Below, piece after piece: positions 1 to 64,000 of a stretch of 64,000 bases of DNA; position 1 is the stretch's first letter, and the number at the start of each line of letters is the position of its first letter. Position numbers and translations under genes: made by a program. Below the pieces are notes generated by a model. It ran no database searches, was not told the DNA's origin, and saw nothing but the letters and a program-made list of their open reading frames with translations. This DNA comes from Lacibacter cauensis (GTDB lineage: Bacteria; Bacteroidota; Bacteroidia; Chitinophagales; Chitinophagaceae): NCBI RefSeq assembly GCF_007830055.1, contig NZ_VLLE01000006.1, positions 434,001-498,000 on the forward strand, read 5' to 3'.

Positions 1-460
1 CCATATTCCGCTGTAAAATCGCTTCCAGTTTCAACTCCACTTCTTTTTCATTCACCATCAGATCCTTCAGCGTTAATTTATTGAGGAGATTATCGAGTGT
101 GTACTGAATCATTTTCCAAAGCGAACGTGTGCTGCAATCCACTGAGTTGGTACACAAACGTCCAAGCCCTGTGTGTGCATCACAAAACTGTTGATCGAAC
201 AAGGTTCCACCCAATGCTTTCAACACATCATTAATCACAATCTGTTCTGCAGGCTTGGCCAACACATACCCGCCTTTGTAACCGGGTGTACTGTTAATAA
301 ACCCTTCCATACGCAGGGTGCGGCAAATCTTTGCCACATGCGGTTCCGTCAGCTTCTCCGCTTCACTCAATTGCGGAATACTCAAACCTTCAACGGGATT
401 AGCCGATGCAATGCGGATGAGGATCCTGATTCCGTATTCTTCTGATGAAGTAATTTTCAT
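1..460 (-). CDS. Rrf2-family transcriptional regulator, IscR-like (3' end cut by window edge)
   Basis: Seen: 153 residues are visible and the frame is open to the window edge. The N-terminus is a winged helix-turn-helix typical of Rrf2 (start MKITSSEEYGIRIL; PGYKGGY wing near 59-65). Three cysteines follow at C93, C103 and C109, ahead of a TRSLW segment. Known: IscR-type members of Rrf2 bind a [2Fe-2S] cluster through three cysteines in this region and regulate Fe-S biogenesis. The first spacing here (nine residues) is longer than in E. coli IscR. Inference: it is the Fe-S sensor for this suf operon and acts on the two palindromes before sufB. Unusually it is the last gene of the operon, 17 bp after the bacilliredoxin stop. 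Family assignment is strong; ligand and targets are inferred. Confidence 0.85.
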   Translation of the reverse strand, partial: MKITSSEEYGIRILIRIASANPVEGLSIPQLSEAEKLTEPHVAKICRTLRMEGFINSTPGYKGGYVLAKPAEQIVINDVLKALGGTLFDQQFCDAHTGLGRLCTNSVDCSTRSLWKMIQYTLDNLLNKLTLKDLMVNEKEVELKLEAILQRNM

Positions 461-477
461 GCTTTACAATTAAGATG

Positions 478-1029
478 TTATTCCTGTGTTGCTAATGGAT
501 CTACCTGGTATAAATTTTTGAAATACGTTCTTAACTCTTCACGCTCTGCATCGGTTGTTTGCTTTGTGCAGTGTTCGTTGTAAGCAGCGATCAATGCATC
601 AGCAATGGTACCGGCATCGGTTGTTTCTATCTGGTGACGTTGCAGGTGCAACAATACGTTGCCATCTTTCAACAACAGTACATTGGGTGAAGAAGGTGTA
701 ACACCGTTGAGGTATTTCTCACGGAAATGCACAACCGCTTCTTTTTCCATACCTGCAAACAGTGTTGCTTTTATATCGGGCACCACGTGATTAAAAAAGC
801 TGAGCAATGCACCGGGACGGCTCACTCTTGCGCTGCAACCGCATACGCTGTTCAATACAACCAGGATCGTTTTGCCAGGATTACCTGCGAGAACTTTCTC
901 CACATCTTCCACCGTCATCATTTGCTCAAAGCCTGCATCAACTAACTCCTTGCGATAAGGAGCTGCAATTTGTTCGGGATAGCTGGGACCTTGGTTGCCC
1001 ATTAAACTATCTAATGAGATCATTGCCAT
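478..1029 (-). CDS. BrxA/BrxB (YphP/YqiW) family bacilliredoxin-like protein
   Basis: 183-residue cytoplasmic thioredoxin-fold protein. A CGC motif sits at residues 63-65, after a beta strand (ILVVLNSV), which is the signature of the YphP/YqiW family. Known: in Bacillus these proteins remove bacillithiol from oxidised protein thiols; Bacteroidota homologs often sit in suf clusters. Inference: thiol repair or redox support for Fe-S assembly. It follows sufT after a 129 bp gap that carries an inverted repeat, and precedes the rrf2 regulator by 17 bp, so it is probably cotranscribed. A second Met at residue 3 could also be the start. Confidence 0.85.
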   Translation of the reverse strand: MAMISLDSLMGNQGPSYPEQIAAPYRKELVDAGFEQMMTVEDVEKVLAGNPGKTILVVLNSVCGCSARVSRPGALLSFFNHVVPDIKATLFAGMEKEAVVHFREKYLNGVTPSSPNVLLLKDGNVLLHLQRHQIETTDAGTIADALIAAYNEHCTKQTTDAEREELRTYFKNLYQVDPLATQE

Positions 1030-1041
1030 ATTTTAAGTTTT

Positions 1042-1154
1042 GCTCACAGATTACACAGAAATACACGGATGTAATCTGTGGGTGATTGTTACTATTTTAA
1101 TTTGCCCATTGAATTAACAGAAGATATCAGTGTTCATCTGTGTAATCCGTGAGC
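1042..1154. repeat. Intergenic inverted-repeat element, CACAGA-type arms, no gene inside
   Basis: The arms at 1042-1065 and 1131-1154 are inverted copies of each other (20 of 24 positions match; both begin GCTCAC-GATTACACAGA when read inward). A second nested perfect 10 bp inverted pair lies at 1045-1054 and 1071-1080 (CACAGATTAC). Only about 65 bp separate the main arms and no ORF fits. The arm style (CAC-GA every 8-10 nt) resembles the arms around the GxxExxY gene at 3177-3614. It lies between sufT and the bacilliredoxin gene. Confidence 0.7.
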
Positions 1155-1158
1155 CACT

Positions 1159-1473
1159 CTACATAAATCCTAATTCCAAAGCTGCCACTTCACTCATCAT
1201 ACTCTTCTCCCACTTCGGCGTCCAGGTAATCATCACGTTTACATCGGTAACACCTTCCACTTCTCTGGTTTTCTGATCTACTTCCACAGGCAACGATTGG
1301 GCTGCAGGGCAACTGGGTGCTGTCAACGTCATCGTGATGTTGACATAACCTTTATCGTTGATGTCGATATTATAGATCAATCCAAGATCATAGATATTCA
1401 CCGGCAACTCGGGATCAAATACTGTTTGCAGTTTTTCGATGATCTTTTCTTTCAGTGCTTCTTTGTCCATCAC
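1159..1473 (-). CDS. sufT: SufT-like DUF59/MIP18 family Fe-S assembly protein
   Basis: 104-residue single-domain protein of the MIP18/DUF59 family. Seen: the conserved DPELPVNIYDLGLIY block at about 20-34 and the TAPSCPAAQ motif with the conserved cysteine at C55. Known: SufT and MIP18 proteins act as auxiliary factors in Fe-S cluster maturation or delivery. Context supports this: it lies 18 bp after sufE in the operon. The start MMDKEALKEK is the only sensible one. Annotation as metal-sulfur cluster biosynthetic factor is safe; the exact clients are unknown. Confidence 0.9.
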   Translation of the reverse strand: MMDKEALKEKIIEKLQTVFDPELPVNIYDLGLIYNIDINDKGYVNITMTLTAPSCPAAQSLPVEVDQKTREVEGVTDVNVMITWTPKWEKSMMSEVAALELGFM

Positions 1474-1491
1474 AAATCGTTTTACTTCTTC

Positions 1492-1932
1492 TTAATTCAT
1501 TCCTGCCTTTGCCTGGTAAACAGTAGCATCCAGTTTCATTTGTTTCACCATGCTCAGCAAGCCATTGCTTCTTGTTTGTGCCAGGTGTTGCTTCATACCG
1601 ATTTTATCAATAAAGTCGAGCTTTGCATTGATGATCTCCTGTGGTGCATGTCCGCTCAATACACGAATGAGCATACTCACCAATCCCTTTACAATCACTG
1701 CATCGCTTTCTGCACGGTAGTACACTTTTCCATCCTTCAACTCACTTACCATCCATACCGTACTCTGGCAACCTTTGATCTTGTTTTCGTCTTTCTTATG
1801 TTCGTCTTCCAGCGGCTTCAATTTCTTACCCATGTCGATGATGTATTCATATTTCTCATCCCATGAATCAAACAACGAAAACTCATCCACAATTTCTTCT
1901 TCTGTTTCTGCTATTGATTTTATTTCGCTCAT
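1492..1932 (-). CDS. sufE: Cysteine desulfuration protein SufE
   Basis: 146-residue SufE-family sulfur acceptor. It takes persulfide from SufS and hands it to the SufBCD scaffold. The acceptor Cys is C55 in KIKGCQSTVW, the expected SufE motif. An acidic N-terminal segment of about 15 residues precedes the conserved region. The gene overlaps the sufS stop by 4 nt (ATGA-type overlap), indicating translational coupling with its partner. sufT follows 18 bp downstream. Confidence 0.95.
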   Translation of the reverse strand: MSEIKSIAETEEEIVDEFSLFDSWDEKYEYIIDMGKKLKPLEDEHKKDENKIKGCQSTVWMVSELKDGKVYYRAESDAVIVKGLVSMLIRVLSGHAPQEIINAKLDFIDKIGMKQHLAQTRSNGLLSMVKQMKLDATVYQAKAGMN

Positions 1933-3170
1933 CGTAATAACTTAATTGCTTTATGTAAGCCTGCGATCATTACATCTACTTCTTCTTTGGTATTATACAT
2001 CGCAAAACTTGCTCTTGTAGTACCGGGAATACCAAAACGGTTCATCAACGGTTGTGTACAGTGATGCCCTGTACGCACAGCCACTCCCTGATTATCCAAC
2101 AGGATACCTAAGTCCTGCGGATGCACGCCTTCCACTACATAGGATGCTACACTTACTTTCTGTTTTGCAGTACCAATTAAACGAATGCCATCGATCGATT
2201 GCAATTGTTCTGTTGCATACTTCAACAAAGCATCTTCATGTTGACGAATAGTTGCTTTACCAATGCCGCTTACAAAATCAAGTGCAGCTTTCAATGCAAC
2301 AGTATCAGCGATATTGGGAGTACCTGCTTCAAACTTATATGGCAGATCGTTCCAGGTTGTTTTTTCAAACGACACATCTTTGATCATTTCACCACCACCC
2401 ATAAACGGAGGCATAGCTTCGAGCAATGCACGCTTACCGTACAATACACCAATCCCTGTTGGGCCATATACTTTGTGCGAACTGATCGCAAAGAAATCAC
2501 AATCCAGTTCCTGCACATCAATATCCAGATGCACGGTTGATTGTGCACCATCGATCATCACTACTGCACCAACTTTATGCGCTGCATCAATGATTTCTTT
2601 AACAGGATTGATGGTACCTAATGAATTAGATGCATGAACAACAGAAACCAACTTCACTTTTTCAGTTAAGAGCTGATGAAACTCTTCCATAATCAATTCT
2701 CCGCTGTCATTAACCGGAATCACTTTCAATTTTGCACCGGTCATTTCTCCAATCAATTGCCAGGGAACAATATTGCTGTGATGTTCCATGCCACTGATGA
2801 TGATCTCATCTCCTGCTTTCAGATTGGTGCGTGCCCACGTGTAAGCAACTAAGTTGATGCTTTCAGTTACGCCCCTTGTGAAAATAATTTCCTCACGCTC
2901 TTTCGCATGGATGAATTGCTGCACCGTATCTCTCGTTGCTTCGTAAGCAGCTGTTGCTTCTTCGGCCAGTGAGTGAATACCACGGTGAATATTGGCATTG
3001 TAGTTTTTGTAATAATCTGCCAGTGCATCAATCACCACTTGTGGCTTTTGTGTTGTCGCAGCATTATCAAAATATACTAATGGCTTTCCTTTCACCACAC
3101 GGTTCAACACCGGGAAGTGTTGGCGAATAGCCTGTACATCAAAAGCGGTATGTTCTAAAGTTTGTATCAT
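1929..3170 (-). CDS. sufS: Cysteine desulfurase SufS
   Basis: Class II PLP-dependent cysteine desulfurase, 413 residues from the chosen start. Seen: PLP Schiff-base lysine K233 in AISSHKVYGPTG, active-site cysteine C371 in RTGHHCTQP, and the substrate/PLP region ISGMEHHSN near 126-133. It supplies sulfur for SufBCD via SufE. The frame could extend 13 residues upstream to 3209, but those codons lie in the inverted-repeat arm and the end of the GxxExxY gene. MIQTLEHTAF at 3170 fits the family start. The repeat arm begins 6 bp upstream, so the mobile-looking element now supplies the sufS leader. Confidence 0.95.
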   Translation of the reverse strand: MIQTLEHTAFDVQAIRQHFPVLNRVVKGKPLVYFDNAATTQKPQVVIDALADYYKNYNANIHRGIHSLAEEATAAYEATRDTVQQFIHAKEREEIIFTRGVTESINLVAYTWARTNLKAGDEIIISGMEHHSNIVPWQLIGEMTGAKLKVIPVNDSGELIMEEFHQLLTEKVKLVSVVHASNSLGTINPVKEIIDAAHKVGAVVMIDGAQSTVHLDIDVQELDCDFFAISSHKVYGPTGIGVLYGKRALLEAMPPFMGGGEMIKDVSFEKTTWNDLPYKFEAGTPNIADTVALKAALDFVSGIGKATIRQHEDALLKYATEQLQSIDGIRLIGTAKQKVSVASYVVEGVHPQDLGILLDNQGVAVRTGHHCTQPLMNRFGIPGTTRASFAMYNTKEEVDVMIAGLHKAIKLLR

Positions 3171-3176
3171 TTTTTC

Positions 3177-3614
3177 ACCACAGAGACACAGAGACGCAGA
3201 GTTTACCAAACCATACGCTTTATCCCATCTTTTAAAAGTTTCACATTAAAATTTATTAGTAAACCCAAATGCATTTCCGACAATTTCAAATAGGTTAATA
3301 ATTGGGCTTCGTGAATCGGAAGCAAAGTATCAACTGCTTTTAGCTCAACAACTACTTCCTCTTCAACTAATAAATCAATTTTAAAATCAAGCCCGATATT
3401 TTCACCTTTATAATAAACAGGCAATGCAACCTGCCTTCTAACTGTCAATCCTTCAGTAATAAGCTCTTTCATTAAACAAACCTCATAAACACTTTCAAGC
3501 AAACCAGGCCCTAATTCTCTATGAACACGAATTGAGCAATCTACAATTGCTCCGGAAATACTATTCAAACTATATTCGTTTGTATTCATCTCCGTGTCCC
3601 TGTGCCTCTGTGGT
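3177..3614. mobile_element. Inverted-repeat-bounded single-gene element carrying a GxxExxY gene
   Basis: Seen: left arm 3177-3201 and right arm 3590-3614 are 25 nt inverted copies (21/25 identical, all four differences transitions). Both begin ACCACAGAG when read inward. They enclose only the 129-codon GxxExxY ORF: its ATG touches the right arm and its stop lies one base from the left arm. The unit interrupts the suf operon between sufD (stop 3622) and sufS (ATG 3170), in the same orientation as the operon. I see no target-site duplication and no transposase. Inference: a mobilisable or repeat-derived cassette. The inverted-repeat geometry is certain; mobility is not. Confidence 0.65.
3203..3589 (-). 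CDS. GxxExxY family protein, PD-(D/E)XK nuclease-like
   Basis: 128-residue protein with the diagnostic GxxExxY motif at G29-Y35 (GLLESVY). A PD-(D/E)XK-like core follows: D72 in the FKIDLLV strand and E82-x-K84 in VVVELKAVD, then a helix and the LGLLINFNV strand. The family is common in bacteria, but I know of no established function. The fold suggests nucleic-acid cleavage or a relic of it. There is no signal peptide and no membrane segment. Its start codon abuts one repeat arm and its stop nearly touches the other, so any translation signal must lie in the repeat. It has no evident link to Fe-S assembly despite lying inside the suf operon. Confidence 0.9.
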   Translation of the reverse strand: MNTNEYSLNSISGAIVDCSIRVHRELGPGLLESVYEVCLMKELITEGLTVRRQVALPVYYKGENIGLDFKIDLLVEEEVVVELKAVDTLLPIHEAQLLTYLKLSEMHLGLLINFNVKLLKDGIKRMVW

Positions 3615-3621
3615 TAGTTAT

Positions 3622-4929
3622 TCAAATTTCAAAATCCAAACGCTCAGAAATGATCTGATCAACATACTGACGAATCGGTTCCAGTTCGATCTTGTCCAAA
3701 ATCTCCACTGCAAATGCATGTAACAACAATGCCTTCGCTGCTTTTTCACCAATACCTCTGGCTTGTAAATAGAACAACGCTTCATCATCCAAGCGACCAA
3801 TGGTACAACCATGTGAACATTTCACATCATCAGCAAAAATCTCCAACTGTGGTTTGGTGTTCACAGTTGCCGTATCGCTTAACAACACGTTCTTGTTGCT
3901 TTGGTATGCATTAGTTTTTTGTGCATCCTGGCGAACAAAGATCTTGCCGTTGAAAACACCTGTTGCATTTTCATCGATGATGCCTTTATACAATTCGTTG
4001 CTTAAGCTGTGTGGTTGTTGATTATCTACAATCGTGTGATTGTCGACATGTGTATTTCCTTTCACACAATACAACCCATACATATTGCTTTCGCAACCGG
4101 GCGCTTCTAAAATAAAGTTGAGGTTGTTGCGAATAACACCACCGTTGAGTGTAATGGTAACAGAGTTCACTTTACTTACGCCCAACTGACGCACATGCGT
4201 TGTTTTTACACAACTGCTGTGACTGTCTTCGTTCTGTATTTTGTAAATTGAAACCTGCGCATTTTCTTCCACCACAATTTCACTCACTTTGTTAATGAAT
4301 GAATCGCTGGTGCCGATGGTTACTTCTTCTTCCACCAGTTGCACTTCGGCACTGGCTGCTACATAAATTAAGGTGCGTGGCTGCGACAATACATTGACTG
4401 TTCTTGCATCGTTGATGTAGTAACAGTACAAGGGATGTTCAACTGATTTATTTTTCTTTACGGCAATGAACAAGCCCTGGTAGGCAAACGTGTTGTTTAA
4501 TGCATTGATGCCATCGGTATGGTAATTGGCGCTGTGACCAAGGTTCGCATCAACAATCGCTTTGTATTCGCCTTTCACCGCTTCACTTAACGGAAGAATC
4601 ACCAGTTCATCAGCCGATGAACGGATGTTTGAAAGCTCTGCATGATAAATACCATTAACAAACACCAGCTCATTCGCAGCTTCATGGCCGGGCAAACGAA
4701 ACGCATCCACATCTTTTGCAGTAACAGCTGTTGCATCAACTGCATACGAAAAATCTTTGTTGAGTACAGCGCTGATGCGTGTGTACTTCCACTCTTCGTG
4801 ATTCACAGTTGGAATGCCCTGCTCATTGAACAGTTCCAATCCTTTTTGGCTTAATGCTTTTAAAGAACCGTTTCCACTGAATGATTCTTTGTTGAGCTTA
4901 TCCTGTATTAATTCTTTTAATTCTGACAT
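3622..4929 (-). CDS. sufD: Fe-S cluster assembly protein SufD
   Basis: 435-residue SufD of the SufBCD scaffold. Seen: an N-terminal helical region, the right-handed beta-helix core with repeated short strands (about 130-340), and the conserved C-terminal SufBD block including VKCSHGCTIGRLDDEALFYLQ at roughly 365-385 and the RGIGEKAAKALL helix. Known: it forms SufBC2D with SufB and the ATPase SufC and is needed for iron entry. The upstream gap of 174 bp to sufC and the downstream GxxExxY cassette break the usual tight sufCDS spacing. Confidence 0.95.
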   Translation of the reverse strand: MSELKELIQDKLNKESFSGNGSLKALSQKGLELFNEQGIPTVNHEEWKYTRISAVLNKDFSYAVDATAVTAKDVDAFRLPGHEAANELVFVNGIYHAELSNIRSSADELVILPLSEAVKGEYKAIVDANLGHSANYHTDGINALNNTFAYQGLFIAVKKNKSVEHPLYCYYINDARTVNVLSQPRTLIYVAASAEVQLVEEEVTIGTSDSFINKVSEIVVEENAQVSIYKIQNEDSHSSCVKTTHVRQLGVSKVNSVTITLNGGVIRNNLNFILEAPGCESNMYGLYCVKGNTHVDNHTIVDNQQPHSLSNELYKGIIDENATGVFNGKIFVRQDAQKTNAYQSNKNVLLSDTATVNTKPQLEIFADDVKCSHGCTIGRLDDEALFYLQARGIGEKAAKALLLHAFAVEILDKIELEPIRQYVDQIISERLDFEI

Positions 4930-5103
4930 CTTGGCCTCACCCTCGTTCCCTCTCCTTCCTTCGACTTCGCTCAGGATGGCGGGAGTTCGGGCTTTGTTTT
5001 ATAAGTTATCAATTGTACTAACTCTTCTTCTTTTGTTCTTAGTTCAACAAACACTTCAATATTAATCAGAGTGTTATTAAACTCCCCTTTAGGGGTTGGG
5101 GGG
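4930..5103. repeat. Repeat-bearing gap between sufC and sufD
   Basis: No gene is visible. The sufD-proximal part (about 4934-4995) is a C/T-rich tract containing CTTCGACTTCGCTCAGGATG, a phrase I recognise as a frequent intergenic motif in Bacteroidota genomes. The sufC-proximal end holds a small hairpin, CCCC-TTTA-GGGG at 5084-5095, followed by a G-run that reaches the sufC stop codon. An equivalent CCCCC-TTCA-GGGGG hairpin lies just behind sufB, so the two stop codons carry the same decoration. Confidence 0.6.
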
Positions 5104-5868
5104 TTACGCTTCTACTTCTTCTCCCAGTTCTTCTTTAATAAAATCATATCCTTTTTCTTCCAGCTCCAGCGCCAATTCTTTACCACCACTTTTAACAATA
5201 CGTCCTTTGTATAATACATGTACGTAATCCGGAACGATATAATCAAGCAAACGCTGGTAGTGCGTAATCACCAATGTCGCATTGTCTTTCGATTTCAGTT
5301 TGTTTACACCTTCTGCAACAATTCGCAGGGCATCAATATCCAAACCACTATCTGTTTCATCCAGGATGGCAAACTTTGGCTCCAGCATTGCCATCTGGAA
5401 AATTTCATTACGCTTCTTTTCACCACCACTAAAACCTTCGTTGAGTGAACGGCTTAATAAAGACTGATCAATTTCAACCAGCTTCATCTTTTCTTTCATC
5501 TTCTTCAGAAACTGCACCGCATCCATTGGTTCTTCACCACGATACTTGCGCACTTCATTCACTGCAGTTTTAATAAAGTTGGTGGTGCTTACACCGGGAA
5601 TTTCAATGGGGTATTGAAACGCAAGGAACACACCTTCACGTGCACGGTCTTCGGGAGAAAGTTCCAACAGATCTTTTCCGTTGAACTCTACACTGCCGCC
5701 TGTTACTTCATAATCAGAACGACCGGCCAGTACAGAAGCCAAGGTTGACTTACCGCTTCCGTTTGGTCCCATGATGGCATGCACTTCGCCTGCTTTAATT
5801 TCAAGGTTGATACCTTTTAAGATTTCCTTCTCTTCAATCCTTGCCTGTAAATTTTTGATACTTAACAT
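5104..5868 (-). CDS. sufC: Fe-S cluster assembly ATPase SufC
   Basis: 254-residue ABC-type ATPase without membrane domain. Seen: Walker A GPNGSGKST at about 34-42, Q-loop in AFQYPIEIPG, signature FSGGEKKRNEI, Walker B/D-loop in FAILDETDSGLDID, and the H-loop in LVITHYQRLL. The FSGGEKKRNE signature is specific to SufC. It powers conformational change of the SufBCD scaffold in the cytoplasm. It is flanked on both sides by repeat-filled gaps (206 bp to sufB, 174 bp to sufD). Confidence 0.97.
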   Translation of the reverse strand: MLSIKNLQARIEEKEILKGINLEIKAGEVHAIMGPNGSGKSTLASVLAGRSDYEVTGGSVEFNGKDLLELSPEDRAREGVFLAFQYPIEIPGVSTTNFIKTAVNEVRKYRGEEPMDAVQFLKKMKEKMKLVEIDQSLLSRSLNEGFSGGEKKRNEIFQMAMLEPKFAILDETDSGLDIDALRIVAEGVNKLKSKDNATLVITHYQRLLDYIVPDYVHVLYKGRIVKSGGKELALELEEKGYDFIKEELGEEVEA

Positions 5869-6074
5869 GATTTCTATTTTTTGCCACGAATTACACGAAT
5901 GAACACGAACTCGCTTTTATTTAGTTGAATAATGATTCTTACGTTGAAGTGTGCGACGCAACAGAAGTTTCATTTCTATTCTATCGCTGATCAACAAAAA
6001 AAGAACTTTTAAATTTTAACCTGTAACATTCACTTTGAGTGTTAACAGTTCCCCCTTCAGGGGGCGGAGGGGGT
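5869..6074. repeat. Repeat-bearing gap between sufB and sufC
   Basis: No gene is seen. A CAC-GA phased arm occupies 5883-5909 (CACGAATTACACGAATG and so on), related in style to the arms at 1042 and 3177, but no inverted partner is visible. The 18-mer aagtgtgcgacgcaacag at 5947-5964 recurs exactly, on the other strand, at 45109-45126 between rpsD and rpoA. A CCCCC-TTCA-GGGGG hairpin (6051-6064) precedes a G-rich run that ends at the sufB stop. Confidence 0.65.
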
Positions 6075-7520
6075 TTAACCAACACTTCCTTCTAATGAAA
6101 TGGCCAACAGTTTCTGTGCTTCCACAGCAAACTCCATCGGCAACTGGTTCATTACTTCTTTAGCAAAACCATTAATGATCAATGCAACGGCAGTTTCAGT
6201 ATCTAAACCACGTTGGTTGCAATAGAAGATCTGGTCTTCACCAATTTTTGAAGTAGTGGCCTCATGCTCTACCTGTGCAGTACTGTTCTTTACTTCAATG
6301 TATGGAAATGTATGTGCACCGCATTTATCACCGAGCAACAAACTATCACATTGAGAGAAGTTTCTTGCATTCACCGCATTCTTCCCCACCTGCACCAACC
6401 CACGATAAGAGTTTTGACTGAAGCCCGCAGAAATACCTTTCGATACAATGCGGCTTCTGGTGTTCTTACCAATGTGCATCATCTTGGTGCCGGTATCTGC
6501 CTGCTGATGATTGTTGGTAACAGCAACCGAATAAAATTCACCCTGACTGTTATCGCCTTTTAATATGACGGAAGGGTATTTCCATGTAACTGCAGAACCG
6601 GTTTCAACCTGCGTCCAGCTGATCTTTGAATTTACACCGGCGCAAATACCACGCTTAGTAACAAAGTTGTAAATACCACCCTTGCCATCTTTATCGCCGG
6701 GGTACCAGTTTTGTACGGTACTATATTTTACTTCTGCATTATCGAGTGCTACAATTTCTACCACTGCAGCGTGCAATTGATTTTCATCACGCATCGGCGC
6801 TGTACAACCCTCGAGGTAACTTACATAGCTGCCTTCTTCGGCAACAATCAATGTACGTTCAAACTGTCCGGTATTTTCAGCATTGATACGGAAGTACGTG
6901 CTTAACTCCATCGGGCTTTTTACACCTTTTGGAATGTAGCAGAAACTACCATCGCTGAACACCGCACTGTTTAAGGCAGAGAAATAATTATCGGTCATCG
7001 GCACAACCGAACCCAACCATTTTTTGATGAGTTCCGGATGTTCCTGCACGGCTTCGCTCATGCTGCAGAAAATAATGCCCAGCTCGGCGAGTTGCTTTTT
7101 AAAAGTGGTAGCAATTGAAACAGAATCAATCACCGCATCAACCGCCACATTGCTCAAACGCTTTTGCTCGTCCAATGAAATACCCAGCTTTTCGAACGTA
7201 GCTCTTAATTCAGGGTCTACTTCATCGAGGCTGTTGAGGGTTTTCTTTTGCTTGGGAGCGCTGTAATATTTAATGGCGTTGTAATCTACCTTGGGGTACT
7301 TCACATTGGCCCATTCCGGCTCGGTCATTTTCAACCAATGACGGTAGGCTTTGAGTCGCCATTCGAGCATCCACTCGGGTTCGTTCTTTTTGGCGCTGAT
7401 GAAACGCACAATGTCTTCACTAAGTCCGGGAGGCGCCTCGTCGGCTTCAATGTCGGTTACCCAACCATATTTGTACTCACTCAGGGCCGTTTGCTCCAGT
7501 GTATTGAGCATCTCACTCAT
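6075..7520 (-). CDS. sufB: Fe-S cluster assembly scaffold protein SufB
   Basis: 481-residue SufB, first gene of the suf operon. Seen: the conserved N-terminal region ([21 protein letters not shown]), the beta-helix core, and the C-terminal SufBD block with [19 protein letters not shown] and the CNQRGLD segment containing the conserved late cysteine. It is the main scaffold on which the nascent cluster is built, together with SufC and SufD. The length is normal. Its ATG lies 47 bp from the first of two operator-like palindromes, so this is the regulated promoter end of the operon. Confidence 0.97.
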
Positions 7521-7566
7521 GATTCGATTTGTTTAATCTGTTATCCTAAAATCTTGAACAATTACT

Positions 7567-7612
7567 ATCTGTACACAAAAGTACAGATTAATCTATACAA
7601 AAAAGTATAGAT
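7567..7612 (-). promoter_or_regulatory. suf promoter with two tandem operator palindromes
   Basis: Seen: two perfect inverted repeats with identical geometry (8 bp arm, 6 bp A-rich spacer, 8 bp arm). Site 1 is at 7567-7588 (ATCTGTAC / GTACAGAT) and site 2 at 7591-7612 (ATCTATAC / GTATAGAT). Their centres are 24 bp apart. Reading toward sufB, site 1 contains TACTTTTG (7583-7576), a perfect Bacteroidota -7 box, so a bound repressor would cover the promoter; site 2 covers the -33 region. Inference: operators of the Rrf2-type regulator at the operon end. Confidence 0.75.
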
Positions 7613-7810
7613 AATGTTCGAAAAGCGGAAAAACTTGACATGTTGGGGATTGGGTGGGATGCCGGGGCGGCCTGAACCCTTGAGGAATTGGGGATTGGGA
7701 GTTGGGGCTCTGAGCTTTAGATCTTTTGGCAGCTGTGGTTCCGGCTTTTTGCTGTACCTCCGCTACGCTGCGGTGCCGCTGCAATCCGGCAGCCCGAGGG
7801 CAAAATGTTT
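7613..7810. other. G-rich intergenic region upstream of the suf promoter
   Basis: About 200 bp with no convincing gene; short ORFs exist on both strands but lack conserved features. The plus strand has a four-run G-quadruplex motif at 7645-7667 (runs of 4, 3, 3 and 4 G with loops of 3, 1 and 5). More G-runs follow around 7690-7715. The last part (about 7750-7800) is GC-rich and partly self-complementary. Composition differs from flanking coding DNA, suggesting intergenic repeat material. Confidence 0.5.
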
Positions 7811-7948
7811 CTAGCAGCAATTATTTTTTCTAAACCCAATCCGCCCCCGTTCATCCCACTTTAGTTCTCCTTCTTTTTCATCCAACAGATTTTCCATCGC
7901 ATCGTAAATCTGGCTGAGTTGTATATCATACTTTTCTATTACATAGTT
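7811..7948 (-). pseudogene. Fossil C-terminal tail of an ORF6N-domain-like protein
   Basis: On the minus strand an in-frame run of about 45 codons ends in TAG at 7811. It contains EKYDIQLSQIYDAMENLLDE followed by a charged stretch and RIGFRKN. This resembles the conserved tail of ORF6N (KilA-like, phage/anti-repressor associated) proteins, where a KYD-x-Q-x(3)-I/F-DA helix is followed by a KIGF/RIGF end. No N-terminal ORF6N domain and no start codon precede it; a stop lies at 7949-7951, in the tolC 3' end. Recognition is from memory of the family. Confidence 0.5.
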
Positions 7949-9345
7949 TTACCCTGGTAAAAATCGAGCAGCCTTGTTCGGAAACTGTATTCGTACTTCG
8001 CCTGCACGAGGCTAATCTTTGTGCGATCAAGATTATTCTTGGCAATTAAAAATTCAGCGGCATTGATCACGCCGTTTTCAAACCGTACTTCAGCAGCACG
8101 AAACGATTCTTCGTAATTCAGCTGCTGCTCATTTAATGCTGTTAACCGTTTATAGGCTGCTTCCATATTTACCCATGCCTGCTCAATATTCTGCTTTAAC
8201 TGGTATACAGTGTTATCGGCTTCCAGTTCTGTATTTTTCAAGGTCAGTTTTGCAAGCCGTACCCTGTTCTTTGTTTGCAGATTATTAAACAGCGGAATCT
8301 GCATACTAATGCCGGTGAAGAAACCGATGTTGTTTTCCATTTGTTTAAAATACCGTACCGAAGACGAAGAGAAATTCTGCATCTCCCGATACACCGGTGT
8401 GCGTGCAGCTCCATTTTTGATGTAGGTTCCGGTTTCTATTTCCGAAACAGTGGTAGGTGTAAGCCTTGTAAACAAACTCGAATAACTGCTGCCCGCACTT
8501 GCACCTAAGCTGATGGTTGGGTAATAACCGCTCTTCGCCACCTGTATATTTTTCTCTGCACTTTTAATCCGGTACTGATTGGCCTTGACCAACGCCATAT
8601 ATTCCATTGCAGCTGCAATTACATCAGCAGCTGTTTGCGTATAGAGCGTATTGTTTAACTGAATACCTCGTTGTAGTTGTAAGCCTGCTGCATACGGCAC
8701 ATTCATCAACTGGCACAGTGTAAGCTTGGCCTGTTGCAAACTGTTTTCAAGATTTACAATTGCGATCAACTCATTTGCCTGCTGTCCTTTGATATCGGTT
8801 AACTGGTAACTGCCTGCAGATCCTTCTTTCACCAGCACCTCCATCCTCTCGATTTGCTTTTTGGTAACCTGCAACTGTGTTCTTGATACTGTCAGTATAT
8901 CTTCGCTCAGCAACACCTGCATATACGCCAATGTAACATTCAGCAACAAATTATCCTGCGCCTGTTTGTAATCAAGCTCAGCAGCTTTGTACGAAAAGTT
9001 GGTTTGCTGAATTAAGTTTTGCAAACGCATTCCATTGAATAAAATTACACCTGCATCTAACCCGGCATTGGAAGATGATAATTGGTTATTGGTGTAGGTA
9101 TTGGTAATAGGATCAACATTACGCCCAAAATTGTTGCCGTAATTCCAGTTACCATTTACGTTGGGCAATAAATTCATTTTCGCCTGGTTTTTATTTACCT
9201 CTGCTGCATGCATCTGCAACCCTGTTTGCTGTACAAGAATATTCCGCTTCAAAGCCGTATCAATACATTGCTGCAAACTCATTTCCTGTGCACGTGTAAC
9301 AAACATGCACAATAATAAAAACACACTTAAGCTGATGATCCGCAT
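7939..9345 (-). CDS. TolC-like outer membrane efflux protein
   Basis: 468-residue outer-membrane factor with a Sec signal (hydrophobic 4-18, cleavage probably after TRAQ) and two alpha-helical TolC repeats with NNLQTKNRVRLAK and RAAEVRFENGVINAAEFLIA blocks. It would form the outer-membrane exit duct of the transporter encoded by the same operon. It is the last of ten minus-strand genes (24337 down to 7939), 10 bp after an ATPase gene. The substrate is unknown. Length is in the normal TolC range. Confidence 0.9.
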   Translation of the reverse strand: MRIISLSVFLLLCMFVTRAQEMSLQQCIDTALKRNILVQQTGLQMHAAEVNKNQAKMNLLPNVNGNWNYGNNFGRNVDPITNTYTNNQLSSSNAGLDAGVILFNGMRLQNLIQQTNFSYKAAELDYKQAQDNLLLNVTLAYMQVLLSEDILTVSRTQLQVTKKQIERMEVLVKEGSAGSYQLTDIKGQQANELIAIVNLENSLQQAKLTLCQLMNVPYAAGLQLQRGIQLNNTLYTQTAADVIAAAMEYMALVKANQYRIKSAEKNIQVAKSGYYPTISLGASAGSSYSSLFTRLTPTTVSEIETGTYIKNGAARTPVYREMQNFSSSSVRYFKQMENNIGFFTGISMQIPLFNNLQTKNRVRLAKLTLKNTELEADNTVYQLKQNIEQAWVNMEAAYKRLTALNEQQLNYEESFRAAEVRFENGVINAAEFLIAKNNLDRTKISLVQAKYEYSFRTRLLDFYQGKTM

Positions 9346-9355
9346 AATTCGTTTA

Positions 9356-10042
9356 TTAATTAGTTACCTGTTGTTCAATTCTTCCGTCGAGCAGATGAAT
9401 GGTTCTGCCTGCATAAGCTGCATTTTTTTCGCTGTGCGTAACCTGTATAATGGTTACACCTTCTTTGTTGAGTTGTGTAAACAAATCCATAATCTCTTCG
9501 CCTTGTTTGGAATTAAGATTACCCGTTGGTTCATCTGCAAGAATAAGTTTGGGTTTTGCAATCAACGCACGGGCAATGCCTACGAGCTGCTGTTGTCCAC
9601 CGGAAAGCTGCGCAGGAAACAGATCTTTCTTACCAACAATATTGAAACGATCGAGCATATCGGCCACCATCGCTTTCCGTTCGCTGCTTTTTACATCCTG
9701 GTACAGCAACGGCGTTTCAATATTTTCATACACCGTTAACTCATCTATTAAATGATACTGCTGAAATACAAAACCGATGTATTGTTTGTACAGTTGGGCT
9801 CGTTGCTTTTCTTTCAGCTTGTGTACACTTTCGTGCAGAAAGTTATATTCGCCTTCATCAAACCCATCGAGCATACCAATTACATTGAGCATGGTTGATT
9901 TACCCGAACCCGACGGCCCCATAATGGATATGAATTCACCTTCCTGCACCTGAAGGTTTACATCTTTTAATAAAAAGACCCGGTTACCACCAACAGTAAC
10001 CCATTTGAAAATATTTTTTAACTCTAATAACATTTGCTTCAA
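9356..10042 (-). CDS. ABC transporter ATP-binding protein, LolD/MacB type (array ATPase 1)
   Basis: 228-residue ATPase. Seen: Walker [11 protein letters not shown]-loop [13 protein letters not shown], signature [15 protein letters not shown], Walker [10 protein letters not shown], and H-loop VTHSE. The D-loop reads GNLNS instead of the usual GNLDS, an Asp to Asn change; the signature follow-up LVG replaces the common RVA. These oddities may alter ATPase coupling but do not remove catalytic residues. It lies 2 bp after permease 1 and 10 bp before tolC. It probably energises one or more of the five FtsX-like permeases in the inner membrane. Confidence 0.92.
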
Positions 10043-10044
10043 AA

Positions 10045-12399
10045 TTATTCTGTTCGTAACCTTTTTACCGGATTTGCAATTGCTGCGTAAATTGATTTAT
10101 AGGCAATGGTGATCAAGGCTATTGAAAAAATACAGCAGAACAGGGTGCACAACAGCAACAGGTTTACACCCGGGCTGTATGCAAACAGGCTGATGAAAAA
10201 ATAACAGATTGCATAACCAACCGGCAACCCGATTCCTGCTGCTATGATGATCAGTTTTACAAAACTCTTCGACAGTTCTTTTACAATAACAGGTACCGAT
10301 GCACCCATTACTTTCCGTATACCGATTTCCTTTACCCTTTTTTCGGTATGATAGGTTACAATACCCAACAGTCCCATCAATGCAATGATGAGTACAACCA
10401 GGCAAAACATACCCATGAACTTCATATCTCTGCCAGGGAAATAGCGGTCGTACATTTCTTTTTGATAGTTAGAGAAAGCCAGTTCTTCGTGCGGATGATA
10501 TTTTTTCCAAACTGCTGCTATCTCCGATTTAAACACTGCATCATCTACTTCAGTTTTTGTTTGAATACTTAACACATGAAATTGCTCAGGATTGTACTGT
10601 AACACCAATGGGTTTGATGCAAACTGGTAAATATAATAGCAGAAGTTTTTCACTACACCATTGATCATCACTTCCCGGTCATTGTTCAGCAGAATTGTTT
10701 TGCCAACAGCTTCCTGGGCAGTGCCGAGTCCGAGTGTGGCAAGCAACTGTTCATTCACCACTACAAAGTTTGAGACAGAATCACCGGTTGATGCAGGCAG
10801 ATTGTTACCTGCAACAAACTGCAGTTTCATATTGTTGATAAAGCCAGCATCGGCTGCATAGTAACTTGCCTCTGCATACTGCTCCTGTTTATTTTTTTTG
10901 ACAGTAGCCTGCGCAGTAGTTCCGCCAAACGGCGTAGATACCAACCCGATCTGTTCAATATTTTTATTTGCTGTCAGTTCCTGTTGCAGCAAACGGTAAT
11001 CGCCTTTTACCGAAACATTATAAATATGTTTGCGGTTAAAATTATCGTTATCGGTTGCCATGTAGCGAAACTGGTTATAGAATGTTGCCATTACAAAAAT
11101 GAAACAGGAGCTTGCAACAAATTGGATCACAACAAGGCTGTTACGTAAACCCATTCTTCCAAATGTAGAGGGAGCGATTGTACCCTTTAAAACTTTCGCC
11201 GGCTGAAAACGGGAAAGTATACGGGCTGGGATAAAACCAGCTAACACACCAATGAAAATGCTGAAAATGATAAATGTTCCCCACAACACATAATGGTTAT
11301 CTACATCCCATGTAAACCAGTTTACATAACTGAACTGCTCCATCAGTTTCAACACAATATACCCGAGCACCAACGACAGCATTGCAACCAATACTGCTTC
11401 GCAAATAAATTGCCCCACCAACTGATAACGCAATGCACCGGCTACTTTTCTTACACCTACTTCTTTTGCACGGCTGAGCGAACGAGCCAATGTAAGATTA
11501 ACATAGTTAAACCCCGCAAGTAACAACAAGGCTAATGCAAAACCAAAGTTCACTGAAAGATCAAGCATTGAATCAACATAAGAGTTACCACGCAAATCTT
11601 CAAAATCGGGAGCAATAGAAGTAATTGCCTGTTTGCGAAAAGCCAGTTGCTCCTTTGCAGCACCTGCAACTGCATGCATGTTGAGCTTTGCAGCAACTGT
11701 TGTTAATGCCACATCAAGATTGGCTTTGTTTGCATTTGGTTTCAGCAGTACATACGTAAATCCTTTGAGCGATGTGAGCACTGTGTCTTTAGAAAACTTT
11801 TTATACGTAGCCATCGACACCATCACATCGCTACGCAAATGCGTATTCCGTTTGTAAGGCTTCAGTACACCTGTTACTGTAAGATCGCCATAATCGGAAT
11901 GAGTAAGCACTTGCCCCACAGCTTCTGTTGTACCAAAAAAAGCAAGAGCTTTTTCTTCTGTTAATACCAAACTGTTGGGTTCAACCGGTGATGTACCCGA
12001 TGCAAGTTTAAAACCAAACACATCAAAAAAAGCAGGTTCAATATAAATCGTATTTACGTTGAGCGTTTTAATACGATTGTTTAATTCCCAACCAAAATCA
12101 CGCACCACATAAGTTGCTTTTTCTACAGCAGGATAATCCTGCTGCAGTTGTTCTGCTACTGTTTGTGGCGATAAAGCATATTTAATTTTTCCGCCAACAT
12201 TATCCTTAACATCGCTAATGATACGATATGTGCGATCGGGGTACGGATGAAAATTATCATATTCGTAAGCACTCTGCACCTGCATTAGACTGAGCAGTGC
12301 AAAAGGAATGGAAAGCCCTAGCCCCAAAATATTTATGATGGAAAACAATTCATTCTTCCACAAATTGCGCCACGCTACTTTAAAATAATTGCGGATCAT
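10045..12399 (-). CDS. MacB/FtsX-type ABC permease (array member 1)
   Basis: 784-residue permease with duplicated architecture: N-terminal membrane segment (about 20-42), a periplasmic MacB-type domain, an FtsX domain with three membrane helices (about 285-400), a further membrane helix near 425-445, a second periplasmic domain, and a C-terminal FtsX domain (about 675-775). Both FtsX copies start with the E(V/I)G(V/I)RKV-GA motif (EVGVRKVAGA, EIGIRKVMGA). The tail is NPVKRLRTE. It is the shortest of five paralogs and the only one followed directly by an ATPase gene (2 bp). Likely extrudes lipids, peptides or drugs, or acts mechanically; substrate unknown. Confidence 0.9.
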   Translation of the reverse strand: MIRNYFKVAWRNLWKNELFSIINILGLGLSIPFALLSLMQVQSAYEYDNFHPYPDRTYRIISDVKDNVGGKIKYALSPQTVAEQLQQDYPAVEKATYVVRDFGWELNNRIKTLNVNTIYIEPAFFDVFGFKLASGTSPVEPNSLVLTEEKALAFFGTTEAVGQVLTHSDYGDLTVTGVLKPYKRNTHLRSDVMVSMATYKKFSKDTVLTSLKGFTYVLLKPNANKANLDVALTTVAAKLNMHAVAGAAKEQLAFRKQAITSIAPDFEDLRGNSYVDSMLDLSVNFGFALALLLLAGFNYVNLTLARSLSRAKEVGVRKVAGALRYQLVGQFICEAVLVAMLSLVLGYIVLKLMEQFSYVNWFTWDVDNHYVLWGTFIIFSIFIGVLAGFIPARILSRFQPAKVLKGTIAPSTFGRMGLRNSLVVIQFVASSCFIFVMATFYNQFRYMATDNDNFNRKHIYNVSVKGDYRLLQQELTANKNIEQIGLVSTPFGGTTAQATVKKNKQEQYAEASYYAADAGFINNMKLQFVAGNNLPASTGDSVSNFVVVNEQLLATLGLGTAQEAVGKTILLNNDREVMINGVVKNFCYYIYQFASNPLVLQYNPEQFHVLSIQTKTEVDDAVFKSEIAAVWKKYHPHEELAFSNYQKEMYDRYFPGRDMKFMGMFCLVVLIIALMGLLGIVTYHTEKRVKEIGIRKVMGASVPVIVKELSKSFVKLIIIAAGIGLPVGYAICYFFISLFAYSPGVNLLLLCTLFCCIFSIALITIAYKSIYAAIANPVKRLRTE

Positions 12400-12427
12400 G
12401 CGATAAGGTTCTTGTTTTTCTGTTGAG

Positions 12428-14812
12428 TTATTCGGTGCGTAAACTTTTTACCGGCTTTGCCATTGCTGCCCTGATGGCCTGGAACGAAACAGTAAGTAAT
12501 GCCAGCAGTACAACGCCTGCGCCTGCAGCTGCAAACAACCACCAGCTTAATGCTGCCCTGTACGGATAATTCTGCAGCCATTTATTTGCAAGTAACCATG
12601 CAATTGGCATAGCAATAAAAAGAGAGATTACCACGAGCAATAAAAAATCTTTCGACAAAGCTGTTGCAATTGTTGTTACAGATGCACCCAACACTTTACG
12701 TACCCCGACTTCTTTTAACCGCTTTTCTGCTGCTAATACAGATAATCCAAATAAACCTATGCAGGAAATAAAAATGGTAAGAACCGCTCCAAACAACAGC
12801 ATTTTTTTCCACTTGGCTTCAGCCTCATATTGTCGTTGATTGCTGATGTCTTTAAACTCGTAACTATACGGTTGCAAAGGCACAATGCTTTTATATTGTT
12901 GCTCAATAAACGGCAACACAGCTGCTGCTGAACCTTCTTTAATACGGATGACAGCAAGGCCGAAATTGTCTTCGTTATTACACAGCAACTGCGGCTTGAT
13001 AACTTCGTTTAAGGCTGCGTAGTGATAATCTTTAACCACACCTACTACTGTATACTTTTTGTTATTGTACCAAAAATCAACTACCTGTCCAACAGCATCT
13101 TTCCAGCCTGCAGCTTTTACAAAAGCCTCATTTACTATCACTGCAGAAGCAGTATCAGACGAAAACGAACGGGAAAAGTTACGACCTTGTATAACAGGTA
13201 TTTTATACAGCGGCAAATAATCAGCATCAACCCAATCCATTGTAAACTCCAGTTCCTTGTTACCATTTATCCTTGCTAATGTTACATTGAATCCATTATT
13301 ACGAATAGCAACCTGTTCAATATTAGGGTTCTTTAATAACTCCTGCCGAAAAACAGCAATTTTATTACCTGTAACATTCGGAACAGTAAGTACATGTTTA
13401 TCGTTATACCCAAGATCTTTCGAAACCAGGAACTGAAACTGCCTGTACATAACAACGGTTGCAATAATGAGCAGCGTAGCTAACGAAAACTGTAATACAA
13501 CCAACGATCGTTGTAAATAATTCTTTCCTGTTAACCTGAAACGATTGTACAGCGTTTCCACAGGGTTAAAACCGGAAAGTACCAGCGCCGGGTAAAATCC
13601 TGCTAAAAATCCGGTAACTAAAAACAACGCTGCGTAACTGCTTACCAGTTTTACATCGAAAAGATAAGTAAGCGACAACGCTTTATTTGAAAGATCGTTG
13701 AAGAAAGGCAACAATAGCTGTGCAATGCCCAATGCGAGTACAAATGCAATAAAACAAAGAATATACGATTCACCTAAAAACTGTCCGATAAGTTGACGAC
13801 GATCGCTGCCAATAACTTTGCGTACACCAATTTCTCTTGCACGTTTTAACGAACGGGCTACTGTAAGGTTTACAAAGTTGATACAGGCGATCAGCAAAAT
13901 AAACAAGGCGATACCCGACAGAATATAAGAATACATCGGGTTGCTGGCGCCAACCATTCCGTTATCGGCACGATACTCTTTACTCAGATGAATATCGGTA
14001 TAAGGCTGCAGCGTGTATTGTGCTTTGGCTTTGTAATTGTATTTCTCCGCTACAATTTTAATCGTTTCCCTGGCATCCATTTCATAAAACCGCATCATCT
14101 TTTTCTCTACCTGTTTTGCATCGGCACCCGGCGCCAGTACTACAAACGTATTGAGAAAGAAATTGAACCAGTTCATACGATCCGAAATTTCTTCGGCACT
14201 CAATTCCATTTTTGTTAGCATCTGGAATTTAATCGACGAGTTCTGCGGACAATCCTTCGCTACAGCTGTTACAGTATATGGTTTAAACGTGCCGTTACGT
14301 TGCAACTGTAAGGTTTTACCAACAACATCTGCAGAACCGAAAAATTTACGGGCAACTGTTTCACTCAGCACGATTGCATCGGGTTGTTGCAGAGCTGTTT
14401 TACCATTGCCATACACTAATGGAAACTGCATAATGGAAAAGAAATTACTGTCTACACGATGTGCATCCTGACCAAGTACTTCTGTTCCCTTCTTGATATT
14501 TACATAATCGCCCTGGAAACGTACAAAGGAAACAATTTCCGGCACCCCCGATGCAAAGGCCGGACCATGAAAGCTACCGGTGTTGCCGCTCTGCATCAGA
14601 ATACTTCCATCGGGATTGACCTCTTTAGATACAATACGGTAAATATTGTTTACACCAGGAAGAAACCGATCGTAACTGGCTTCGTCTTTGGTGTACAAAA
14701 GAATCAGCATTGCACATGCAAGCCCAATACTTAATCCGGCAATATTTATGAACGAATACACTTTGTTCTTCGCAAGATTCCGGAAGGCTGTTTTTAAATA
14801 ATTCCTGAACAT
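12428..14812 (-). CDS. MacB/FtsX-type ABC permease (array member 2)
   Basis: 794-residue paralog with the same order: membrane segment, periplasmic domain, FtsX (REIGVRKVIGSDR), linker helix, second periplasmic domain, FtsX (KEVGVRKVLGASV), tail KPVKSLRTE. The linker between the halves reads SGFNPVETLYN, as in array members 3 and related loops of the others. It starts MFRNYLKTAFRNLAKNK, the amphipathic N-terminus shared by the array. Gaps to its neighbours are 46 bp (upstream) and 28 bp (downstream), so it is cotranscribed. No ATPase domain is present. Confidence 0.9.
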   Translation of the reverse strand: MFRNYLKTAFRNLAKNKVYSFINIAGLSIGLACAMLILLYTKDEASYDRFLPGVNNIYRIVSKEVNPDGSILMQSGNTGSFHGPAFASGVPEIVSFVRFQGDYVNIKKGTEVLGQDAHRVDSNFFSIMQFPLVYGNGKTALQQPDAIVLSETVARKFFGSADVVGKTLQLQRNGTFKPYTVTAVAKDCPQNSSIKFQMLTKMELSAEEISDRMNWFNFFLNTFVVLAPGADAKQVEKKMMRFYEMDARETIKIVAEKYNYKAKAQYTLQPYTDIHLSKEYRADNGMVGASNPMYSYILSGIALFILLIACINFVNLTVARSLKRAREIGVRKVIGSDRRQLIGQFLGESYILCFIAFVLALGIAQLLLPFFNDLSNKALSLTYLFDVKLVSSYAALFLVTGFLAGFYPALVLSGFNPVETLYNRFRLTGKNYLQRSLVVLQFSLATLLIIATVVMYRQFQFLVSKDLGYNDKHVLTVPNVTGNKIAVFRQELLKNPNIEQVAIRNNGFNVTLARINGNKELEFTMDWVDADYLPLYKIPVIQGRNFSRSFSSDTASAVIVNEAFVKAAGWKDAVGQVVDFWYNNKKYTVVGVVKDYHYAALNEVIKPQLLCNNEDNFGLAVIRIKEGSAAAVLPFIEQQYKSIVPLQPYSYEFKDISNQRQYEAEAKWKKMLLFGAVLTIFISCIGLFGLSVLAAEKRLKEVGVRKVLGASVTTIATALSKDFLLLVVISLFIAMPIAWLLANKWLQNYPYRAALSWWLFAAAGAGVVLLALLTVSFQAIRAAMAKPVKSLRTE

Positions 14813-14858
14813 AGTATATACAGTTTTACAGTTGCAAATGCACTGCAGATGATAAGGC

Positions 14859-17285
14859 TTATTCTGTTCGTAAACTTTTTACCGGATTTGCAAAAGCAGC
14901 TTTCATTGCCTGAAAACTGATCGTTAACAGGGCAATCCCAATCGCCACAATGCCTGCCGCTGCAAATACCCACCACGATAGCTGAACCTTGTACGCAAAA
15001 TTTTCGAGCCAGCGATACATGGTATACCACACAACCGGCACTGCAATTACAAACGCAATAAATACCAGCTGTAAAAAATCTTTCGATAATAAACGGGCAA
15101 TCGTAAACACATTTGCACCCAGCACTTTGCGTACACCAATTTCTTTGGTGCGTGCTTCTACTGTATAAGTTGCGAGGGCAAATAAACCGAGGCAGGCAAT
15201 AACAATAGCCCATACCGAAGCAGTTGTAAATAACTTACTGTACTGTTGCTCGGAAATGTATTGCTTGTTGAAATTCTCATCAGCAAAAAAATACTCAAAG
15301 GGATTGTTGCGGAAATACGATTTGAATAATGTTTCCATCTGTGCAACATTATCTTTTATCCTGTCTGTTTGCAGACGTACTGTAAAATAGGCGCTGTTAC
15401 TCTGCGGATAAAAGATAATCGGATCGATTGCTTTTTGCAATCCCACGTGATGATAATTTTTTACAACACCAATTACCTGCAGCTTGCGTTCATCCCACTG
15501 CACTTTTGTGTTTAACGCTTCTTCTGCCGATTTAAAGCCGAGTTCTTCAATTGCTTTTTCATTCATCAGCACTTTGTCATTGTCATTCCACTCAACCATG
15601 GTTTCCGGCTGCGTAAATGTGCGACCTGCCTTCAAACCTATTTCATAAGTATTGAGATAGCGGTCGTCGATCAAGGCAAAAGAAAATGATTTTAGCTCAT
15701 CGCCTTTTCTCGAGCCCGGCTGCGAAAATCCTGATGTTGCGAAATTGTATCCATTACCCGGTACACTGCCACTCAACGAATAATCTTTTACAAAACTTTG
15801 CTGTGCAAGAGCATTGATAAAAGCTGTGCGGCGTTGCTTGTAGGTGCTGTCTTTATCTACCTGCGGACCACGAATGACCAACAGCTGATCGGTATTTACA
15901 CCAAGACTTTTATGCTGCATGTAATTCAGCTGCCGGTAAATAAATGCTGTAACAAGCAACAAACCAATAGAAATAGAAAACTGGAACACCACAAGCGATT
16001 TACGCAGTACTACTGCTTTATTTGTTTTTACCAGTTTACCTTTTAATGTTTCAACCGGATTAAAACCCGAAAGACTGTACGCTGTATATGCACCCGACAA
16101 CAATGAACCAACAATAAGCAAACCTAATCCTGCAACCCATGCCGGCGTAGACAGTAACGATGTAAAAGCAAGTTCTTTTTCAATAATGGTATTGAATAAT
16201 GGCTGCAGCAGTTGTACAATCAAAAGTGCTAACCCGAAGCTGATCATGTTTACCAATACCGATTCGCCAAGAAACTGTAAAACAAGTGAACCTCTTGATG
16301 CACCAACCACTTTGCGTACACCTACTTCGTTTGCACGCTTTAATGCATTAGCGGTTGAAAGATTAATATAGTTGAACCATGCAATTACCAGAATAAGGAT
16401 TGCGATGATGCTGAGAATATAAACATATTTTAAGTTACCGGTGGTTTGATAGTTATCGCTGAAGGATGCAGGCAAATGCACATTGGCAAATGGTTGCAAA
16501 CGAAACACAAGACCATCTTTGTCTTTTTTCAGTTCGTTGCGAAGTGTGTTTAGCTTTTGTTCCAGCTTTTTATAGTCGGCTGTTTCGTTTATCTGAAAAT
16601 AAGTGTTGATGTACTGGGAGCTGAGGTTATCTAATTGTGCCCAATCATTATCGTTCAGATTGGCTGGATTACTTAAGGTTTCAAGAGAGAAAACCATGTC
16701 GTAACGGATATCTGAATTAACCGGAATCTCGTACACACCATTAACAGTATATGTTGCTTTTCCAAACTGGTTATAAAGTATAAGCGACTGACCGATCGGT
16801 TCATCCTTTCCAAAATACTTTTTAACAGCAGCCTTAGACAGGAAAACAACATTTGGCTTTTTAAATGCAGCCGCATTACCTTCCAGTAAATTGAAACTAA
16901 AAAACTCAAAGAAATTCCCTTCTGCATATCCAACATTTGTTTCCCTGAACGGCTCAGCATTTTCAGTCGTACGCCGAACAATACCCTGTCCTACTCCTTC
17001 TTCAAACCTGCAATATGCTTTTATTTCAGGAAAACGTTCTTTTGCTTTTTGTGCCCAACCCGGTTCAACCTGCGGCCATGTTTCGCCTTTGGGGTTTTCG
17101 TTTAATAAGCGATAGGTTGTTGCAATGTTTCGGTGAAATCCGTTAACACTTTTTTCGAAACTTACATACTGCAGTATAAGTATGAATGCTGCTATGCCCA
17201 TAGCCAAGCCAGCTATATTTATGAAACTGTACAGCTTATTACGCCATAAGTTGCGGAAAGCAATTTTAAAATAGTTTCGGAGCAT
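14859..17285 (-). CDS. MacB/FtsX-type ABC permease (array member 3)
   Basis: 808-residue paralog. First FtsX domain begins with NEVGVRKVVGASR, the second with KEIGVRKVLGANV; the linker is SGFNPVETLKGK; the tail is NPVKSLRTE. Periplasmic domains cover about 45-280 and 465-690. Start MLRNYFKIAFRNLWRNK matches the family. It lies 11 bp after array member 4, suggesting coupled translation. A 46 bp gap to member 2 is the longest inside the array but holds no evident terminator. Confidence 0.9.
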   Translation of the reverse strand: MLRNYFKIAFRNLWRNKLYSFINIAGLAMGIAAFILILQYVSFEKSVNGFHRNIATTYRLLNENPKGETWPQVEPGWAQKAKERFPEIKAYCRFEEGVGQGIVRRTTENAEPFRETNVGYAEGNFFEFFSFNLLEGNAAAFKKPNVVFLSKAAVKKYFGKDEPIGQSLILYNQFGKATYTVNGVYEIPVNSDIRYDMVFSLETLSNPANLNDNDWAQLDNLSSQYINTYFQINETADYKKLEQKLNTLRNELKKDKDGLVFRLQPFANVHLPASFSDNYQTTGNLKYVYILSIIAILILVIAWFNYINLSTANALKRANEVGVRKVVGASRGSLVLQFLGESVLVNMISFGLALLIVQLLQPLFNTIIEKELAFTSLLSTPAWVAGLGLLIVGSLLSGAYTAYSLSGFNPVETLKGKLVKTNKAVVLRKSLVVFQFSISIGLLLVTAFIYRQLNYMQHKSLGVNTDQLLVIRGPQVDKDSTYKQRRTAFINALAQQSFVKDYSLSGSVPGNGYNFATSGFSQPGSRKGDELKSFSFALIDDRYLNTYEIGLKAGRTFTQPETMVEWNDNDKVLMNEKAIEELGFKSAEEALNTKVQWDERKLQVIGVVKNYHHVGLQKAIDPIIFYPQSNSAYFTVRLQTDRIKDNVAQMETLFKSYFRNNPFEYFFADENFNKQYISEQQYSKLFTTASVWAIVIACLGLFALATYTVEARTKEIGVRKVLGANVFTIARLLSKDFLQLVFIAFVIAVPVVWYTMYRWLENFAYKVQLSWWVFAAAGIVAIGIALLTISFQAMKAAFANPVKSLRTE

Positions 17286-17296
17286 ACCGTTTTGTT

Positions 17297-19729
17297 TTAT
17301 TCGTTTCGCAAACTTTTTACCGGGTTGGTTAAGGCTGCTTTAATTGCATGTGAACTCACTGTAAGCACGGCAATCAACAAGGCCACAAATCCCGCCAATC
17401 CAAATACCCACCAGCTGATGCTTACACGGTATGCAAAGTCTCGCAGCCAGGTGCTCATTGCCCACCATGCTACAGGAAATGCAATCAACGATGCAATGCA
17501 AACCAGCTTTACAAAATCTTTTGAAAGTAAAGTTGTAATACTGGTTACCGATGCGCCAAGTACTTTACGTACGCCGATTTCTTTTGTGCGTTGTTCGGCC
17601 ATGTATGCTGCCAGGCCAAATAAACCAAGGCAGGCAATAAAAATGGCCAGCAATGCAAACGACAATGCTACTTTACCAATACGTTGTTCGGCCCTGTACA
17701 TATTATCGAACGAGTCATCGAGAAACTGGTAACTGAACGGCATATCGGGAGCCATCGATTTCCACTTTGTTTCAATATTTTTCAGCAGCGCCGTTACATC
17801 GGTTGCCGATACCTTAAATGCAGTTGCCCATTTGTTATAACCAAGACGCATCGAAAGCGGGCCCACGTTTTTACGTAAGGATTCATAATTGAAATTTTTA
17901 ACTACAGCAACAATGGTGTAAGACACAAGCTCGTTGTCATTGCCGACCAGAGTATACAGCTTTTTACCAACAGGATCATCGAACCCCAGCATTTTTGCCG
18001 CAGTTTCATTGATGATAAGAGCTGTTGAATCGGAGCCATACTCTTTTGAAAAGTTTCTACCCTTCAACACTTCCATTCCCATTACCGGTATATAATCATA
18101 ATCAACATTCCATACCTGCATGTTAAATCCGTTCTTCTCATTCATCACAGCTTCTGTAGAAAAGGTGTTATCGTTGCGTGACGAATTACTTACCGGAAGA
18201 TATCCTGCAAAGGAAGATGCTTTTACACCACTCATCTTTGCAACTTCGTTACGGAATGCATCGGCGTTATTATTCAATGCCCATGTGCCATTCACGATCA
18301 GCATCTGATCTTTATTGAAACCGATCTTGGCATTTTGTATAAAATTCAACTGCTTAAACACAACGATGGTACTGATGATGAGTACGATGGATGTAAAGAA
18401 CTGGAATATCACCAACGCACTTCTGAAATTACTGCGGCTGAACGCTTTGCCTGTCCGCCCTTTTAATACTGCAATTGGCTGAAATGAGGACAGAAAAAAT
18501 GCCGGATACAAACCTGCCAACACACCCGTTACAACCGGTATCAATAAAAGAAACAACAAGTAACCAGGTTTTAGTAACATGGTTATACCTAGCGTTTTTC
18601 CGGCGATATTGTTGAAGTAACCAATACTCAGCCAAACCAATCCAATCGCAATCAGCAAACCAATAAATACCATTAATGTAGATTCTGTAAGAAACTGGCC
18701 AATGAGTAATTTTTTTCCGGTGCCCAATACTTTACGGATACCTACTTCTTTTGCACGGTTTGAGGAACGTGCTGTAGAAAGATTCATAAAGTTTACACAG
18801 GCAATGAGCAAAATAAATAATGCAACAGCCGAAAAAATGTATACATACTGAATACTGCTGTTAACCCCAAGCTCCGGAAAACGATCGGAGTACAAATGGA
18901 TATCGAGCATTGGCATTAATGAATACTCCAGCTTATTACCTGTGCGTGCAAAATCTTCCATGCTGTTGATCTGCATGAGTTGTTTTGCCTGCGGCAGAAT
19001 ATATTTATCAATTACCTGTTTAAAATTTTTATTAAATGCTTTGTAATCGGTGCCGGGCTGTAATAACACATAGGTTTGAAAATTATGGCTCAAAAAATTA
19101 CCCCATCCGTATTCCACATTGTCCATTGAAAAAATGAAATCGTAATTGAAGTGCGCATTCTGTGGCATATCTTTTATTACTGCCGTTACCTTGTACACCG
19201 TATGCTGCTCATCATTTACTTCAATACCCTTACCAATCGCATCAACTGTACCAAAATATTTTTCAGCAGCCGATTTGCTTATTACTACTGTGTTGGGTTC
19301 GCTTAAAGCCGTTTTCGGATTACCTGCAATCATCGGCAGCGTAAACACATCAAAAATTGTAGAATCGGCATGCGCCACTTTTGTTTCTTCAATAAATGCC
19401 GTTCCTTTCTTCAGCATTTTTGAACCGTTGGAATTATAGATACGCACAAACTGTTCTACCTGCGGATAATCTTTTTTAAGTGTAGCACCCATGGGATCGC
19501 TGCACACTGCAAGCCGCAGATCATTTCCGCCAAAACGTATATCAGAATTGATGCGATAGATGCGCTCTGCCTTTTCATTGTGTTTGTCGTAACTCAGCTC
19601 ATCCATTACGTACATTGTAATAAGAATGAAACAGGCAAGACCAACTGCCAAGCCAACAATATTCAACAACGAAAACGTTTTGTTTTTAAGAAGATTTCGC
19701 CAGGCAACAATGATGTAATTTTTAAACAT
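17297..19729 (-). CDS. MacB/FtsX-type ABC permease (array member 4)
   Basis: 810-residue paralog, the longest. FtsX motifs: KEVGIRKVLGTGK and KEIGVRKVLGASV. The linker is SSFQPIAVLKGRTG, unlike the NPVETLKG form of members 2 and 3. The tail is NPVKSLRNE, the only one with Asn before the final Glu. It has the common N-terminal MFKNYIIVAWRNLLKNK. It sits 12 bp after member 5 and 11 bp before member 3. No nucleotide-binding domain is present, so it must share an ATPase. Confidence 0.9.
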   Translation of the reverse strand: MFKNYIIVAWRNLLKNKTFSLLNIVGLAVGLACFILITMYVMDELSYDKHNEKAERIYRINSDIRFGGNDLRLAVCSDPMGATLKKDYPQVEQFVRIYNSNGSKMLKKGTAFIEETKVAHADSTIFDVFTLPMIAGNPKTALSEPNTVVISKSAAEKYFGTVDAIGKGIEVNDEQHTVYKVTAVIKDMPQNAHFNYDFIFSMDNVEYGWGNFLSHNFQTYVLLQPGTDYKAFNKNFKQVIDKYILPQAKQLMQINSMEDFARTGNKLEYSLMPMLDIHLYSDRFPELGVNSSIQYVYIFSAVALFILLIACVNFMNLSTARSSNRAKEVGIRKVLGTGKKLLIGQFLTESTLMVFIGLLIAIGLVWLSIGYFNNIAGKTLGITMLLKPGYLLFLLLIPVVTGVLAGLYPAFFLSSFQPIAVLKGRTGKAFSRSNFRSALVIFQFFTSIVLIISTIVVFKQLNFIQNAKIGFNKDQMLIVNGTWALNNNADAFRNEVAKMSGVKASSFAGYLPVSNSSRNDNTFSTEAVMNEKNGFNMQVWNVDYDYIPVMGMEVLKGRNFSKEYGSDSTALIINETAAKMLGFDDPVGKKLYTLVGNDNELVSYTIVAVVKNFNYESLRKNVGPLSMRLGYNKWATAFKVSATDVTALLKNIETKWKSMAPDMPFSYQFLDDSFDNMYRAEQRIGKVALSFALLAIFIACLGLFGLAAYMAEQRTKEIGVRKVLGASVTSITTLLSKDFVKLVCIASLIAFPVAWWAMSTWLRDFAYRVSISWWVFGLAGFVALLIAVLTVSSHAIKAALTNPVKSLRNE

Positions 19730-19741
19730 GATGATAGGTTT

Positions 19742-22171
19742 TTATTCGGTACGCAAGCTTTTTACCGGGTTTTGCATTGCTGCTTTTACTGTGTTATAAC
19801 TGATGGTAATAAAGGCAATAAGCAAAGCTGTAAGCGCAACCAGTACAAACATCCACCACTGTACAGCTATGCGGTACGGGAACGATTCAAGCCATTTGTT
19901 CATGACCAACCAGGCAACAGGCGTTGCTATTAACACTGCAATTAACACCAGCTTTAAAAAATCTTTGGAAATGATGAATGAAAGTGTTGACACATCTGCA
20001 CCTAATACTTTCCGTACTCCAATCTCTTTTACACGCTGCTGAATAATCAGCAGTACCATTGCCAATAAACCAAGGCAAGAAAGTACGATGGCAATAACAG
20101 CCGCAATACTAAACAGGAGCGACATCATTTTTTCCTGCTTGTACCAGTTCTCTACATTCTCATCTACAAACGAACCTTTAAACTCACGGCCGGGTTCCAG
20201 CATAGCCATTTCACGTTTCAATGCATCCATTACAGCTTCGCCGTTTTGTGCATTGGTACGTACGAAACAATACCGCACAGGTGTATTTTTTGTGTAGATC
20301 ATTGCCAGCGGCTCTTTCTTTTCACGTAGCGAATACAAATGAAAATCGGGAATGATGGCAACAATATTCCATGCAGGTGCACCGCTGTCAACCAATATTT
20401 GCTGGCCTACCAATTCCTTTTCGTTAAACTGTTTGGCAGAACTTTCGGTGAGTATTACCTGCTGCAAGGTATCAGCAGCATAACGCATATCAATATCATT
20501 TCCTTCAATTGGTTTGATGCCGAATGTTTGTAAAAAATCAGCATCCACAAAATTGACATTGGTGGTAATATTTGATCCTTTGTAACCAAAAGAGTTCGTT
20601 AATTTGGTAGAAGACCCATCGAGCCCCATGCCAATATTGACGTGGCTGCCGGAGATAGACAACACTCCGGGATTAGACGCTAAACGTGTGCGGAGTTTCT
20701 CAATATTTTTTCTTCCATTCTCGGGTTTATGAAATGGAATACTGATGAGATATTCCTGGTTTAAACCCAGATCGGCAGTTTGTAAATGTTTAAACTGGCG
20801 ATAAATAATAAATGTACAGCTGATCATAATGCAGGCAATTACAAACTGCACAACTATCAATGCACTGCGTACAAAACTTTTTCGTTTCAAGGTTACTTTT
20901 CCTTTTAGTGTTTCCACCACTTGGAACTTACTCATCAGCCAGGAAGGATACCCGCCTGCAATAAACGAAACCAGCAGCAGCAAACCCAACGCAAGTAAAA
21001 GGAAGGCAGGCTCTAACATCATTTCGCCTAACGGCATACCGCCACCTGTTTGTTCCTGTATAACAACAACAAGCACTTTTACAAATAACATTGATAATAC
21101 AAACGCAATAAAGCAAAGCAGGAAACTTTCGCTCCACAATTGAGCAAACAATCCTTCTTTGGCTGCGCCCAAACATTTACGCACGCCGATTTCCCTGCTA
21201 CGTGTAAATGCATTGGCAAGATTAATATTTACAAAATTGAAACAGGCAATGAGGATAATGAGTAAGCCAACCAGCAACACCACATAAATTTCAGCTTTGT
21301 TTACACCATTGCCTAAACCACTGATGCGTGGCGAAAAATGTAATTCACTTAACGGAAGTAACCGTGTGGCAAAAATATCGCCACGGCTATCGGGTTTAGC
21401 TCCTTCTTGCTTCAGCGTTTCGTACCAGCCGGGCAAATTTTTCTGGTTACATGCAATTAATTGCTTCTCGGCCTGCTGCTGTGTGGCATTATCCTTCAGC
21501 ATTACAAAAACTGCATGGTGCTGATTATCCCAATTGTTTTTATCTGCTGCGTAACTGTTTGCATTTTCTATACGAGCCAACGCATCAAAGCGTATGCTGG
21601 AGTTATTAAAAACATCTTTCAGCACCGCTACAACCGTCATTGCTTTCTTTTTACCACCACCATAAGGCGATTGTATGGTTTTGCCAATCGGATCTTCGTT
21701 GCCGAAAACACGCTTTGCTGCGTTTTCAGTGAGTACCACGCCTGTAAGATCTTTTAAAGGGTTGACCGCATTTCCTTTTACCACCTGGAAGCTGAACATT
21801 TGCAGAAAATCTTCATCGACCAACATGGTACTGATGTCGATCTCTTTCTCTTTATACTCAATAAGATTGCTTCCGAACAAATAGCGTGTTGCTTTATCAA
21901 TGGCAGGCACTTCGGCTTTAAACATGGGTGCTGCAGGATAACCAAATACATTGCCTATCTGCGAACCCGACTCTTTGTTATACACCTGGTAAGCCTGATA
22001 GATTTTTTTACGGTTAGCATGGCCTTTATCGTAACTGAACTGACCATATACACCCAACAGCACCAGTATACCAATACTGAAGCCGATAAATAAACCAACA
22101 AGATTAATACCTGTATGAAATTTGTTTTTAAACAAACTGCGCCAGGCTATTTTGATGTAATTTTTAAACAT
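19742..22171 (-). CDS. MacB/FtsX-type ABC permease (array member 5)
   Basis: 809-residue paralog and the first permease transcribed. FtsX motifs are REIGVRKCLGAAK (Cys in place of Val) and KEIGVRKVLGADV; the linker is SKFQVVETLKGKV; the tail is NPVKSLRTE. It follows the canonical ATPase 2 by 30 bp, making these two the most likely cognate ATPase/permease pair. Periplasmic domains are of the MacB type, consistent with handing substrate to the membrane fusion protein and TolC encoded in the same operon. Confidence 0.9.
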   Translation of the reverse strand: MFKNYIKIAWRSLFKNKFHTGINLVGLFIGFSIGILVLLGVYGQFSYDKGHANRKKIYQAYQVYNKESGSQIGNVFGYPAAPMFKAEVPAIDKATRYLFGSNLIEYKEKEIDISTMLVDEDFLQMFSFQVVKGNAVNPLKDLTGVVLTENAAKRVFGNEDPIGKTIQSPYGGGKKKAMTVVAVLKDVFNNSSIRFDALARIENANSYAADKNNWDNQHHAVFVMLKDNATQQQAEKQLIACNQKNLPGWYETLKQEGAKPDSRGDIFATRLLPLSELHFSPRISGLGNGVNKAEIYVVLLVGLLIILIACFNFVNINLANAFTRSREIGVRKCLGAAKEGLFAQLWSESFLLCFIAFVLSMLFVKVLVVVIQEQTGGGMPLGEMMLEPAFLLLALGLLLLVSFIAGGYPSWLMSKFQVVETLKGKVTLKRKSFVRSALIVVQFVIACIMISCTFIIYRQFKHLQTADLGLNQEYLISIPFHKPENGRKNIEKLRTRLASNPGVLSISGSHVNIGMGLDGSSTKLTNSFGYKGSNITTNVNFVDADFLQTFGIKPIEGNDIDMRYAADTLQQVILTESSAKQFNEKELVGQQILVDSGAPAWNIVAIIPDFHLYSLREKKEPLAMIYTKNTPVRYCFVRTNAQNGEAVMDALKREMAMLEPGREFKGSFVDENVENWYKQEKMMSLLFSIAAVIAIVLSCLGLLAMVLLIIQQRVKEIGVRKVLGADVSTLSFIISKDFLKLVLIAVLIATPVAWLVMNKWLESFPYRIAVQWWMFVLVALTALLIAFITISYNTVKAAMQNPVKSLRTE

Positions 22172-22201
22172 AGAAAGATGATAAGGTGATAAGGCTTATG
22201 G

Positions 22202-22879
22202 TTATACGAGTATATTTTCCGTAACCGTTTGCCCATCGAGCATACGGATAATACGGTGACTGTATTTGGCATCGTGCTCACTGTGCGTAACCATGATGAT
22301 GGTTGTACCCTGTTCGTTTAAATCGGTAAGCAACTGCATTACTTCGTTACCATTCGATGAATCAAGATTACCGGTAGGCTCATCGGCAAGTATAAGCTTG
22401 GGATTATTAACAACTGCTCTTGCTACTGCCACACGCTGCTGCTGACCACCGCTTAACTGTTGCGGGTAGTGATTGCGGCGATGCATGATCTGCATTTTAT
22501 CCAGCACTTCTTCAACACGTACTTTACGATCGGCTGCTTTTACACCGGTATAAATGAGCGGGAGTTCTACATTTTCAAAAACAGTAAGCTCATCAATAAG
22601 ATTAAAACTCTGGAACACGAAACCGATATTGTGCTTACGCAGATCGGCCCGTTTACGTTCATTGAAGCCTGCCACTTCAATGCCGTTAAACAGGAAGCTG
22701 CCTCCATCGGGGTCATCGAGCAAGCCTACAATATTTAACAGTGTTGATTTACCGCAACCACTCGGTCCCATCACTGCAACAAACTCTCCTTCCTTAACTT
22801 CGAAGGAAAGTTTATTCAATGCCACCGTTTCCACTTCTTCGGTACGGTAATATTTCTCCAGGTTTGTAATCTTTATCAT
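22202..22879 (-). CDS. ABC transporter ATP-binding protein, LolD/MacB type (array ATPase 2)
   Basis: 225-residue ATPase with a fully canonical set of motifs: Walker A GPSGCGKST, Q-loop FVFQSFNLIDELT, signature LSGGQQQRVAVARAV, Walker [15 protein letters not shown]-loop VTHSE. It is located between the 56-residue exported peptide gene (23 bp upstream) and permease 5 (30 bp downstream). With ATPase 1 at the other end it brackets the permease array, leaving two ATPases for five permeases. Confidence 0.93.
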   Translation of the reverse strand: MIKITNLEKYYRTEEVETVALNKLSFEVKEGEFVAVMGPSGCGKSTLLNIVGLLDDPDGGSFLFNGIEVAGFNERKRADLRKHNIGFVFQSFNLIDELTVFENVELPLIYTGVKAADRKVRVEEVLDKMQIMHRRNHYPQQLSGGQQQRVAVARAVVNNPKLILADEPTGNLDSSNGNEVMQLLTDLNEQGTTIIMVTHSEHDAKYSHRIIRMLDGQTVTENILV

Positions 22880-22902
22880 ACTATGATATGGTTTTACGTT
22901 TG

Positions 22903-23073
22903 TTAAAGTAACATGTGATTAAAAGGAACCAGTTCGGTAAAGCCTGGTGTTTCTGCAATTTTGTGCAGCACTGCTTTTGCAGTTTTATTTTTATTGCAGG
23001 CATTTACAGGTGTTAGCCATCCATCGCCTGTAAGTAAAAAGAACAACAACAGAAATAAACTATGCGGTTTCAT
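22903..23073 (-). CDS. Small exported peptide in the permease operon (56 aa)
   Basis: A 56-codon ORF on the minus strand, starting MKPHSLFLLLFFLL and ending FNHMLL. It has a clear signal-peptide-like N-terminus (positive charge, then hydrophobic 5-14). A Cys follows at position 26 in PVNACNKNK, so it is either cleaved near there or a weak lipobox. It begins 10 bp after the membrane fusion protein stop and ends 23 bp before ATPase 2, so it is embedded in the operon. I do not recognise a family. It could be a substrate, accessory subunit or signal. Coding status rests on position, spacing and signal sequence. Confidence 0.6.
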   Translation of the reverse strand: MKPHSLFLLLFFLLTGDGWLTPVNACNKNKTAKAVLHKIAETPGFTELVPFNHMLL

Positions 23074-23083
23074 CTTGTTTGTT

Positions 23084-24337
23084 TTATTTTTTTAAGATCA
23101 ATTCCTGCATGGTGCCATAACTTTCGTAACTGCTGGTTACTACTTTATCGCCGGGTTTTAAACCTTGCAGTATTTCGTAATAGTCAGGATTCTGGCGACC
23201 AAGTTGTATATCGATTTTATATGCAGTTTTACCATTTTCGCTTACTTTAAAAATCCAGTTGCCTCCTGTTTGCTGGTAGAAACCGCCTTTGGGTAACAGC
23301 AATGCTTTTGTTTCATCACTCAACGCTAACCGTATCTGCAACGATTGTCCACGACGGATACTCTCGGGTACAGCTCCGGTAAATTCCATATCAACCTGGA
23401 AACGGCCATTCAACACCTGCGTGTATACTTTTTTAATTTTCAACTGGTAGTTTTTACCGGCTACATCGCAATTACCAACAAGGCCGGCAAAAATGCGACT
23501 GATGTAATGCTCATCAATATCAACACGTACTTTGTAACCACTCATAACATCTATTTGTCCTAAACGTTGTCCTTTGTTTTTATTCTCACCAATTTCTGCA
23601 TCCAGTGAAGTCAGCTGGCCGTCAACAGGAGCACGCACAATTAAATCGCCCACTTTTTTACGCATCAACGTAAGTGTACGTTTCATTTGCTGATAGCTCT
23701 CGCCTGCCTGGTCAACCTGCTGCTTCATACTCACTGCATCTGTTTTCATAATCTGCTCAGTAAGTTTTTTACGGCGTAACTGGTATTCGTACAAATTTTT
23801 ACTGCTCTGGAATTCCTGCGCACCAATTACTTTTTGCTCGAAGAGTTTTTTGTTGAGATTATACACACGCTCAGCTTCTTTCAATGCATTATCCACTTCT
23901 GCATCCTGGTTCTGGCGGTTAATGGAGTTTTGTTCTGCATTGTTTTTACTTATCTGCATTTGCGTTAATACATTAAACACCTGTGTTTCCTGATTGGCAA
24001 GCTGCAGTTCAAGATCGGTATTGGATAAACGGAGAATGGGTTGATCTTTTTTCATCATGGCACCATCTTCCACATATTTTTCTTCTACACGGCCACCTTC
24101 CATGGCATCGAGATAAATGGTGCTGATGGGTAACACCACACCATTGACTGTAATAAACTCCTGGAAGCTGCCTGTTTTAATTTCGCTGATGGTTATACGT
24201 TCGGTATCAACATTCAATCTCGACTTACCTGAAGTAAAATAAATGCTACCTGCAATTAACGCAACAATACCGGCTATGCCGGCAATGGTTAAGAGGCGTT
24301 TGGTGCTCCATTTCTTTTTTGCTATAACTCTGTCCAT
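23084..24337 (-). CDS. HlyD/MacA-type membrane fusion protein
   Basis: 417-residue periplasmic adaptor: a membrane anchor at about 15-36 (RLLTIAGIAGIVALIAGSIYF), a barrel/lipoyl half (EGGRVEEKYVEDGAMMKKDQPIL), a long coiled-coil hairpin (about 110-240), the second lipoyl half (IVRAPVDGQLTSLDAEIGENKNKG), then beta-barrel and membrane-proximal domains. It links the inner-membrane permeases to TolC. It is the first gene of the ten-gene operon and the one next to the divergent sigma-54 regulator. Confidence 0.92.
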   Translation of the reverse strand: MDRVIAKKKWSTKRLLTIAGIAGIVALIAGSIYFTSGKSRLNVDTERITISEIKTGSFQEFITVNGVVLPISTIYLDAMEGGRVEEKYVEDGAMMKKDQPILRLSNTDLELQLANQETQVFNVLTQMQISKNNAEQNSINRQNQDAEVDNALKEAERVYNLNKKLFEQKVIGAQEFQSSKNLYEYQLRRKKLTEQIMKTDAVSMKQQVDQAGESYQQMKRTLTLMRKKVGDLIVRAPVDGQLTSLDAEIGENKNKGQRLGQIDVMSGYKVRVDIDEHYISRIFAGLVGNCDVAGKNYQLKIKKVYTQVLNGRFQVDMEFTGAVPESIRRGQSLQIRLALSDETKALLLPKGGFYQQTGGNWIFKVSENGKTAYKIDIQLGRQNPDYYEILQGLKPGDKVVTSSYESYGTMQELILKK

Positions 24338-24700
24338 GATTCTAAAATACGTTTCTGCTTGTATAACTGTTACAGAAAAACCACCCGGTTGGCTGAAGAC
24401 CGGATGATTGGTCTGTTACAGTGAAAAGGTTTAATGATAAGGAACTGTCCGTTACCTGTGAAAGCCGTGCCAACTCAACTTAGCTATGAAAATCAAGACG
24501 TTACTTTAAGCCGGTTGTTGTAACTGTTCGCTTTTGCTACAACAGGTGTACGGTTTTGATACAGTTTTTGTACGGCCATTTTTTTCTTCGCTATTTATTG
24601 CTAATGCTTTACGATTATGGTAAACTTGTAGCTGTGAAACCCAAACAGATGCCGTTGTTACATCGTTGTGTTTCGCTATTCACTTTTGACCATTCAGCAA
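24338..24700. promoter_or_regulatory. Divergent control region between the export operon and its two-component system
   Basis: 363 bp without a gene. Seen: CTGTTACAG occurs at 24368-24376 and 24413-24421, downstream of the sigma-54-like site for the minus-strand operon. TGTACGG direct repeats lie at 24547-24553 and 24569-24575, 22 bp apart. A GTTGTA / TACAAC inverted pair flanks 24517-24543. A short CCGGT / ACCGG hairpin is at 24385-24403. These are candidate enhancer sites for the adjacent NtrC-type regulator; none can be assigned by sight alone. Confidence 0.45.
24457..24473 (-). promoter_or_regulatory. Candidate sigma-54 promoter for the export operon
   Basis: Read on the minus strand the site is TTGGCACG-GCTT-TCACA. 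The -24 block matches YTGGCACG perfectly with the right spacing, while the -12 block (consensus TTGCA) matches at three of five positions and lacks the -13 G. It lies about 120 bp before the membrane fusion protein ATG and next to a divergent sigma-54 activator gene, which raises its plausibility. Confidence 0.45.
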
Positions 24701-26065
24701 ATGAGCTTAAAAAATTCCCGCATACTTGTTATTGATGATGATACCGATGTACTTACTGCAGTGCGCTTACTGCTGAAGACAGAGGCAAAAGAAGTAGTAA
24801 CTGAAAAGAACCCGGAAAATATCCGTCATCTGTTAGCAAAGCAGGAGTTCGATCTCATTTTGCTTGATATGAATTTCAACAGTACCATTCATACAGGCAA
24901 TGAAGGTTTGTATTGGTTACGAAAGATCAAAGAATTTGCCAATTCACCTGCAGTTGTTATGATTACAGCTTATGGCGATATTGATCTGGCTGTGCGCTCG
25001 TTAAAAGAAGGTGCATCCGATTTCATGATCAAACCCTGGCACAACGAAAAACTCATCAGCACCATCGGCGAAGCCATTAAAAAGCGAAACAGCCAGAAAA
25101 CAAATACAAGTTCAGTAACCCGTTCGGCCGATTCCATCATTGGCACACAACTGCTGGGCGAAAGCGAGGCGATGAGTGATATTTTTTTGAAGATCGAAAA
25201 AATTGCACCCACGGATGCCAATGTGCTGATACTTGGGGAGAATGGTACAGGTAAAGATTTGATTGCACAGGCTATTCAGCAAAAATCGTTACGCAATAAT
25301 AAACCGTTTATTAAAGTTGATGCCGGTGCACTAACAGAAAGTTTGTTTGAAAGCGAATTGTTTGGTCATAAAAAAGGAGCGTTTACCGATGCAAGAGAAG
25401 ACCGCATCGGTCGTTTTGAAGCAGCGAATGGTGGTACCATTTTTTTAGATGAGATTGGCAACATTACCTTACAGCAACAGGCCAAGCTGTTATCGGTTTT
25501 ACAAAACAGACAAGTAATAAAGCTGGGTAGTAACGAGCCGGTGCCCATTGATATCCGTTTGATCTGTGCAACCAATCTCCCTTTAACTGAACTGGCAAAC
25601 GAAGCACGCTTTCGTAAAGATCTTATCTATCGCATCAATACTGTAGAAATAACGGTTCCGCCATTGCGCAACCGCAAAGAAGATATTCAGCTGCTGGCAC
25701 AGCATTATGCCAACATCTATGCAGATAAATACATTAAGCCCAAAATGGAGCTGGATAAAAAGGCTGTTGAAAAATTAATGAGCTATCATTTCCCCGGTAA
25801 TGTGCGGGAGCTGCAATACAGTATTGAACGGGCAGTAATTATGGCCGATGGTGAATCGTTACAAGCTGAAGACATCATCTTTTCGCCTATTGAAACAGCA
25901 CGTCAGCAGGAAGAAGAACAACACGATTTAAAATTAAGCAGTGTGGAAAAGAATACCATCCTGCGAGTAATTGAAAAACATAACGGCAATATCACCAAAG
26001 CCGCAAAAGAACTCGGCTTAACAAGAACAGCATTATACAGAAGATTAACGAAGTATGATATTTAA
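24701..26065 (+). CDS. Sigma-54-dependent response regulator, NtrC/AtoC family
   Basis: 454 residues from the start MSLKNSRILVIDDD (an upstream in-frame ATG at 24668 would add 11 atypical residues). Receiver domain with acidic IDDD and phosphoacceptor D56 (LILLDMNF). AAA+ domain with Walker A GENGTGKD, the sigma-54 contact loop as GAFTDA instead of GAFTGA, and Walker B GGTIFLDE. C-terminal Fis-type helix-turn-helix (NITKAAKELGLTRTALYRRL). It activates transcription at -24/-12 promoters. The kinase gene overlaps it by 11 bp; the divergent transporter operon is the likely target. Confidence 0.93.
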   Translation: MSLKNSRILVIDDDTDVLTAVRLLLKTEAKEVVTEKNPENIRHLLAKQEFDLILLDMNFNSTIHTGNEGLYWLRKIKEFANSPAVVMITAYGDIDLAVRSLKEGASDFMIKPWHNEKLISTIGEAIKKRNSQKTNTSSVTRSADSIIGTQLLGESEAMSDIFLKIEKIAPTDANVLILGENGTGKDLIAQAIQQKSLRNNKPFIKVDAGALTESLFESELFGHKKGAFTDAREDRIGRFEAANGGTIFLDEIGNITLQQQAKLLSVLQNRQVIKLGSNEPVPIDIRLICATNLPLTELANEARFRKDLIYRINTVEITVPPLRNRKEDIQLLAQHYANIYADKYIKPKMELDKKAVEKLMSYHFPGNVRELQYSIERAVIMADGESLQAEDIIFSPIETARQQEEEQHDLKLSSVEKNTILRVIEKHNGNITKAAKELGLTRTALYRRLTKYDI

Positions 26066-27398
26066 ACAATACGAAGGACGTTTACTGATACGTGTAATAC
26101 TGCTGTTTGCGGTACTATCGGTAGCTGCATGGCTATTGGTGAAAGCTTATTATTTCTATACGATTTTTCTTGCACCTGTTTTATTATTCCAGTTATACGA
26201 TTTATATAGCTTATTAAAAAAGGCGCAAGACGAAGTAAAAGAATTTGCCGAGAGCGTGCACTACCGTGATTTCTCCCGTTACTTCAATGTAAAGCAGGCG
26301 CCTGCCGAGTTGCAACCTTTGCGTGCCGGTTTTAACGAAATCAACAGCACGTTTAAAGTAATTACCAAAGAAAGGGAAACACAATATGTGTACCTGCAAA
26401 AAATATTAGAGTTGGTTGATACCGGCATCCTTTCGTACGAAATAAATGAAGGTGAAATTGCCTGGATGAACGAGACCTTTAAACGGTTACTTGGTATTCC
26501 TTATTTAAAAACAATCCACAGCTTAGAAAAAAGAGATGAATCGTTGTACAAAGAAGTGATCAGTTTAAAATCGGGAGAGAACAGAATTGTAAAAGTGAAT
26601 ACCGATAAATCTTCGTTTAAACTGTTGCTGTCTGCAACGGCTTTTCAAACCGATGGCAAAGTATTCAAGCTTATTGCCTTTCAAAACGTAAACGAAGCAT
26701 TGGATGAAACCGAAGCACAGGCATGGAGAAGATTGCTGAGTGTAATGACGCATGAGATCATGAATTCTGTTGCGCCAATTTCTTCGCTGGCCGACACATT
26801 AAAAAACCGGCTGCAACTCTCCACTCCGCATTTGCAAAACAATGATGGCTCGCTGGAAGACCTGGAGCTGGGCATTGAAACCATTAAACGCCGTAGCGAA
26901 GGTTTACTGAAGTTTGCAGAAACCTATCGCAATCTGAATAAGATTACCACGCTTAATGTAAAGAAAGTACAGGTGCTCGATCTTTTTGAAAACCTGCACC
27001 AGTTGATGCAGCCAACGCTTGAGCAAAAAAATATTGAGCTGGAAATTATTTTAAAAGATCCTGCCATTACACTGGAAGTGGATATGCATTTGATTGAACA
27101 GGTACTGATTAACTTGCTGGTAAATGCCATTGAAGCTGTAAAAGATAAAGCTGAACCACGTATCGTATTATCAGCTTACGAATCGGGCGATCATAAAACA
27201 GTTATGAAGATTGCTGATAACGGTGTAGGTATGGATGAAGAAGTGATGGACAAAATTTTTATTCCATTTTTCAGTACACGCAAAACCGGCAGCGGTATTG
27301 GTCTCAGTCTTTGCAAGCAGATTATGTTACTGCACAAAGGAAGCATACAGGTACAAAGCCGGCCCGGCGAAGGCACTGCGTTTATGCTGCTGTTCTAA
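26055..27398 (+). CDS. Membrane sensor histidine kinase, partner of the NtrC-type regulator
   Basis: 447 residues. Two adjacent N-terminal membrane helices (about 10-50) with almost no periplasmic loop, a linker, a PAS-like region (about 110-215), HisKA with H233 in MTHEIMN, and HATPase with NLLVNAIEAV (N-box), DNGVGM (G1) and GSGIGLSL (G2). The tiny extracytoplasmic part suggests that it senses the membrane itself or intracellular signals, as in transporter-linked kinases. It overlaps the regulator gene by 11 bp, so the two are translationally coupled. Confidence 0.92.
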   Translation: MIFKQYEGRLLIRVILLFAVLSVAAWLLVKAYYFYTIFLAPVLLFQLYDLYSLLKKAQDEVKEFAESVHYRDFSRYFNVKQAPAELQPLRAGFNEINSTFKVITKERETQYVYLQKILELVDTGILSYEINEGEIAWMNETFKRLLGIPYLKTIHSLEKRDESLYKEVISLKSGENRIVKVNTDKSSFKLLLSATAFQTDGKVFKLIAFQNVNEALDETEAQAWRRLLSVMTHEIMNSVAPISSLADTLKNRLQLSTPHLQNNDGSLEDLELGIETIKRRSEGLLKFAETYRNLNKITTLNVKKVQVLDLFENLHQLMQPTLEQKNIELEIILKDPAITLEVDMHLIEQVLINLLVNAIEAVKDKAEPRIVLSAYESGDHKTVMKIADNGVGMDEEVMDKIFIPFFSTRKTGSGIGLSLCKQIMLLHKGSIQVQSRPGEGTAFMLLF

Positions 27399-27507
27399 TT
27401 TCCTTTCACTTGTTTTCAACAATAAATACCCTTCATGTTTTCGTAACATTCAAATAATGTTGCGTTAACAATGCCCTGCTACCATTGCCCTCCTAAACAC
27501 TTACACA

Positions 27508-29046
27508 ATGAGAAAATTAAGTTTTCTTCTTGGCAGCATTGTCTTGTTTGCAAGTTGCGCCAAAGAAGAATTAAAGAACAACGGCGCAACAGATCAGTCT
27601 TTACAACTATCTGCACGCCAGGAATCCACAACATTTAAAGAAATCGGAAGCATCAATATCGGCAGTACAGGTGCTGCAGAAATAAGTGCTTACGATGCAA
27701 TAACCAAAAAACTGTTTGTAGTAAACAACAGTGCAGGCAACAACCGTATTGAAGTGCTCGACATCAGCAACCCGGCAGCACCTGTTCTTGTTGGTAATAT
27801 CAACATTACTGCTTATGGTGGTTTTGTTAACAGCGTTGCAGTAAGTAATGGTAAGGTTGCAGCTGCTATTGAAGCAACAGACAAAGTAAGTGCAGGTAAA
27901 GTTGTTATTTTTAATACAGCCTCACATGCAGCTATTGCAGTTGTAACTGTAGGCTCGTTACCCGATATGGTAACTTTTACTCCTGATGGCAAATACATTC
28001 TTACCGCTAACGAGGGCGAACCAAACGATGCGTATACCATCGATCCTTTAGGTACTGTATCAATTATTAGTGTAGAAGAAGATTATGCAGTAACAACACT
28101 CAACTTCAGCAAGTTTGCTTCACAAGCAGCTGTGTTAAAAGCTAAAGGATTTCGTTTGTTTGGAAAGAATGCAAGTTTTGAACAGGATGTGGAGCCGGAA
28201 TACATTGCCGTTTCTGCAAACAGTAACACTGCATGGGTTACGTTACAGGAAAACAATGGCGTTGCCAAGATCGATATAGCGACAAAAAACATCACTGAAA
28301 TTTTCCCTTTAGGTTTTAAAGATTATAACAATCCATCCAACACAATTGATCCCAGTGATCAGGACGGAGGCATCAACTTTGCTGCATTGCCTGTAAAAGG
28401 AATGTATTTACCCGATGCCATTGCAGTAAACAGCTTCAACGGCACACCGTTTATCTACACTGCAAACGAAGGTGATGCCAGAGAATGGAGCGGCTTAACA
28501 CCAGTGGAAACAAGAAGAGTGAACCACAGTTCGGTTGTGCTTGATCCTGTTGCTTTCCCGAATGCTGCTGCATTAAAAACAAATACACAATTAGGCCGCC
28601 TGAACATTACTACTACCTTGGGTGATACCGATGGCGATGGTGATTATGACGAGTTGTATTCTTATGGTGCACGTTCGTTCAGCATCTGGAATGGTTTAAC
28701 AGGAGAATTAGTGTTCGACAGCAAAAACCAGATTGATACCAAAGCTGCAGAGTTAGGTAAATATCCTGATGGACGCAGTGATGATAAAGGTTGCGAACCC
28801 GAAGGCATTACCATTGGCAGAGTGGGTAACAACAATCTATTGTTTGTTGGCCTCGAAAGAGCAAATGCCGTGATGATTTATGATATTACTAACCCCATCA
28901 AACCAAAATACCTGCAATGGTTAAATACCGGTGTTGCGCCCGAAGGTGTACTGTTTGTTGAGGCCGCTAAAAGCCCGAACGGCAGAAGCCTGTTTATTGC
29001 CAGCAGCGAAAACGATGGTTTTATAAAAATTTATACTACCAATTAA
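27508..29046 (+). CDS. Choice-of-anchor-I-like beta-propeller lipoprotein
   Basis: 512-residue lipoprotein with lipobox FASC (Cys at 17). The body resembles the choice-of-anchor I family: GSLPDMVTFTPDGKYILTANEGEPND near 150-176, DVEPEYIAVSANSNTAWVTLQENN, PLGFKDYNNPSNTIDPSDQDGG, and a C-terminal PEGITIGRVGNNNLLFVGLER block. Known: these proteins fold as a propeller and normally carry one of several C-terminal surface anchors. Here the protein ends in an ordinary strand with no sorting tail, and the lipid anchor takes that place. The role is unknown, although some relatives are linked to phosphatase or nuclease regions. Confidence 0.8.
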   Translation: MRKLSFLLGSIVLFASCAKEELKNNGATDQSLQLSARQESTTFKEIGSINIGSTGAAEISAYDAITKKLFVVNNSAGNNRIEVLDISNPAAPVLVGNINITAYGGFVNSVAVSNGKVAAAIEATDKVSAGKVVIFNTASHAAIAVVTVGSLPDMVTFTPDGKYILTANEGEPNDAYTIDPLGTVSIISVEEDYAVTTLNFSKFASQAAVLKAKGFRLFGKNASFEQDVEPEYIAVSANSNTAWVTLQENNGVAKIDIATKNITEIFPLGFKDYNNPSNTIDPSDQDGGINFAALPVKGMYLPDAIAVNSFNGTPFIYTANEGDAREWSGLTPVETRRVNHSSVVLDPVAFPNAAALKTNTQLGRLNITTTLGDTDGDGDYDELYSYGARSFSIWNGLTGELVFDSKNQIDTKAAELGKYPDGRSDDKGCEPEGITIGRVGNNNLLFVGLERANAVMIYDITNPIKPKYLQWLNTGVAPEGVLFVEAAKSPNGRSLFIASSENDGFIKIYTTN

Positions 29047-29061
29047 TTGGTGTTGCAGATA

Positions 29062-29100
29062 AATACAAATGGCCACGCATTGAGCGTGGCCATTTGTATT
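29062..29100. terminator. Bidirectional terminator hairpin
   Basis: A perfect 17 bp stem (29062-29078 with 29084-29100) and a 5 nt loop (ATTGA). The outer stem bases supply A- and T-rich flanks on both strands. It sits exactly between the convergent propeller lipoprotein and OmpA-like genes and can serve both. Confidence 0.9.
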
Positions 29101-29110
29101 GTTCCATTTT

Positions 29111-29980
29111 TTATTTCTGTGGTTCGAGCAGTTTAAAGAACTGATCGAGTTGTGGCAGAATAACAATGCGTGTTCTTCTGTTTGTAGCTTTTCCTTCTTT
29201 TGTTTCATTATCTGCAACAGGTCTGTATTCACTACGTCCGGCAGCAGCCATCTTCGCCGGATCCAGTCCGTATTCTTTCTGCAGCAAACGCACTACAGTT
29301 GTTGCTCGCTTCACACTCAAATCCCAGTTGTCCACCAAAATTGCATTGCCTTTAAACGGTACATTGTCGGTATGTCCTTCAACCATAAATTCAATTTCAG
29401 GTTGGTTCTTCAATACCAATGCTACCTTACCTAATACTTCTTTTGCACGATCGGTAATTGTGTAACTACCACTTTTGAATAATAATTTATCGGAGATATC
29501 AATATACACCACACCTTTATCGACTTTAATGTTGATGTCTTCATCTTCAATATTACCGATAGCGCCTTTGAGGTTCATCACCAACGCCATGTTGAGCGAA
29601 TCTTTATAAGCCATTTGTTGCTGCAGTGTTTGGATGTACGCATCCTTTGCACCAATGTTCTGCAACGATTGTTTAATACTTTCAGCCTGTTGCTTTGAAA
29701 TAACAGAAAGATTTTCCAGCTGCTGTAAGGTAGCAGTATAATTCTGTTTGATGAGTTCAATCTCACGGTTCAGATCGGCAATCTTTTTATTGAGCTCATT
29801 TTTATCCTTTATCAAACCGTCTTTTTGATTATTGCAATCGGCTAAAGAACCTTCCAGGGTTTGATAACGGGTTTGCAGTTGGGCATAATCGGCCTGTGCC
29901 TTTTTAAACTTTTTACTGCTTACGCAGGAACTAAACATCAATCCAGCAGCGGCAAGAGCTACCATGTAATTCATTTTCAT
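29111..29980 (-). CDS. OmpA-family peptidoglycan-binding lipoprotein
   Basis: 289 residues. Lipoprotein signal with lipobox FSSC (Cys at 19), then a long coiled coil (about 25-125), then an OmpA/MotB C-terminal domain (about 150-280). The domain has the conserved FMVEGHTDNVPF, WDLSVKRATTVVRLL and AAGRSEYRPVADN...NRRTRI motifs that bind diaminopimelate of peptidoglycan. Inference: it tethers the outer membrane to the cell wall. It is monocistronic. A TAnnTTTG-like box (TACCTTCG, 30057-30050) lies about 70 bp upstream. Confidence 0.9.
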   Translation of the reverse strand: MKMNYMVALAAAGLMFSSCVSSKKFKKAQADYAQLQTRYQTLEGSLADCNNQKDGLIKDKNELNKKIADLNREIELIKQNYTATLQQLENLSVISKQQAESIKQSLQNIGAKDAYIQTLQQQMAYKDSLNMALVMNLKGAIGNIEDEDINIKVDKGVVYIDISDKLLFKSGSYTITDRAKEVLGKVALVLKNQPEIEFMVEGHTDNVPFKGNAILVDNWDLSVKRATTVVRLLQKEYGLDPAKMAAAGRSEYRPVADNETKEGKATNRRTRIVILPQLDQFFKLLEPQK

Positions 29981-30167
29981 AATGTTGATTTTAAAAACAA
30001 TAAATAGTCAGGTTGTTTTTTACAGGCACAACGCTCTCCTTTCGGGCCACGAAGGTAGGCGCACAGATAATAGTATTGTTTCAGAGAAATGTTAATATCC
30101 CTGTTACAACAAAGCCTGTTACATTATTGAATGATTATTAAAAACCCTGCCAAAAATGAAAGGAAGG

Positions 30168-30824
30168 TTAAAATTGCATTTCCGGAATAGCGCCTTCTAC
30201 AATTAAACGACCTGCTGTTTTGGTAACAATCTCCTGTACAGAAACGCCAGGGGCACGCTCCAGCAGTTTAAATCCATCGGGTGTAACATCGAGCACCGCT
30301 AAATCGCTGACAATCTTTTTTACACAGCGTTTACCCGTTAGCGGTAGTGTACATTGCGGCAGCAACTTGCTTTCGCCTTTTGGATTGGTATGCATCATGG
30401 CTACAATAATATTTTTGGCGCTGGCAACAAGATCCATGGCACCGCCCATGCCTTTTACCATTTTGCCGGGAATTTTCCAGTTGGCGATATCGCCTTCATC
30501 ACTTACTTCCATTGCACCTAATACAGTCAAATCAACTTTACCAGCACGGATCATTCCAAAGCTCATGGCACTATCAAAAAATACAGAGCCGGGCAATGTT
30601 GTAATGGTTTGCTTACCGGCATTGATGAGATCGGGATCTTCTTCACCTTCAAACGGAAAAGGACCCATACCCAATAATCCATTTTCGCTTTGCAGTTCTA
30701 CATGAATACCTGCAGGAATATAGTTGGCAACAAGCGTTGGAATACCTATGCCCAAGTTAACGTAGTAGCCGTCTTTCAGTTCTTTGGCAATGCGCTGTGC
30801 GATTTGTTCTTTCGTTAAAGCCAT
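30168..30824 (-). CDS. scoB: 3-oxoacid CoA-transferase subunit B
   Basis: 218-residue beta subunit of a type I CoA-transferase (succinyl-CoA:3-ketoacid). Catalytic Glu lies in the QSENGLLGMGPFP motif (about 40-52). The GAMEVSDEGDIANWKIPGKMVKGMGGAMDL segment is typical. It transfers CoA from succinyl-CoA to acetoacetate, allowing ketone-body or acetoacetate use. Partner scoA lies upstream, separated by a 112 bp gap filled with hairpin repeats, which is unusual for two subunits of one enzyme. Confidence 0.95.
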   Translation of the reverse strand: MALTKEQIAQRIAKELKDGYYVNLGIGIPTLVANYIPAGIHVELQSENGLLGMGPFPFEGEEDPDLINAGKQTITTLPGSVFFDSAMSFGMIRAGKVDLTVLGAMEVSDEGDIANWKIPGKMVKGMGGAMDLVASAKNIIVAMMHTNPKGESKLLPQCTLPLTGKRCVKKIVSDLAVLDVTPDGFKLLERAPGVSVQEIVTKTAGRLIVEGAIPEMQF

Positions 30825-30831
30825 AATTGCA

Positions 30832-30926
30832 ATTTGAAAATTTGAAAATGAGCTAATTTGAAAATTTTGGAGATTACCATTCGTACGATTTGAAAAGTTG
30901 AAAATGATTGTTTCAACTTTTCAAAT
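30832..30926. repeat. Repeat and hairpin between scoA and scoB
   Basis: Two pieces. The first, 30832-30860, contains tttgaaaatttgaaaatga, which recurs at 59721-59739; in both places it sits directly before the start codon of a minus-strand gene. The second is a perfect 16 bp stem, 30888-30903 with 30911-30926, and a 7 nt loop. AT-rich composition and recurrence point to intergenic repeat units. The hairpin lies in the scoA-scoB transcript. Confidence 0.7.
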
Positions 30927-30936
30927 TGTCACATTC

Positions 30937-31635
30937 TCAAATTCGTTTTCTTACTGTCTTCTGCTCAATCCGCTTTTCGTAATTCGTTCCCTGGAAAATG
31001 CGGTGCACATAAATACCCGGCGTATGTATTTCGTTGGGGTGCAGCTGCCCAGGCTCCACCAACTCTTCCACTTCTGCAATGGTGATTTTTCCAGCCATCG
31101 CCATCAGCGGATTAAAATTTCTTGCTGTGTCTTTAAAAATGAGGTTGCCCATTTTATCGCCTTTCCATGCTTTTACAATTGCATAGTCTGCATCAAATGC
31201 ATATTCGAGTAAATAATCCTTACCGTTGAAATTGCGTACTTCTTTTCCTTCAGCTACCTCGGTTCCAACACCTGCAGGTGTATATACAGCGGGCATACCG
31301 TAACCTGCAGCCATGCAACGGGTAGCTAATGTTCCCTGCGGTATCAGTTCTACTTCCAACTCTCCACTTAATAACTTGCGTTCAAATTCTGCATTTTCGC
31401 CTACGTAAGAAGAGATCATTTTCTTCACCTGTTTTTGCTGCAACATCAGCCCAATACCGAAATCATCAACACCTGCATTGTTCGAAATACAAGTGAGCTG
31501 CTTTATTCCTTTTTTAACAAGGGCTGTTATACAATTTTCAGGGATTCCGCATAAACCAAAACCGCCGAGCATGAGTGTAGCGCCATCCTGAATATCATGG
31601 ATAGCTGCATCGGCACTGGCAACAACTTTGTTCAT
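30937..31635 (-). CDS. scoA: 3-oxoacid CoA-transferase subunit A
   Basis: 232 residues from [12 protein letters not shown]. The alternative ATG at 31656 would add seven residues encoded by a perfect palindrome and is not favoured. Alpha subunit of the CoA-transferase: the glycine-rich CoA-binding loop [11 protein letters not shown] is at about 25-35, with [15 protein letters not shown] and [16 protein letters not shown] further on. Acts with scoB in acetoacetate/succinyl-CoA exchange. Homogentisate dioxygenase at 57-58 kb produces precursors of acetoacetate, so the two loci may be metabolically linked. Confidence 0.95.
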
Positions 31636-31656
31636 TGCAATCGTATTTGATTGCAA
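31635..31656. promoter_or_regulatory. Operator-like palindrome before scoA
   Basis: A perfect inverted repeat TTGCAATC-N6-GATTGCAA touching the scoA start codon. Its geometry (8-6-8) is the same as the suf palindromes, but the arm sequence is different. Placement at the start suggests a repressor site or an mRNA hairpin that masks initiation. No regulator gene is adjacent. Confidence 0.5.
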
Positions 31657-31756
31657 GATAAGCGAAGAAAGTAAATGAACATTTGTTAAAAAAGAATGTG
31701 TTTACCGGAGTGCTTCAGCTTTTGCAAACATCGCAATATGGATAACTAAGATTTGC

Positions 31757-33973
31757 TTATGCTGCTGCCAGATATTCCCTTAACTCCTGCAATACCACCT
31801 GTACCGACGAATCAATTTCAGCAATAAGGTGTTTCATCTGTTCACGTTCGGTATTTTTCGAAATATCTGCTTTCTCTATTTGTATTACCTTACTCGATAC
31901 CTGTTCATTTACGCCCAGAATTTTCAAGGTCGATTTCATGTTATGTGCAGTAGCTTTGATGAGCGCCTGGTCTTCGGCAGCAAACGATTCCTGCAGTCTT
32001 TTTACTTCACCCGGTAAGAAATCAAATGCCTTGTTGAGCAAATCCTGGATGCTTTCTTTATTTCCACCTGTTAAGCGATGCAGGTAATCAATGTTTACCA
32101 GTTTAAGATGGATGTTTTGCTGAATAGCCGGTTGTGTATTCCAGTCGCTATAATGGTTTAACAGTTCCAGTAACTTGCGTTCATCTACCGGTTTTGTTAA
32201 ATAAGCATTCATACCGGCGCTAATGGCGTTTTGTTGTTCGATACTTTGACAGAACGCACTCAAACCAATAACCGGTGTTTGCAGATGCAACTCTGCTCTT
32301 ATTTTTTTGGTTGTATCAATGCCACTTAAGCCGGGCATTTGTATATCCATTAAAATAAAATCATAAGTCTCATTTTGCAGCATTTGCAAGGCAATGTTTC
32401 CGCTTTCTGCTTTTTCAAAAATAAACTGATGTTCGGCCAGCAGATATCCCATCAGATCCCGATTCATTTCATTGTCATCCACAATCAGTATTTTCTTTTG
32501 CACTAATTTTTCGTTTCGTACAATCGTCGTTTCCTGCGGCTGCTCTGCAACAGTTGTTATCGTAAACGGCAACAGTAAATTGAATTGTGTTCCTGCACCG
32601 GGTGTGGAGAAAACTTCAATTTCTCCACCCTGCATTTCCACCAACTGTTTTACAATAGGTAAACCCAGGCCGGTACCATAATATTTTTTGGATGTTTTAC
32701 TTTCAATCTGGTAAAAGCGCTCAAATACATACGGCAGTTTTTCTTTATCGATACCAATGCCTGTATCCCGTATGGTAAATTGTACCCAAGCTTTTTCATC
32801 AGATCGTTTTACCAACGATGCTGAAACAGAAACCGATCCCTGTTCTGTAAACTTGATAGAGTTGCCGGTAAGATTTACCAGTATCTGCATCAGCTTTTTT
32901 TCATCGCCTAATACATGCGCAGGCACACGCTCATCCGTATGAATGTGTAACAAAAGATTTTTACTCTCTGCACGATTTTGCAACACATTACCTAAATTTG
33001 AAAGCACTTGCTTTACACTGAATGCATCACTTGAGAACTGGAAATGTCCCGATTCAAGTTTTGAATAATCCAGTACATCGTTAATAACTTCCATCAGCAA
33101 ATTACCCGACACTTTCATCGAATTGATCCATTGTGTTGTTTCTGCCGTATGCTGTTTTTTCAGCAACAGGTTGGTATACCCGATGATCGAATTCAATGGC
33201 GTGCGCAGCTCGTGTGTAACGTTTGCAATAAACTGGTCTTTGACCAATTGCGCCTGTTTCTCTTTCTGAATAGCAATCGACAAGCGGTTGTTCAGCCTGT
33301 TTGTTTCAATTATTTTATACAGCACTACAAGCGCAATTGCCGACATAAAAATGAGCGAGAACAGGTTCCACTTTTTATCGAGCTGCAGTAATTCATTTTT
33401 CTCATTGCTGATGGTGTTGTTCAGCTGGGCAATTCGTGCACCCAATGCATCTACCACTTCCTGTTCGCCCAATGTAATTTCCTTAAACGATTTTTTGTAC
33501 TCATCGCTACGAAGTATAATCGTTGCACCTTCCATTCCCTGCTCATCGTACACGTGCAATGTTTCTTTATTAAACTCAATACGGTTTGTTGCTTTGTGTA
33601 CAAAAAGATTTACCAGGTACTTTGGTACATAACCACCATATGTTTCCCGCACTTTTGTAAGACCAACTTCCACTTCGGTAAGATTTTTTGTAAACGCATC
33701 ACGCTTTACAGGATCGCCTGTTTCAATATACTGCTCCAGCAGATGATCATTTTGTGTAATGAGAAATGTTGTTTTCTCAATTGCCTGCTGATAACGCTGA
33801 TGCATAATAACCGAATCGGTTTGTGCCGTATGATCTTTTACTGAATCGAATACGCCCGACTCAACAAAGTAGTTAAACCCGATGCCGGTTAAGAGAATTG
33901 CGGCAATACCAATAAATGTGAGGAGCTGTTTAAAGCGTGGATTTGACAGTACAGAGCGCAAGCCTGGTTTCAT
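31757..33973 (-). CDS. Hybrid sensor histidine kinase with receiver and HPt domains
   Basis: 738 residues. Membrane helices at about 18-35 and 205-223 enclose a periplasmic four-helix-like sensor. Then HisKA (FIANVTHELRTPLNSIIGY), HATPase (DTGIGIDKEKLPYVFERFYQ, GTGLGLPIVKQL), a receiver (ILIVDDNEMNRDLM, phosphoacceptor in FILMDIQMPG), and a C-terminal HPt module with the phosphorylatable His in TAHNMKSTLK. All phosphorelay modules are in one chain, but no DNA-binding output is encoded nearby, so it is an orphan whose final regulator lies elsewhere. Confidence 0.92.
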   Translation of the reverse strand: MKPGLRSVLSNPRFKQLLTFIGIAAILLTGIGFNYFVESGVFDSVKDHTAQTDSVIMHQRYQQAIEKTTFLITQNDHLLEQYIETGDPVKRDAFTKNLTEVEVGLTKVRETYGGYVPKYLVNLFVHKATNRIEFNKETLHVYDEQGMEGATIILRSDEYKKSFKEITLGEQEVVDALGARIAQLNNTISNEKNELLQLDKKWNLFSLIFMSAIALVVLYKIIETNRLNNRLSIAIQKEKQAQLVKDQFIANVTHELRTPLNSIIGYTNLLLKKQHTAETTQWINSMKVSGNLLMEVINDVLDYSKLESGHFQFSSDAFSVKQVLSNLGNVLQNRAESKNLLLHIHTDERVPAHVLGDEKKLMQILVNLTGNSIKFTEQGSVSVSASLVKRSDEKAWVQFTIRDTGIGIDKEKLPYVFERFYQIESKTSKKYYGTGLGLPIVKQLVEMQGGEIEVFSTPGAGTQFNLLLPFTITTVAEQPQETTIVRNEKLVQKKILIVDDNEMNRDLMGYLLAEHQFIFEKAESGNIALQMLQNETYDFILMDIQMPGLSGIDTTKKIRAELHLQTPVIGLSAFCQSIEQQNAISAGMNAYLTKPVDERKLLELLNHYSDWNTQPAIQQNIHLKLVNIDYLHRLTGGNKESIQDLLNKAFDFLPGEVKRLQESFAAEDQALIKATAHNMKSTLKILGVNEQVSSKVIQIEKADISKNTEREQMKHLIAEIDSSVQVVLQELREYLAAA

Positions 33974-34086
33974 AGCGTTGGATTTTGGAATAAGGTATTG
34001 AAAAATTACACTTAATCCAGCTCACATACAACAAAGCGCACTCTGTTTTTTCCCTATGCCTGCACTCGTAAAACTACGTATTTGCA

Positions 34087-35034
34087 TTACCGGATCATGC
34101 GCCAGCACCAGCGCTGCAGCTTACCTTCAAAATCAAAAGGCGTTGTTGCTTTGGTAATGTCTTTGATGGTTGTTGCTTCAATCTGCTCCTGCCTCAACTC
34201 GAATTTGCGGGCATTGTTGCTGAAGTACAAAATACCGCCCGGCTTCATGGCACGCAGGGTTTTATTGATGAGCTCCACATGATCTTCCTGTATATCGAGA
34301 AAGTCTTTCATTTTTTTGCTGTTGCTGAAAGTTGGCGGATCCATCACCACTACATCAAATGTATCAGGCGTAAGTGTATCGAGATATTGTTTTACATCTG
34401 CTACGATGAACTTATACTTCGCAGGATCAACAAAATAGTTGGCTTCAAAATTTCTCCTGGCCCAATCAATATAAGTGTTCGACAGATCTACTGTTACTAC
34501 TTCTGCTGCGCCACCTGCTGCTGCATACACACTAAACGATCCGGTATAAGCAAACAGGTTCAGCATTTTTTTATCCTTCACTTCATCCATCAGCATTTTG
34601 CGTGTAATACGGTGATCGAGGAACAAACCGGTATCTAAATAATCGGATAAGTTGACAAGAAAGGTTAAGCCGTTTTCTTTTACTTCAAAAAACTCTTTTT
34701 CTTCTGCTGTTTTCTGGTATTGTGAATGCCGGTTGCTTTTTCGCCTGCGTTCTTTTGTATAAATATCATCATCAGAAATGTTCAATACATTACTGATCAC
34801 TTCAACTGTACCTTCCAGCCATTCCTGATGTTGCTCTTCGGTAAGGTTATGTTTGGCTTTGTATTCACTTACACAAACACGGGTATCGTACAAATCGATG
34901 CTGACAGGAAACTCAGGTAAATCTTTATCGTATAAACGATAGCAACGAATACCCATACGCCTTGCCTGTTTTTCCCTGTGCTTATACACTTTGGCGAGGC
35001 GGTTCTGAAACATTTGTAATTTATCTGAGAGCAT
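34087..35034 (-). CDS. RlmK-like 23S rRNA methyltransferase (stand-alone domain)
   Basis: 315 residues resembling the C-terminal half (RlmK, m7G2069 of 23S rRNA) of E. coli RlmKL. Shared blocks: MGIRCYRLYDKDLPEFPVSID, SQYQKTAEEKEFFEVKENG, YLDTGLFLDHR, NLFAYTGSFSVYAA (SAM motif I), and VVMDPPTFSNSKKMKDF (catalytic DPPTFSNS). The RlmL half (THUMP and m2G2445 methyltransferase) is not in this window. SAM-dependent, cytoplasmic. Specificity is by similarity from memory; a related rRNA target is possible. Confidence 0.85.
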   Translation of the reverse strand: MLSDKLQMFQNRLAKVYKHREKQARRMGIRCYRLYDKDLPEFPVSIDLYDTRVCVSEYKAKHNLTEEQHQEWLEGTVEVISNVLNISDDDIYTKERRRKSNRHSQYQKTAEEKEFFEVKENGLTFLVNLSDYLDTGLFLDHRITRKMLMDEVKDKKMLNLFAYTGSFSVYAAAGGAAEVVTVDLSNTYIDWARRNFEANYFVDPAKYKFIVADVKQYLDTLTPDTFDVVVMDPPTFSNSKKMKDFLDIQEDHVELINKTLRAMKPGGILYFSNNARKFELRQEQIEATTIKDITKATTPFDFEGKLQRWCWRMIR

Positions 35035-35161
35035 GATGGTGAATTGTGAATTGTCAATGGGGAATAGCTTACATCTCGAGGCTGCTCCACTTTTCTAATT
35101 TTGGTTTTTGGATTTTCTGCTTGCGCCTTGTTCCATGTGCCTTTTTTGGATTCTCCTTTTC

Positions 35162-36142
35162 TTAAAGTGCCAGCAAACTGCAGCCCCTGATATCGCTGTT
35201 ATCGATGCGGCCCATAACACGAAAGCTGCCATCGTCAAACACTTCACCTATATCGTCGGTTGCAATAAAACTGCATGAATATACATTCGCAAAGTCGATG
35301 ATGTTCAAGGCGCCTTTTCCTTTTGCTTTCAGCTGCAACGGATCATCTTCTTCCCGCACCAGCACCTTCATCCATGGCGGACAATAAAAAATACCATCGC
35401 CTTTTGAATAGGCCTGGCTCAACAATTCCGTCATACCATATTCCGAATGAATTGTGTCGAGCGAAAAACTCTGTTTGAGCAGCAGGTGTACTTCTTCTCT
35501 TGTCAATTCTTCTCTACGGCCCTTCATGCCACCTGTTTCCATAACGATTGTATGCTTTAGCGGCAGCTGGTATTGCTCAGCAAAATCGAGTAAGCCAAAG
35601 GTTACGCCAATCAACAATGTTTTTTGCTGTTGTGCTTCAAGCTCTGTCAGGCGTTTGGCTAACTCCTCTACATTGGTAAGAAAAAAGCCGTTCAACGGAT
35701 GTGCACTTTCATCCATCATCCGCTGTACCATGTACACCAGCGACGAATGCTTACGCTCCAGGTAAGAAGGCAGCAAACCCAGCACACAATAATCCTTTAC
35801 AGGACCGTATTGCAGTTCGAACCCCTTAAAAAAAGATTCTTCGTACAACTTCAAACTTTTAACGAGGTGCTTACTTTGAATAGTTTGCGTTGTACCACTA
35901 CTTTCAAACAGCTGTTCTTCTGTAAAAGCTGTGGTTTTAACCGTATGTGTTTTAAAAAAGCTAATGGGCAAAAAAGGAATCGATTCGATTGTTTGAACAT
36001 TCGCTGCCGGTCTGCCCAATGCATCAACAAATCCACTATAAGCAGCATTATTCCTGTACTGGAAAGAAAATAATTCTAACGCCGTCCCGTTAAAGACAGT
36101 GTTATTTACCTGAAAAAGATTGTTAACAAACAGAGGAATCAA
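35162..36142 (-). CDS. LuxE/PaaK-like acyl-protein synthetase family protein
   Basis: 326 residues of the LuxE (acyl-protein synthetase) type within the adenylate-forming superfamily. The phosphate-binding loop ESSGTTQ is at 80-86; GLLPSYLERKHSSLVYMVQRMM is the LuxE block; HSEYGMTELLSQAYS and DIGEVFDDGSFRVMGRIDNSDIRG are the later adenylate-forming motifs. LuxE activates fatty acids in bioluminescence, but no lux genes are seen here; non-luminous Bacteroidota also have such genes. Likely acyl activation or transfer of unknown substrate. It is divergent from a small lipoprotein gene. Confidence 0.85.
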   Translation of the reverse strand: MIPLFVNNLFQVNNTVFNGTALELFSFQYRNNAAYSGFVDALGRPAANVQTIESIPFLPISFFKTHTVKTTAFTEEQLFESSGTTQTIQSKHLVKSLKLYEESFFKGFELQYGPVKDYCVLGLLPSYLERKHSSLVYMVQRMMDESAHPLNGFFLTNVEELAKRLTELEAQQQKTLLIGVTFGLLDFAEQYQLPLKHTIVMETGGMKGRREELTREEVHLLLKQSFSLDTIHSEYGMTELLSQAYSKGDGIFYCPPWMKVLVREEDDPLQLKAKGKGALNIIDFANVYSCSFIATDDIGEVFDDGSFRVMGRIDNSDIRGCSLLAL

Positions 36143-36191
36143 CTTTTTGGTGGATTATTAATGCTTAAATTTGAATACAGAAGCTACACAC

Positions 36192-36665
36192 ATGACAGCA
36201 AAACTATTACTTCTTTTTGTAACAACTACCTTGCTTGCGGGCTGTGGAAAAGAGAAATACCAAACAAAGCCGCAGATCAAAATCAAATCGGTAAAAGTTG
36301 GTAATATTACTGATGGGTTAGGTAATACAGGCAAAGTAATTGAGTTCGACTTAACTGTTACCGATAAAGAAGGCGATGTACAGGATACCATTACAATCGA
36401 TAAAATTGATGCCGCTTCACCGGCATGCCCCGGTAATACGTTGTTGGGCGATAAATATAAAATACCCGATTTCCCCGGCTCGCCTAATCAGCAGGTAACC
36501 ATCAAAGTAAAATACGCCAACATTAATATTGAAGGATATGGCTTGTTAGGTGGTTCTGCCTGTCCTCCTGCCACCGATGTTTCAAGATTTCGTTTTGTTG
36601 TAACAGATAAGGCCGGCAACAGAAGCGACAGTGTTACAACCGAGCCGGTTGCGCTTGGCTTCTAG
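36192..36665 (+). CDS. Hypothetical lipoprotein
   Basis: 157 residues from MTAKLLLLFVTTTLLAGCGKE (an earlier in-frame ATG at 36171 adds seven residues before the signal). Lipobox LAGC. The mature part is a single Ig-like beta domain, judged from alternating strands (VIEFDLTVTDKEGDVQDTI, RFRFVVTDKAGNRSDSV). It is exported and probably periplasmic or surface attached. Twelve bp separate it from the UbiA-like gene. I do not recognise a named family. Confidence 0.85.
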   Translation: MTAKLLLLFVTTTLLAGCGKEKYQTKPQIKIKSVKVGNITDGLGNTGKVIEFDLTVTDKEGDVQDTITIDKIDAASPACPGNTLLGDKYKIPDFPGSPNQQVTIKVKYANINIEGYGLLGGSACPPATDVSRFRFVVTDKAGNRSDSVTTEPVALGF

Positions 36666-36677
36666 TATATTTGCTGA

Positions 36678-37508
36678 ATGAACAGGTTGTTTCGCTTTCT
36701 GTTATTTGAACACCTGGTTATTGCCATAAGCGCTGCTGCACTTTGCGCTCAAACCAAGTTGTTTTATTCCATTTTCGATTATCCGCTTACGCTGATAGCG
36801 TTTGTATTTTTTGCAACTCTGCTTAGCTACAACATGCATTTCAGCTTTGCTGCCAATAAAAGCAGTTCGTCCGAACAACTGCAATGGTTCAGAGACAATA
36901 GAACACACGCTCTTGTTTTTAATGTTCTGTCGCTTGCAGCTACGCTTTGGTTTTGGTGGAAAGTACGCCGCATTAACGTGCATATTGTTGCTGCAATTCT
37001 CTTCAACGCCGCTTATACAGCTCCACTGTTGCTGAAAAACCCGATCAAGCTTCCGTCTGTTCTTACATTCATTAAAAGTTATTTTATTGGCTTTGTGTGG
37101 GCGTATGCAACCGTGGTATTACCATTGGCTTTTTTTGATATAGAACCTAACATCAATGAAATTTTCCTGTTTATAAGCCGGCTTTTACTGGTTGCCCTTG
37201 CCACCATGATCTTTGATTACCGTGACCGTCTTCGTGATTTTGAAATGGGCGTACATACCCCTGCTAATATTATGAACGAGCAGCAGTTTGAAATTTTCTT
37301 TATCATAAACGTATTACTTTACTCATTTTCGGTGGTGTTTCTGGCCATACGTTTCAGTACCTACCTGCATTTGCTACAACTCATTCCGGGGCTGGTTGCT
37401 CTTTACCTGCTGCGTATTTCGAAACGGGAAGACAGCGATTACTTCTATTTGATATGGGTTGATGGCTTGCTTATTCTTTCACCCTTCCTCAGCCTGTTTT
37501 TGCTGTAA
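36678..37508 (+). CDS. UbiA-like polytopic membrane protein
   Basis: 276 residues with about eight hydrophobic segments. A polar loop FDYRDRLRDFEMGVHTPANIM (about 175-195) recalls the second Asp-rich motif of UbiA prenyltransferases (DxxxD with a following threonine/proline region). The first motif is less clear (around NAAYTAPLLLKNPIKLPS), so catalytic activity is not certain. Candidate role: prenyl transfer in quinone or lipid biosynthesis, or a degenerate relative. It follows the lipoprotein gene by 12 bp. A short stem without T-run (37512-37526) follows the stop. Confidence 0.65.
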   Translation: MNRLFRFLLFEHLVIAISAAALCAQTKLFYSIFDYPLTLIAFVFFATLLSYNMHFSFAANKSSSSEQLQWFRDNRTHALVFNVLSLAATLWFWWKVRRINVHIVAAILFNAAYTAPLLLKNPIKLPSVLTFIKSYFIGFVWAYATVVLPLAFFDIEPNINEIFLFISRLLLVALATMIFDYRDRLRDFEMGVHTPANIMNEQQFEIFFIINVLLYSFSVVFLAIRFSTYLHLLQLIPGLVALYLLRISKREDSDYFYLIWVDGLLILSPFLSLFLL

Positions 37509-37574
37509 TAAACCGGAAGCTCCGGTACCCGCTAAAAAATGGATGAGCGCATCTGTTTAAAAGAAGCGAAACCG

Positions 37575-37582
37575 TACATTTG
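37575..37582 (+). promoter_or_regulatory. Promoter -7 box for the M42 peptidase gene
   Basis: TACATTTG is a perfect Bacteroidota TAnnTTTG box 17 bp before the ATG at 37600. No good -33 TTTG is present (a weaker TGTTT lies about 20 bp upstream). This promoter may also drive the overlapping DPGSGS module downstream. Confidence 0.55.
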
Positions 37583-37599
37583 CTGAAAGCACTAAACCG

Positions 37600-38712
37600 A
37601 TGGCAAAAGCAAAAGCAGCTAAGAAAAAATCGATTCTTACAGAAAAGTCTCTGGAGTTTTTAAGAAATTACCACAACACACATTCTCCTGTTGGTTTCGA
37701 AATCAGCGGACAAAAAGTATGGCTCGAGTACCTGAAGCCTTATATTGATACGCATTTTGTTGATCCTTACGGAACGGCAGTTGGTGTTATTAATCCCGAA
37801 CATCCGTTTAAAGTAGTTATTGAAGGCCATGCCGATGAGATCAGCTGGTTTGTAAACTATATTTCACCTGAAGGATTAATTTACCTGAAACGCAATGGCG
37901 GTGTAGATCACCAGATTGCTCCTGCAAAACGTGTGTTTATCCATGGCAAAAAAGGAATTGTAAAAGCTGTTTTCGGCTGGCCTGCTATCCATACACGTTT
38001 AGGTAACCCCGACGTAAAAGAACCATCGCCACGTGTAGACAATCTGTGGCTCGATTGCGGCGCACGTTCGAAAAAAGAAGTGGAAGAATTAGGTGTTAAA
38101 GTGGGCTGTGTTGTTACCTACGAAGAAGGGTTTGATGAGCTTGCACACGACTATTATATTGCCCGTGCCTTCGATAACCGCATTGGTGGATTTATGATTG
38201 CAGAAGTGGCTCGTTTGCTGAAAGAAAATAAAAAGAAACTTCCGTTTGGCTTATACATCGTAAATGCGGTGCAGGAAGAAATTGGTTTACGTGGTGCCGA
38301 AATGATTGCACGCCGTATTAAACCCGATGTGGCAATTGTTACTGATGTTACACATGATACAACCACTCCCATGATCAGTAAAATTGTAGAAGGCGAAATT
38401 GCCTGTGGTAAAGGACCTTCTCTGGCTACTGCTCCGGCTGTACACAATAAACTGCTCGACTTTGTAACAGATGTTGCAGAGAAGAAGAAAATTCCTGTAC
38501 AATGGCGTTCGTTAAGCCGCAGTACAGGTACTGATACTGATTCGTTTGCTTATGCAAATGATGGATGTCCTTCAGTACTCATCAGCATTCCTTTGCGTTA
38601 CATGCATACAACTGTTGAAATGCTGCATAAGAGTGATATTGAAAATACGATTATGCTGATATATGAAAGCTTATTGGCGTTAACTCCTAAAACCAACCTG
38701 CGCTATTTATGA
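37600..38712 (+). CDS. M42 family metallopeptidase (glutamyl aminopeptidase/endoglucanase-like)
   Basis: 370-residue dinuclear zinc aminopeptidase. Metal/catalytic motifs: EGHADEISW (His and Asp) at about 85-93, bridging Asp in ARAFDNRIGG, catalytic EE in NAVQEEIGLRGAE, Asp in VTDVTHD, and late His in RYMHTTVEML. The Lys-rich N-terminus (MAKAKAAKKK) is an extension. Cytoplasmic peptide turnover. Its stop overlaps the start of the next small gene (ATGATG at 38709-38714), linking it translationally with the following module. Confidence 0.93.
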   Translation: MAKAKAAKKKSILTEKSLEFLRNYHNTHSPVGFEISGQKVWLEYLKPYIDTHFVDPYGTAVGVINPEHPFKVVIEGHADEISWFVNYISPEGLIYLKRNGGVDHQIAPAKRVFIHGKKGIVKAVFGWPAIHTRLGNPDVKEPSPRVDNLWLDCGARSKKEVEELGVKVGCVVTYEEGFDELAHDYYIARAFDNRIGGFMIAEVARLLKENKKKLPFGLYIVNAVQEEIGLRGAEMIARRIKPDVAIVTDVTHDTTTPMISKIVEGEIACGKGPSLATAPAVHNKLLDFVTDVAEKKKIPVQWRSLSRSTGTDTDSFAYANDGCPSVLISIPLRYMHTTVEMLHKSDIENTIMLIYESLLALTPKTNLRYL

Positions 38713-38882
38713 TGCAGTTGTTATATCTCGATCCAGGTAGTGGAAGTTACCTTGTGCAGGTAATTATTGCAGCAGTGTTGGGCGTAATCTTCTATTTTAA
38801 AAGTGGATGGAACTGGATAAAAAGTTTCTTTGTAAAAACACCACCTAAAAAAGAAGAGGAGGAGAATGAATCAGCTGATTAA
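38709..38882 (+). CDS. Small DPGSGS-motif membrane protein (57 aa)
   Basis: 57 codons starting MMQLLYLDPGSGSYLVQ. One membrane helix (about 14-31) and a charged tail (KTPPKKEEEENESAD) facing the cytoplasm. I recognise the N-terminal YLDPGSGS-x(3)-Q pattern as a widespread but uncharacterised small-protein family that often sits beside methyltransferase and sulfatase-like genes, as here. It overlaps the peptidase stop by 4 bp and the next gene by 17 bp. This strongly implies coupled translation and a shared function. Confidence 0.85.
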   Translation: MMQLLYLDPGSGSYLVQVIIAAVLGVIFYFKSGWNWIKSFFVKTPPKKEEEENESAD

Positions 38883-40239
38883 TCATCATCCTGCTTCGTT
38901 CCGGGACCCCGCCGGTTTTATTTATGAACAAAACGGAACCGTTTACCGTTTTGTTTCCACAGCATATGCCAGCCACTATTCATTATTGATGGATAGTGGC
39001 CTTGCAGCTGAATTACTAAAAAAGAATTTACTCCTTCCGTTTACCGAATCTACAGACAACCATACCGGCCGTGCAGATTGGTACAAAACATTGATACCAC
39101 AACAACTCCCTTTCTTTTCGTATGCATGGGAATGGAGTTTCAGCCAATTAAAAGATGCGGCTTTGGCAACGCTTGCCGTTTGCAAGCTTGCATTGCAAAA
39201 AGGAATGATCCTGAAAGATGCAACGCATACCAACATGCAATGGGTAGATGGCAAATGGAAGCTGATTGATACTCTTTCATTTGAAAAATATACTGCTGGT
39301 GAATCTTGGGTTGCTTACCGCCAGTTTTGCGAATGTTTCCTGAACCCTTTGCTGCTTGCTGCATACTCAGGGTTAGAGGTAAATAAATTATTGCTCAGCT
39401 ATCCCGATGGTGTACCTGCTTCAGTAACGTCGAAATTACTGCCATTTAAAACTAAATTCAATGCAGTTGTTTACCTGCATGTACATTTACAGGCAAAGCT
39501 CGCAGCGAAACCAGCAGGCGAGAAAAAAAATTCGGGAAAGCAACTGTCGCAGAAAAATATTGAACAGATCCTTGAAAGTTTACGCAGCTGTATTGAAAGT
39601 CTGCAGCTTCCGCAAAAAACAACAACCTGGAATAATTACTATAACGAAACAATCCTGAGCGAAACTTATCTTTCAGAAAAGAAAAATCTCGTAAGCTCCA
39701 TACTCGCCAATCAATCGTACAACAGCGTACTTGATCTTGGTGCAAATGAAGGAGAGTTTTCTTTACTCTGCAGAGAAGATGCGCAAGTGATTGCTACAGA
39801 TTTCGACAGTGCTTGTATAGACTCATTGTATAAACGGCTAAAAAAAGAAAAGCGGAAAAATATTCAACCGCTTGTGCTCGACTTAACCTATCCTTCTCCG
39901 GCAATGGGTTGGGTGAACAACGAACGCAAAGCATTTTTTGAGCGTACAAAAGCAGATGTATGTTTGGCGTTGGCGCTCATTCATCACCTGGCGATTGCAA
40001 AGAATATTTCGCTTCAGCAACTGGCTTCCTTTTTTGCATCCATTTGCAACACGTTGATTATTGAATTTGTGCCGAAAGAAGATCTGAAAGTGCAAAGCAT
40101 GTTGCACTGGCGGAAAGATATTTTTGAAGAATATACACTTGAGCAGTTTGAAAAATCGTTTGCTGATTTTTTTATATTAGAACAGAAAACAGTAGTTAAC
40201 GGTTCGCAACGAAGTATGTTACTATATCGAAAAAAGTAA
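38866..40239 (+). CDS. Methyltransferase with kinase-like N-terminal region (NoeA-like)
   Basis: 457 residues. N-terminal block HHPASFRDPAGFIYEQNGTVYRFV and DAALATLAVCKLAL, then a catalytic-loop-like LKDATHTNMQW (D118, N123) followed by WKLIDTLSFE (D135), reminiscent of aminoglycoside-kinase-type D-x(4)-N and DxD features. The C-terminal half is a class I SAM-methyltransferase (SVLDLGANEGEFSLL at about 287-301, VIATDFD acidic loop). The family resembles rhizobial NoeA-like proteins; I know of no defined substrate. It lies between the DPGSGS protein (17 bp overlap) and the sulfatase-like gene (7 bp). Confidence 0.8.
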   Translation: MNQLINHHPASFRDPAGFIYEQNGTVYRFVSTAYASHYSLLMDSGLAAELLKKNLLLPFTESTDNHTGRADWYKTLIPQQLPFFSYAWEWSFSQLKDAALATLAVCKLALQKGMILKDATHTNMQWVDGKWKLIDTLSFEKYTAGESWVAYRQFCECFLNPLLLAAYSGLEVNKLLLSYPDGVPASVTSKLLPFKTKFNAVVYLHVHLQAKLAAKPAGEKKNSGKQLSQKNIEQILESLRSCIESLQLPQKTTTWNNYYNETILSETYLSEKKNLVSSILANQSYNSVLDLGANEGEFSLLCREDAQVIATDFDSACIDSLYKRLKKEKRKNIQPLVLDLTYPSPAMGWVNNERKAFFERTKADVCLALALIHHLAIAKNISLQQLASFFASICNTLIIEFVPKEDLKVQSMLHWRKDIFEEYTLEQFEKSFADFFILEQKTVVNGSQRSMLLYRKK

Positions 40240-40246
40240 GTCTTTT

Positions 40247-41851
40247 ATGCAAAGCATCGTTTATCGAAGCAAAGTATTTCTCGGAAAATATCCATTGTTT
40301 CTCTTTTTGCTGCCTGTATTTTTTATTTACAGCGGCTATAATGAGTTGTTTGGTTTTCTATCTGCAGGTTTTATCTTTTACAATTTCGCCATAGTTATCG
40401 TTTCTACCTTCGTTGTGTACGCTGCTGTCTATTTTTCAATGAAGGAAAAGAAATCAGCTGCAATCTTTACTTTTTTTCTACTCTTATTCAATTTAACTTT
40501 TGGATTTATATTTGACAGTTTTAAGAAAATCACGTTATCGCCCATTTTTGGGAAATATGTTTTTATACTTCCCTTTAGCCTCGGATTGTTTTTAATTTTG
40601 TTTATTGTACTTAAAAAAAGGAAGATTGGAACAGATGCTTACACCTTCCTTAATCTACTTTTCATTGTTCTCATTCTTAGCGAAATACCTAATAGTATAA
40701 AACGATATCAATTAGATAAAAGTGTCCATAATTTAATAGACTTCAGATTTAATGCATACAACGAATACCATCCCGTTGTAAAGCAGGAAGACTCATTAAA
40801 ACCAGATATTTACTTTTTGATATTTGATGCGATGGCATCGTCTAAAAGTATATTAACCACAACAGGTAAAAGCATTTCTGATCTAGATAGTTTTTTAACG
40901 AGCAGAGGCTTTTATCTAGCAACCAATGCAAAAGCTAACTATAACTGGACAATCCATTCTGTTTCCTCAACATTGAATATGGATTATTTACCTCCGTGGA
41001 TTGCACCTGTTATGAACGATCTAAAGGTGTATTTCTGGGGTTCTTCTTCATTTAAAGACAACTCGCTTTTTAGAATATTGCAGAAAGAAAACTATGTCGT
41101 AAACAGTTATCAACCCATTTCTTTCAACAACGAACAATGGCCTGGTGATTCATACTTTACCAATCTTAAAAAATATCATTTCTCGTTTAAAACTTTGCCG
41201 GGCCGTATTTACAAAGATATTTTCTGGAATTATACACGTATTAACATCGATCTTATTCATAAGCATCAGTTAGATCTTATTCATCAAAGAAGTGTAGTTA
41301 AAAAAACATATTTCGATACAACCATATCCTTAGTTAAGCAAAGTTGTAGTCAAACAGGCAAGCCCAAGTTTGTTTATGGTCACTTTATGTTGCCGCACGA
41401 ACCCTATGTTTTTGACAGTACAGGTAATCTAAAAGCGCCCGAAAAAACGATTGTAAAAAATTCTCAAGAAGACCTTACTGGTTATTATGAACAGCTGCGG
41501 TTTGCAACCACCACTATTCGTGAGTTGGTAACATTTATACAGGCGAATAATAAAAAAAACACCATCATTATTGTAGCAGGTGATCATGGATTTAAAACAA
41601 AAGAGGCACAAGAGAATGGATATGCTTTTAATAACTATTCAGCCTTCTATTTCCCGGATAGACAATACCAATCACTATACGATTCTGTTTCACCTGTTAA
41701 TACATTCAGACTTGTATTAAATAAATATTATCATGCAAACCTTCGTTTATTTAAAGATAGCAGCACACTTGTTGGTACAGAGAACACCGAAGCAATTAAG
41801 AAATCAGAAAAGATACCCCCAACGCATACCCCTTCAACCCCAAACCAATAA
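40247..41851 (+). CDS. Membrane-anchored sulfatase/phosphoethanolamine-transferase-like protein
   Basis: 534 residues. Five N-terminal membrane helices (about 15-150), then an extracytoplasmic alkaline-phosphatase-superfamily domain: KPDIYFLIFDAMASSKS (metal Asp and likely nucleophile region), YGHFMLPHEPYVFD, and TIIIVAGDHGFKT (metal DHG). Domain order is that of LtaS/EptA-type enzymes that modify surface glycans or lipids. It is more AT-rich than its neighbours. The 3' end overlaps the convergent aroQ gene by 56 bp; the last 17 residues (KKSEKIPPTHTPSTPNQ) lie in that overlap and look unstructured. Confidence 0.82.
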   Translation: MQSIVYRSKVFLGKYPLFLFLLPVFFIYSGYNELFGFLSAGFIFYNFAIVIVSTFVVYAAVYFSMKEKKSAAIFTFFLLLFNLTFGFIFDSFKKITLSPIFGKYVFILPFSLGLFLILFIVLKKRKIGTDAYTFLNLLFIVLILSEIPNSIKRYQLDKSVHNLIDFRFNAYNEYHPVVKQEDSLKPDIYFLIFDAMASSKSILTTTGKSISDLDSFLTSRGFYLATNAKANYNWTIHSVSSTLNMDYLPPWIAPVMNDLKVYFWGSSSFKDNSLFRILQKENYVVNSYQPISFNNEQWPGDSYFTNLKKYHFSFKTLPGRIYKDIFWNYTRINIDLIHKHQLDLIHQRSVVKKTYFDTTISLVKQSCSQTGKPKFVYGHFMLPHEPYVFDSTGNLKAPEKTIVKNSQEDLTGYYEQLRFATTTIRELVTFIQANNKKNTIIIVAGDHGFKTKEAQENGYAFNNYSAFYFPDRQYQSLYDSVSPVNTFRLVLNKYYHANLRLFKDSSTLVGTENTEAIKKSEKIPPTHTPSTPNQ

Positions 41852-42215
41852 TGCTGCCGGCAGCTTTTGCACTTACATGAGAAAGCTTACGGAATTCTTC
41901 ACGGGCATGCACATTAGAAATATGCACTTCCACAACTGGTGTTGTAATGGCAGCAATGGCATCGCCAATGGCAACTGAAGTATGCGTATAACCACCAGGA
42001 TTCATAATAATCCCATTATAAGAAAAGCCAACTCGCTGCAGCTCATTGATCAGCTCTCCTTCAATATTACTTTGAAAATAATGAAATTCTACATCAGGGA
42101 ATTTTGCTTTCAGTTCCTCGAAATATTCTTCGAATGATTGATTCCCGTACACACCTGGTTCACGCTTGCCAAGTAAGTTTAAATTAGGTCCGTTTATGAT
42201 GGCGATCTTCTTCAT
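41796..42215 (-). CDS. aroQ: Type II 3-dehydroquinate dehydratase
   Basis: 139 residues, normal family length. Active-site motifs: NGPNLNLLGKREPGVYG (catalytic Tyr at 23), IIMNPGGYTHTSVAI, and VEVHISNVHAREEFR (His and Arg). It catalyses dehydration of 3-dehydroquinate in the shikimate pathway. The C-terminal GLKGYAL is usual, so the reading frame is real despite the 56 bp antisense overlap with the sulfatase-like gene. It lies downstream of carA behind a terminator. Confidence 0.96.
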   Translation of the reverse strand: MKKIAIINGPNLNLLGKREPGVYGNQSFEEYFEELKAKFPDVEFHYFQSNIEGELINELQRVGFSYNGIIMNPGGYTHTSVAIGDAIAAITTPVVEVHISNVHAREEFRKLSHVSAKAAGSIIGLGLKGYALGVSFLIS

Positions 42216-42235
42216 GGCATAAATATAAAAAAGAA

Positions 42236-42260
42236 AAGCCCCGATATTAAACCGGGGCTT
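42236..42260 (-). terminator. Terminator downstream of carA
   Basis: An 8 bp GC-rich stem (42236-42243 with 42253-42260, AAGCCCCG type) and a 9 nt loop, followed on the minus strand by a T-rich run into 42222. It stands between the carA stop and the aroQ start. Confidence 0.85.
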
Positions 42261-42264
42261 CGTA

Positions 42265-43386
42265 TTAATTTAAACTCGCTTTGATCATGTTGATGAAATC
42301 ATCGAAGAGGTAACGGCTGTCGTGCGGGCCAGGTGTACTTTCCGGGTGATATTGCACCGAAAATGCTGGACGATCTTTCAAACGGATTCCTTCAATCGAT
42401 TCGTCATTCAGATTCACATGTGTAATTTCAACATTTGCAGCCTTACGCACAGCTTCCGGATCAACACCAAAGCCGTGGTTCTGTGTAGTGATCTCACACA
42501 AACCTGTTACGAGGTTTTTCACCGGGTGGTTTAATCCACGATGACCGTGATGCATTTTAAACGTAGTAATATCGTTTGCTAACGCCAGCAACTGATGACC
42601 AAGGCAGATACCGAAAGTTGGTTTCTTTTCGTTGATGATCGCCTTTACCGTTTCAATGGCATAATCCATACTTGCAGGATCACCAGGACCATTTGAAATA
42701 AAATAACCGGCAGGGTTAAACGCCTTCAGCTCTTCAATTTTTGTTTTAGCGGGAAACACTTTCAGGTAAGCACCACGATCGACCATGCACTGCAAGATGT
42801 TGAGCTTTGTACCAAAGTCCATTACTGCAATACGCACAGGTGAATTTTCATCACCCATATTGTAAGCTTCAGTTGTACTAACAGTACTTGCCAGCTCCAA
42901 ACCTTCCATTGAAGGTACTTTCGCTAATTCTTCTTTAAGTTTTGCTTCATCCAGTATTTCAGAAGAGATGATACAGTTCATTGCTCCTTTTGTACGAACG
43001 TGTGTTACAAGCGCCCTGGTATCCACATCTTCAATGGAAACAATGTTTTGCTCTTCAAGATATTGCTGTAACGATTTATCAGCAGTATAGCGTGAAAAAC
43101 GATCTTCCAGATTACGACCAATCAAACCTTTAATCTTTACACTGTTACTTTCAACATCTTTTTCATAAGTACCATAGTTACCCGTATGCACGTTGTTCAT
43201 AATAACAATCTGGCCGGTATAACTAGGATCGGTAAATACTTCCTGGTAACCGGTCATTCCTGTATTAAAACAGATTTCACCCGTCGTGGTACCAATTTTA
43301 CCGAATGCTTTACCATAAAATACATTGCCATCTTCCAACATCAGAATGGCTGTTTGCGTTCCTGTAGGTTTATGTGGTTGTGTCAT
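42265..43386 (-). CDS. carA: Carbamoyl-phosphate synthase small (glutaminase) subunit
   Basis: 373 residues from MTQPHKPTGTQTAIL; an upstream in-frame ATG at 43419 lies inside the rplQ terminator and is rejected. N-terminal CPSase small domain (FNTGMTGYQEVFTDPSYTGQ) and a class I glutamine amidotransferase with nucleophile Cys in FGICLGHQLLALA and the His/Glu pair in VQYHPEST. It delivers ammonia to CarB for pyrimidine and arginine synthesis. carB is not in the window. It has its own -7 box. Confidence 0.97.
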   Translation of the reverse strand: MTQPHKPTGTQTAILMLEDGNVFYGKAFGKIGTTTGEICFNTGMTGYQEVFTDPSYTGQIVIMNNVHTGNYGTYEKDVESNSVKIKGLIGRNLEDRFSRYTADKSLQQYLEEQNIVSIEDVDTRALVTHVRTKGAMNCIISSEILDEAKLKEELAKVPSMEGLELASTVSTTEAYNMGDENSPVRIAVMDFGTKLNILQCMVDRGAYLKVFPAKTKIEELKAFNPAGYFISNGPGDPASMDYAIETVKAIINEKKPTFGICLGHQLLALANDITTFKMHHGHRGLNHPVKNLVTGLCEITTQNHGFGVDPEAVRKAANVEITHVNLNDESIEGIRLKDRPAFSVQYHPESTPGPHDSRYLFDDFINMIKASLN

Positions 43387-43395
43387 AATTAAGTA

Positions 43396-43403
43396 CAAAA
43401 ATA
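43396..43403 (-). promoter_or_regulatory. carA promoter -7 box
   Basis: TATTTTTG on the minus strand (perfect TAnnTTTG), 9 bp before the carA ATG, so the transcript would have almost no leader. The box directly follows the rplQ terminator stem. Confidence 0.6.
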
Positions 43404-43405
43404 AA

Positions 43406-43432
43406 AGAGGCAGAACCAAATGGCCTGCCTCT
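43406..43432 (-). terminator. Terminator downstream of rplQ
   Basis: An 8 bp stem AGAGGCAG / CTGCCTCT (43406-43413, 43425-43432) and an 11 nt loop, followed on the minus strand by TTTTATTTTTG. It ends the ribosomal-protein cluster before carA. Confidence 0.85.
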
Positions 43433-43458
43433 CTATCAGAAAATTTTCAACATTTAAT

Positions 43459-43959
43459 TTACTCAGCTGATTTCTCTTCTGTAGTTTCAGCAGGAGCAGC
43501 AGCTTCATCAGCTTTTGCTTCAGCTTTTTTCTTCGCACCACCGGCACGACGGGTTTTCTTAGCAGGAGCAGCAGCTTCGCCTTTGCCTTTACCGTAGATT
43601 TCATTGAAATCAACCAGTTCAATCATTGCTTTTTCTGCATTATCACCTGTACGAATACCCAACTTCAGGATACGAGTGTACCCACCAGGACGGCTTGCTA
43701 CTTTCTCAGCAACTGCACCAAACAATTCAGCAACAGCTTCTTTGTTTTGCAAGTAACTGAACACAACACGACGGCTGTGAGTAGAGTTATCTTTTGCCTT
43801 CGTGATCAATGGCTCGATCCAGGTACGCAAAGACTTTGCCTTTGTTAAGGTTGTAACAATACGTTTGTGTTGAATCAGCTCAATTGCGAGGTTGGTCAGT
43901 AACGCTTTTCTGTGAGAAGCGGTACGTCCCAAATTTTTGATTTTGTCTCCGTGACGCAT
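43459..43959 (-). CDS. rplQ: 50S ribosomal protein L17
   Basis: 166 residues. The conserved L17 domain ([25 protein letters not shown] to about residue 115) is complete. A C-terminal extension of about 45 residues, very rich in Ala, Lys and Glu ([19 protein letters not shown] and so on), is low-complexity and longer than in E. coli (127 residues total). Such tails are common in Bacteroidota. Last gene of the ribosomal cluster, 95 bp after rpoA with a hairpin between. Confidence 0.97.
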
Positions 43960-44019
43960 GACGTTTAAATTTTAAAATCTTGTACCGTGTCAGGAATTAC
44001 AAGACTATGTTTAAAAAAA

Positions 44020-44047
44020 TAGTCAGCCGCACAAGTGCAGCTGACTA
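44020..44047 (-). terminator. Hairpin between rpoA and rplQ
   Basis: Stem TAGTCAGC / GCTGACTA (44020-44027, 44040-44047) with an additional inner GCA/TGC pairing, followed on the minus strand by TTTTTTTAAAC. It looks like an intrinsic terminator but lies inside the cluster, so it may attenuate or process the message. Confidence 0.6.
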
Positions 44048-44054
44048 AAAGCGA

Positions 44055-45053
44055 TTAATCGATATTATCTAATCCCATTTTGTGAAGATCCATACCAAAG
44101 TGTAAGCCTCTTTCGCCTAACACCTGCTCAATTTCAGCCAAAGATTTTTGACCGAAGTTGCGGAACTTCATAAGGTCTTCCTGCTCGTACTGTACCAGTT
44201 CACTCAACGAGTTAATCTTCGCAGCTTTCAAACAGTTGAAGGCACGTACTGAAAGATCGAGATCTTCCAAAGGCGTCTTCAATACCTTACGGAGTTGCAG
44301 CATTTGCTCATCCACCACATCTTCTTTCTTCTCTTCCTTGTTGTCGAAAGTGATGTTTTCATCTGTGATGATCATCAGGTGTTGAATAAGAATGCGGCTT
44401 GCCTGCTTAACTGCTTCTTCCGGGTGAATTGTACCGTCGGTAACAACATCCATCACCAGCTTTTCGAAGTCGGTACGTTGTTCCACACGTGTATTTTCAA
44501 TCAGGTACTTTACGTTTTTAATGGGCGTAAAGATAGAATCAGTAGCAATGTAACCAAATGGAGCATCTTTTGGTTTGTTGTCCTCTGCAGGAACATAACC
44601 ACGACCTTTTGAAATGTTGATTTCAATGTCGAGTTTAGCACTTGGATCCATTGTGCAGATGAGTAACTCAGGGTTCATTACTTCGAACGTCTGTGTTCCT
44701 TCACCAATATTTGCAGCTGTGAATTCAGTTTTATTCTTTAGGCTCAAAGTGATTTTCTCATGAGCAACCTCATGATCAACCTTCTTCTTAAAACGAACCT
44801 GTTTCAGGTTAAGGATAATTTCTACAACGTCTTCGCTGATACCCTTTACAGTTGCAAACTCATGGTCGGCGCCTTCGATTTTAATACCGGTAATAGCGTA
44901 ACCTTCCAAAGAGTTGAGCAACACACGGCGTAATGCGTTACCGATGGTAACACCATAACCAGGCTCAAGCGGACGGAATTCAAACTGTGCTTCAAAATCA
45001 GTTGCTTTCTGAAGAACAATTTTGTCGGGTTTTACGAAATTCAAAATAGCCAT
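44055..45053 (-). CDS. rpoA: DNA-directed RNA polymerase subunit alpha
   Basis: 332 residues. N-terminal domain for dimerisation and beta/beta' contact (EFRPLEPGYGVTIGNALRRVLLNSLEG), an acidic linker (DNKEEKKEDVVDEQ), and a C-terminal domain with two helix-hairpin-helix elements (LDLSVRAFNCLKAAKI, FRNFGQKSLAEIEQVL) for DNA and activator binding. Full family length. Standard position between rpsD and rplQ. Confidence 0.99.
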   Translation of the reverse strand: MAILNFVKPDKIVLQKATDFEAQFEFRPLEPGYGVTIGNALRRVLLNSLEGYAITGIKIEGADHEFATVKGISEDVVEIILNLKQVRFKKKVDHEVAHEKITLSLKNKTEFTAANIGEGTQTFEVMNPELLICTMDPSAKLDIEINISKGRGYVPAEDNKPKDAPFGYIATDSIFTPIKNVKYLIENTRVEQRTDFEKLVMDVVTDGTIHPEEAVKQASRILIQHLMIITDENITFDNKEEKKEDVVDEQMLQLRKVLKTPLEDLDLSVRAFNCLKAAKINSLSELVQYEQEDLMKFRNFGQKSLAEIEQVLGERGLHFGMDLHKMGLDNID

Positions 45054-45179
45054 ATTGAAGTTTCTGTTTTACATTTTTGTAATCGGCTGTTACGCCTTGC
45101 TTGTACTGCTGTTGCGTCGCACACTTGTGCTTCGTGTAATTCTGCTGATCACTGATTATTCATCACTGATCACTCATTG
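45054..45179. repeat. Repeat-bearing gap between rpsD and rpoA
   Basis: No gene. It holds the 18-mer ctgttgcgtcgcacactt (45109-45126), the exact reverse complement of a segment between sufB and sufC (5947-5964). A run of CACTGAT/TGATCACT phrases follows at about 45149-45175, just before the rpsD stop. Such phrases are typical intergenic low-complexity units and would be transcribed in the rpsD-rpoA message. Confidence 0.6.
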
Positions 45180-45785
45180 TTACTTGCTGTACAATTCCAC
45201 AATCAGTTGTTCCTTGATGTTTTCAGGAACACTTTCACGTTCTGGGAAAGCAATGAATGTACCTTTCATTTCAGCTTCGTTGTAATCAATCCAGTTGAAC
45301 TTAGGATTCTTTCCTTTGATCTGGCTTGTTACAGAAGTATTATCCTTGCTCTTATCTTTCAGGCTCACAATGTCGCCTGGTTTGAGTTGGAAAGAAGGAA
45401 CGTTCACCACGATACCGTTAACAGTAACGTGTTTGTGGCTTACGAGCTGACGTGCAGCAGGACGGCTTGGAGCAATACCTAAACGGTAAATTGTGTTATC
45501 CAAACGTGCTTCGAGAAGGCGGATCAGGTTTTCACCGGTTACACCTTTCAAACGTGCAGCTTCTTCAAATGTTTTACGGAATTGCTTCTCTAATACACCG
45601 TAAGTGTATTTAGCTTTTTGTTTTTCACGCAGCTGTAAAGCGTATTCACCTAAAGTTTTACGTTTACGTTGTGCGCCATGTTGGCCTGGAGGGTTGCTGT
45701 TTTTACCCAACCATTTACCATTGCCGAGGATTGGCTCACCGAAAATACGGGAGATCTTGGTCTTAGGACCAGTGTAACGTGCCAT
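45180..45785 (-). CDS. rpsD: 30S ribosomal protein S4
   Basis: 201 residues. N-terminal region of the zinc-free type (no Cys motif), RNA-binding NPPGQHGAQRKRKTLGEYALQLREKQK, and the S4 domain (LEARLDNTIYRLGIAPSRPAARQLVSHKHVTVNG). Primary 16S rRNA binder and 30S assembly initiator; in other bacteria it represses the alpha operon. 126 bp of repeat-like DNA precedes rpoA. Confidence 0.98.
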   Translation of the reverse strand: MARYTGPKTKISRIFGEPILGNGKWLGKNSNPPGQHGAQRKRKTLGEYALQLREKQKAKYTYGVLEKQFRKTFEEAARLKGVTGENLIRLLEARLDNTIYRLGIAPSRPAARQLVSHKHVTVNGIVVNVPSFQLKPGDIVSLKDKSKDNTSVTSQIKGKNPKFNWIDYNEAEMKGTFIAFPERESVPENIKEQLIVELYSK

Positions 45786-45903
45786 AGTTTTTATTCATTT
45801 ACGCTTTTTAGAAACCGGTGAACTGATCAGTAAAAGCGTTAAAAATTAATCAGTCACCCTTTGTTAAAATGAATCAATGGCGATTCAAAAAATATATAAG
45901 AAA

Positions 45904-45933
45904 GCTGTCAGCTCATAGCTATGAGCTGACAGC
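45904..45933. terminator. Perfect 30 bp palindrome between rpsK and rpsD
   Basis: Two 15 nt halves, GCTGTCAGCTCATAG and its exact complement, abut with no loop. As RNA they would make a strong hairpin just behind the rpsK stop (45941). The minus-strand downstream sequence is only moderately T-rich (TTTCTTATATATTTTTT). Terminator-like or processing element; AGCT-rich units of similar style lie behind rpsM and near 47125. Confidence 0.6.
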
Positions 45934-45940
45934 CTTTTCA

Positions 45941-46345
45941 TTAAACTCTTCTCTTTTTAGGAGGACGACAACCGTTGTGTGGTAAAGGAGTAACGTCTTT
46001 GATCATTGCTACTTCAATACCTGATTGTGATAAAGCACGAATAGCGCTTTCACGACCAGAACCGGGTCCTTTTACATAAACATCTACACGCTTCATACCT
46101 GCATCGAAAGCAACTTTCGCAGCTTCTGCAGATGCTACCTGTGCAGCATAAGGAGTGTTTTTCTTAGAACCTTTGAAGCCCATTTTACCGGCGCTGCTCC
46201 AGGAAATAACCTGTCCTTGCTTGTTTGTTAAACTGATGATGATGTTGTTGAATGTTGCGCTGATGTGTGCATCACCGTGTGCATCAACCTTTACAACTCT
46301 TTTTTTGGCGGCTGCCTTAGCGCTCACCTGTTGTGCTTTTGCCAT
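45941..46345 (-). CDS. rpsK: 30S ribosomal protein S11
   Basis: 134 residues with the conserved [33 protein letters not shown] and C-terminal [18 protein letters not shown]. It forms part of the 30S platform near the Shine-Dalgarno/anti-SD duplex. The Lys/Ala-rich N-terminus (about 20 residues) is variable in this family. Flanked by unusually large gaps (165 bp to rpsM, 155 bp to rpsD). Confidence 0.98.
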
Positions 46346-46464
46346 AATTGAAAACCGAGGTAATCATTTGTTTAAAAATAATCCCGCTTTAACGAGACCA
46401 GATCAACGCTCCATCTACACCGGGATATCTGCTGTTAACCTGTAAGAACTGGTGTATATAAAAA

Positions 46465-46503
46465 AGCCGCAAGCTCAAAGCTTAATGCTCTGAGCTCGTG
46501 GCT
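46465..46503 (-). terminator. Hairpin between rpsM and rpsK
   Basis: 17-nt arms 46465-46481 and 46487-46503 pair at 15 positions (one G-U) around a 5 nt loop (TTAAT). The minus strand continues with TTTTTATATA. It has the form of an intrinsic terminator just behind the rpsM stop, yet rpsK and further ribosomal genes follow, so complete termination here would be unexpected without another promoter. Confidence 0.6.
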
Positions 46504-46510
46504 GATTTTA

Positions 46511-46891
46511 TTACTTCTTAGTTGCCTTCTTCTTACCTGCAACCGTTTTACGTTTACCCTTACGTGTACGGCTGTTTGTTTTCGTACGCTGACCACGAAC
46601 TGGTAATCCTTTACGGTGACGCAAGCCACGGTAGCAAGCGATATCAAGCAAACGCTTGATGCTCATTTGCACTTCACTACGCAATTGACCTTCTACCTTA
46701 AACTCATTTGTAATGATGTTCCGGATAGCATTGAGTTCATCATCATTCCATGTATGAACTTTCTTGTTAACATCAATACCTGCCTTATCTAAAATGTATT
46801 TGGCAGTAGCGGGACCAATACCATAGATATAGGTAAGTCCTATTTCGCCTCTTTTGTTTTTTGGTAAATCTACACCGGCAATACGAGCCAT
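46511..46891 (-). CDS. rpsM: 30S ribosomal protein S13
   Basis: 126 residues. Conserved [26 protein letters not shown], helix-two-turn-helix region, and the basic C-terminus [24 protein letters not shown] ending in a Lys-rich tail. Located in the 30S head, it contacts P-site tRNA and L5/L31. 101 bp separate it from rpmJ; that gap is A/T-rich with TTCCAAA-type repeats and no gene. Confidence 0.98.
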
Positions 46892-46992
46892 AACTTATCG
46901 GTTATTTTTTAAATGTTGTTTGTTTCAAATTCCAAAATCCAAATTCCAAAGTTTGTTTTGCGTTTTGGCTTCTGAGTTTTGAGTTTTAGTGC

Positions 46993-47109
46993 TTATCCCT
47001 GGCGCTGCTTGAAGCGGGGATTCTTTTTGTTAATTACATAAAGCTTGCCTTTTCTGCGAACGATCTTGCAGTCGGCGCTACGCTTCTTAATGGATGCTCT
47101 AACTTTCAT
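46993..47109 (-). CDS. rpmJ: 50S ribosomal protein L36, zinc-free type
   Basis: 38 codons: starts [20 protein letters not shown] and ends NPRFKQRQG. This is a standard L36 in length and sequence. Of the four zinc-ribbon ligands (C11, C14, C27, H33 in zinc-type L36) only C14 remains; the others are Ser, Asn and Phe. This is the C-minus form that works without zinc. Position between infA and rpsM is conserved. Confidence 0.97.
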
Positions 47110-47180
47110 TTTCTTAAGCTTTGTGCTGCAAGCTGTTCGCTGCGAGCTATTGTTATATAATTATATGAATAAGCTGTTGC

Positions 47181-47399
47181 TTATTTATATCTGAAAATAA
47201 TACGTCCCCTGCTCAAATCGTAAGGGCTCATTTCCACTCCGACTTTATCGCCTGGAAGAATGCGGATGTAGTGCATCCTCATTTTTCCGGAGATCGTAGC
47301 CAGAATCTCATGCCCATTTTCGAGCTGTACACGAAACATAGCATTGCTCAATGCTTCTAAAATTTTACCGTCTTGCTTAATTAGTGCTTGTTTCGCCAT
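47181..47399 (-). CDS. infA: Translation initiation factor IF-1
   Basis: 72 residues from [17 protein letters not shown]; an upstream in-frame ATG at 47468 lies in the terminator of the preceding gene and is rejected. OB-fold with [46 protein letters not shown]. It binds the 30S A site during initiation. It is the first gene of this ribosomal block; secY and map, usual upstream neighbours, are absent here. It has its own promoter. Confidence 0.98.
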
Positions 47400-47413
47400 A
47401 CTTTTTGGGGTCG

Positions 47414-47421
47414 CAAAGATA
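47414..47421 (-). promoter_or_regulatory. infA promoter -7 box
   Basis: TATCTTTG on the minus strand, a perfect TAnnTTTG, 14 bp before the infA ATG. A TTTG lies 22 bp further upstream (47447-47444), slightly long for a -33 element. It sits directly after the terminator of the upstream gene. Confidence 0.7.
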
Positions 47422-47442
47422 GGAGGATTTCCTGAAAATTGT

Positions 47443-47495
47443 ACAAAAAAATCAGCCCCGACGGGCATTTTCTTAAAAAATCATCCGTGCGGGGC
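47443..47495 (-). terminator. Terminator downstream of the 47518-47925 gene
   Basis: Ten base pairs (GCCCCG-ACGG with CCGT-G-CGGGGC, one bulged base) at 47455-47464 and 47485-47495, a 20 nt loop, and on the minus strand a run of seven T at 47451-47445. This isolates the gene before infA from the ribosomal cluster. Confidence 0.75.
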
Positions 47496-47517
47496 CAAAT
47501 TTATAAAGAATTCAGGA

Positions 47518-47925
47518 TTAAATCACTTCTGCAGTGAGATGCACCTTGGTCATATTGAGGTAGTAATTCTGCAACTGATGCAATGCAATGGATTGATTTA
47601 CATGGCGCTTATCTTCCCGATACCAGAAATTGATGTTACTGAAATCGTTAGGACGCTCGATCTGAACCCGGAATGCTCCTTTCATGTACTTGACCGAACC
47701 ATCGGGCTGATCTTCCCTTTGAAAATTAATTTTTTTAAGCGCCTCATCGCTGAGCGGAATAGCACTCAGGGCATCGGCTTCGTACCAGAATTCGTTGTTT
47801 TCGCCGGTTGAAACCTGTGCCATTTTCTGCACATTATCAACCGCAATCACCTCTCCTTCCATTGTAGTGCCTTCGTTGTTTACCAGTACGAAATCGCCTT
47901 CTTTGAGATCGGAAATTTTAATCAT
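47518..47925 (-). CDS. Conserved hypothetical protein (HQLQN motif)
   Basis: 135 residues, cytoplasmic, no signal. The N-terminal part (LKEGDFVLVNNEGTTMEGEVIAVD) looks like a small beta-barrel/KOW-like segment. The middle has SAIPLSDEALKKINFQRED, and the end SIALHQLQNYYLNMTKVHLT. The order (PLSDE-LKK-F, then a strand pair, then HQLQN-Y) matches a hypothetical family I recall as widespread in Bacteroidota chromosomes and phages. Function unknown. It is a single gene with its own terminator. Confidence 0.75.
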   Translation of the reverse strand: MIKISDLKEGDFVLVNNEGTTMEGEVIAVDNVQKMAQVSTGENNEFWYEADALSAIPLSDEALKKINFQREDQPDGSVKYMKGAFRVQIERPNDFSNINFWYREDKRHVNQSIALHQLQNYYLNMTKVHLTAEVI

Positions 47926-48073
47926 AATGCAATCGTTTTTTATTGTTCCCTCTAATTTAAAAAAATAATGATAAAAATGCAGAAAGGAGCTTAGGGTTCA
48001 AAAAAGCAATCTTAACAGCTTGTTTATAACTCAATGGCCTTCTTTTTGTTAATACCTAATAAAACACGAGGAT

Positions 48074-48697
48074 ATGAAACGATTGCCTTTTTTACTTCTT
48101 TTCCTTGCAACGATAGGTTTTAGTTCCTGCCGCAAAGAACCCGCCCGGAATCTTACGGTATCGGAAAGCTGGGTTTATATCAGCAGCGGACAAAACGGGG
48201 TTAACTACGCCGGCTTTCAAACTATAGCCATCCCCGACTCTGTCATTCTCATCAGCAACAGGCAGGGCGGTAACTACGAAACAAACAGTCTTGCCCAATC
48301 AATGATTGCTGAAATAAAATCTACCATGCAGGAACGTGGCTACACACTTACTGCAAAAAACAACAACCCCGATCTGGGTATCAGTATTGCCAGGGTAGAT
48401 AACAGCTACACCAATGTAGCAGTGTATAATGGTTGGTGGGATCCCACCTGGGGATATTGGGACCCTACCTTTTGGGGGTACCCCGGCTATGGCTGGGCAC
48501 CTACGCAGTTTGTTTTTTACAACAGTAACGAATCGGCATGGGCAATAGATATTATTGACCTGAAAAATACCAGCGGCAATTCACTGCGTATTTTATGGAG
48601 CGGTACTATCCGTGGCGAACAGATTTTTAATACCCAAACAGTTCCCCTGATCGTAAAGGGATTGTTTGATATCGCTCCCTACATACGCAAAAACTAA
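48074..48697 (+). CDS. DUF4136-type lipoprotein
   Basis: 207 residues. Lipoprotein signal with lipobox FSSC (Cys at 19). A central Trp/Gly/Tyr-rich segment (GWWDPTWGYWDPTFWGYPGYGW, described in parts: WWDP, YWDP, YPGYGW) is followed by SAWAIDIIDLKNTSG and LRILWSGTIRGE, as in DUF4136 proteins. Envelope located, function unknown. The next gene starts 26 bp downstream, so both are probably one unit. Confidence 0.8.
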   Translation: MKRLPFLLLFLATIGFSSCRKEPARNLTVSESWVYISSGQNGVNYAGFQTIAIPDSVILISNRQGGNYETNSLAQSMIAEIKSTMQERGYTLTAKNNNPDLGISIARVDNSYTNVAVYNGWWDPTWGYWDPTFWGYPGYGWAPTQFVFYNSNESAWAIDIIDLKNTSGNSLRILWSGTIRGEQIFNTQTVPLIVKGLFDIAPYIRKN

Positions 48698-48723
48698 ACG
48701 TTCACCTGAAAACAACGAGTACA

Positions 48724-49335
48724 ATGAAACGTCTTTTCTTTTTATTGATGATAACAGTTGTTACGACACCGGTTTGGGCACAACAGGGATTATCAAAAAT
48801 CAGCATACAGCAATCAACTCATTTGCCCATTAGCAGCTTGAAAGCTTTTGCTGAAAAACCTTCGTTCCGTGGTTTTAGCGCCTCGTACCAATACTTTATT
48901 AATAACCAACTATCAGTTGGATTAACAGGCGGCTATTCCGACTTCTATCAAAAGAAAGACCGGCAAACATATACCATCGGCGAAACCGAAGTGTCGGCTG
49001 TAAAATCGCATTCGCTACAGGTTGTTCCGTTTATGCTTACAGCAGGTTACAGTAAAGTAAAAGAAGGCAGTTTGTTTCAACCCTATGTCAACCTTGGTGC
49101 CGGGGCAAGTTTTGTAAACTATGAAGAATGGTACGGCACACTTGTAGATAATGAAGGCGGCGTTAAGCTTTCTGTTTCACCAGCAATTGGAGCACGCATT
49201 GCGTTTAACAAGTACTCGCTGGCGGGAATGGATCTGTCGGTGCGTTACAATTTCACTTCCTTTAAATATAGCAATATAAAGAATTTGCAAACTGTTTCGC
49301 TAAACCTGGGTATTTTCTTTTTTGCCAAAAATTAA
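48724..49335 (+). CDS. Outer membrane beta-barrel protein (porin-like OmpW/OprF type)
   Basis: 203 residues. Sec signal (about 1-20, cleavage after VWAQ). The mature part alternates amphipathic strands and ends in a typical outer-membrane strand with terminal aromatic residues (SLNLGIFFFAKN). Predicted eight-stranded barrel. Role unknown. Paired with the DUF4136 lipoprotein and convergent with the ABC-2 permease gene only 12 bp away. Confidence 0.8.
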   Translation: MKRLFFLLMITVVTTPVWAQQGLSKISIQQSTHLPISSLKAFAEKPSFRGFSASYQYFINNQLSVGLTGGYSDFYQKKDRQTYTIGETEVSAVKSHSLQVVPFMLTAGYSKVKEGSLFQPYVNLGAGASFVNYEEWYGTLVDNEGGVKLSVSPAIGARIAFNKYSLAGMDLSVRYNFTSFKYSNIKNLQTVSLNLGIFFFAKN

Positions 49336-49347
49336 TGACAGCAATAT

Positions 49348-50466
49348 TTAGCTACGCTTACGATAGTTGAGTACTGCCCAGCTGTTGAGCACAACAGCAA
49401 ACAACGCCATAGTACCAAACTGTTGCTTGATATCCGCAAGACCACTGCCCTTGAGCACGACCATGCGCATCACATCAATAAAATAAGATACCGGGTTGAA
49501 GCGTGTAATCCATTGTGCCCACACAGGCATACTATCGATTGAAGTATACAATCCACCCAACAGTACAAAAATCATCATCAGGAAAAATGAGATGAGCATG
49601 GCCTGTTGTTGGGTAGCGGCATAAGTTGAAATAAGTAATCCTAATCCCAGTACTGCTAATAAATACACTGCAGCAAAAACATAGATAGTGAGAAACCCGC
49701 CTGCGGGAAGAATGCCATAAAACAAACGGGAGATCAATAACCCGAGCGTAAGCACAATTAAACCCAAAATCCAAAACGGAACCAGCTTGGCAATAATGAA
49801 ATGCACTTTTTTAACCGGTGTTACATTAATCTGTTCGATTGTACCGATCTCTTTTTCCTTTACAATATTGATGGCTGTAAGATTAGCGCCCACCATTGTT
49901 AACAACAATACCAAAATTCCCGGCACCATGAAATACTTGTAATTCATCAACGGGTTAAACCAGTTAGAAGAACGCACTTCTATTTGTGTTTGCGGACTGA
50001 ACTTCGGCAACTGTATCCACTCCAGCCTTACTTCCCGGTTAAAATCCTGTATGATGGAACGGAGATAAGCGCTACCCAAATTTCCTTTTACGCCATTAAT
50101 TGCATTGCCCGCAATAAACAACGTTGCTTCATCTTCTTTCACCAACTGCTTTTCAAAGGAAGCAGGTATTTCTAATATAAGATCGGCTTCATCATCCTCC
50201 ACTTTTTCAAGCGATGCGTTATAAGAGCTTTCGTAAGACGTTAATTGAAAGTAACCCGACGAAGTAATTTTTGAAACGAGTTTTTTTGAGTAGCCTGAAT
50301 GATCTTTATCGGTTACAGCCAGTTTAATATTCTTGATTTCGTAATCAGCGGCCCATGGTAAAATAATGAGCTGCATAACCGGCATCATAAAAATAATGCG
50401 GAGGATAGCCGGGTCACGAAAAATTTGCCGGAACTCTTTCTGCAATAAAAATTTCAACGTCCTCAT
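49348..50466 (-). CDS. ABC-2 type permease (YbhR/YbhS-like), distal
   Basis: 372 residues. Membrane helix near 20-38, a large periplasmic domain (about 40-170), then five helices of the ABC2 fold with the IKEKEIGTIEQINVTPV coupling motif (here IVKEKEIGTIEQINVTPVKK). Forms the membrane part of the efflux pump with its neighbour. Overlaps the preceding permease stop by 4 bp. It is the last gene of the TetR-controlled operon. Confidence 0.92.
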   Translation of the reverse strand: MRTLKFLLQKEFRQIFRDPAILRIIFMMPVMQLIILPWAADYEIKNIKLAVTDKDHSGYSKKLVSKITSSGYFQLTSYESSYNASLEKVEDDEADLILEIPASFEKQLVKEDEATLFIAGNAINGVKGNLGSAYLRSIIQDFNREVRLEWIQLPKFSPQTQIEVRSSNWFNPLMNYKYFMVPGILVLLLTMVGANLTAINIVKEKEIGTIEQINVTPVKKVHFIIAKLVPFWILGLIVLTLGLLISRLFYGILPAGGFLTIYVFAAVYLLAVLGLGLLISTYAATQQQAMLISFFLMMIFVLLGGLYTSIDSMPVWAQWITRFNPVSYFIDVMRMVVLKGSGLADIKQQFGTMALFAVVLNSWAVLNYRKRS

Positions 50467-51617
50467 TGCAATCTAATTTTAAATCGTTTAATGGCAACTG
50501 TTAGAAAGAACAACAGCATACCAGTTAGAATGAGCGTTTCCTTCCACACCGCCGCAAGTCCCACACCTTTAATCATAACCGAACGTACGATGATATAAAA
50601 CCATTTTGCGGGAACAATATTCGAGATCATCCGTAACGGGAAGGGCATATTTTCAATTGGAAACATAAAGCCACTCAACATCACTGTTGGTAAAAACAAA
50701 GCAACCAGTGAAATAAACATCGCCACCTGTTGTGATGCAGCAGCGGAAGAGATTAATAACCCAAGTGAAAGGGATACCAGCGTAAACAACAAACTTTCTG
50801 TAACCAGTAACAACAGGCTTCCGTTAATCGGCACTTCCAATGCAAACACACTCAGCAACAAAATACTGGCAATGTTGATAGAAGACAATAAGAAATAAGG
50901 AACTGCTTTTGCAATCACCACCATTTGCGGCCGCATAGGCGATACCAGCATAATTTCCATGGTACCCATTTCCTTTTCACGAACAATGGTAATCGCCGTC
51001 ATCATGGTACAAACAAGCAGCAACACCATGGCCATAACGCCGGGCACAAAATTGTAAGCGCCTTTTAATTGGGGATTATACAGCATTCTTGTTTCCACAT
51101 TGATACTGTAAGGCAAGCGTTGTTTATTAGTGATCCGATCCTGATAATCCATAATCACCGCTGTTGCATAATTGGTGAGTGTATTGGCAACGTTCGGATC
51201 GGATGCATCAGCGATCAACTGTACACTGGCTTTGTTTACATGCTTCAGGTCTTCTGCAAACTGCGATGGCAACAGCACAGCCAGTTTGATCTTTCCTTTT
51301 TTAAATGCAGCTTCAATTTCTTTATACGAAGTAAGATTTGCTTCCACATCAAAATAACGGCTTGCATTCAATTCGGCAATCAACGAAGCAGTTGCTGCAT
51401 CTTTCGATTGATCGAGCACAGCAATCTTCGAATTTTTTACTTCGTTGGTTAATGCAAACCCGAAGATGATGATCTGCACCACCGGCATCCCCAACAGGAT
51501 AAACAGTGTGCGTTTATCCCGCCAGATGTGCAGCAATTCTTTTTTTACAAAAGAAAAGAACTGCCTGCGGGCTGCTCCATTTTTTTGTTTTGCTTGTGTA
51601 TGTTGCTGAGGCTTCAT
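50463..51617 (-). CDS. ABC-2 type permease (YbhS-like), proximal
   Basis: 384 residues with the same layout as the next gene. A basic N-terminus (about 25 residues), helix near 42-58, periplasmic domain, coupling motif VREKEMGTMEIMLVSP, and five further helices. With the second permease it makes a heterodimer. It lies 18 bp after the second ATPase gene and overlaps the downstream permease by 4 bp. Substrate is unknown; E. coli YbhFSR relatives export drugs and cations. Confidence 0.92.
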   Translation of the reverse strand: MKPQQHTQAKQKNGAARRQFFSFVKKELLHIWRDKRTLFILLGMPVVQIIIFGFALTNEVKNSKIAVLDQSKDAATASLIAELNASRYFDVEANLTSYKEIEAAFKKGKIKLAVLLPSQFAEDLKHVNKASVQLIADASDPNVANTLTNYATAVIMDYQDRITNKQRLPYSINVETRMLYNPQLKGAYNFVPGVMAMVLLLVCTMMTAITIVREKEMGTMEIMLVSPMRPQMVVIAKAVPYFLLSSINIASILLLSVFALEVPINGSLLLLVTESLLFTLVSLSLGLLISSAAASQQVAMFISLVALFLPTVMLSGFMFPIENMPFPLRMISNIVPAKWFYIIVRSVMIKGVGLAAVWKETLILTGMLLFFLTVAIKRFKIRLQ

Positions 51618-51635
51618 TGAATAAGTTTAATTGCA

Positions 51636-52382
51636 TTAATCGCCGCTGCGTGTTGCTTTTCGTGCCAGTTTTAAAAACACATCATCCATTGTAGCCGACT
51701 GGTATTGCTGCTTGAGCATAGCAGGTGTATCTAAGGCTTCCACTTTCCCATCCACCATAATACTTACCCGGTTGCAATACTCCGCTTCATCCATATAGTG
51801 CGTGGTAACAAAAATGGTGATGCCATTATCTGCTGCCTGGTAAATCATATTCCAGAACTCTCTTCGTGTAACAGGATCAACACCGCCTGTTGGTTCATCT
51901 AAAAAAACAATTTCGGGTTCATGAAAAATAGCAACAGAAAATGCCAGTTTCTGTTTCCAGCCCAATGGCAACGAACCCACCAGTTTGTTTGCTTCATCCT
52001 GCAAATGCAGATGCTCAAGAATAAATGCCGTCTTCTCCTTAATGAATGCATTGCTCTTTCCATAAATACCACCGTACAATTGCATGTTTTCTTTCACCGT
52101 CAAATCTTCGTACAACGAAAACTTCTGACTCATATAGCCAATGCTTTTCTTGATCTGTTCGTTTTGCGTATACACATCGTAACCTGCAACAGTTGCTTTA
52201 CCACTGGTCGGCATCGACAAACCGCACAGCATGCGCATAGCTGTTGTTTTACCTGCACCATTTGCACCGAGGAAACCAAAGATCTCACCCTTGTGCACAT
52301 CAAACGTAATGGCATCTACTGCTGTAAACACTCCAAAGCGTTTGGTGAGATGATCGACTGTTATGATTTTATCGCTTGCCAT
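51636..52382 (-). CDS. ABC-2 ATP-binding protein, YbhF C-terminal-domain-like
   Basis: 248 residues from MASDKIITVDHLTKRFG (a frame extension to 52412 overlaps the preceding gene and is not favoured). Walker A GANGAGKTT, Walker B IVFLDEPTGGVD, H-loop TTHYMDEAEYC. The signature is degenerate (SLPLGWKQKLAFS instead of LSGGxKQ). I recall this pattern from the second half of fused YbhF proteins. It probably heterodimerises with the upstream ATPase, so one composite ATP site may be weak. Confidence 0.9.
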   Translation of the reverse strand: MASDKIITVDHLTKRFGVFTAVDAITFDVHKGEIFGFLGANGAGKTTAMRMLCGLSMPTSGKATVAGYDVYTQNEQIKKSIGYMSQKFSLYEDLTVKENMQLYGGIYGKSNAFIKEKTAFILEHLHLQDEANKLVGSLPLGWKQKLAFSVAIFHEPEIVFLDEPTGGVDPVTRREFWNMIYQAADNGITIFVTTHYMDEAEYCNRVSIMVDGKVEALDTPAMLKQQYQSATMDDVFLKLARKATRSGD

Positions 52383-52384
52383 AA

Positions 52385-53302
52385 TCAAATTCGCATGAGT
52401 TGCATGAAACAATCTTCAATTGTTGGCTGACCTTTCTTTATTTCCAATCCGGCAAAAGTTGCTGCCTGCAGCTCCTGCTCCAACTGTTCGGCTGTTGCAT
52501 GCTGCTTTAAGATGACATGATGATAAATGCCTGATGGGTACGCATTTTCTACAAAAGAAGATTCACGCACTTTATTCAACAGCTGCAACATGTTTGTTGA
52601 ACGCACTGCCAGCATTGTTTCCGCAAAGGATGCAACGATCTGTTGCGGCGTATCAATACTGAGAATAGAACCATTTTGAATCAATGCTACACGATCGCAC
52701 ATTTCTGCTTCATCCATATAGGGTGTTGATACAAGTATGGTAATACCTTGTTCTTTCAAACGCTTCAGCATTTCCCAAAATTCTTTTCTTGATACAGCAT
52801 CCACTCCTGTAGTCGGTTCATCTAAAAACAAAACCGTCGGCCTGTGAATGAGTGCACAACTCAACGCCAGTTTCTGTTTCATACCACCGGAAAGTTTTCC
52901 GGCTTTACGATCAGCAAACGGTTCTATCTGCACGTAGATGTCTTTGATGAGATCGTAGTTTTCATCAACGGTTGTATTAAAAATGGTCGCAAAAAAATCA
53001 AGGTTTTCTTTTACTGTTAAATCCTGGTACAACGAAAAACGGCCGGGCATATACCCTACCTGCTTCCGGATGGCTTTGTATTCGTTTACCACATTCATTC
53101 CTTCAACAGTTGCAGTTCCTTCATCTGCCAACAGCAATGTTGTGAGAATACGGAACAGCGATGTTTTACCTGCACCATCCGGACCGATAATGCCAAACAA
53201 TTCTCCTTTTTTTACTGAGAAAGAAATATCCTTCAAAGCGGGAGTGGTTTGTTTTTTAACCGTATACGATTTGCTGATATGTTGTACCTCTACAGAATAC
53301 AT
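52385..53302 (-). CDS. ABC-2 ATP-binding protein, YbhF N-terminal-domain-like
   Basis: 305 residues. Walker A GPDGAGKTS, canonical signature KLSGGMKQKLALSCAL, Walker B VLFLDEPTTGVD, H-loop STPYMDEAEMCDR (Pro in place of the usual His). A C-terminal regulatory region of about 80 residues follows. In E. coli, YbhF carries two such domains in one chain; here they are separate adjacent genes. It follows the HlyD gene by 5 bp. Confidence 0.9.
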   Translation of the reverse strand: MYSVEVQHISKSYTVKKQTTPALKDISFSVKKGELFGIIGPDGAGKTSLFRILTTLLLADEGTATVEGMNVVNEYKAIRKQVGYMPGRFSLYQDLTVKENLDFFATIFNTTVDENYDLIKDIYVQIEPFADRKAGKLSGGMKQKLALSCALIHRPTVLFLDEPTTGVDAVSRKEFWEMLKRLKEQGITILVSTPYMDEAEMCDRVALIQNGSILSIDTPQQIVASFAETMLAVRSTNMLQLLNKVRESSFVENAYPSGIYHHVILKQHATAEQLEQELQAATFAGLEIKKGQPTIEDCFMQLMRI

Positions 53303-53307
53303 TTTGC

Positions 53308-54246
53308 TTATTTAAACATTACTTCGCCGTACATACCAATCTTTAGATAACCATCATTCTTCACATCAATCTTAATTGCGTACACAAGATTTGCACGCTC
53401 CTCTTTTGTTTGAATGGTTTTTGGTGTAAACTCGGCTTTATCAGAAATCCATGTAATGTTGCCGTTCATTTCTTTGTATTGCTCTTTGCCTGCATCTACC
53501 ATTACTTTTACTTTTTGCCCGAGTTTAATCTGCGACAACTGATCGCCTGTAACGTAAGCTCGCAATTTCAATGTACTGAGGTCGGCAATTTTATACAATG
53601 CTTTTCCGGTTGATGTTAACTCTCCTGCTTCTGCATACTTAGTTAGGATTGTTCCGTTAATGGGGTTGATGATGTTTGCACGTTTCAACTGATCATCTAA
53701 CTGTGCTACTCTTTTTTGCAAAGGTTTTGATTCGCTCAACACAGCCCTGTTTTGTGTAGATACATTGCTTTGCTGCACAGCAATCTGTTGTTTGGTAACA
53801 TTCATTTGCTTTTTCACCACATCAATCTGTGCATTGATATCGTCGAGCTGCTTTCCTGTAGCAGCATCCTGTGCTACCAATTTCTCAATACGCTTTTGTT
53901 CGTGCAACAAATTATTCAGTTGCGATTGCTGAACAGCCAACTGATCCTGCAACAGTTTTACCTGTGGCGAAACATCAGCCGTTTTTTCGTTGAGCGAACT
54001 GATGCTGGCTTCTACCTGTTCTTTCTGCAATGAAATACCTTCTGCATCTACAACGCCAACAGTTTTATTAGCGGAAACAGTATCGCCTTCGTTGATGTTC
54101 AGTGAAATAATTTTTCCACTGATCTCTGATGAAACAATCACCTCAGTTGCTTCAAATGTGCCTGTTGCATCGAACTTTTGACCGCTGTTCTTACATGCAG
54201 CAAGTGCTGCCAGCGAAAGCATGATTAAAATAAACGTACGTACCAT
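53308..54246 (-). CDS. HlyD-family membrane fusion lipoprotein (YbhG-like)
   Basis: 312 residues. Lipobox LAAC (Cys at 18) anchors it to the inner membrane. Biotinyl-lipoyl half EISGKIISLNINEGDTVSANKTVG, a coiled-coil hairpin (about 75-180), second lipoyl half ANIINPINGTILTKYAEAGE, and a beta-barrel domain. It bridges the ABC-2 permeases and the TolC partner. It starts 1 bp from the tolC stop, so translation is coupled. Confidence 0.92.
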   Translation of the reverse strand: MVRTFILIMLSLAALAACKNSGQKFDATGTFEATEVIVSSEISGKIISLNINEGDTVSANKTVGVVDAEGISLQKEQVEASISSLNEKTADVSPQVKLLQDQLAVQQSQLNNLLHEQKRIEKLVAQDAATGKQLDDINAQIDVVKKQMNVTKQQIAVQQSNVSTQNRAVLSESKPLQKRVAQLDDQLKRANIINPINGTILTKYAEAGELTSTGKALYKIADLSTLKLRAYVTGDQLSQIKLGQKVKVMVDAGKEQYKEMNGNITWISDKAEFTPKTIQTKEERANLVYAIKIDVKNDGYLKIGMYGEVMFK

Positions 54247-54247
54247 A

Positions 54248-55501
54248 TTATTTTCCTTTGATCGTTTGATAATTTATTTGTGCCTGCAGTAACTGCAGCT
54301 GGTGAAGAATTAATGTCTGCCTTGCCTGGTCTTCTGCGTTTACCTCACGCAGGTAATCGTTGGCAGTAATAACACCGTTTTCAAGTTGTGCGTTTGCAGC
54401 TTCTTTTACTTTTATCCGCAGGTCGATAATTTCATTGTCTTTACTAATAAGTTGTTTGATCTTATCGATCTCCGCCTGCTGTTGTTTTAGCTGTGTGTTG
54501 GTGTTGAGCAGAAATACATCCTGCTGCACAGCAATGATCTGTTGATTTAAACCGATCAACTCTTTTTCTTTTTTAGCTGTGTACAATCCGCCGAAGGCCC
54601 AATTAAACCTTACACCGGTTACGTAGTACGTTGCAAACTTGTTCTCCAGAAAATTTAAACCAGGTCTTCCGTAACCACCCTGAAAGAAGAAACTTGTCTT
54701 TGGTAAATTTTTCGCTTTGATGAGATTGTTTTGCACACCCAACAGTTGTTGCTGCTTTTGGAAAAGATTGATCTCCGGTCTGCTTACTGTTGCATCATAT
54801 GCCGGTGACTGCACAACCGGCTTTTCCAGTTGTGTGGAGGGGATATAGTTTTCGCCTGTAAACAAGGTGAGCACATCCAGCAACCCTGTACGGGTGCTTT
54901 GCAATTCGATGATGCGTTGATCGATCTTCAACAGTTCGGCCTTGAGTAAATTAAGATTTGATTTGAACGCTACACCGCCATTCACCTGTGCTTCAATTTT
55001 CTTCAACCCGGTTTCAAGGTCTTTCCGAACGAGTTCTGTTTGCTTCAACTGTTCATCGATGTACAAAATACTGAGGTAAACCTGGTTGATGCGTTCGTTC
55101 AGTTTATACAACTCCACTTCTATCTTCTGGTCTTCCACTTCTGCATTCACCTGCTGCATAGCCGTTTGTTGTTTCAGCAAACCACCGTCGTAAATCATCT
55201 GGTTTACATCGGCTACCAGTTTGTATTGGTCTTTGCTCAACGGCTCAATGTTCACTCCCGGAAAAGGAATTTTTACCGTTGTTACTTCCGATTGATAAGT
55301 CGCTTGTCCGCTAAGAGACAGCTGCGGCAGAAAACCTTTGCGCAGGTTTTCGATACTGATATCTTTTACCTGCTTTACCAGGCCTTTCTGCTTTATAAGC
55401 GGGTATTGCTGCTTTGCTTTTTGCTGCACCTGCTCCAGCGTAATGGTTTGCGCAAAAGCGTACTGCGAAAAAAACAGGCAGAAAACGAGCAATTTGTTCA
55501 T
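54248..55501 (-). CDS. TolC-like outer membrane efflux protein
   Basis: 417 residues. Signal peptide (about 1-17, cleavage after YAFAQ), then two TolC helical repeats with periplasmic coiled coils (LENGVITANDYLREVNAEDQARQTLI is the C-terminal block). First structural gene of the efflux operon, 42 bp after the tetR stop. A TetR-type half-palindrome lies 10 bp before its ATG, so it is likely co-regulated with tetR but can be transcribed separately. Confidence 0.9.
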   Translation of the reverse strand: MNKLLVFCLFFSQYAFAQTITLEQVQQKAKQQYPLIKQKGLVKQVKDISIENLRKGFLPQLSLSGQATYQSEVTTVKIPFPGVNIEPLSKDQYKLVADVNQMIYDGGLLKQQTAMQQVNAEVEDQKIEVELYKLNERINQVYLSILYIDEQLKQTELVRKDLETGLKKIEAQVNGGVAFKSNLNLLKAELLKIDQRIIELQSTRTGLLDVLTLFTGENYIPSTQLEKPVVQSPAYDATVSRPEINLFQKQQQLLGVQNNLIKAKNLPKTSFFFQGGYGRPGLNFLENKFATYYVTGVRFNWAFGGLYTAKKEKELIGLNQQIIAVQQDVFLLNTNTQLKQQQAEIDKIKQLISKDNEIIDLRIKVKEAANAQLENGVITANDYLREVNAEDQARQTLILHQLQLLQAQINYQTIKGK

Positions 55502-55511
55502 ACATTAAATT

Positions 55512-55527
55512 TTAACCAAACAGTTAA
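55512..55527. promoter_or_regulatory. TetR operator-like box before tolC
   Basis: TTAACCAAACAGTTAA, an imperfect palindrome (five of seven outer pairs match) sharing TTAACCAAA and GTTAA with the perfect site before tetR. Located 10 bp upstream of the tolC ATG. Confidence 0.65.
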
Positions 55528-55543
55528 ACTGTGTTCAAAAAAA

Positions 55544-56161
55544 TTATTTTCTAATCGAATCGATGATAAAACGGGGTATTTCTTTTTTCCGTTGTTCCAT
55601 AGCGTGCCGGAACTGAAATTCATCCAGCCCAAGGTTCATTTGAAAGATGGGTTTTGCCACAAACGGAAAGATGGTCATCGACAGCAGGTTCATCATCAGC
55701 TGTAACGGGCTGATGGGTTTAATCTTTCCTTTCTGCACCTCTTCTTCAATCTGCTTTAGAAATTTTGACGGATTTGGTTTTTGTTTATCGCCCCAAACTT
55801 TCTTCATAAAATAAACAGGATCCTGATTCACCTCGTTCATTACAAACAAAGGCAGATAAGGGTTTTCAATCACAACTGTAATATATTCGTCACAGAATCT
55901 TTCGATCTTGGTATACAGATCATCATCAGAATTCAGCACTTCATTTACTTTCGGAAAAAGGTGAGCAGCTGCTTCTTCAAAAATTTTTCCAAACAGCTTT
56001 TCCTTGCTTTCGAAATAATAATGCAACAGAGCCTTGTTTATGCCTGCTTCATCAGCTATATCCTGCATGCGGGCACCATACATGCCCTTTTTAATGAACA
56101 CATTCCGTGCAGCCTGCAAAATGGCCTCCTCTGTTGTATGGTCTTTTAAACGCTTTGCCAT
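55544..56161 (-). CDS. TetR/AcrR family transcriptional regulator
   Basis: 205 residues. N-terminal helix-turn-helix: EEAILQAARNVFIKKGMYGARMQDIADEAGINKALLHYYFESKEKLF, the typical TetR pattern (quoted region at about 12-57, key motif LLHYYFESKE). The C-terminal ligand-binding domain is all-helical. It probably represses itself and the efflux operon until the pump substrate binds. Two matching boxes are seen, one 4 bp before its own ATG and one before tolC. A perfect -7 box (TACTTTTG, 56188-56181) precedes the operator. Confidence 0.93.
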   Translation of the reverse strand: MAKRLKDHTTEEAILQAARNVFIKKGMYGARMQDIADEAGINKALLHYYFESKEKLFGKIFEEAAAHLFPKVNEVLNSDDDLYTKIERFCDEYITVVIENPYLPLFVMNEVNQDPVYFMKKVWGDKQKPNPSKFLKQIEEEVQKGKIKPISPLQLMMNLLSMTIFPFVAKPIFQMNLGLDEFQFRHAMEQRKKEIPRFIIDSIRK

Positions 56162-56164
56162 TAT

Positions 56165-56188
56165 TTAACCAAATGGTTAACAAAAGTA
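56165..56188 (-). promoter_or_regulatory. tetR promoter and operator
   Basis: Perfect palindrome TTAACCA-AA-TGGTTAA (56165-56180) lies between the -7 box TACTTTTG (56188-56181, minus strand) and the tetR ATG. A repressor here would sit on the transcription start. The site is also within reach of the plus-strand dehydrogenase gene starting at 56272. Confidence 0.75.
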
Positions 56189-56271
56189 AATATCCAATTC
56201 CGTTGCTCCAAGCTTTTTTCTGTTTATTTTTAGTTGTCCTAACCAATTTTCAAAAAACCTTCCTCATCACT

Positions 56272-57234
56272 ATGCTCGCAAGTTACCGCCCCCACTATGG
56301 TGGACCAGAAATTCTAAGCATCAAAGAACTTCCTAAACCGCATCCTGCAGATGATGAACTGTTGATACGTGTACACGTAAGCACTGTTAACAGAACCGAC
56401 TGTGGTGTATTGTGGGGAGCGCCCTTCATCTTTCGTTTTTTTGTGGGCTTTCCAAAAGCAAGGCATGTAAGTACAGGCACCGATTTTGCCGGCGTGGTGG
56501 AAGCGGTTGGTAAAAATGTTACCCGCTTTAAACCAGGCGACAGGCTGTTCGGCTTCAACGATCACGGAGCAGCAACACATGCAGCTTATGTTGTACAAAA
56601 AGAAACAGCAGCTCTTGCCTTAATGCCCGATGATTGTTCGTTTGAAGATGCTGCTGCCAGTGCAGAAGGCGCACACTATGCATGGAACTACATTCGCAAA
56701 GCAAACATGCAGGCGGGCGACGATGTACTGGTGTACGGTGCTTCGGGAGCAATTGGTTCGGCCGCTGTGCAAATTTTAAAAAATCATACTGGTGCAAATG
56801 TTACGGCCGTATGCAACGGTAAAACTATTGAACGCATACGGTCACTTGGTATTGACAAAGTCATAAACTACGAAACAGAAGATTTTACTGCTACTAAACA
56901 ACGGTACAATCATATACTTGATGCAGTGGGTAAAAGCAGCTTTGCTGTTTGCAAACAACTGTTAAAAGAGAAAGGCAAATACATGTCATCGGAGCTTGGC
57001 CCAGGCAACGAAAATCTGTACCTGCCGTTTACGACGATGTTCACATCAAAGCAAATGATTTTTCCCATACCAACAGACATCAGAGGAACTTTAGCGTTGA
57101 TGCAACAACTGCTGGCAGCGAAAAAATTCAAACCGCTAATCGACCGCAGTTACCAACTTGACCAACTGGCAGAAGCATTTACATATGTTAACAGCGGACA
57201 GAAAACAGGTAATGTTTTAATTATAATGCCATAA
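56272..57234 (+). CDS. MDR-type NAD(P)-dependent alcohol dehydrogenase/quinone oxidoreductase
   Basis: 320 residues from MLASYRPHYGGPEIL. The open frame runs back to 56107 but overlaps tetR antisense and is not used. GroES-like N-terminal domain (VHVSTVNRTDCGVL, TGTDFAGVVEAVGKNVTRFKPGDRLFGF) and Rossmann domain (VLVYGASGAIGSAAVQIL, ILDAVGKSSF). No structural-zinc Cys cluster is visible, as in quinone oxidoreductase-type members. It may share the TetR operator region. Probably reduces a small aldehyde, enone or quinone. Confidence 0.88.
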   Translation: MLASYRPHYGGPEILSIKELPKPHPADDELLIRVHVSTVNRTDCGVLWGAPFIFRFFVGFPKARHVSTGTDFAGVVEAVGKNVTRFKPGDRLFGFNDHGAATHAAYVVQKETAALALMPDDCSFEDAAASAEGAHYAWNYIRKANMQAGDDVLVYGASGAIGSAAVQILKNHTGANVTAVCNGKTIERIRSLGIDKVINYETEDFTATKQRYNHILDAVGKSSFAVCKQLLKEKGKYMSSELGPGNENLYLPFTTMFTSKQMIFPIPTDIRGTLALMQQLLAAKKFKPLIDRSYQLDQLAEAFTYVNSGQKTGNVLIIMP

Positions 57235-57239
57235 TAAAC

Positions 57240-57264
57240 GAGCGTTGCAAGGCAACGCTCTTTT
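57240..57264. terminator. Terminator between the dehydrogenase and hmgA
   Basis: A perfect 9 bp stem GAGCGTTGC / GCAACGCTC (57240-57248, 57252-57260), 3 nt loop and a plus-strand TTTT. Convergent genes lie on both sides. Confidence 0.85.
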
Positions 57265-57279
57265 ATCGTTCATAAAGAA

Positions 57280-58437
57280 TTATTCAGCCCAGCTCATGCT
57301 ATAATTTTCATTTTCAATTTCAAGTGCCTGCTTCGTTAACATTAATGGTCGGAAAGTATCTACCATTACCGCCAGTTCTTTGGTTTCCTTTGCACCAATG
57401 CTCTTTTCAACCGCACCGGGGTGCGGACCATGTGGTATACCTGCAGGATGAAGTGTGATCATTCCTCTTGTTACATTTTTTCGGCTCATAAAATCACCAT
57501 CCACATAATAAATCACTTCATCACTATCAATATTGCTGTGATTGTACGGAGCCGGGATTGCATTGGGATGATAATCGTACAAACGTGGCACAAACGAGCA
57601 AACCACAAACGCATTTGTTTCGAAGGTTTGGTGCACAGGTGGTGGCTGATGTACACGGCCGGTGATAGGTTCAAAATCATGAATAGAAAAAATGTATGGA
57701 TAGCAGCAGCCATCCCAGCCCACTACATCAAACGGATGCGTACCATAGTGCAAACCGTACAGCATCCCTTTCTTTTTTGCACGGATCAGGAAATCAGCTT
57801 TTTCATCATAAGTTTTCAAATCCTGCGGCTTACGGATATCCCTTTCGCAATATGGCGCATGTTCCATCAATTGCCCATACTTACTCATGTATCGTTTTGG
57901 AAAACGAAGCGGCGTAAACGATTCTACAATAAACAACCGGTTCCGGTCATCGTTAAATTCTATCTGATAAATTGTACCCCTTGGCAACACAATATAATCG
58001 CCGTAACCAAAAGGCAAATCACCATACTGTGTTTTTACCGTACCGCTTCCTTCATGTACAAAAATCATTTCATCGGCATCGGTATTCTTGTAGAAATAAT
58101 CTGCCGTTCCACTTGTTGGCGCAGCTAATACAATATGGCAATCGCTGTTGACCAATACCGGAGTACGGCTTTCCAAAAACTCACCGCCAGGCTTAATGTG
58201 AAAACCTTCAAAACAACGATGCTTGAGCATTTTCTCTTCGGCTATCTGCGGACTTACATCTACCTGTGGTTCTGTTTTAATGATCTGTGTGGGTGGATGA
58301 CAATGATACAGCAATGAATAATCATCACTGAAACCTTCGGTTGAAAATAACTGTTCGCTGTACAAACCGCCATCAGGCTTGCGAAACTGAGTATGACGTT
58401 TGTGCGGAATTTTTCCCAATGTATAATAGTGAGCCAT
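57280..58437 (-). CDS. hmgA: Homogentisate 1,2-dioxygenase
   Basis: 385 residues. Non-heme iron dioxygenase that opens the homogentisate ring in tyrosine/phenylalanine catabolism to maleylacetoacetate. Seen: PPPVHQTFETNAFVVCSFVPR with iron-ligand region, NHSNIDSDEVIYYVDGDF, and HPAGIPHGPHPGA near the end. Shorter than the human enzyme (445) but in keeping with bacterial relatives. It is monocistronic; the other tyrosine-degradation genes are not in the window. Products feed acetoacetate, the substrate of the CoA-transferase at 30-31 kb. Confidence 0.93.
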   Translation of the reverse strand: MAHYYTLGKIPHKRHTQFRKPDGGLYSEQLFSTEGFSDDYSLLYHCHPPTQIIKTEPQVDVSPQIAEEKMLKHRCFEGFHIKPGGEFLESRTPVLVNSDCHIVLAAPTSGTADYFYKNTDADEMIFVHEGSGTVKTQYGDLPFGYGDYIVLPRGTIYQIEFNDDRNRLFIVESFTPLRFPKRYMSKYGQLMEHAPYCERDIRKPQDLKTYDEKADFLIRAKKKGMLYGLHYGTHPFDVVGWDGCCYPYIFSIHDFEPITGRVHQPPPVHQTFETNAFVVCSFVPRLYDYHPNAIPAPYNHSNIDSDEVIYYVDGDFMSRKNVTRGMITLHPAGIPHGPHPGAVEKSIGAKETKELAVMVDTFRPLMLTKQALEIENENYSMSWAE

Positions 58438-58476
58438 AAAATAATGTCTGATTTAGGATGTATGATTTTTGATTTG

Positions 58477-58571
58477 GTCGGAAAGAAGTCAGTCCGGAAG
58501 ACAGAAAAGAATCGTGCTGCTCAACTAGTAGCAGAACGCTTTCGGTCTTTCTAACTTTCGGACTTACCGAC
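58477..58571. repeat. Intergenic inverted-repeat element, GTCGGAAAG type
   Basis: The ends GTCGG (58477-58481) and CCGAC (58567-58571) begin two imperfect inverted arms of about 28 nt (GTCGGAAAG... and GTCGGTAAGTCCG... when read inward). A small CTGCT / AGCAG hairpin lies in the middle. The AGTCCGGAAGA phrase recurs at 63536-63546. No coding content. It fills most of the 263 bp gap before the phosphodiesterase gene. Confidence 0.6.
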
Positions 58572-58700
58572 GGTTAACTCAAGCGAAGTAATAAGAAAAC
58601 TATATTTCCATTTTCTTTTATCAATCCAATAAGTGAAATTGCGGAAGAATGGCATAACATCGTTTTATCTATCAAACTTACATAAACTTTACCTACTACA

Positions 58701-59201
58701 TTGACACGAATAGGTCTTATATCAGATACACATGGCTATTTAGATGAAGCAGTGTTTGAACATTTTAAACAATGCGATGAACTATGGCATGCTGGTGATT
58801 TTGGAAATGTGGAGCTGGCAAACCGTCTGGCCGCTTTGAGCGGCCTGACGCTGAGAGGCGTTTACGGCAATATTGATGGACAAGATGTTCGTTCTGTTTA
58901 TCCCGAGCAATTGGTTTTCCATTGCGAAGAAGTAAAAGTAATGATGCGGCATATTGGTGGCGCACCGCCCAAATACAATCCCGAAACAAGAAAAGAACTG
59001 CAGCTGCACAAGCCGCAATTGTTTATTGCCGGTCATTCGCATATTTTAAAAGTGATGTACGACGATAAAATCAACTGCCTGCACATGAACCCCGGTGCAG
59101 CAGGCAAACAGGGCTGGCATAAAGTACGCACCATTATCCGTTTTGTAATTGACGGCAACAACATGAAAGATTGCGAAGTGATAGAGTTGGGCAAACGCTG
59201 A
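58701..59201 (+). CDS. YfcE/MJ0936-type metallophosphoesterase
   Basis: 166 residues with a TTG start (TTG ACA CGA); no in-frame ATG precedes it and the next residues IGLISDTHG are the conserved beginning. Metal ligands: SDTHG (Asp 8, His 10), HAGDFGN, VYGNIDG, and FIAGHSHI. Known relatives hydrolyse phosphodiesters in vitro; physiological substrate unknown. Cytoplasmic. Followed by a strong terminator. Confidence 0.9.
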   Translation: MTRIGLISDTHGYLDEAVFEHFKQCDELWHAGDFGNVELANRLAALSGLTLRGVYGNIDGQDVRSVYPEQLVFHCEEVKVMMRHIGGAPPKYNPETRKELQLHKPQLFIAGHSHILKVMYDDKINCLHMNPGAAGKQGWHKVRTIIRFVIDGNNMKDCEVIELGKR

Positions 59202-59230
59202 TTAAGCAATTCGATAACAGAAGTAAACAA

Positions 59231-59259
59231 GAACGCCCATCGATAATCGATGGGCGTTC
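59231..59259. terminator. Bidirectional terminator
   Basis: A perfect 13 bp stem (59231-59243 with 59247-59259, GAACGCCCATCGA) and a 3 nt loop, followed by TTTATTTTAA on the plus strand, between convergent genes. Confidence 0.88.
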
Positions 59260-59276
59260 ATTTATTTTAAGAAAAC

Positions 59277-59717
59277 TTACATACCGGGAAACCATGGGCG
59301 TGCAATCGCTTCACGGAAAGGCCAGGGCACTGCAGCCAGAATTAAAATTAATGCCACAACATACATCCACGATGCAGCGCTGTAGTTTTGCTTTTTTGCA
59401 CGACCCCGTGCCATGGTGATGAGTACAATAGCCAAGATCATAGCGCTGATATGTTCAACCACCCAGAAACGGGCAAAACTGTCTTTCATTACATTACCAA
59501 AACCACCCAAACGCTCAATCATATGAAAGCCCACTGCTTCATTGTTGAAATATTGAAACAAGCCCAGCAGCAACGTAATGTGTGCAGAAATAAGCAAGAA
59601 CAAACTTGTTTTTTGCAAACCGCCTTTCTTGGTAAACGCCTGGAACAAGGCAATTAACAACAGAATTAAAATAACCCAGCGCAGCACGTTATGCAAATGA
59701 ACCAGACCTGTGTACAT
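59277..59717 (-). CDS. Four-helix membrane protein, cytochrome b561-like
   Basis: 146 residues from MYTGLVHLHNVLRWVILI. The frame extends upstream to 59945, but those codons are low-quality and overlap the next promoter. Four membrane helices (about 10-27, 40-58, 88-105, 118-135). His residues on helices (HLHNVLRW, SAHITLL, VEHISAM) could bind heme, as in small cytochrome b-like Bacteroidota proteins, but this is inference. Its leader contains tttgaaaatttgaaaatga, shared with scoB. Confidence 0.8.
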   Translation of the reverse strand: MYTGLVHLHNVLRWVILILLLIALFQAFTKKGGLQKTSLFLLISAHITLLLGLFQYFNNEAVGFHMIERLGGFGNVMKDSFARFWVVEHISAMILAIVLITMARGRAKKQNYSAASWMYVVALILILAAVPWPFREAIARPWFPGM

Positions 59718-59837
59718 AATTTTGAAAATTTGAAAATGAACGAATTTGATGATTTCGGCACAAAGTAAAGTGCAGATTGCCATACAGCAAAACAGAATTA
59801 TAAAAAACGCTAACTTTAAACAGCTAATAACAAGGCT

Positions 59838-60176
59838 ATGAAAAAAATTCTGCTCCCCTGCTTCCTTATTTGTGCTGCTGCAGGTACTAAAGCACAAACG
59901 GCACCAGTACTTGTAACCGATACAACACAGCTTATGCAACAGCAACTGCTGTTACTTAACCGGGTTATCAGCAAAAAGAACAATGCAACTGTATATGCAC
60001 TGCCGCAAGATGGTATGCCCTGTTTGGTGCCCGACTCATCTGCATGGACCCTGATGCCAAATGTTAAACCAGACAATGTTACAACCGGAGTAATACCCAA
60101 CCCTTACAAACCAAAAACATTTCCCAGAACACTGATGCTTCCTCCTGCAAAAACATCGCCTCAAAAAGAAAAGTAA
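59838..60176 (+). CDS. Small exported hypothetical protein
   Basis: 112 residues. Clear signal peptide (MKKILLPCFLICAAAGTKAQ, cleavage after KAQ). The mature 90 residues are Pro-rich towards the end (IPNPYKPKTFPRTLMLPPAKTSP) and include NATVYALPQDGMPCLVPD. No domain recognised. A near-consensus -7 box (TAACTTTA) lies about 25 bp upstream. Periplasmic or surface location likely. Confidence 0.75.
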   Translation: MKKILLPCFLICAAAGTKAQTAPVLVTDTTQLMQQQLLLLNRVISKKNNATVYALPQDGMPCLVPDSSAWTLMPNVKPDNVTTGVIPNPYKPKTFPRTLMLPPAKTSPQKEK

Positions 60177-60317
60177 CGAACACTGCTTAAACGCTGTTGC
60201 GATTCTGCACCAGTACAAAAGATTGAAGCGTCTAAGTACAATTGTGTATTGCCGTAAATCAGCAGCTGTTTACTGACGATAATCATAGATTACAGCAGAG
60301 CCTTATGGTAAGTTTAC

Positions 60318-60342
60318 GTTGTAATCAACAATCGATTACAAC
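60318..60342. promoter_or_regulatory. Palindrome before the coiled-coil gene
   Basis: GTTGTAATC-N7-GATTACAAC, perfect 9 bp arms, 32 bp before the ATG at 60375. Operator-like; no adjacent regulator gene. The rest of the 198 bp gap (60177-60374) shows no gene. Confidence 0.5.
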
Positions 60343-60374
60343 TTTAAAATCCAAACCCTAAAAATCCTCAGGTT

Positions 60375-60746
60375 ATGAAAACCAATTTGTATTTACAGGA
60401 ACTATCCGGCTGGCAGTGGGAAATCTGCGGCTTTCAAAAAGCAGCTTTGATTATCGAAGAACGTCTCGATGCCATGCACAAAAACATCAAATCAAATGCA
60501 GTAAAACATTTACTCATTGGCCGTTTACTCGAACGTTTTCTTGTTGAAGAGAAAGAACTGAATGAACTGGAAAAGGCAATTCTCAACGAAAAGGAAGCCA
60601 TTCATCAACTCAAACTCAATAAAGAATCCTTACAACAACTGGAAAAAGGGCACGAACAAATCAGTAAACGCATCAGCAAAGAAGAACAGGTATTCCCTGC
60701 GCTGAAAAGCGATTACTATCAACTGCTGGAAGAACTATTGATGTAA
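60375..60746 (+). CDS. Hypothetical coiled-coil protein
   Basis: 123 residues, no signal, no membrane segment. From about 60 to 110 it is a heptad-like, Glu/Lys-rich helix (ELNELEKAILNEKEAI, LNKESLQQLEKGHEQI). The start MKTNLYLQELSGWQWEIC is compact and hydrophobic. Cytoplasmic structural or regulatory protein; family not recognised. It is convergent with the TolB-like gene, only 2 bp between stops, and preceded by a perfect palindrome. Confidence 0.7.
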   Translation: MKTNLYLQELSGWQWEICGFQKAALIIEERLDAMHKNIKSNAVKHLLIGRLLERFLVEEKELNELEKAILNEKEAIHQLKLNKESLQQLEKGHEQISKRISKEEQVFPALKSDYYQLLEELLM

Positions 60747-60748
60747 AC

Positions 60749-61858
60749 TTATTCCACCCAATCGGCAATAAAAATATTGGTATCTCTGGTGCCGCCGTTG
60801 TTACGGTTGCTGCAGAATACAATCTTCTTTCCATCGGGGCTGAACATAGGGAAGGCATCAAAGCCTTTATCACGACTTATCTTGGTAAGGTTGGTACCGT
60901 CTTCATTCATAGTATATAAGTTGAACGGAAAACCTCTTTTGTATTCGTGGTTGCTGGCAAAAATGATGCGCTTGTTATCGGGCATGTAAGCAGGTGCCCA
61001 ATTGGCTTGTCCGAAAGAGGAAACCTGTTTTGCATTGCTGCCATCGGCATTAGCAACCCATACTTCCATATTGGTGGGTGCTACCAAACCCTGCGCCAGT
61101 AATTCCTTGTATTCTTTAATCTCTGCTTCAGTTTTCGGGCGGCTTGCACGCCAGATGATCTTTTTACCATCGGGGCTAAACCAACCACCACCATCATAAC
61201 CCAACAGGTTGGTTACTTTCTTTTCCTTACCTGTTTTCAAATCCATCACATACATATCAATATCACCATCCTTGGTACTGGTGTACAGCATTTTCTTTCC
61301 ATCGGGCGAAAGTGTTGCTTCGGCATCGTAGCCTTTGCTCTTGGTTAATTGTTTTACAATTTTACCGTTTAAATCGGCCATGAAAATATCGTAGCTATCG
61401 TACAAAGGCCAGATGTATTTGTTGCCGTATTTGGTACGGTCGGGTACAGGAGGACAATCGCCACTTCCCAAATGTGTTGAAGCATAAATAATGTGCTTGC
61501 CATCTTTCATAAAAGCACCGCAGGTAGTTCTGCCCTTACCGGTACTCACCAGTTTGGGTACAAACTTTTCGCCGGCTTTGGTGGGTATTTTACCAATGTA
61601 CATCTGATCGCATGGGATGCCTTCCTTCGCATAAGTTTTTTGGAAAATGAGCCATTTGCCATCGTAGCTGAAATAGGCTTCTGCATTATCGCCGCCAAAC
61701 GTAAGCTGCTGAATATTTTTAAAATGCTTCTCTTCGGGGTATAAAATGGTATCGTTGGTTTGTTGTGCCTGCACAAAAACAGGTTTTGCATCTTTTGTAA
61801 ACGAGAGTACCAAAACAGCCAGAACAGAAATAACAAGCAATAGATTCAGCTTCCTCAT
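60749..61858 (-). CDS. TolB-like exported PD40 beta-propeller protein
   Basis: 369 residues from MRKLNLLLVISVLAVLVL (extension to 61900 rejected; promoter boxes lie inside it). N-terminal signal or anchor, then at least six PD40/WD40-like repeats of the SPDGKKI type (YDGKWLIF, KDGKHIIY, SPDGKKMLY, SPDGKKIIW, PDNKRIIFA, SPDGKKIVF). Periplasmic or surface. Such proteins bind partners in the envelope; no Tol-Pal genes are near. Confidence 0.85.
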   Translation of the reverse strand: MRKLNLLLVISVLAVLVLSFTKDAKPVFVQAQQTNDTILYPEEKHFKNIQQLTFGGDNAEAYFSYDGKWLIFQKTYAKEGIPCDQMYIGKIPTKAGEKFVPKLVSTGKGRTTCGAFMKDGKHIIYASTHLGSGDCPPVPDRTKYGNKYIWPLYDSYDIFMADLNGKIVKQLTKSKGYDAEATLSPDGKKMLYTSTKDGDIDMYVMDLKTGKEKKVTNLLGYDGGGWFSPDGKKIIWRASRPKTEAEIKEYKELLAQGLVAPTNMEVWVANADGSNAKQVSSFGQANWAPAYMPDNKRIIFASNHEYKRGFPFNLYTMNEDGTNLTKISRDKGFDAFPMFSPDGKKIVFCSNRNNGGTRDTNIFIADWVE

Positions 61859-61872
61859 GTGTGCGATTTTTA

Positions 61873-61901
61873 CAAATGTAATTTGATTAAAGTGCTGCAA
61901 A
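61873..61901 (-). promoter_or_regulatory. Promoter of the TolB-like gene
   Basis: On the minus strand TTTG (61901-61898), a 17 nt spacer and TACATTTG (61880-61873): both Bacteroidota -33 and -7 elements, 14 bp before the ATG. The clearest two-part promoter in the window. Confidence 0.7.
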
Positions 61902-61940
61902 TGTCAGGAATTTGTAAGAACCCAACAGATGAAAATCATT

Positions 61941-61948
61941 TAGCTTTG
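61941..61948 (+). promoter_or_regulatory. Promoter -7 box of the TPR lipoprotein gene
   Basis: TAGCTTTG, a perfect TAnnTTTG, 5 bp before the ATG at 61954, implying an almost leaderless transcript. Divergent from the TolB-like promoter. Confidence 0.55.
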
Positions 61949-61953
61949 CGGCC

Positions 61954-62775
61954 ATGCAGCTGAAAGCCCTTTCCATCTTCGGTTTCCTTGTTTTGTTTTC
62001 GTTTGGGTGTACCAATAATTCCCCGGCAGATACAACCGAAAAACCGACTACGCCTGCCGCTAACAAAAAACTTGAAGCGCTGGAAAAACAAGTGGAAAGT
62101 AATCCGCAGGCTGATAGTTTACGGGAAGGTTTGGTTGTGGAGCTGGTGCAAAACAATCAATACGATAAAGCATTGGCACAGGTTGAGCAGCTGCTGCAAA
62201 AACAACCTGGCAACCCTGCTTACTTGTTTATGAAAGCCGATGCACTGGAACGAAAAGGCGATACCAGCAATGCCATCACCGCTTACCAGCAGTCCATCCA
62301 ATCGGCAGGTGTGTTTAACGAAGCTGAATTAAGACTGGCATCGCTGTATGCCGAAACAGGGAATAAAACAGCCGTTGTGTTATGCGATGCGTTGCTGAAA
62401 GATGCTTCGGCTGTACAAATGCGAAGCGATATTTTATTTGTGAAAGCAGCGTATTACAGCAAGGTAAAAGATGTTGCAAAAGCACTGTCCATTTATAACC
62501 AGATCATCCGTGAAGATTACACCTACATGGAAGCGTACATTGAAAAAGGATTGCTGTTTTACGATCAACAGAAATATGCAGAAGCCTGGAAAATTTTTCA
62601 GCAAAGTACCAATGTAAGTAACAAGTATGCCGATGGTTATTTTTGGATGGCCAAGGCGGAAGAGAAAATGAACAAAACAAAAGAAGCCATTGATAACTAT
62701 AAACGTTCACTCGCACTCGATCAATCGATAACAGAAGCAAGAGAGGCGCTGAAGCGGTTGGGGGAAATCAAATAA
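61954..62775 (+). CDS. TPR-repeat lipoprotein
   Basis: 273 residues. Lipobox SFGC (Cys at 19), a Thr/Pro-rich linker, then tetratricopeptide repeats from about 60 to 270 (YDKALAQVEQLLQKQPGNPAYL, DTSNAITAYQQSIQ, YMEAYIEKGLLFYDQQKYAEAWKIFQQS, KEAIDNYKRSLALDQS; each is one partial repeat). Envelope scaffold or assembly factor. Divergent from the TolB-like gene, with 95 bp shared upstream region. Confidence 0.88.
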   Translation: MQLKALSIFGFLVLFSFGCTNNSPADTTEKPTTPAANKKLEALEKQVESNPQADSLREGLVVELVQNNQYDKALAQVEQLLQKQPGNPAYLFMKADALERKGDTSNAITAYQQSIQSAGVFNEAELRLASLYAETGNKTAVVLCDALLKDASAVQMRSDILFVKAAYYSKVKDVAKALSIYNQIIREDYTYMEAYIEKGLLFYDQQKYAEAWKIFQQSTNVSNKYADGYFWMAKAEEKMNKTKEAIDNYKRSLALDQSITEAREALKRLGEIK

Positions 62776-62861
62776 AAATAGTGAATGGTGAGTAGTGAAT
62801 GAATACAGCCAATCATCAACCACAAACAAAAAACGATAAACAATAAACCATAAATTTTTCT

Positions 62862-63509
62862 ATGCCGATTGTAGCTCCTTCTTTATTAAGTGCCAATTAT
62901 CTCAACCTGGAAGCCGATTGTAAAATGCTCAACGAAAGTGAAGCCGATTGGTATCACCTCGATGTAATGGATGGACGTTTTGTACCCAACATTACGTTTG
63001 GACCAATGGTGATCGATTTCCTGCGCAAAGCATCGAACAAAGTGTTTGATGTGCACTTAATGATTGAAGAACCCGAAAAATATACCGAAGCATTTAAAAA
63101 AGCAGGTGCTGATAATTTAACCGTACACATCGAAGCCTGTACGCACCTGCACCGTAATATTCAACAGATCAAAAGCCTGGGTATGAAGGCGGGTGTTGCT
63201 GTTAATCCGCACACACCTGTTTCGTTGCTGAAAGATATTTTGGCTGATATTGATCTTGTTTGTTTGATGAGTGTAAATCCCGGTTTCGGCGGACAAAGCT
63301 TTATTCCGCAAACACTGGTAAAAATCCGTGAGCTGCGTAACATGATCGACGAAAAAGGATTGAACGTGGATATTGAAATCGACGGCGGCGTTACACTGGA
63401 AAATGCCAAAAGCATTGTTGATGCCGGTGCAACCGTGTTGGTGGCAGGTAATACGGTGTTCAGAGCTCCGAACCCAACAGAAATGATTTCGTTGTTGAAG
63501 AAGATATAA
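62862..63509 (+). CDS. rpe: Ribulose-phosphate 3-epimerase
   Basis: 215-residue TIM barrel. Metal and catalytic residues: YHLDVMDGRFVPNITFGP (His and Asp), DVHLMIEEPE (His), SVNPGFGGQSFIP (phosphate loop), and DIEIDGGVTLEN (catalytic Asp). It interconverts ribulose-5-phosphate and xylulose-5-phosphate in the pentose phosphate pathway. The upstream leader (62776-62861) has A-rich phrases (AAACAATAAACCATAAA), a common local intergenic motif. A hairpin terminator follows. Confidence 0.97.
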   Translation: MPIVAPSLLSANYLNLEADCKMLNESEADWYHLDVMDGRFVPNITFGPMVIDFLRKASNKVFDVHLMIEEPEKYTEAFKKAGADNLTVHIEACTHLHRNIQQIKSLGMKAGVAVNPHTPVSLLKDILADIDLVCLMSVNPGFGGQSFIPQTLVKIRELRNMIDEKGLNVDIEIDGGVTLENAKSIVDAGATVLVAGNTVFRAPNPTEMISLLKKI

Positions 63510-63538
63510 GTAAGTCTGAAAGTCGGGATGAGATTAGT

Positions 63539-63577
63539 CCGGAAGAAAGAATATAGATTCTGTCTTCCGGTTTTTTT
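63539..63577 (+). terminator. Terminator downstream of rpe
   Basis: Stem CCGGAAGA / TCTTCCGG (63539-63546, 63563-63570), 16 nt loop, then seven T. The left part belongs to the AGTCCGGAAGA repeat phrase also seen at 58491-58501. Confidence 0.75.
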
Positions 63578-63585
63578 ATGAATAG

Positions 63586-63658
63586 AAACGCAGACGACGC
63601 CGATTTGAGCAGAGTAAACGGATGTGATCTGTGGTCATCCGTTTCATCCGTGTTATCT
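63586..63658. repeat. Degenerate inverted arms of the CGCAGA/CACAGA type
   Basis: Left arm begins CGCAGACGACGCCGAT (63590-63605) and right arm, read inverted, begins CGCAGATAACACGGAT (about 63655-63640). They match at roughly two thirds of positions. Between them CACAGATCACATCCG recurs in inverted form (63614-63628). Same style as 1042-1154 and the GxxExxY element arms. No gene inside. Confidence 0.45.
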
Positions 63659-63755
63659 GCGATTCTATTTCTTCCTCTTCTTGGTTTTTAGTTCCAACCG
63701 AAAAAATAAGTTTCTCCGCTTTTCGTTTTAGCAGAAAGACTTAGTTTTATCCTTC

Positions 63756-64000
63756 ATGAAGGCAACCAAAACCTGCATTTTTTTCCTGCTGCTTGTGCTC
63801 ACCTCGGTTTCCTATGCCCAGAAAAAATCGGCAACGGTAACGGGTAAGGTATTGGACGAAAATGAAAATCCGCTCAGCAAAGTATCGGTGATTATTCTCG
63901 GTCGTTCCACCGGTGTTACCACGAACGACTCCGGCTATTTCAGCATAAAGGTGCCCGCCGAAAAAGCGTTTGCACTTATTTTCAGTTATACTTCCTATCG
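63756..64000 (+). CDS. Probable TonB-dependent receptor or carboxypeptidase-like-domain protein (5' part)
   Basis: 81 complete codons to the window edge. Signal peptide (MKATKTCIFFLLLVLTSVSYAQ, cleavage after YAQ), followed by a CarboxypepD_reg-like plug domain: ATVTGKVLDENENPLSKVSVIILGRSTGVTTNDSGYFSI, in which GKVLDENENPL and TNDSGYF are the key marks. This N-terminal domain is found on Bacteroidota TonB-dependent outer-membrane receptors and some other envelope proteins. The remainder lies outside the window. Confidence 0.75.
   Translation, partial: MKATKTCIFFLLLVLTSVSYAQKKSATVTGKVLDENENPLSKVSVIILGRSTGVTTNDSGYFSIKVPAEKAFALIFSYTSY

Follow-up and report, generated by a model that had tools for sequence, protein, structure and literature searches.

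The window, a stretch of 64,000 nucleotides of Lacibacter cauensis (contig NZ_VLLE01000006.1, positions 434,001 to 498,000), carries a suf gene cluster that is interrupted by a small gene with no suf name. In the list of open reading frames the minus-strand order is sufB-sufC-sufD-gene-sufS-sufE, which agrees with the operon position given by the sequence-only reading; the suf names at this locus are presumed from the sequences. The interrupting gene belongs to a cassette (3177..3614, minus strand, the same strand as the suf operon), which sits between sufD (3622-4929, minus strand), its neighbour on the 3614 side, and sufS (1929 to about 3170, minus strand), its neighbour on the 3177 side. 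Its open reading frame (3203..3589, minus strand) encodes a GxxExxY protein of 128 amino acids in the PD-(D/E)XK nuclease superfamily (PF13366/TIGR04256). The arm 3' of the stop codon (3177..3201, plus strand) consists of three inward-pointing boxes with a period of 8 (CACAGAG at 3179-3185, CACAGAG at 3187-3193 and CGCAGAG at 3195-3201, plus strand). The arm touching the ATG (3590..3614, minus strand) likewise has three boxes with a period of 8 (CACAGAG at 3612-3606, CACAGGG at 3604-3598 and CACGGAG at 3596-3590, minus strand). A repeat search over 2900-3900 listed these arms, earlier described as identical at 21 of 25 positions, first among its inverted pairs (25 nt, 84% complementary). The earlier description had missed the tandem-array structure within each arm (CACAGAG-A-CACAGAG-A-CGCAGAG). 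The alignment score of 30 for the two arms was matched in 50 of 195,500 trials with dinucleotide-Markov versions of both flanks, and no pair among 1680 taken at equal spacing from the rest of the window reached it. No Rfam match was found in window positions 900-6200. At this copy the reading frame does fill the interior of the arms, as had been claimed, with the ATG touching the 3590 arm and a single base (3202) between the stop codon and 3201. So close a fit is no general rule: 34 of the 138 armed copies have both arms within 10 nt of the gene, and the median distances over these 138 are 25 nt from arm to start and 12 nt from stop to arm.

The window protein matched PF13366 (3e-43, 147.3 bits, curated cut-off 22), the sole Pfam profile over its cut-off, and TIGR04256 (4.7e-45, 152.7 bits, curated cut-off 35). 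The entries for these two families name a fold or motif, and a function is absent from them. The residues D72, E82 and K84, proposed from the sequence as a PD-(D/E)XK-like core, are invariant in an alignment of 34 homologs, as are G27, G29, E32 and Q96; Y100 is present in at least 90% of the 34 aligned rows and, with Q96, gives Q96-x3-Y100. The combination of a catalytic D, E-x-K and Q-x3-Y is the pattern of RecB/Cas4-type PD-(D/E)XK nucleases. Judged from the aligned residues, the active-site pattern of GxxExxY is that of an intact RecB/Cas4-type enzyme. One Cas4 model of padloc was weakly matched by 14 of the 34 homologs, and a search by sequence for relatives of solved structure gave no credible match. 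The ratio dN/dS was 0.02-0.13 in 16 of 20 chosen orthologous pairs, these being the pairs with computable dS (Nei-Gojobori; several dS values exceed 1), and these estimates place the protein under purifying selection. The gene occurs in 51 of the 79 genomes of our family sample and in 151 of the 296 genomes of our phylum sample.

We examined the surroundings of the gene at 205 loci, comprising the six of L. cauensis itself, those of the family and phylum samples, and 80 from a search of genome contigs (the best 80 of at least 582 candidates). With duplicates already removed, 206 of 209 genes were used, three being left out for a flank shorter than 100 nt. Inverted arms with a score of at least 24 bracket 138 of the 206 GxxExxY genes, compared to 93 of 1023 mismatched partners and 16 of 386 other reading frames of the same loci; at a score of at least 30, the corresponding counts are 101 of 206, 29 of 1023 and 6 of 386. 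Arms at score 24 are lacking from 68 of the 206 copies. The excess over chance that the sequence-only reading proposed to look for is present in the counts against control reading frames (138/206 versus 16/386), and the opposite outcome, homologs devoid of inverted repeats, did not arise. Arms persist in 53 of 77 genes after reduction to less than 60% protein identity, and the background for reading frames of 100-170 codons in 800 kb of the L. cauensis genome is 9 of 128. In the genome-contig part (the best 80 of at least 582 candidates), 51 of 83 genes have arms. The record titles there name Bacteroidota, Acidobacteria, Verrucomicrobia, Planctomycetes, Chloroflexi, Proteobacteria, Methanosarcinales and others, the archaea being represented by two Methanosarcinales loci. 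The arms are also specific to their pair. Within the box class described below, true pairs reach a score of 30 in 59 of 89 cases, compared to 48 of 878 swapped pairs, and in the genus set own pairs reach 24 in 43 of 66 cases, compared to 11 of 376 pairs swapped within the same genome (66 of 70 loci; the duplicate contigs L300 and L341 and single-copy genomes were left out). That the gene and its arms form a unit is well supported by these sequence comparisons. One subfamily carries a complete hairpin 5' of the gene and is not bracketed (L006, L335, L327, L326, L328; 5 of 6 copies at the genus site that we call E).

The commonest arm class is built of inward 7-nt boxes of the form CRCnRAG, spaced mostly 8-9 nt apart. 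The inward strand of the flanks has 710 such boxes and the opposite strand 220, while the reversed pattern has 161 matches; the spacing peaks at 8 nt (117) and 9 nt (132). We compared the two arms with boxes defined on one arm only and R2 relaxed to A, G or T. Mismatches between arms occur in 0-4% of cells at C1, C3, A6 and G7, in 13% at R2, in 9% at R5, in 36% at N4 and in 35% of spacer cells. The agreement of the box bases between arms, with drift at N4 and in the spacers, looks more like base-specific recognition than like a strictly paired stem. N4 and the spacers nonetheless agree between arms above the level of unrelated bases. The cassettes are also oriented: among the 152 of 206 for which both neighbours were available, as the count required, the 5' neighbour lies on the cassette's strand in 139, compared to 410 of 560 genes of the L. 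cauensis genome and 95 of 158 neighbouring pairs of the same loci. The 3' neighbour has no strand bias (102 of 152, compared to 67.5%). Since the 5' neighbour is mostly on the same strand, the gene is likely expressed by read-through transcription from the host.

These same data bear on a reading at the RNA level, to which we give a minor, though appreciable, chance. In the manner of an intervening sequence (IVS), the arms would pair in the operon transcript, RNase III or an enzyme like it would cut the hairpin, and the cell would tolerate the insertion as excised or silent, with the protein in an RNA or accessory role. The position of cassettes 3' of same-strand genes (139/152) fits such an element, as does the good folding of two gene-less pairs as RNA (z of -5.5 and -7.9). 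At a site that we recognised by eye and take to be trpB-trpA-like, one spacer position sets the genome G000 apart from G089 and G079, the two arms having changed there in a matching way; this too fits such an element. The conservation, however, resides in the box bases and not in pairing, with spacers and position 4 mismatched in about 35% of cells, and the sufD-sufS copy lies between protein genes. The layout itself has a counterpart in the S23 IVS of Coxiella 23S rRNA, as described in an excerpt of PMC4990558.

Arms and proteins change together. The distance between proteins correlates with the k-mer distance between arms (Mantel r 0.42, 0 of 2000 permutations, n=128; copies with a score of at least 26, in pairs more than 10% apart), whereas the control with distal flanks 250-450 nt away, on the subset with long flanks, gave r 0.057 (128 of 1000 permutations). 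On the protein tree, labelled for 106 of the 138 armed copies, arm class requires 8 changes, compared to at least 19 in 200 shuffles of the labels. For instance, the arms are of the GATT type for all seven GNGF proteins that have them, and 77 of 105 GPGL proteins go with RAG boxes, 22 being unclassified. The co-variation that the sequence-only reading proposed to look for is borne out by both the Mantel and the tree results; it also follows from simple co-inheritance of arm and protein. At the level of whole genomes, box arrays occur in 39 of 51 family genomes with the gene and in 6 of 28 without it (79 genomes; Fisher p 3.3e-6, Spearman 0.61, related genomes not being independent). The array pattern was counted 934 times in the 51 gene-bearing genomes and 82 times in the other 28, and the reversed control pattern 245 and 11 times. 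Four genomes with no detected GxxExxY gene still carry at least three arrays.

The L. cauensis genome has six GxxExxY genes, of which four reach an arm score of 24. By eye, inverted short-period arrays enclose five of the six, and a complete hairpin stands upstream of the sixth. The CACAGAG-type pattern has 58 matches in the genome, compared to 29 for the reversed control. Among 14 loci of this type that were read, at least five distinct compact inverted pairs without a gene were recognised by eye (L007, L008 with L018, L010, L012 and L019), and some of the others are single arrays. In 864 kb of the genome 53 inverted repeats score at least 32, where Markov-shuffled sequence gave 2; the 30 of them whose loops are shorter than 10 nt are terminator-like. 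In the window itself, a gene-less inverted pair of the CACAGATTA arm class (1042..1154, score 36, unstranded) occupies a neighbouring intergenic gap of the same gene cluster and is possibly a non-autonomous relative of the cassette; RNA folding of 1030-1165 gave a z of -7.9. A single array of the CACGAATTA arm class (5883..5910, plus strand), read by eye in the sufC-sufB gap, is possibly a remnant. The sufD-sufC gap (window 4930-5103) has CCTCACCC/CCTCTCC and CTCCCCTTTAGGGGTTGGGGGG stretches that resemble the surroundings of DUF559 genes, and by eye four gaps of the window's suf cluster carry some array or cassette.

Among 30 SufS loci, the GxxExxY gene is found at five, all within the genus. 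The 14 same-genus sufD-sufS junctions, read by eye, comprise five with gene and arms (one with an internal stop), two with one-sided CACAAAG-like remnants, five with gene-less pairs of related or other sequence, and two short junctions (34-37 nt) free of arrays. Relatives with a short or gene-less junction, sought as a sign of mobility, therefore exist within the genus, and an outcome in which all relatives carry the gene with diverged flanks did not arise. The protein of this site is 80-94% identical to those of its four gene-bearing relatives, compared to 86-97% for SufS and 87-97% for SufD. On a SufD+SufS tree the gene appears in three places of the genus, the tree being weakly supported (3 of 13 inner branches starred). 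In view of these three places, old presence with repeated loss is the simplest account, repeated insertion at the one site being a less simple possibility; with identities that roughly follow those of SufS and SufD, the sufD-sufS copy would most simply be old and vertically inherited in the genus. A recent insertion at sufD-sufS was rejected on the same two grounds, the rough agreement of gene identity with host divergence and the scatter of the gene over three parts of the tree.

Four other sites with homologous flanks on both sides hold clearly different cassettes (70 genus loci). The occupants of site A share 31-36% protein identity and have different arm motifs; identity goes down to 38% at site B, is 54-61% at site C and 48-61% at site E (L317 compared to the rest). 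The trpB-trpA-like site holds gene-less pairs of the CACAGAG type (G000, G089, G079), the CGCAAAG type (G091) and the CCCCTAAAGGGG type (G090), TAGAAGTTAG-type arrays (G085, G088), or neither array nor gene (G084, G086); G083 was partly matched and G082 gave no hit. In three further genomes (G081, G087, G080; loci L421, L423, L425) it holds a DUF559-like gene in CCTCTCC-type inverted arrays, the profile match (PF04480, 6.4e-36) being for G081 only. The diversity of occupants matters for a second alternative, which we consider improbable: that the protein serves the host as a domesticated nuclease or repair factor, with the arms as operator or processing sites under host selection. Purifying selection, the apparent vertical inheritance at sufD-sufS and the few divergent copies per genome would suit a host function. 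Frequent loss speaks against it, as do the differing cassettes that related species carry at one site and the gene-less pairs of the same type elsewhere.

The sequence-only reading had proposed a minimal mobile or repeat-propagating element, and part of this stands. Because the arms recur across phyla, co-vary with the protein and are also present in the genome at places that lack the gene, they belong to the gene and not to the locus. Present movement is not borne out: near-identical copies at different sites were absent among the fetched copies, which cover part of most genomes' copies outside the genus, and the best within the genus share 75.5% protein identity. The cassette may be mobile, but no recent transposition was seen. 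At L342 (G201) and L343 (G306), GxxExxY cassettes with flanking arrays are duplicated in tandem, head to tail, the copies being 92-94% alike. Long target-site duplications as a general feature are doubtful, with 11 of 176 elements in a first count compared to 2 of 1745, and 10 of 229 compared to 0 of 682 in a recount of anchored direct repeats. Of these ten, L137, L142, L066, L149 and L318 have arm-type sequence inside, the repeat of L131 is A-rich, that of L076 is clean, and the other three are L275, L195 and L180. At L076, about 39 bp of the 3' end of the preceding gene, presumably a type I restriction specificity gene, is repeated just past the cassette, and the related L148 has no second copy. 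Plasmid records matched in 8 of 72,556 cases (7 with a second query), all typed non-mobilizable and one carrying radA. A role in defence or in phages was rejected: padloc gave mainly weak Cas4 hits, none of 50,697 phage records matched, and viral contigs gave one relative among 27 pattern matches.

A like layout surrounds genes of other families. Among S23 genes (the 12 PF05635 genes of the L. cauensis genome, L037-L048, and the phylum loci L385-L414), 28 of 42 have inverted arms at a score of 24, compared to 14 of 820 swapped pairs; these arms are inverted arrays with a 7-8 nt period and a sequence other than that of the GxxExxY arms. Stand-alone DUF559 genes have arms in 8 of 16 cases, compared to 20 of 443 swapped pairs (16 of 30 loci; 10 long proteins and 4 by a length rule were left out). 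The nine armed reading frames of the L. cauensis background comprise five at S23 coordinates, one Y1 transposase, one GIY-YIG and two with no Pfam family. GGCTCCGTAGGAGCC palindromes bracket the Y1/IS200-like transposase gene (PF01797, L361:932-1396), so that this genome also has a RAYT-like case. The GIY-YIG gene (PF01541, L367:6748-7047) is flanked to either side by inverted repeats that hold no gene (L367:6241-6440 and 7199-7296). The bracketing of S23, DUF559, one GIY-YIG and one Y1-transposase gene, and the occurrence of several classes at one site, is what one would expect if the arms were unrelated dispersed repeats that gather at permissive intergenic sites, with the GxxExxY gene a passenger. 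We hold this to be very improbable, given that the arm motif follows the GxxExxY tree and that arrays are associated with the presence of the gene.

We lean, with some reserve, towards the reading that the cassette is one copy of a widespread element, consisting of a GxxExxY nuclease gene and two inverted box arrays as its own ends, which in its workings would resemble RAYT and REPIN. That the nuclease acts on its own arms is a natural inference from the arrangement. The protein, supplied by host read-through transcription, would bind the boxes and would cut the arms, probably as hairpin, single strand or cruciform; with the arms cut, the gene-bearing unit and the gene-less pairs could be lost, be replaced or be copied from one permissive intergenic site to another. 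A broader proposal is possible, and we offer it tentatively, as one we would not bet on. GxxExxY, S23, DUF559, GIY-YIG and Y1/RAYT may supply the proteins of a single general class of chromosomal elements that has gone largely unrecognised. Each gene would lie in or beside its own short-period inverted arrays, gene-less pairs would serve as its non-autonomous copies and as landing pads, and the different classes would compete with one another for permissive intergenic sites. In this scheme GxxExxY would be a Cas4-like nuclease cutting CRCnRAG-type arms, and gene-bearing cassettes would replace gene-less ones by recombination through the arms.

A defined DNA motif for GxxExxY offers a direct biochemical assay for an uncharacterised family. 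If the element works as we favour, a PD-(D/E)XK branch joins the repeat-plus-nuclease systems, whose studied case is RAYT/REPIN, and an origin is offered for one kind of bacterial and archaeal intergenic repeat. It would also reopen the old question of whether reading frames in rRNA intervening sequences serve mobility. In the open-access literature consulted, no title or abstract describes a link between GxxExxY and inverted arrays, and the repeat strings gave no relevant report; the passages of PMC5524665 are gene tables. In the excerpt of PMC8934634, GxxExxY is a mere domain label beside a reverse transcriptase, and in the portions of the literature consulted PF13366 appears as an expanded domain.

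Several known systems share parts of this design. Like insertion sequences and MITEs, the GxxExxY element has terminal inverted repeats and gene-bearing and gene-less versions; it differs in having no transposase family among its profile hits, apparently no general target-site duplication and no near-identical dispersed copies among those fetched. A homing endonuclease cassette cleaves an allele that lacks it and is copied into that allele; occupied, empty and differently occupied alleles of one site were seen here. The heptamer arrays of Xanthomonas/Nostoc and Beggiatoaceae are, in the parts of PMC4692102 and PMC4679880 consulted, intergenic and of short period, with some inverted pairs. They have other motifs, and those parts name no gene that owns the repeats, although one of the two sources speculates that a repeat-binding protein is a mobile element. 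In the Coxiella 23S rRNA, according to the excerpt of PMC4990558, tandem heptamers precede the S23 reading frame and the IVS is excised by RNase III. The likeness lies in a single small reading frame within an inverted-repeat loop, chromosomal and variable; the S23 (PF05635) frame there lies in an rRNA helix, whereas here a PD-(D/E)XK family lies between sufD and sufS. REPINs, in the passages of PMC3116915 consulted, involve a resident, divergent nuclease gene of few copies with short flanking repeats and also gene-less inverted pairs, all intergenic and not amplified as whole transposons. The GxxExxY repeats similarly flank their gene and recur as gene-less inverted pairs elsewhere. The enzyme there is a Y1 (HUH) tyrosine transposase and here a PF13366 PD-(D/E)XK protein; the repeats there are GTAG/CGTC-tagged palindromes (tags as in the title of PMC3733652) and here CRCnRAG-like box arrays with a period of 8-9 nt; and the GxxExxY gene usually lies inside its repeat pair. 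The element would work as RAYT/REPIN does, with a resident nuclease and dispersed inverted pairs, in a layout that resembles the S23 IVS and with a different nuclease.
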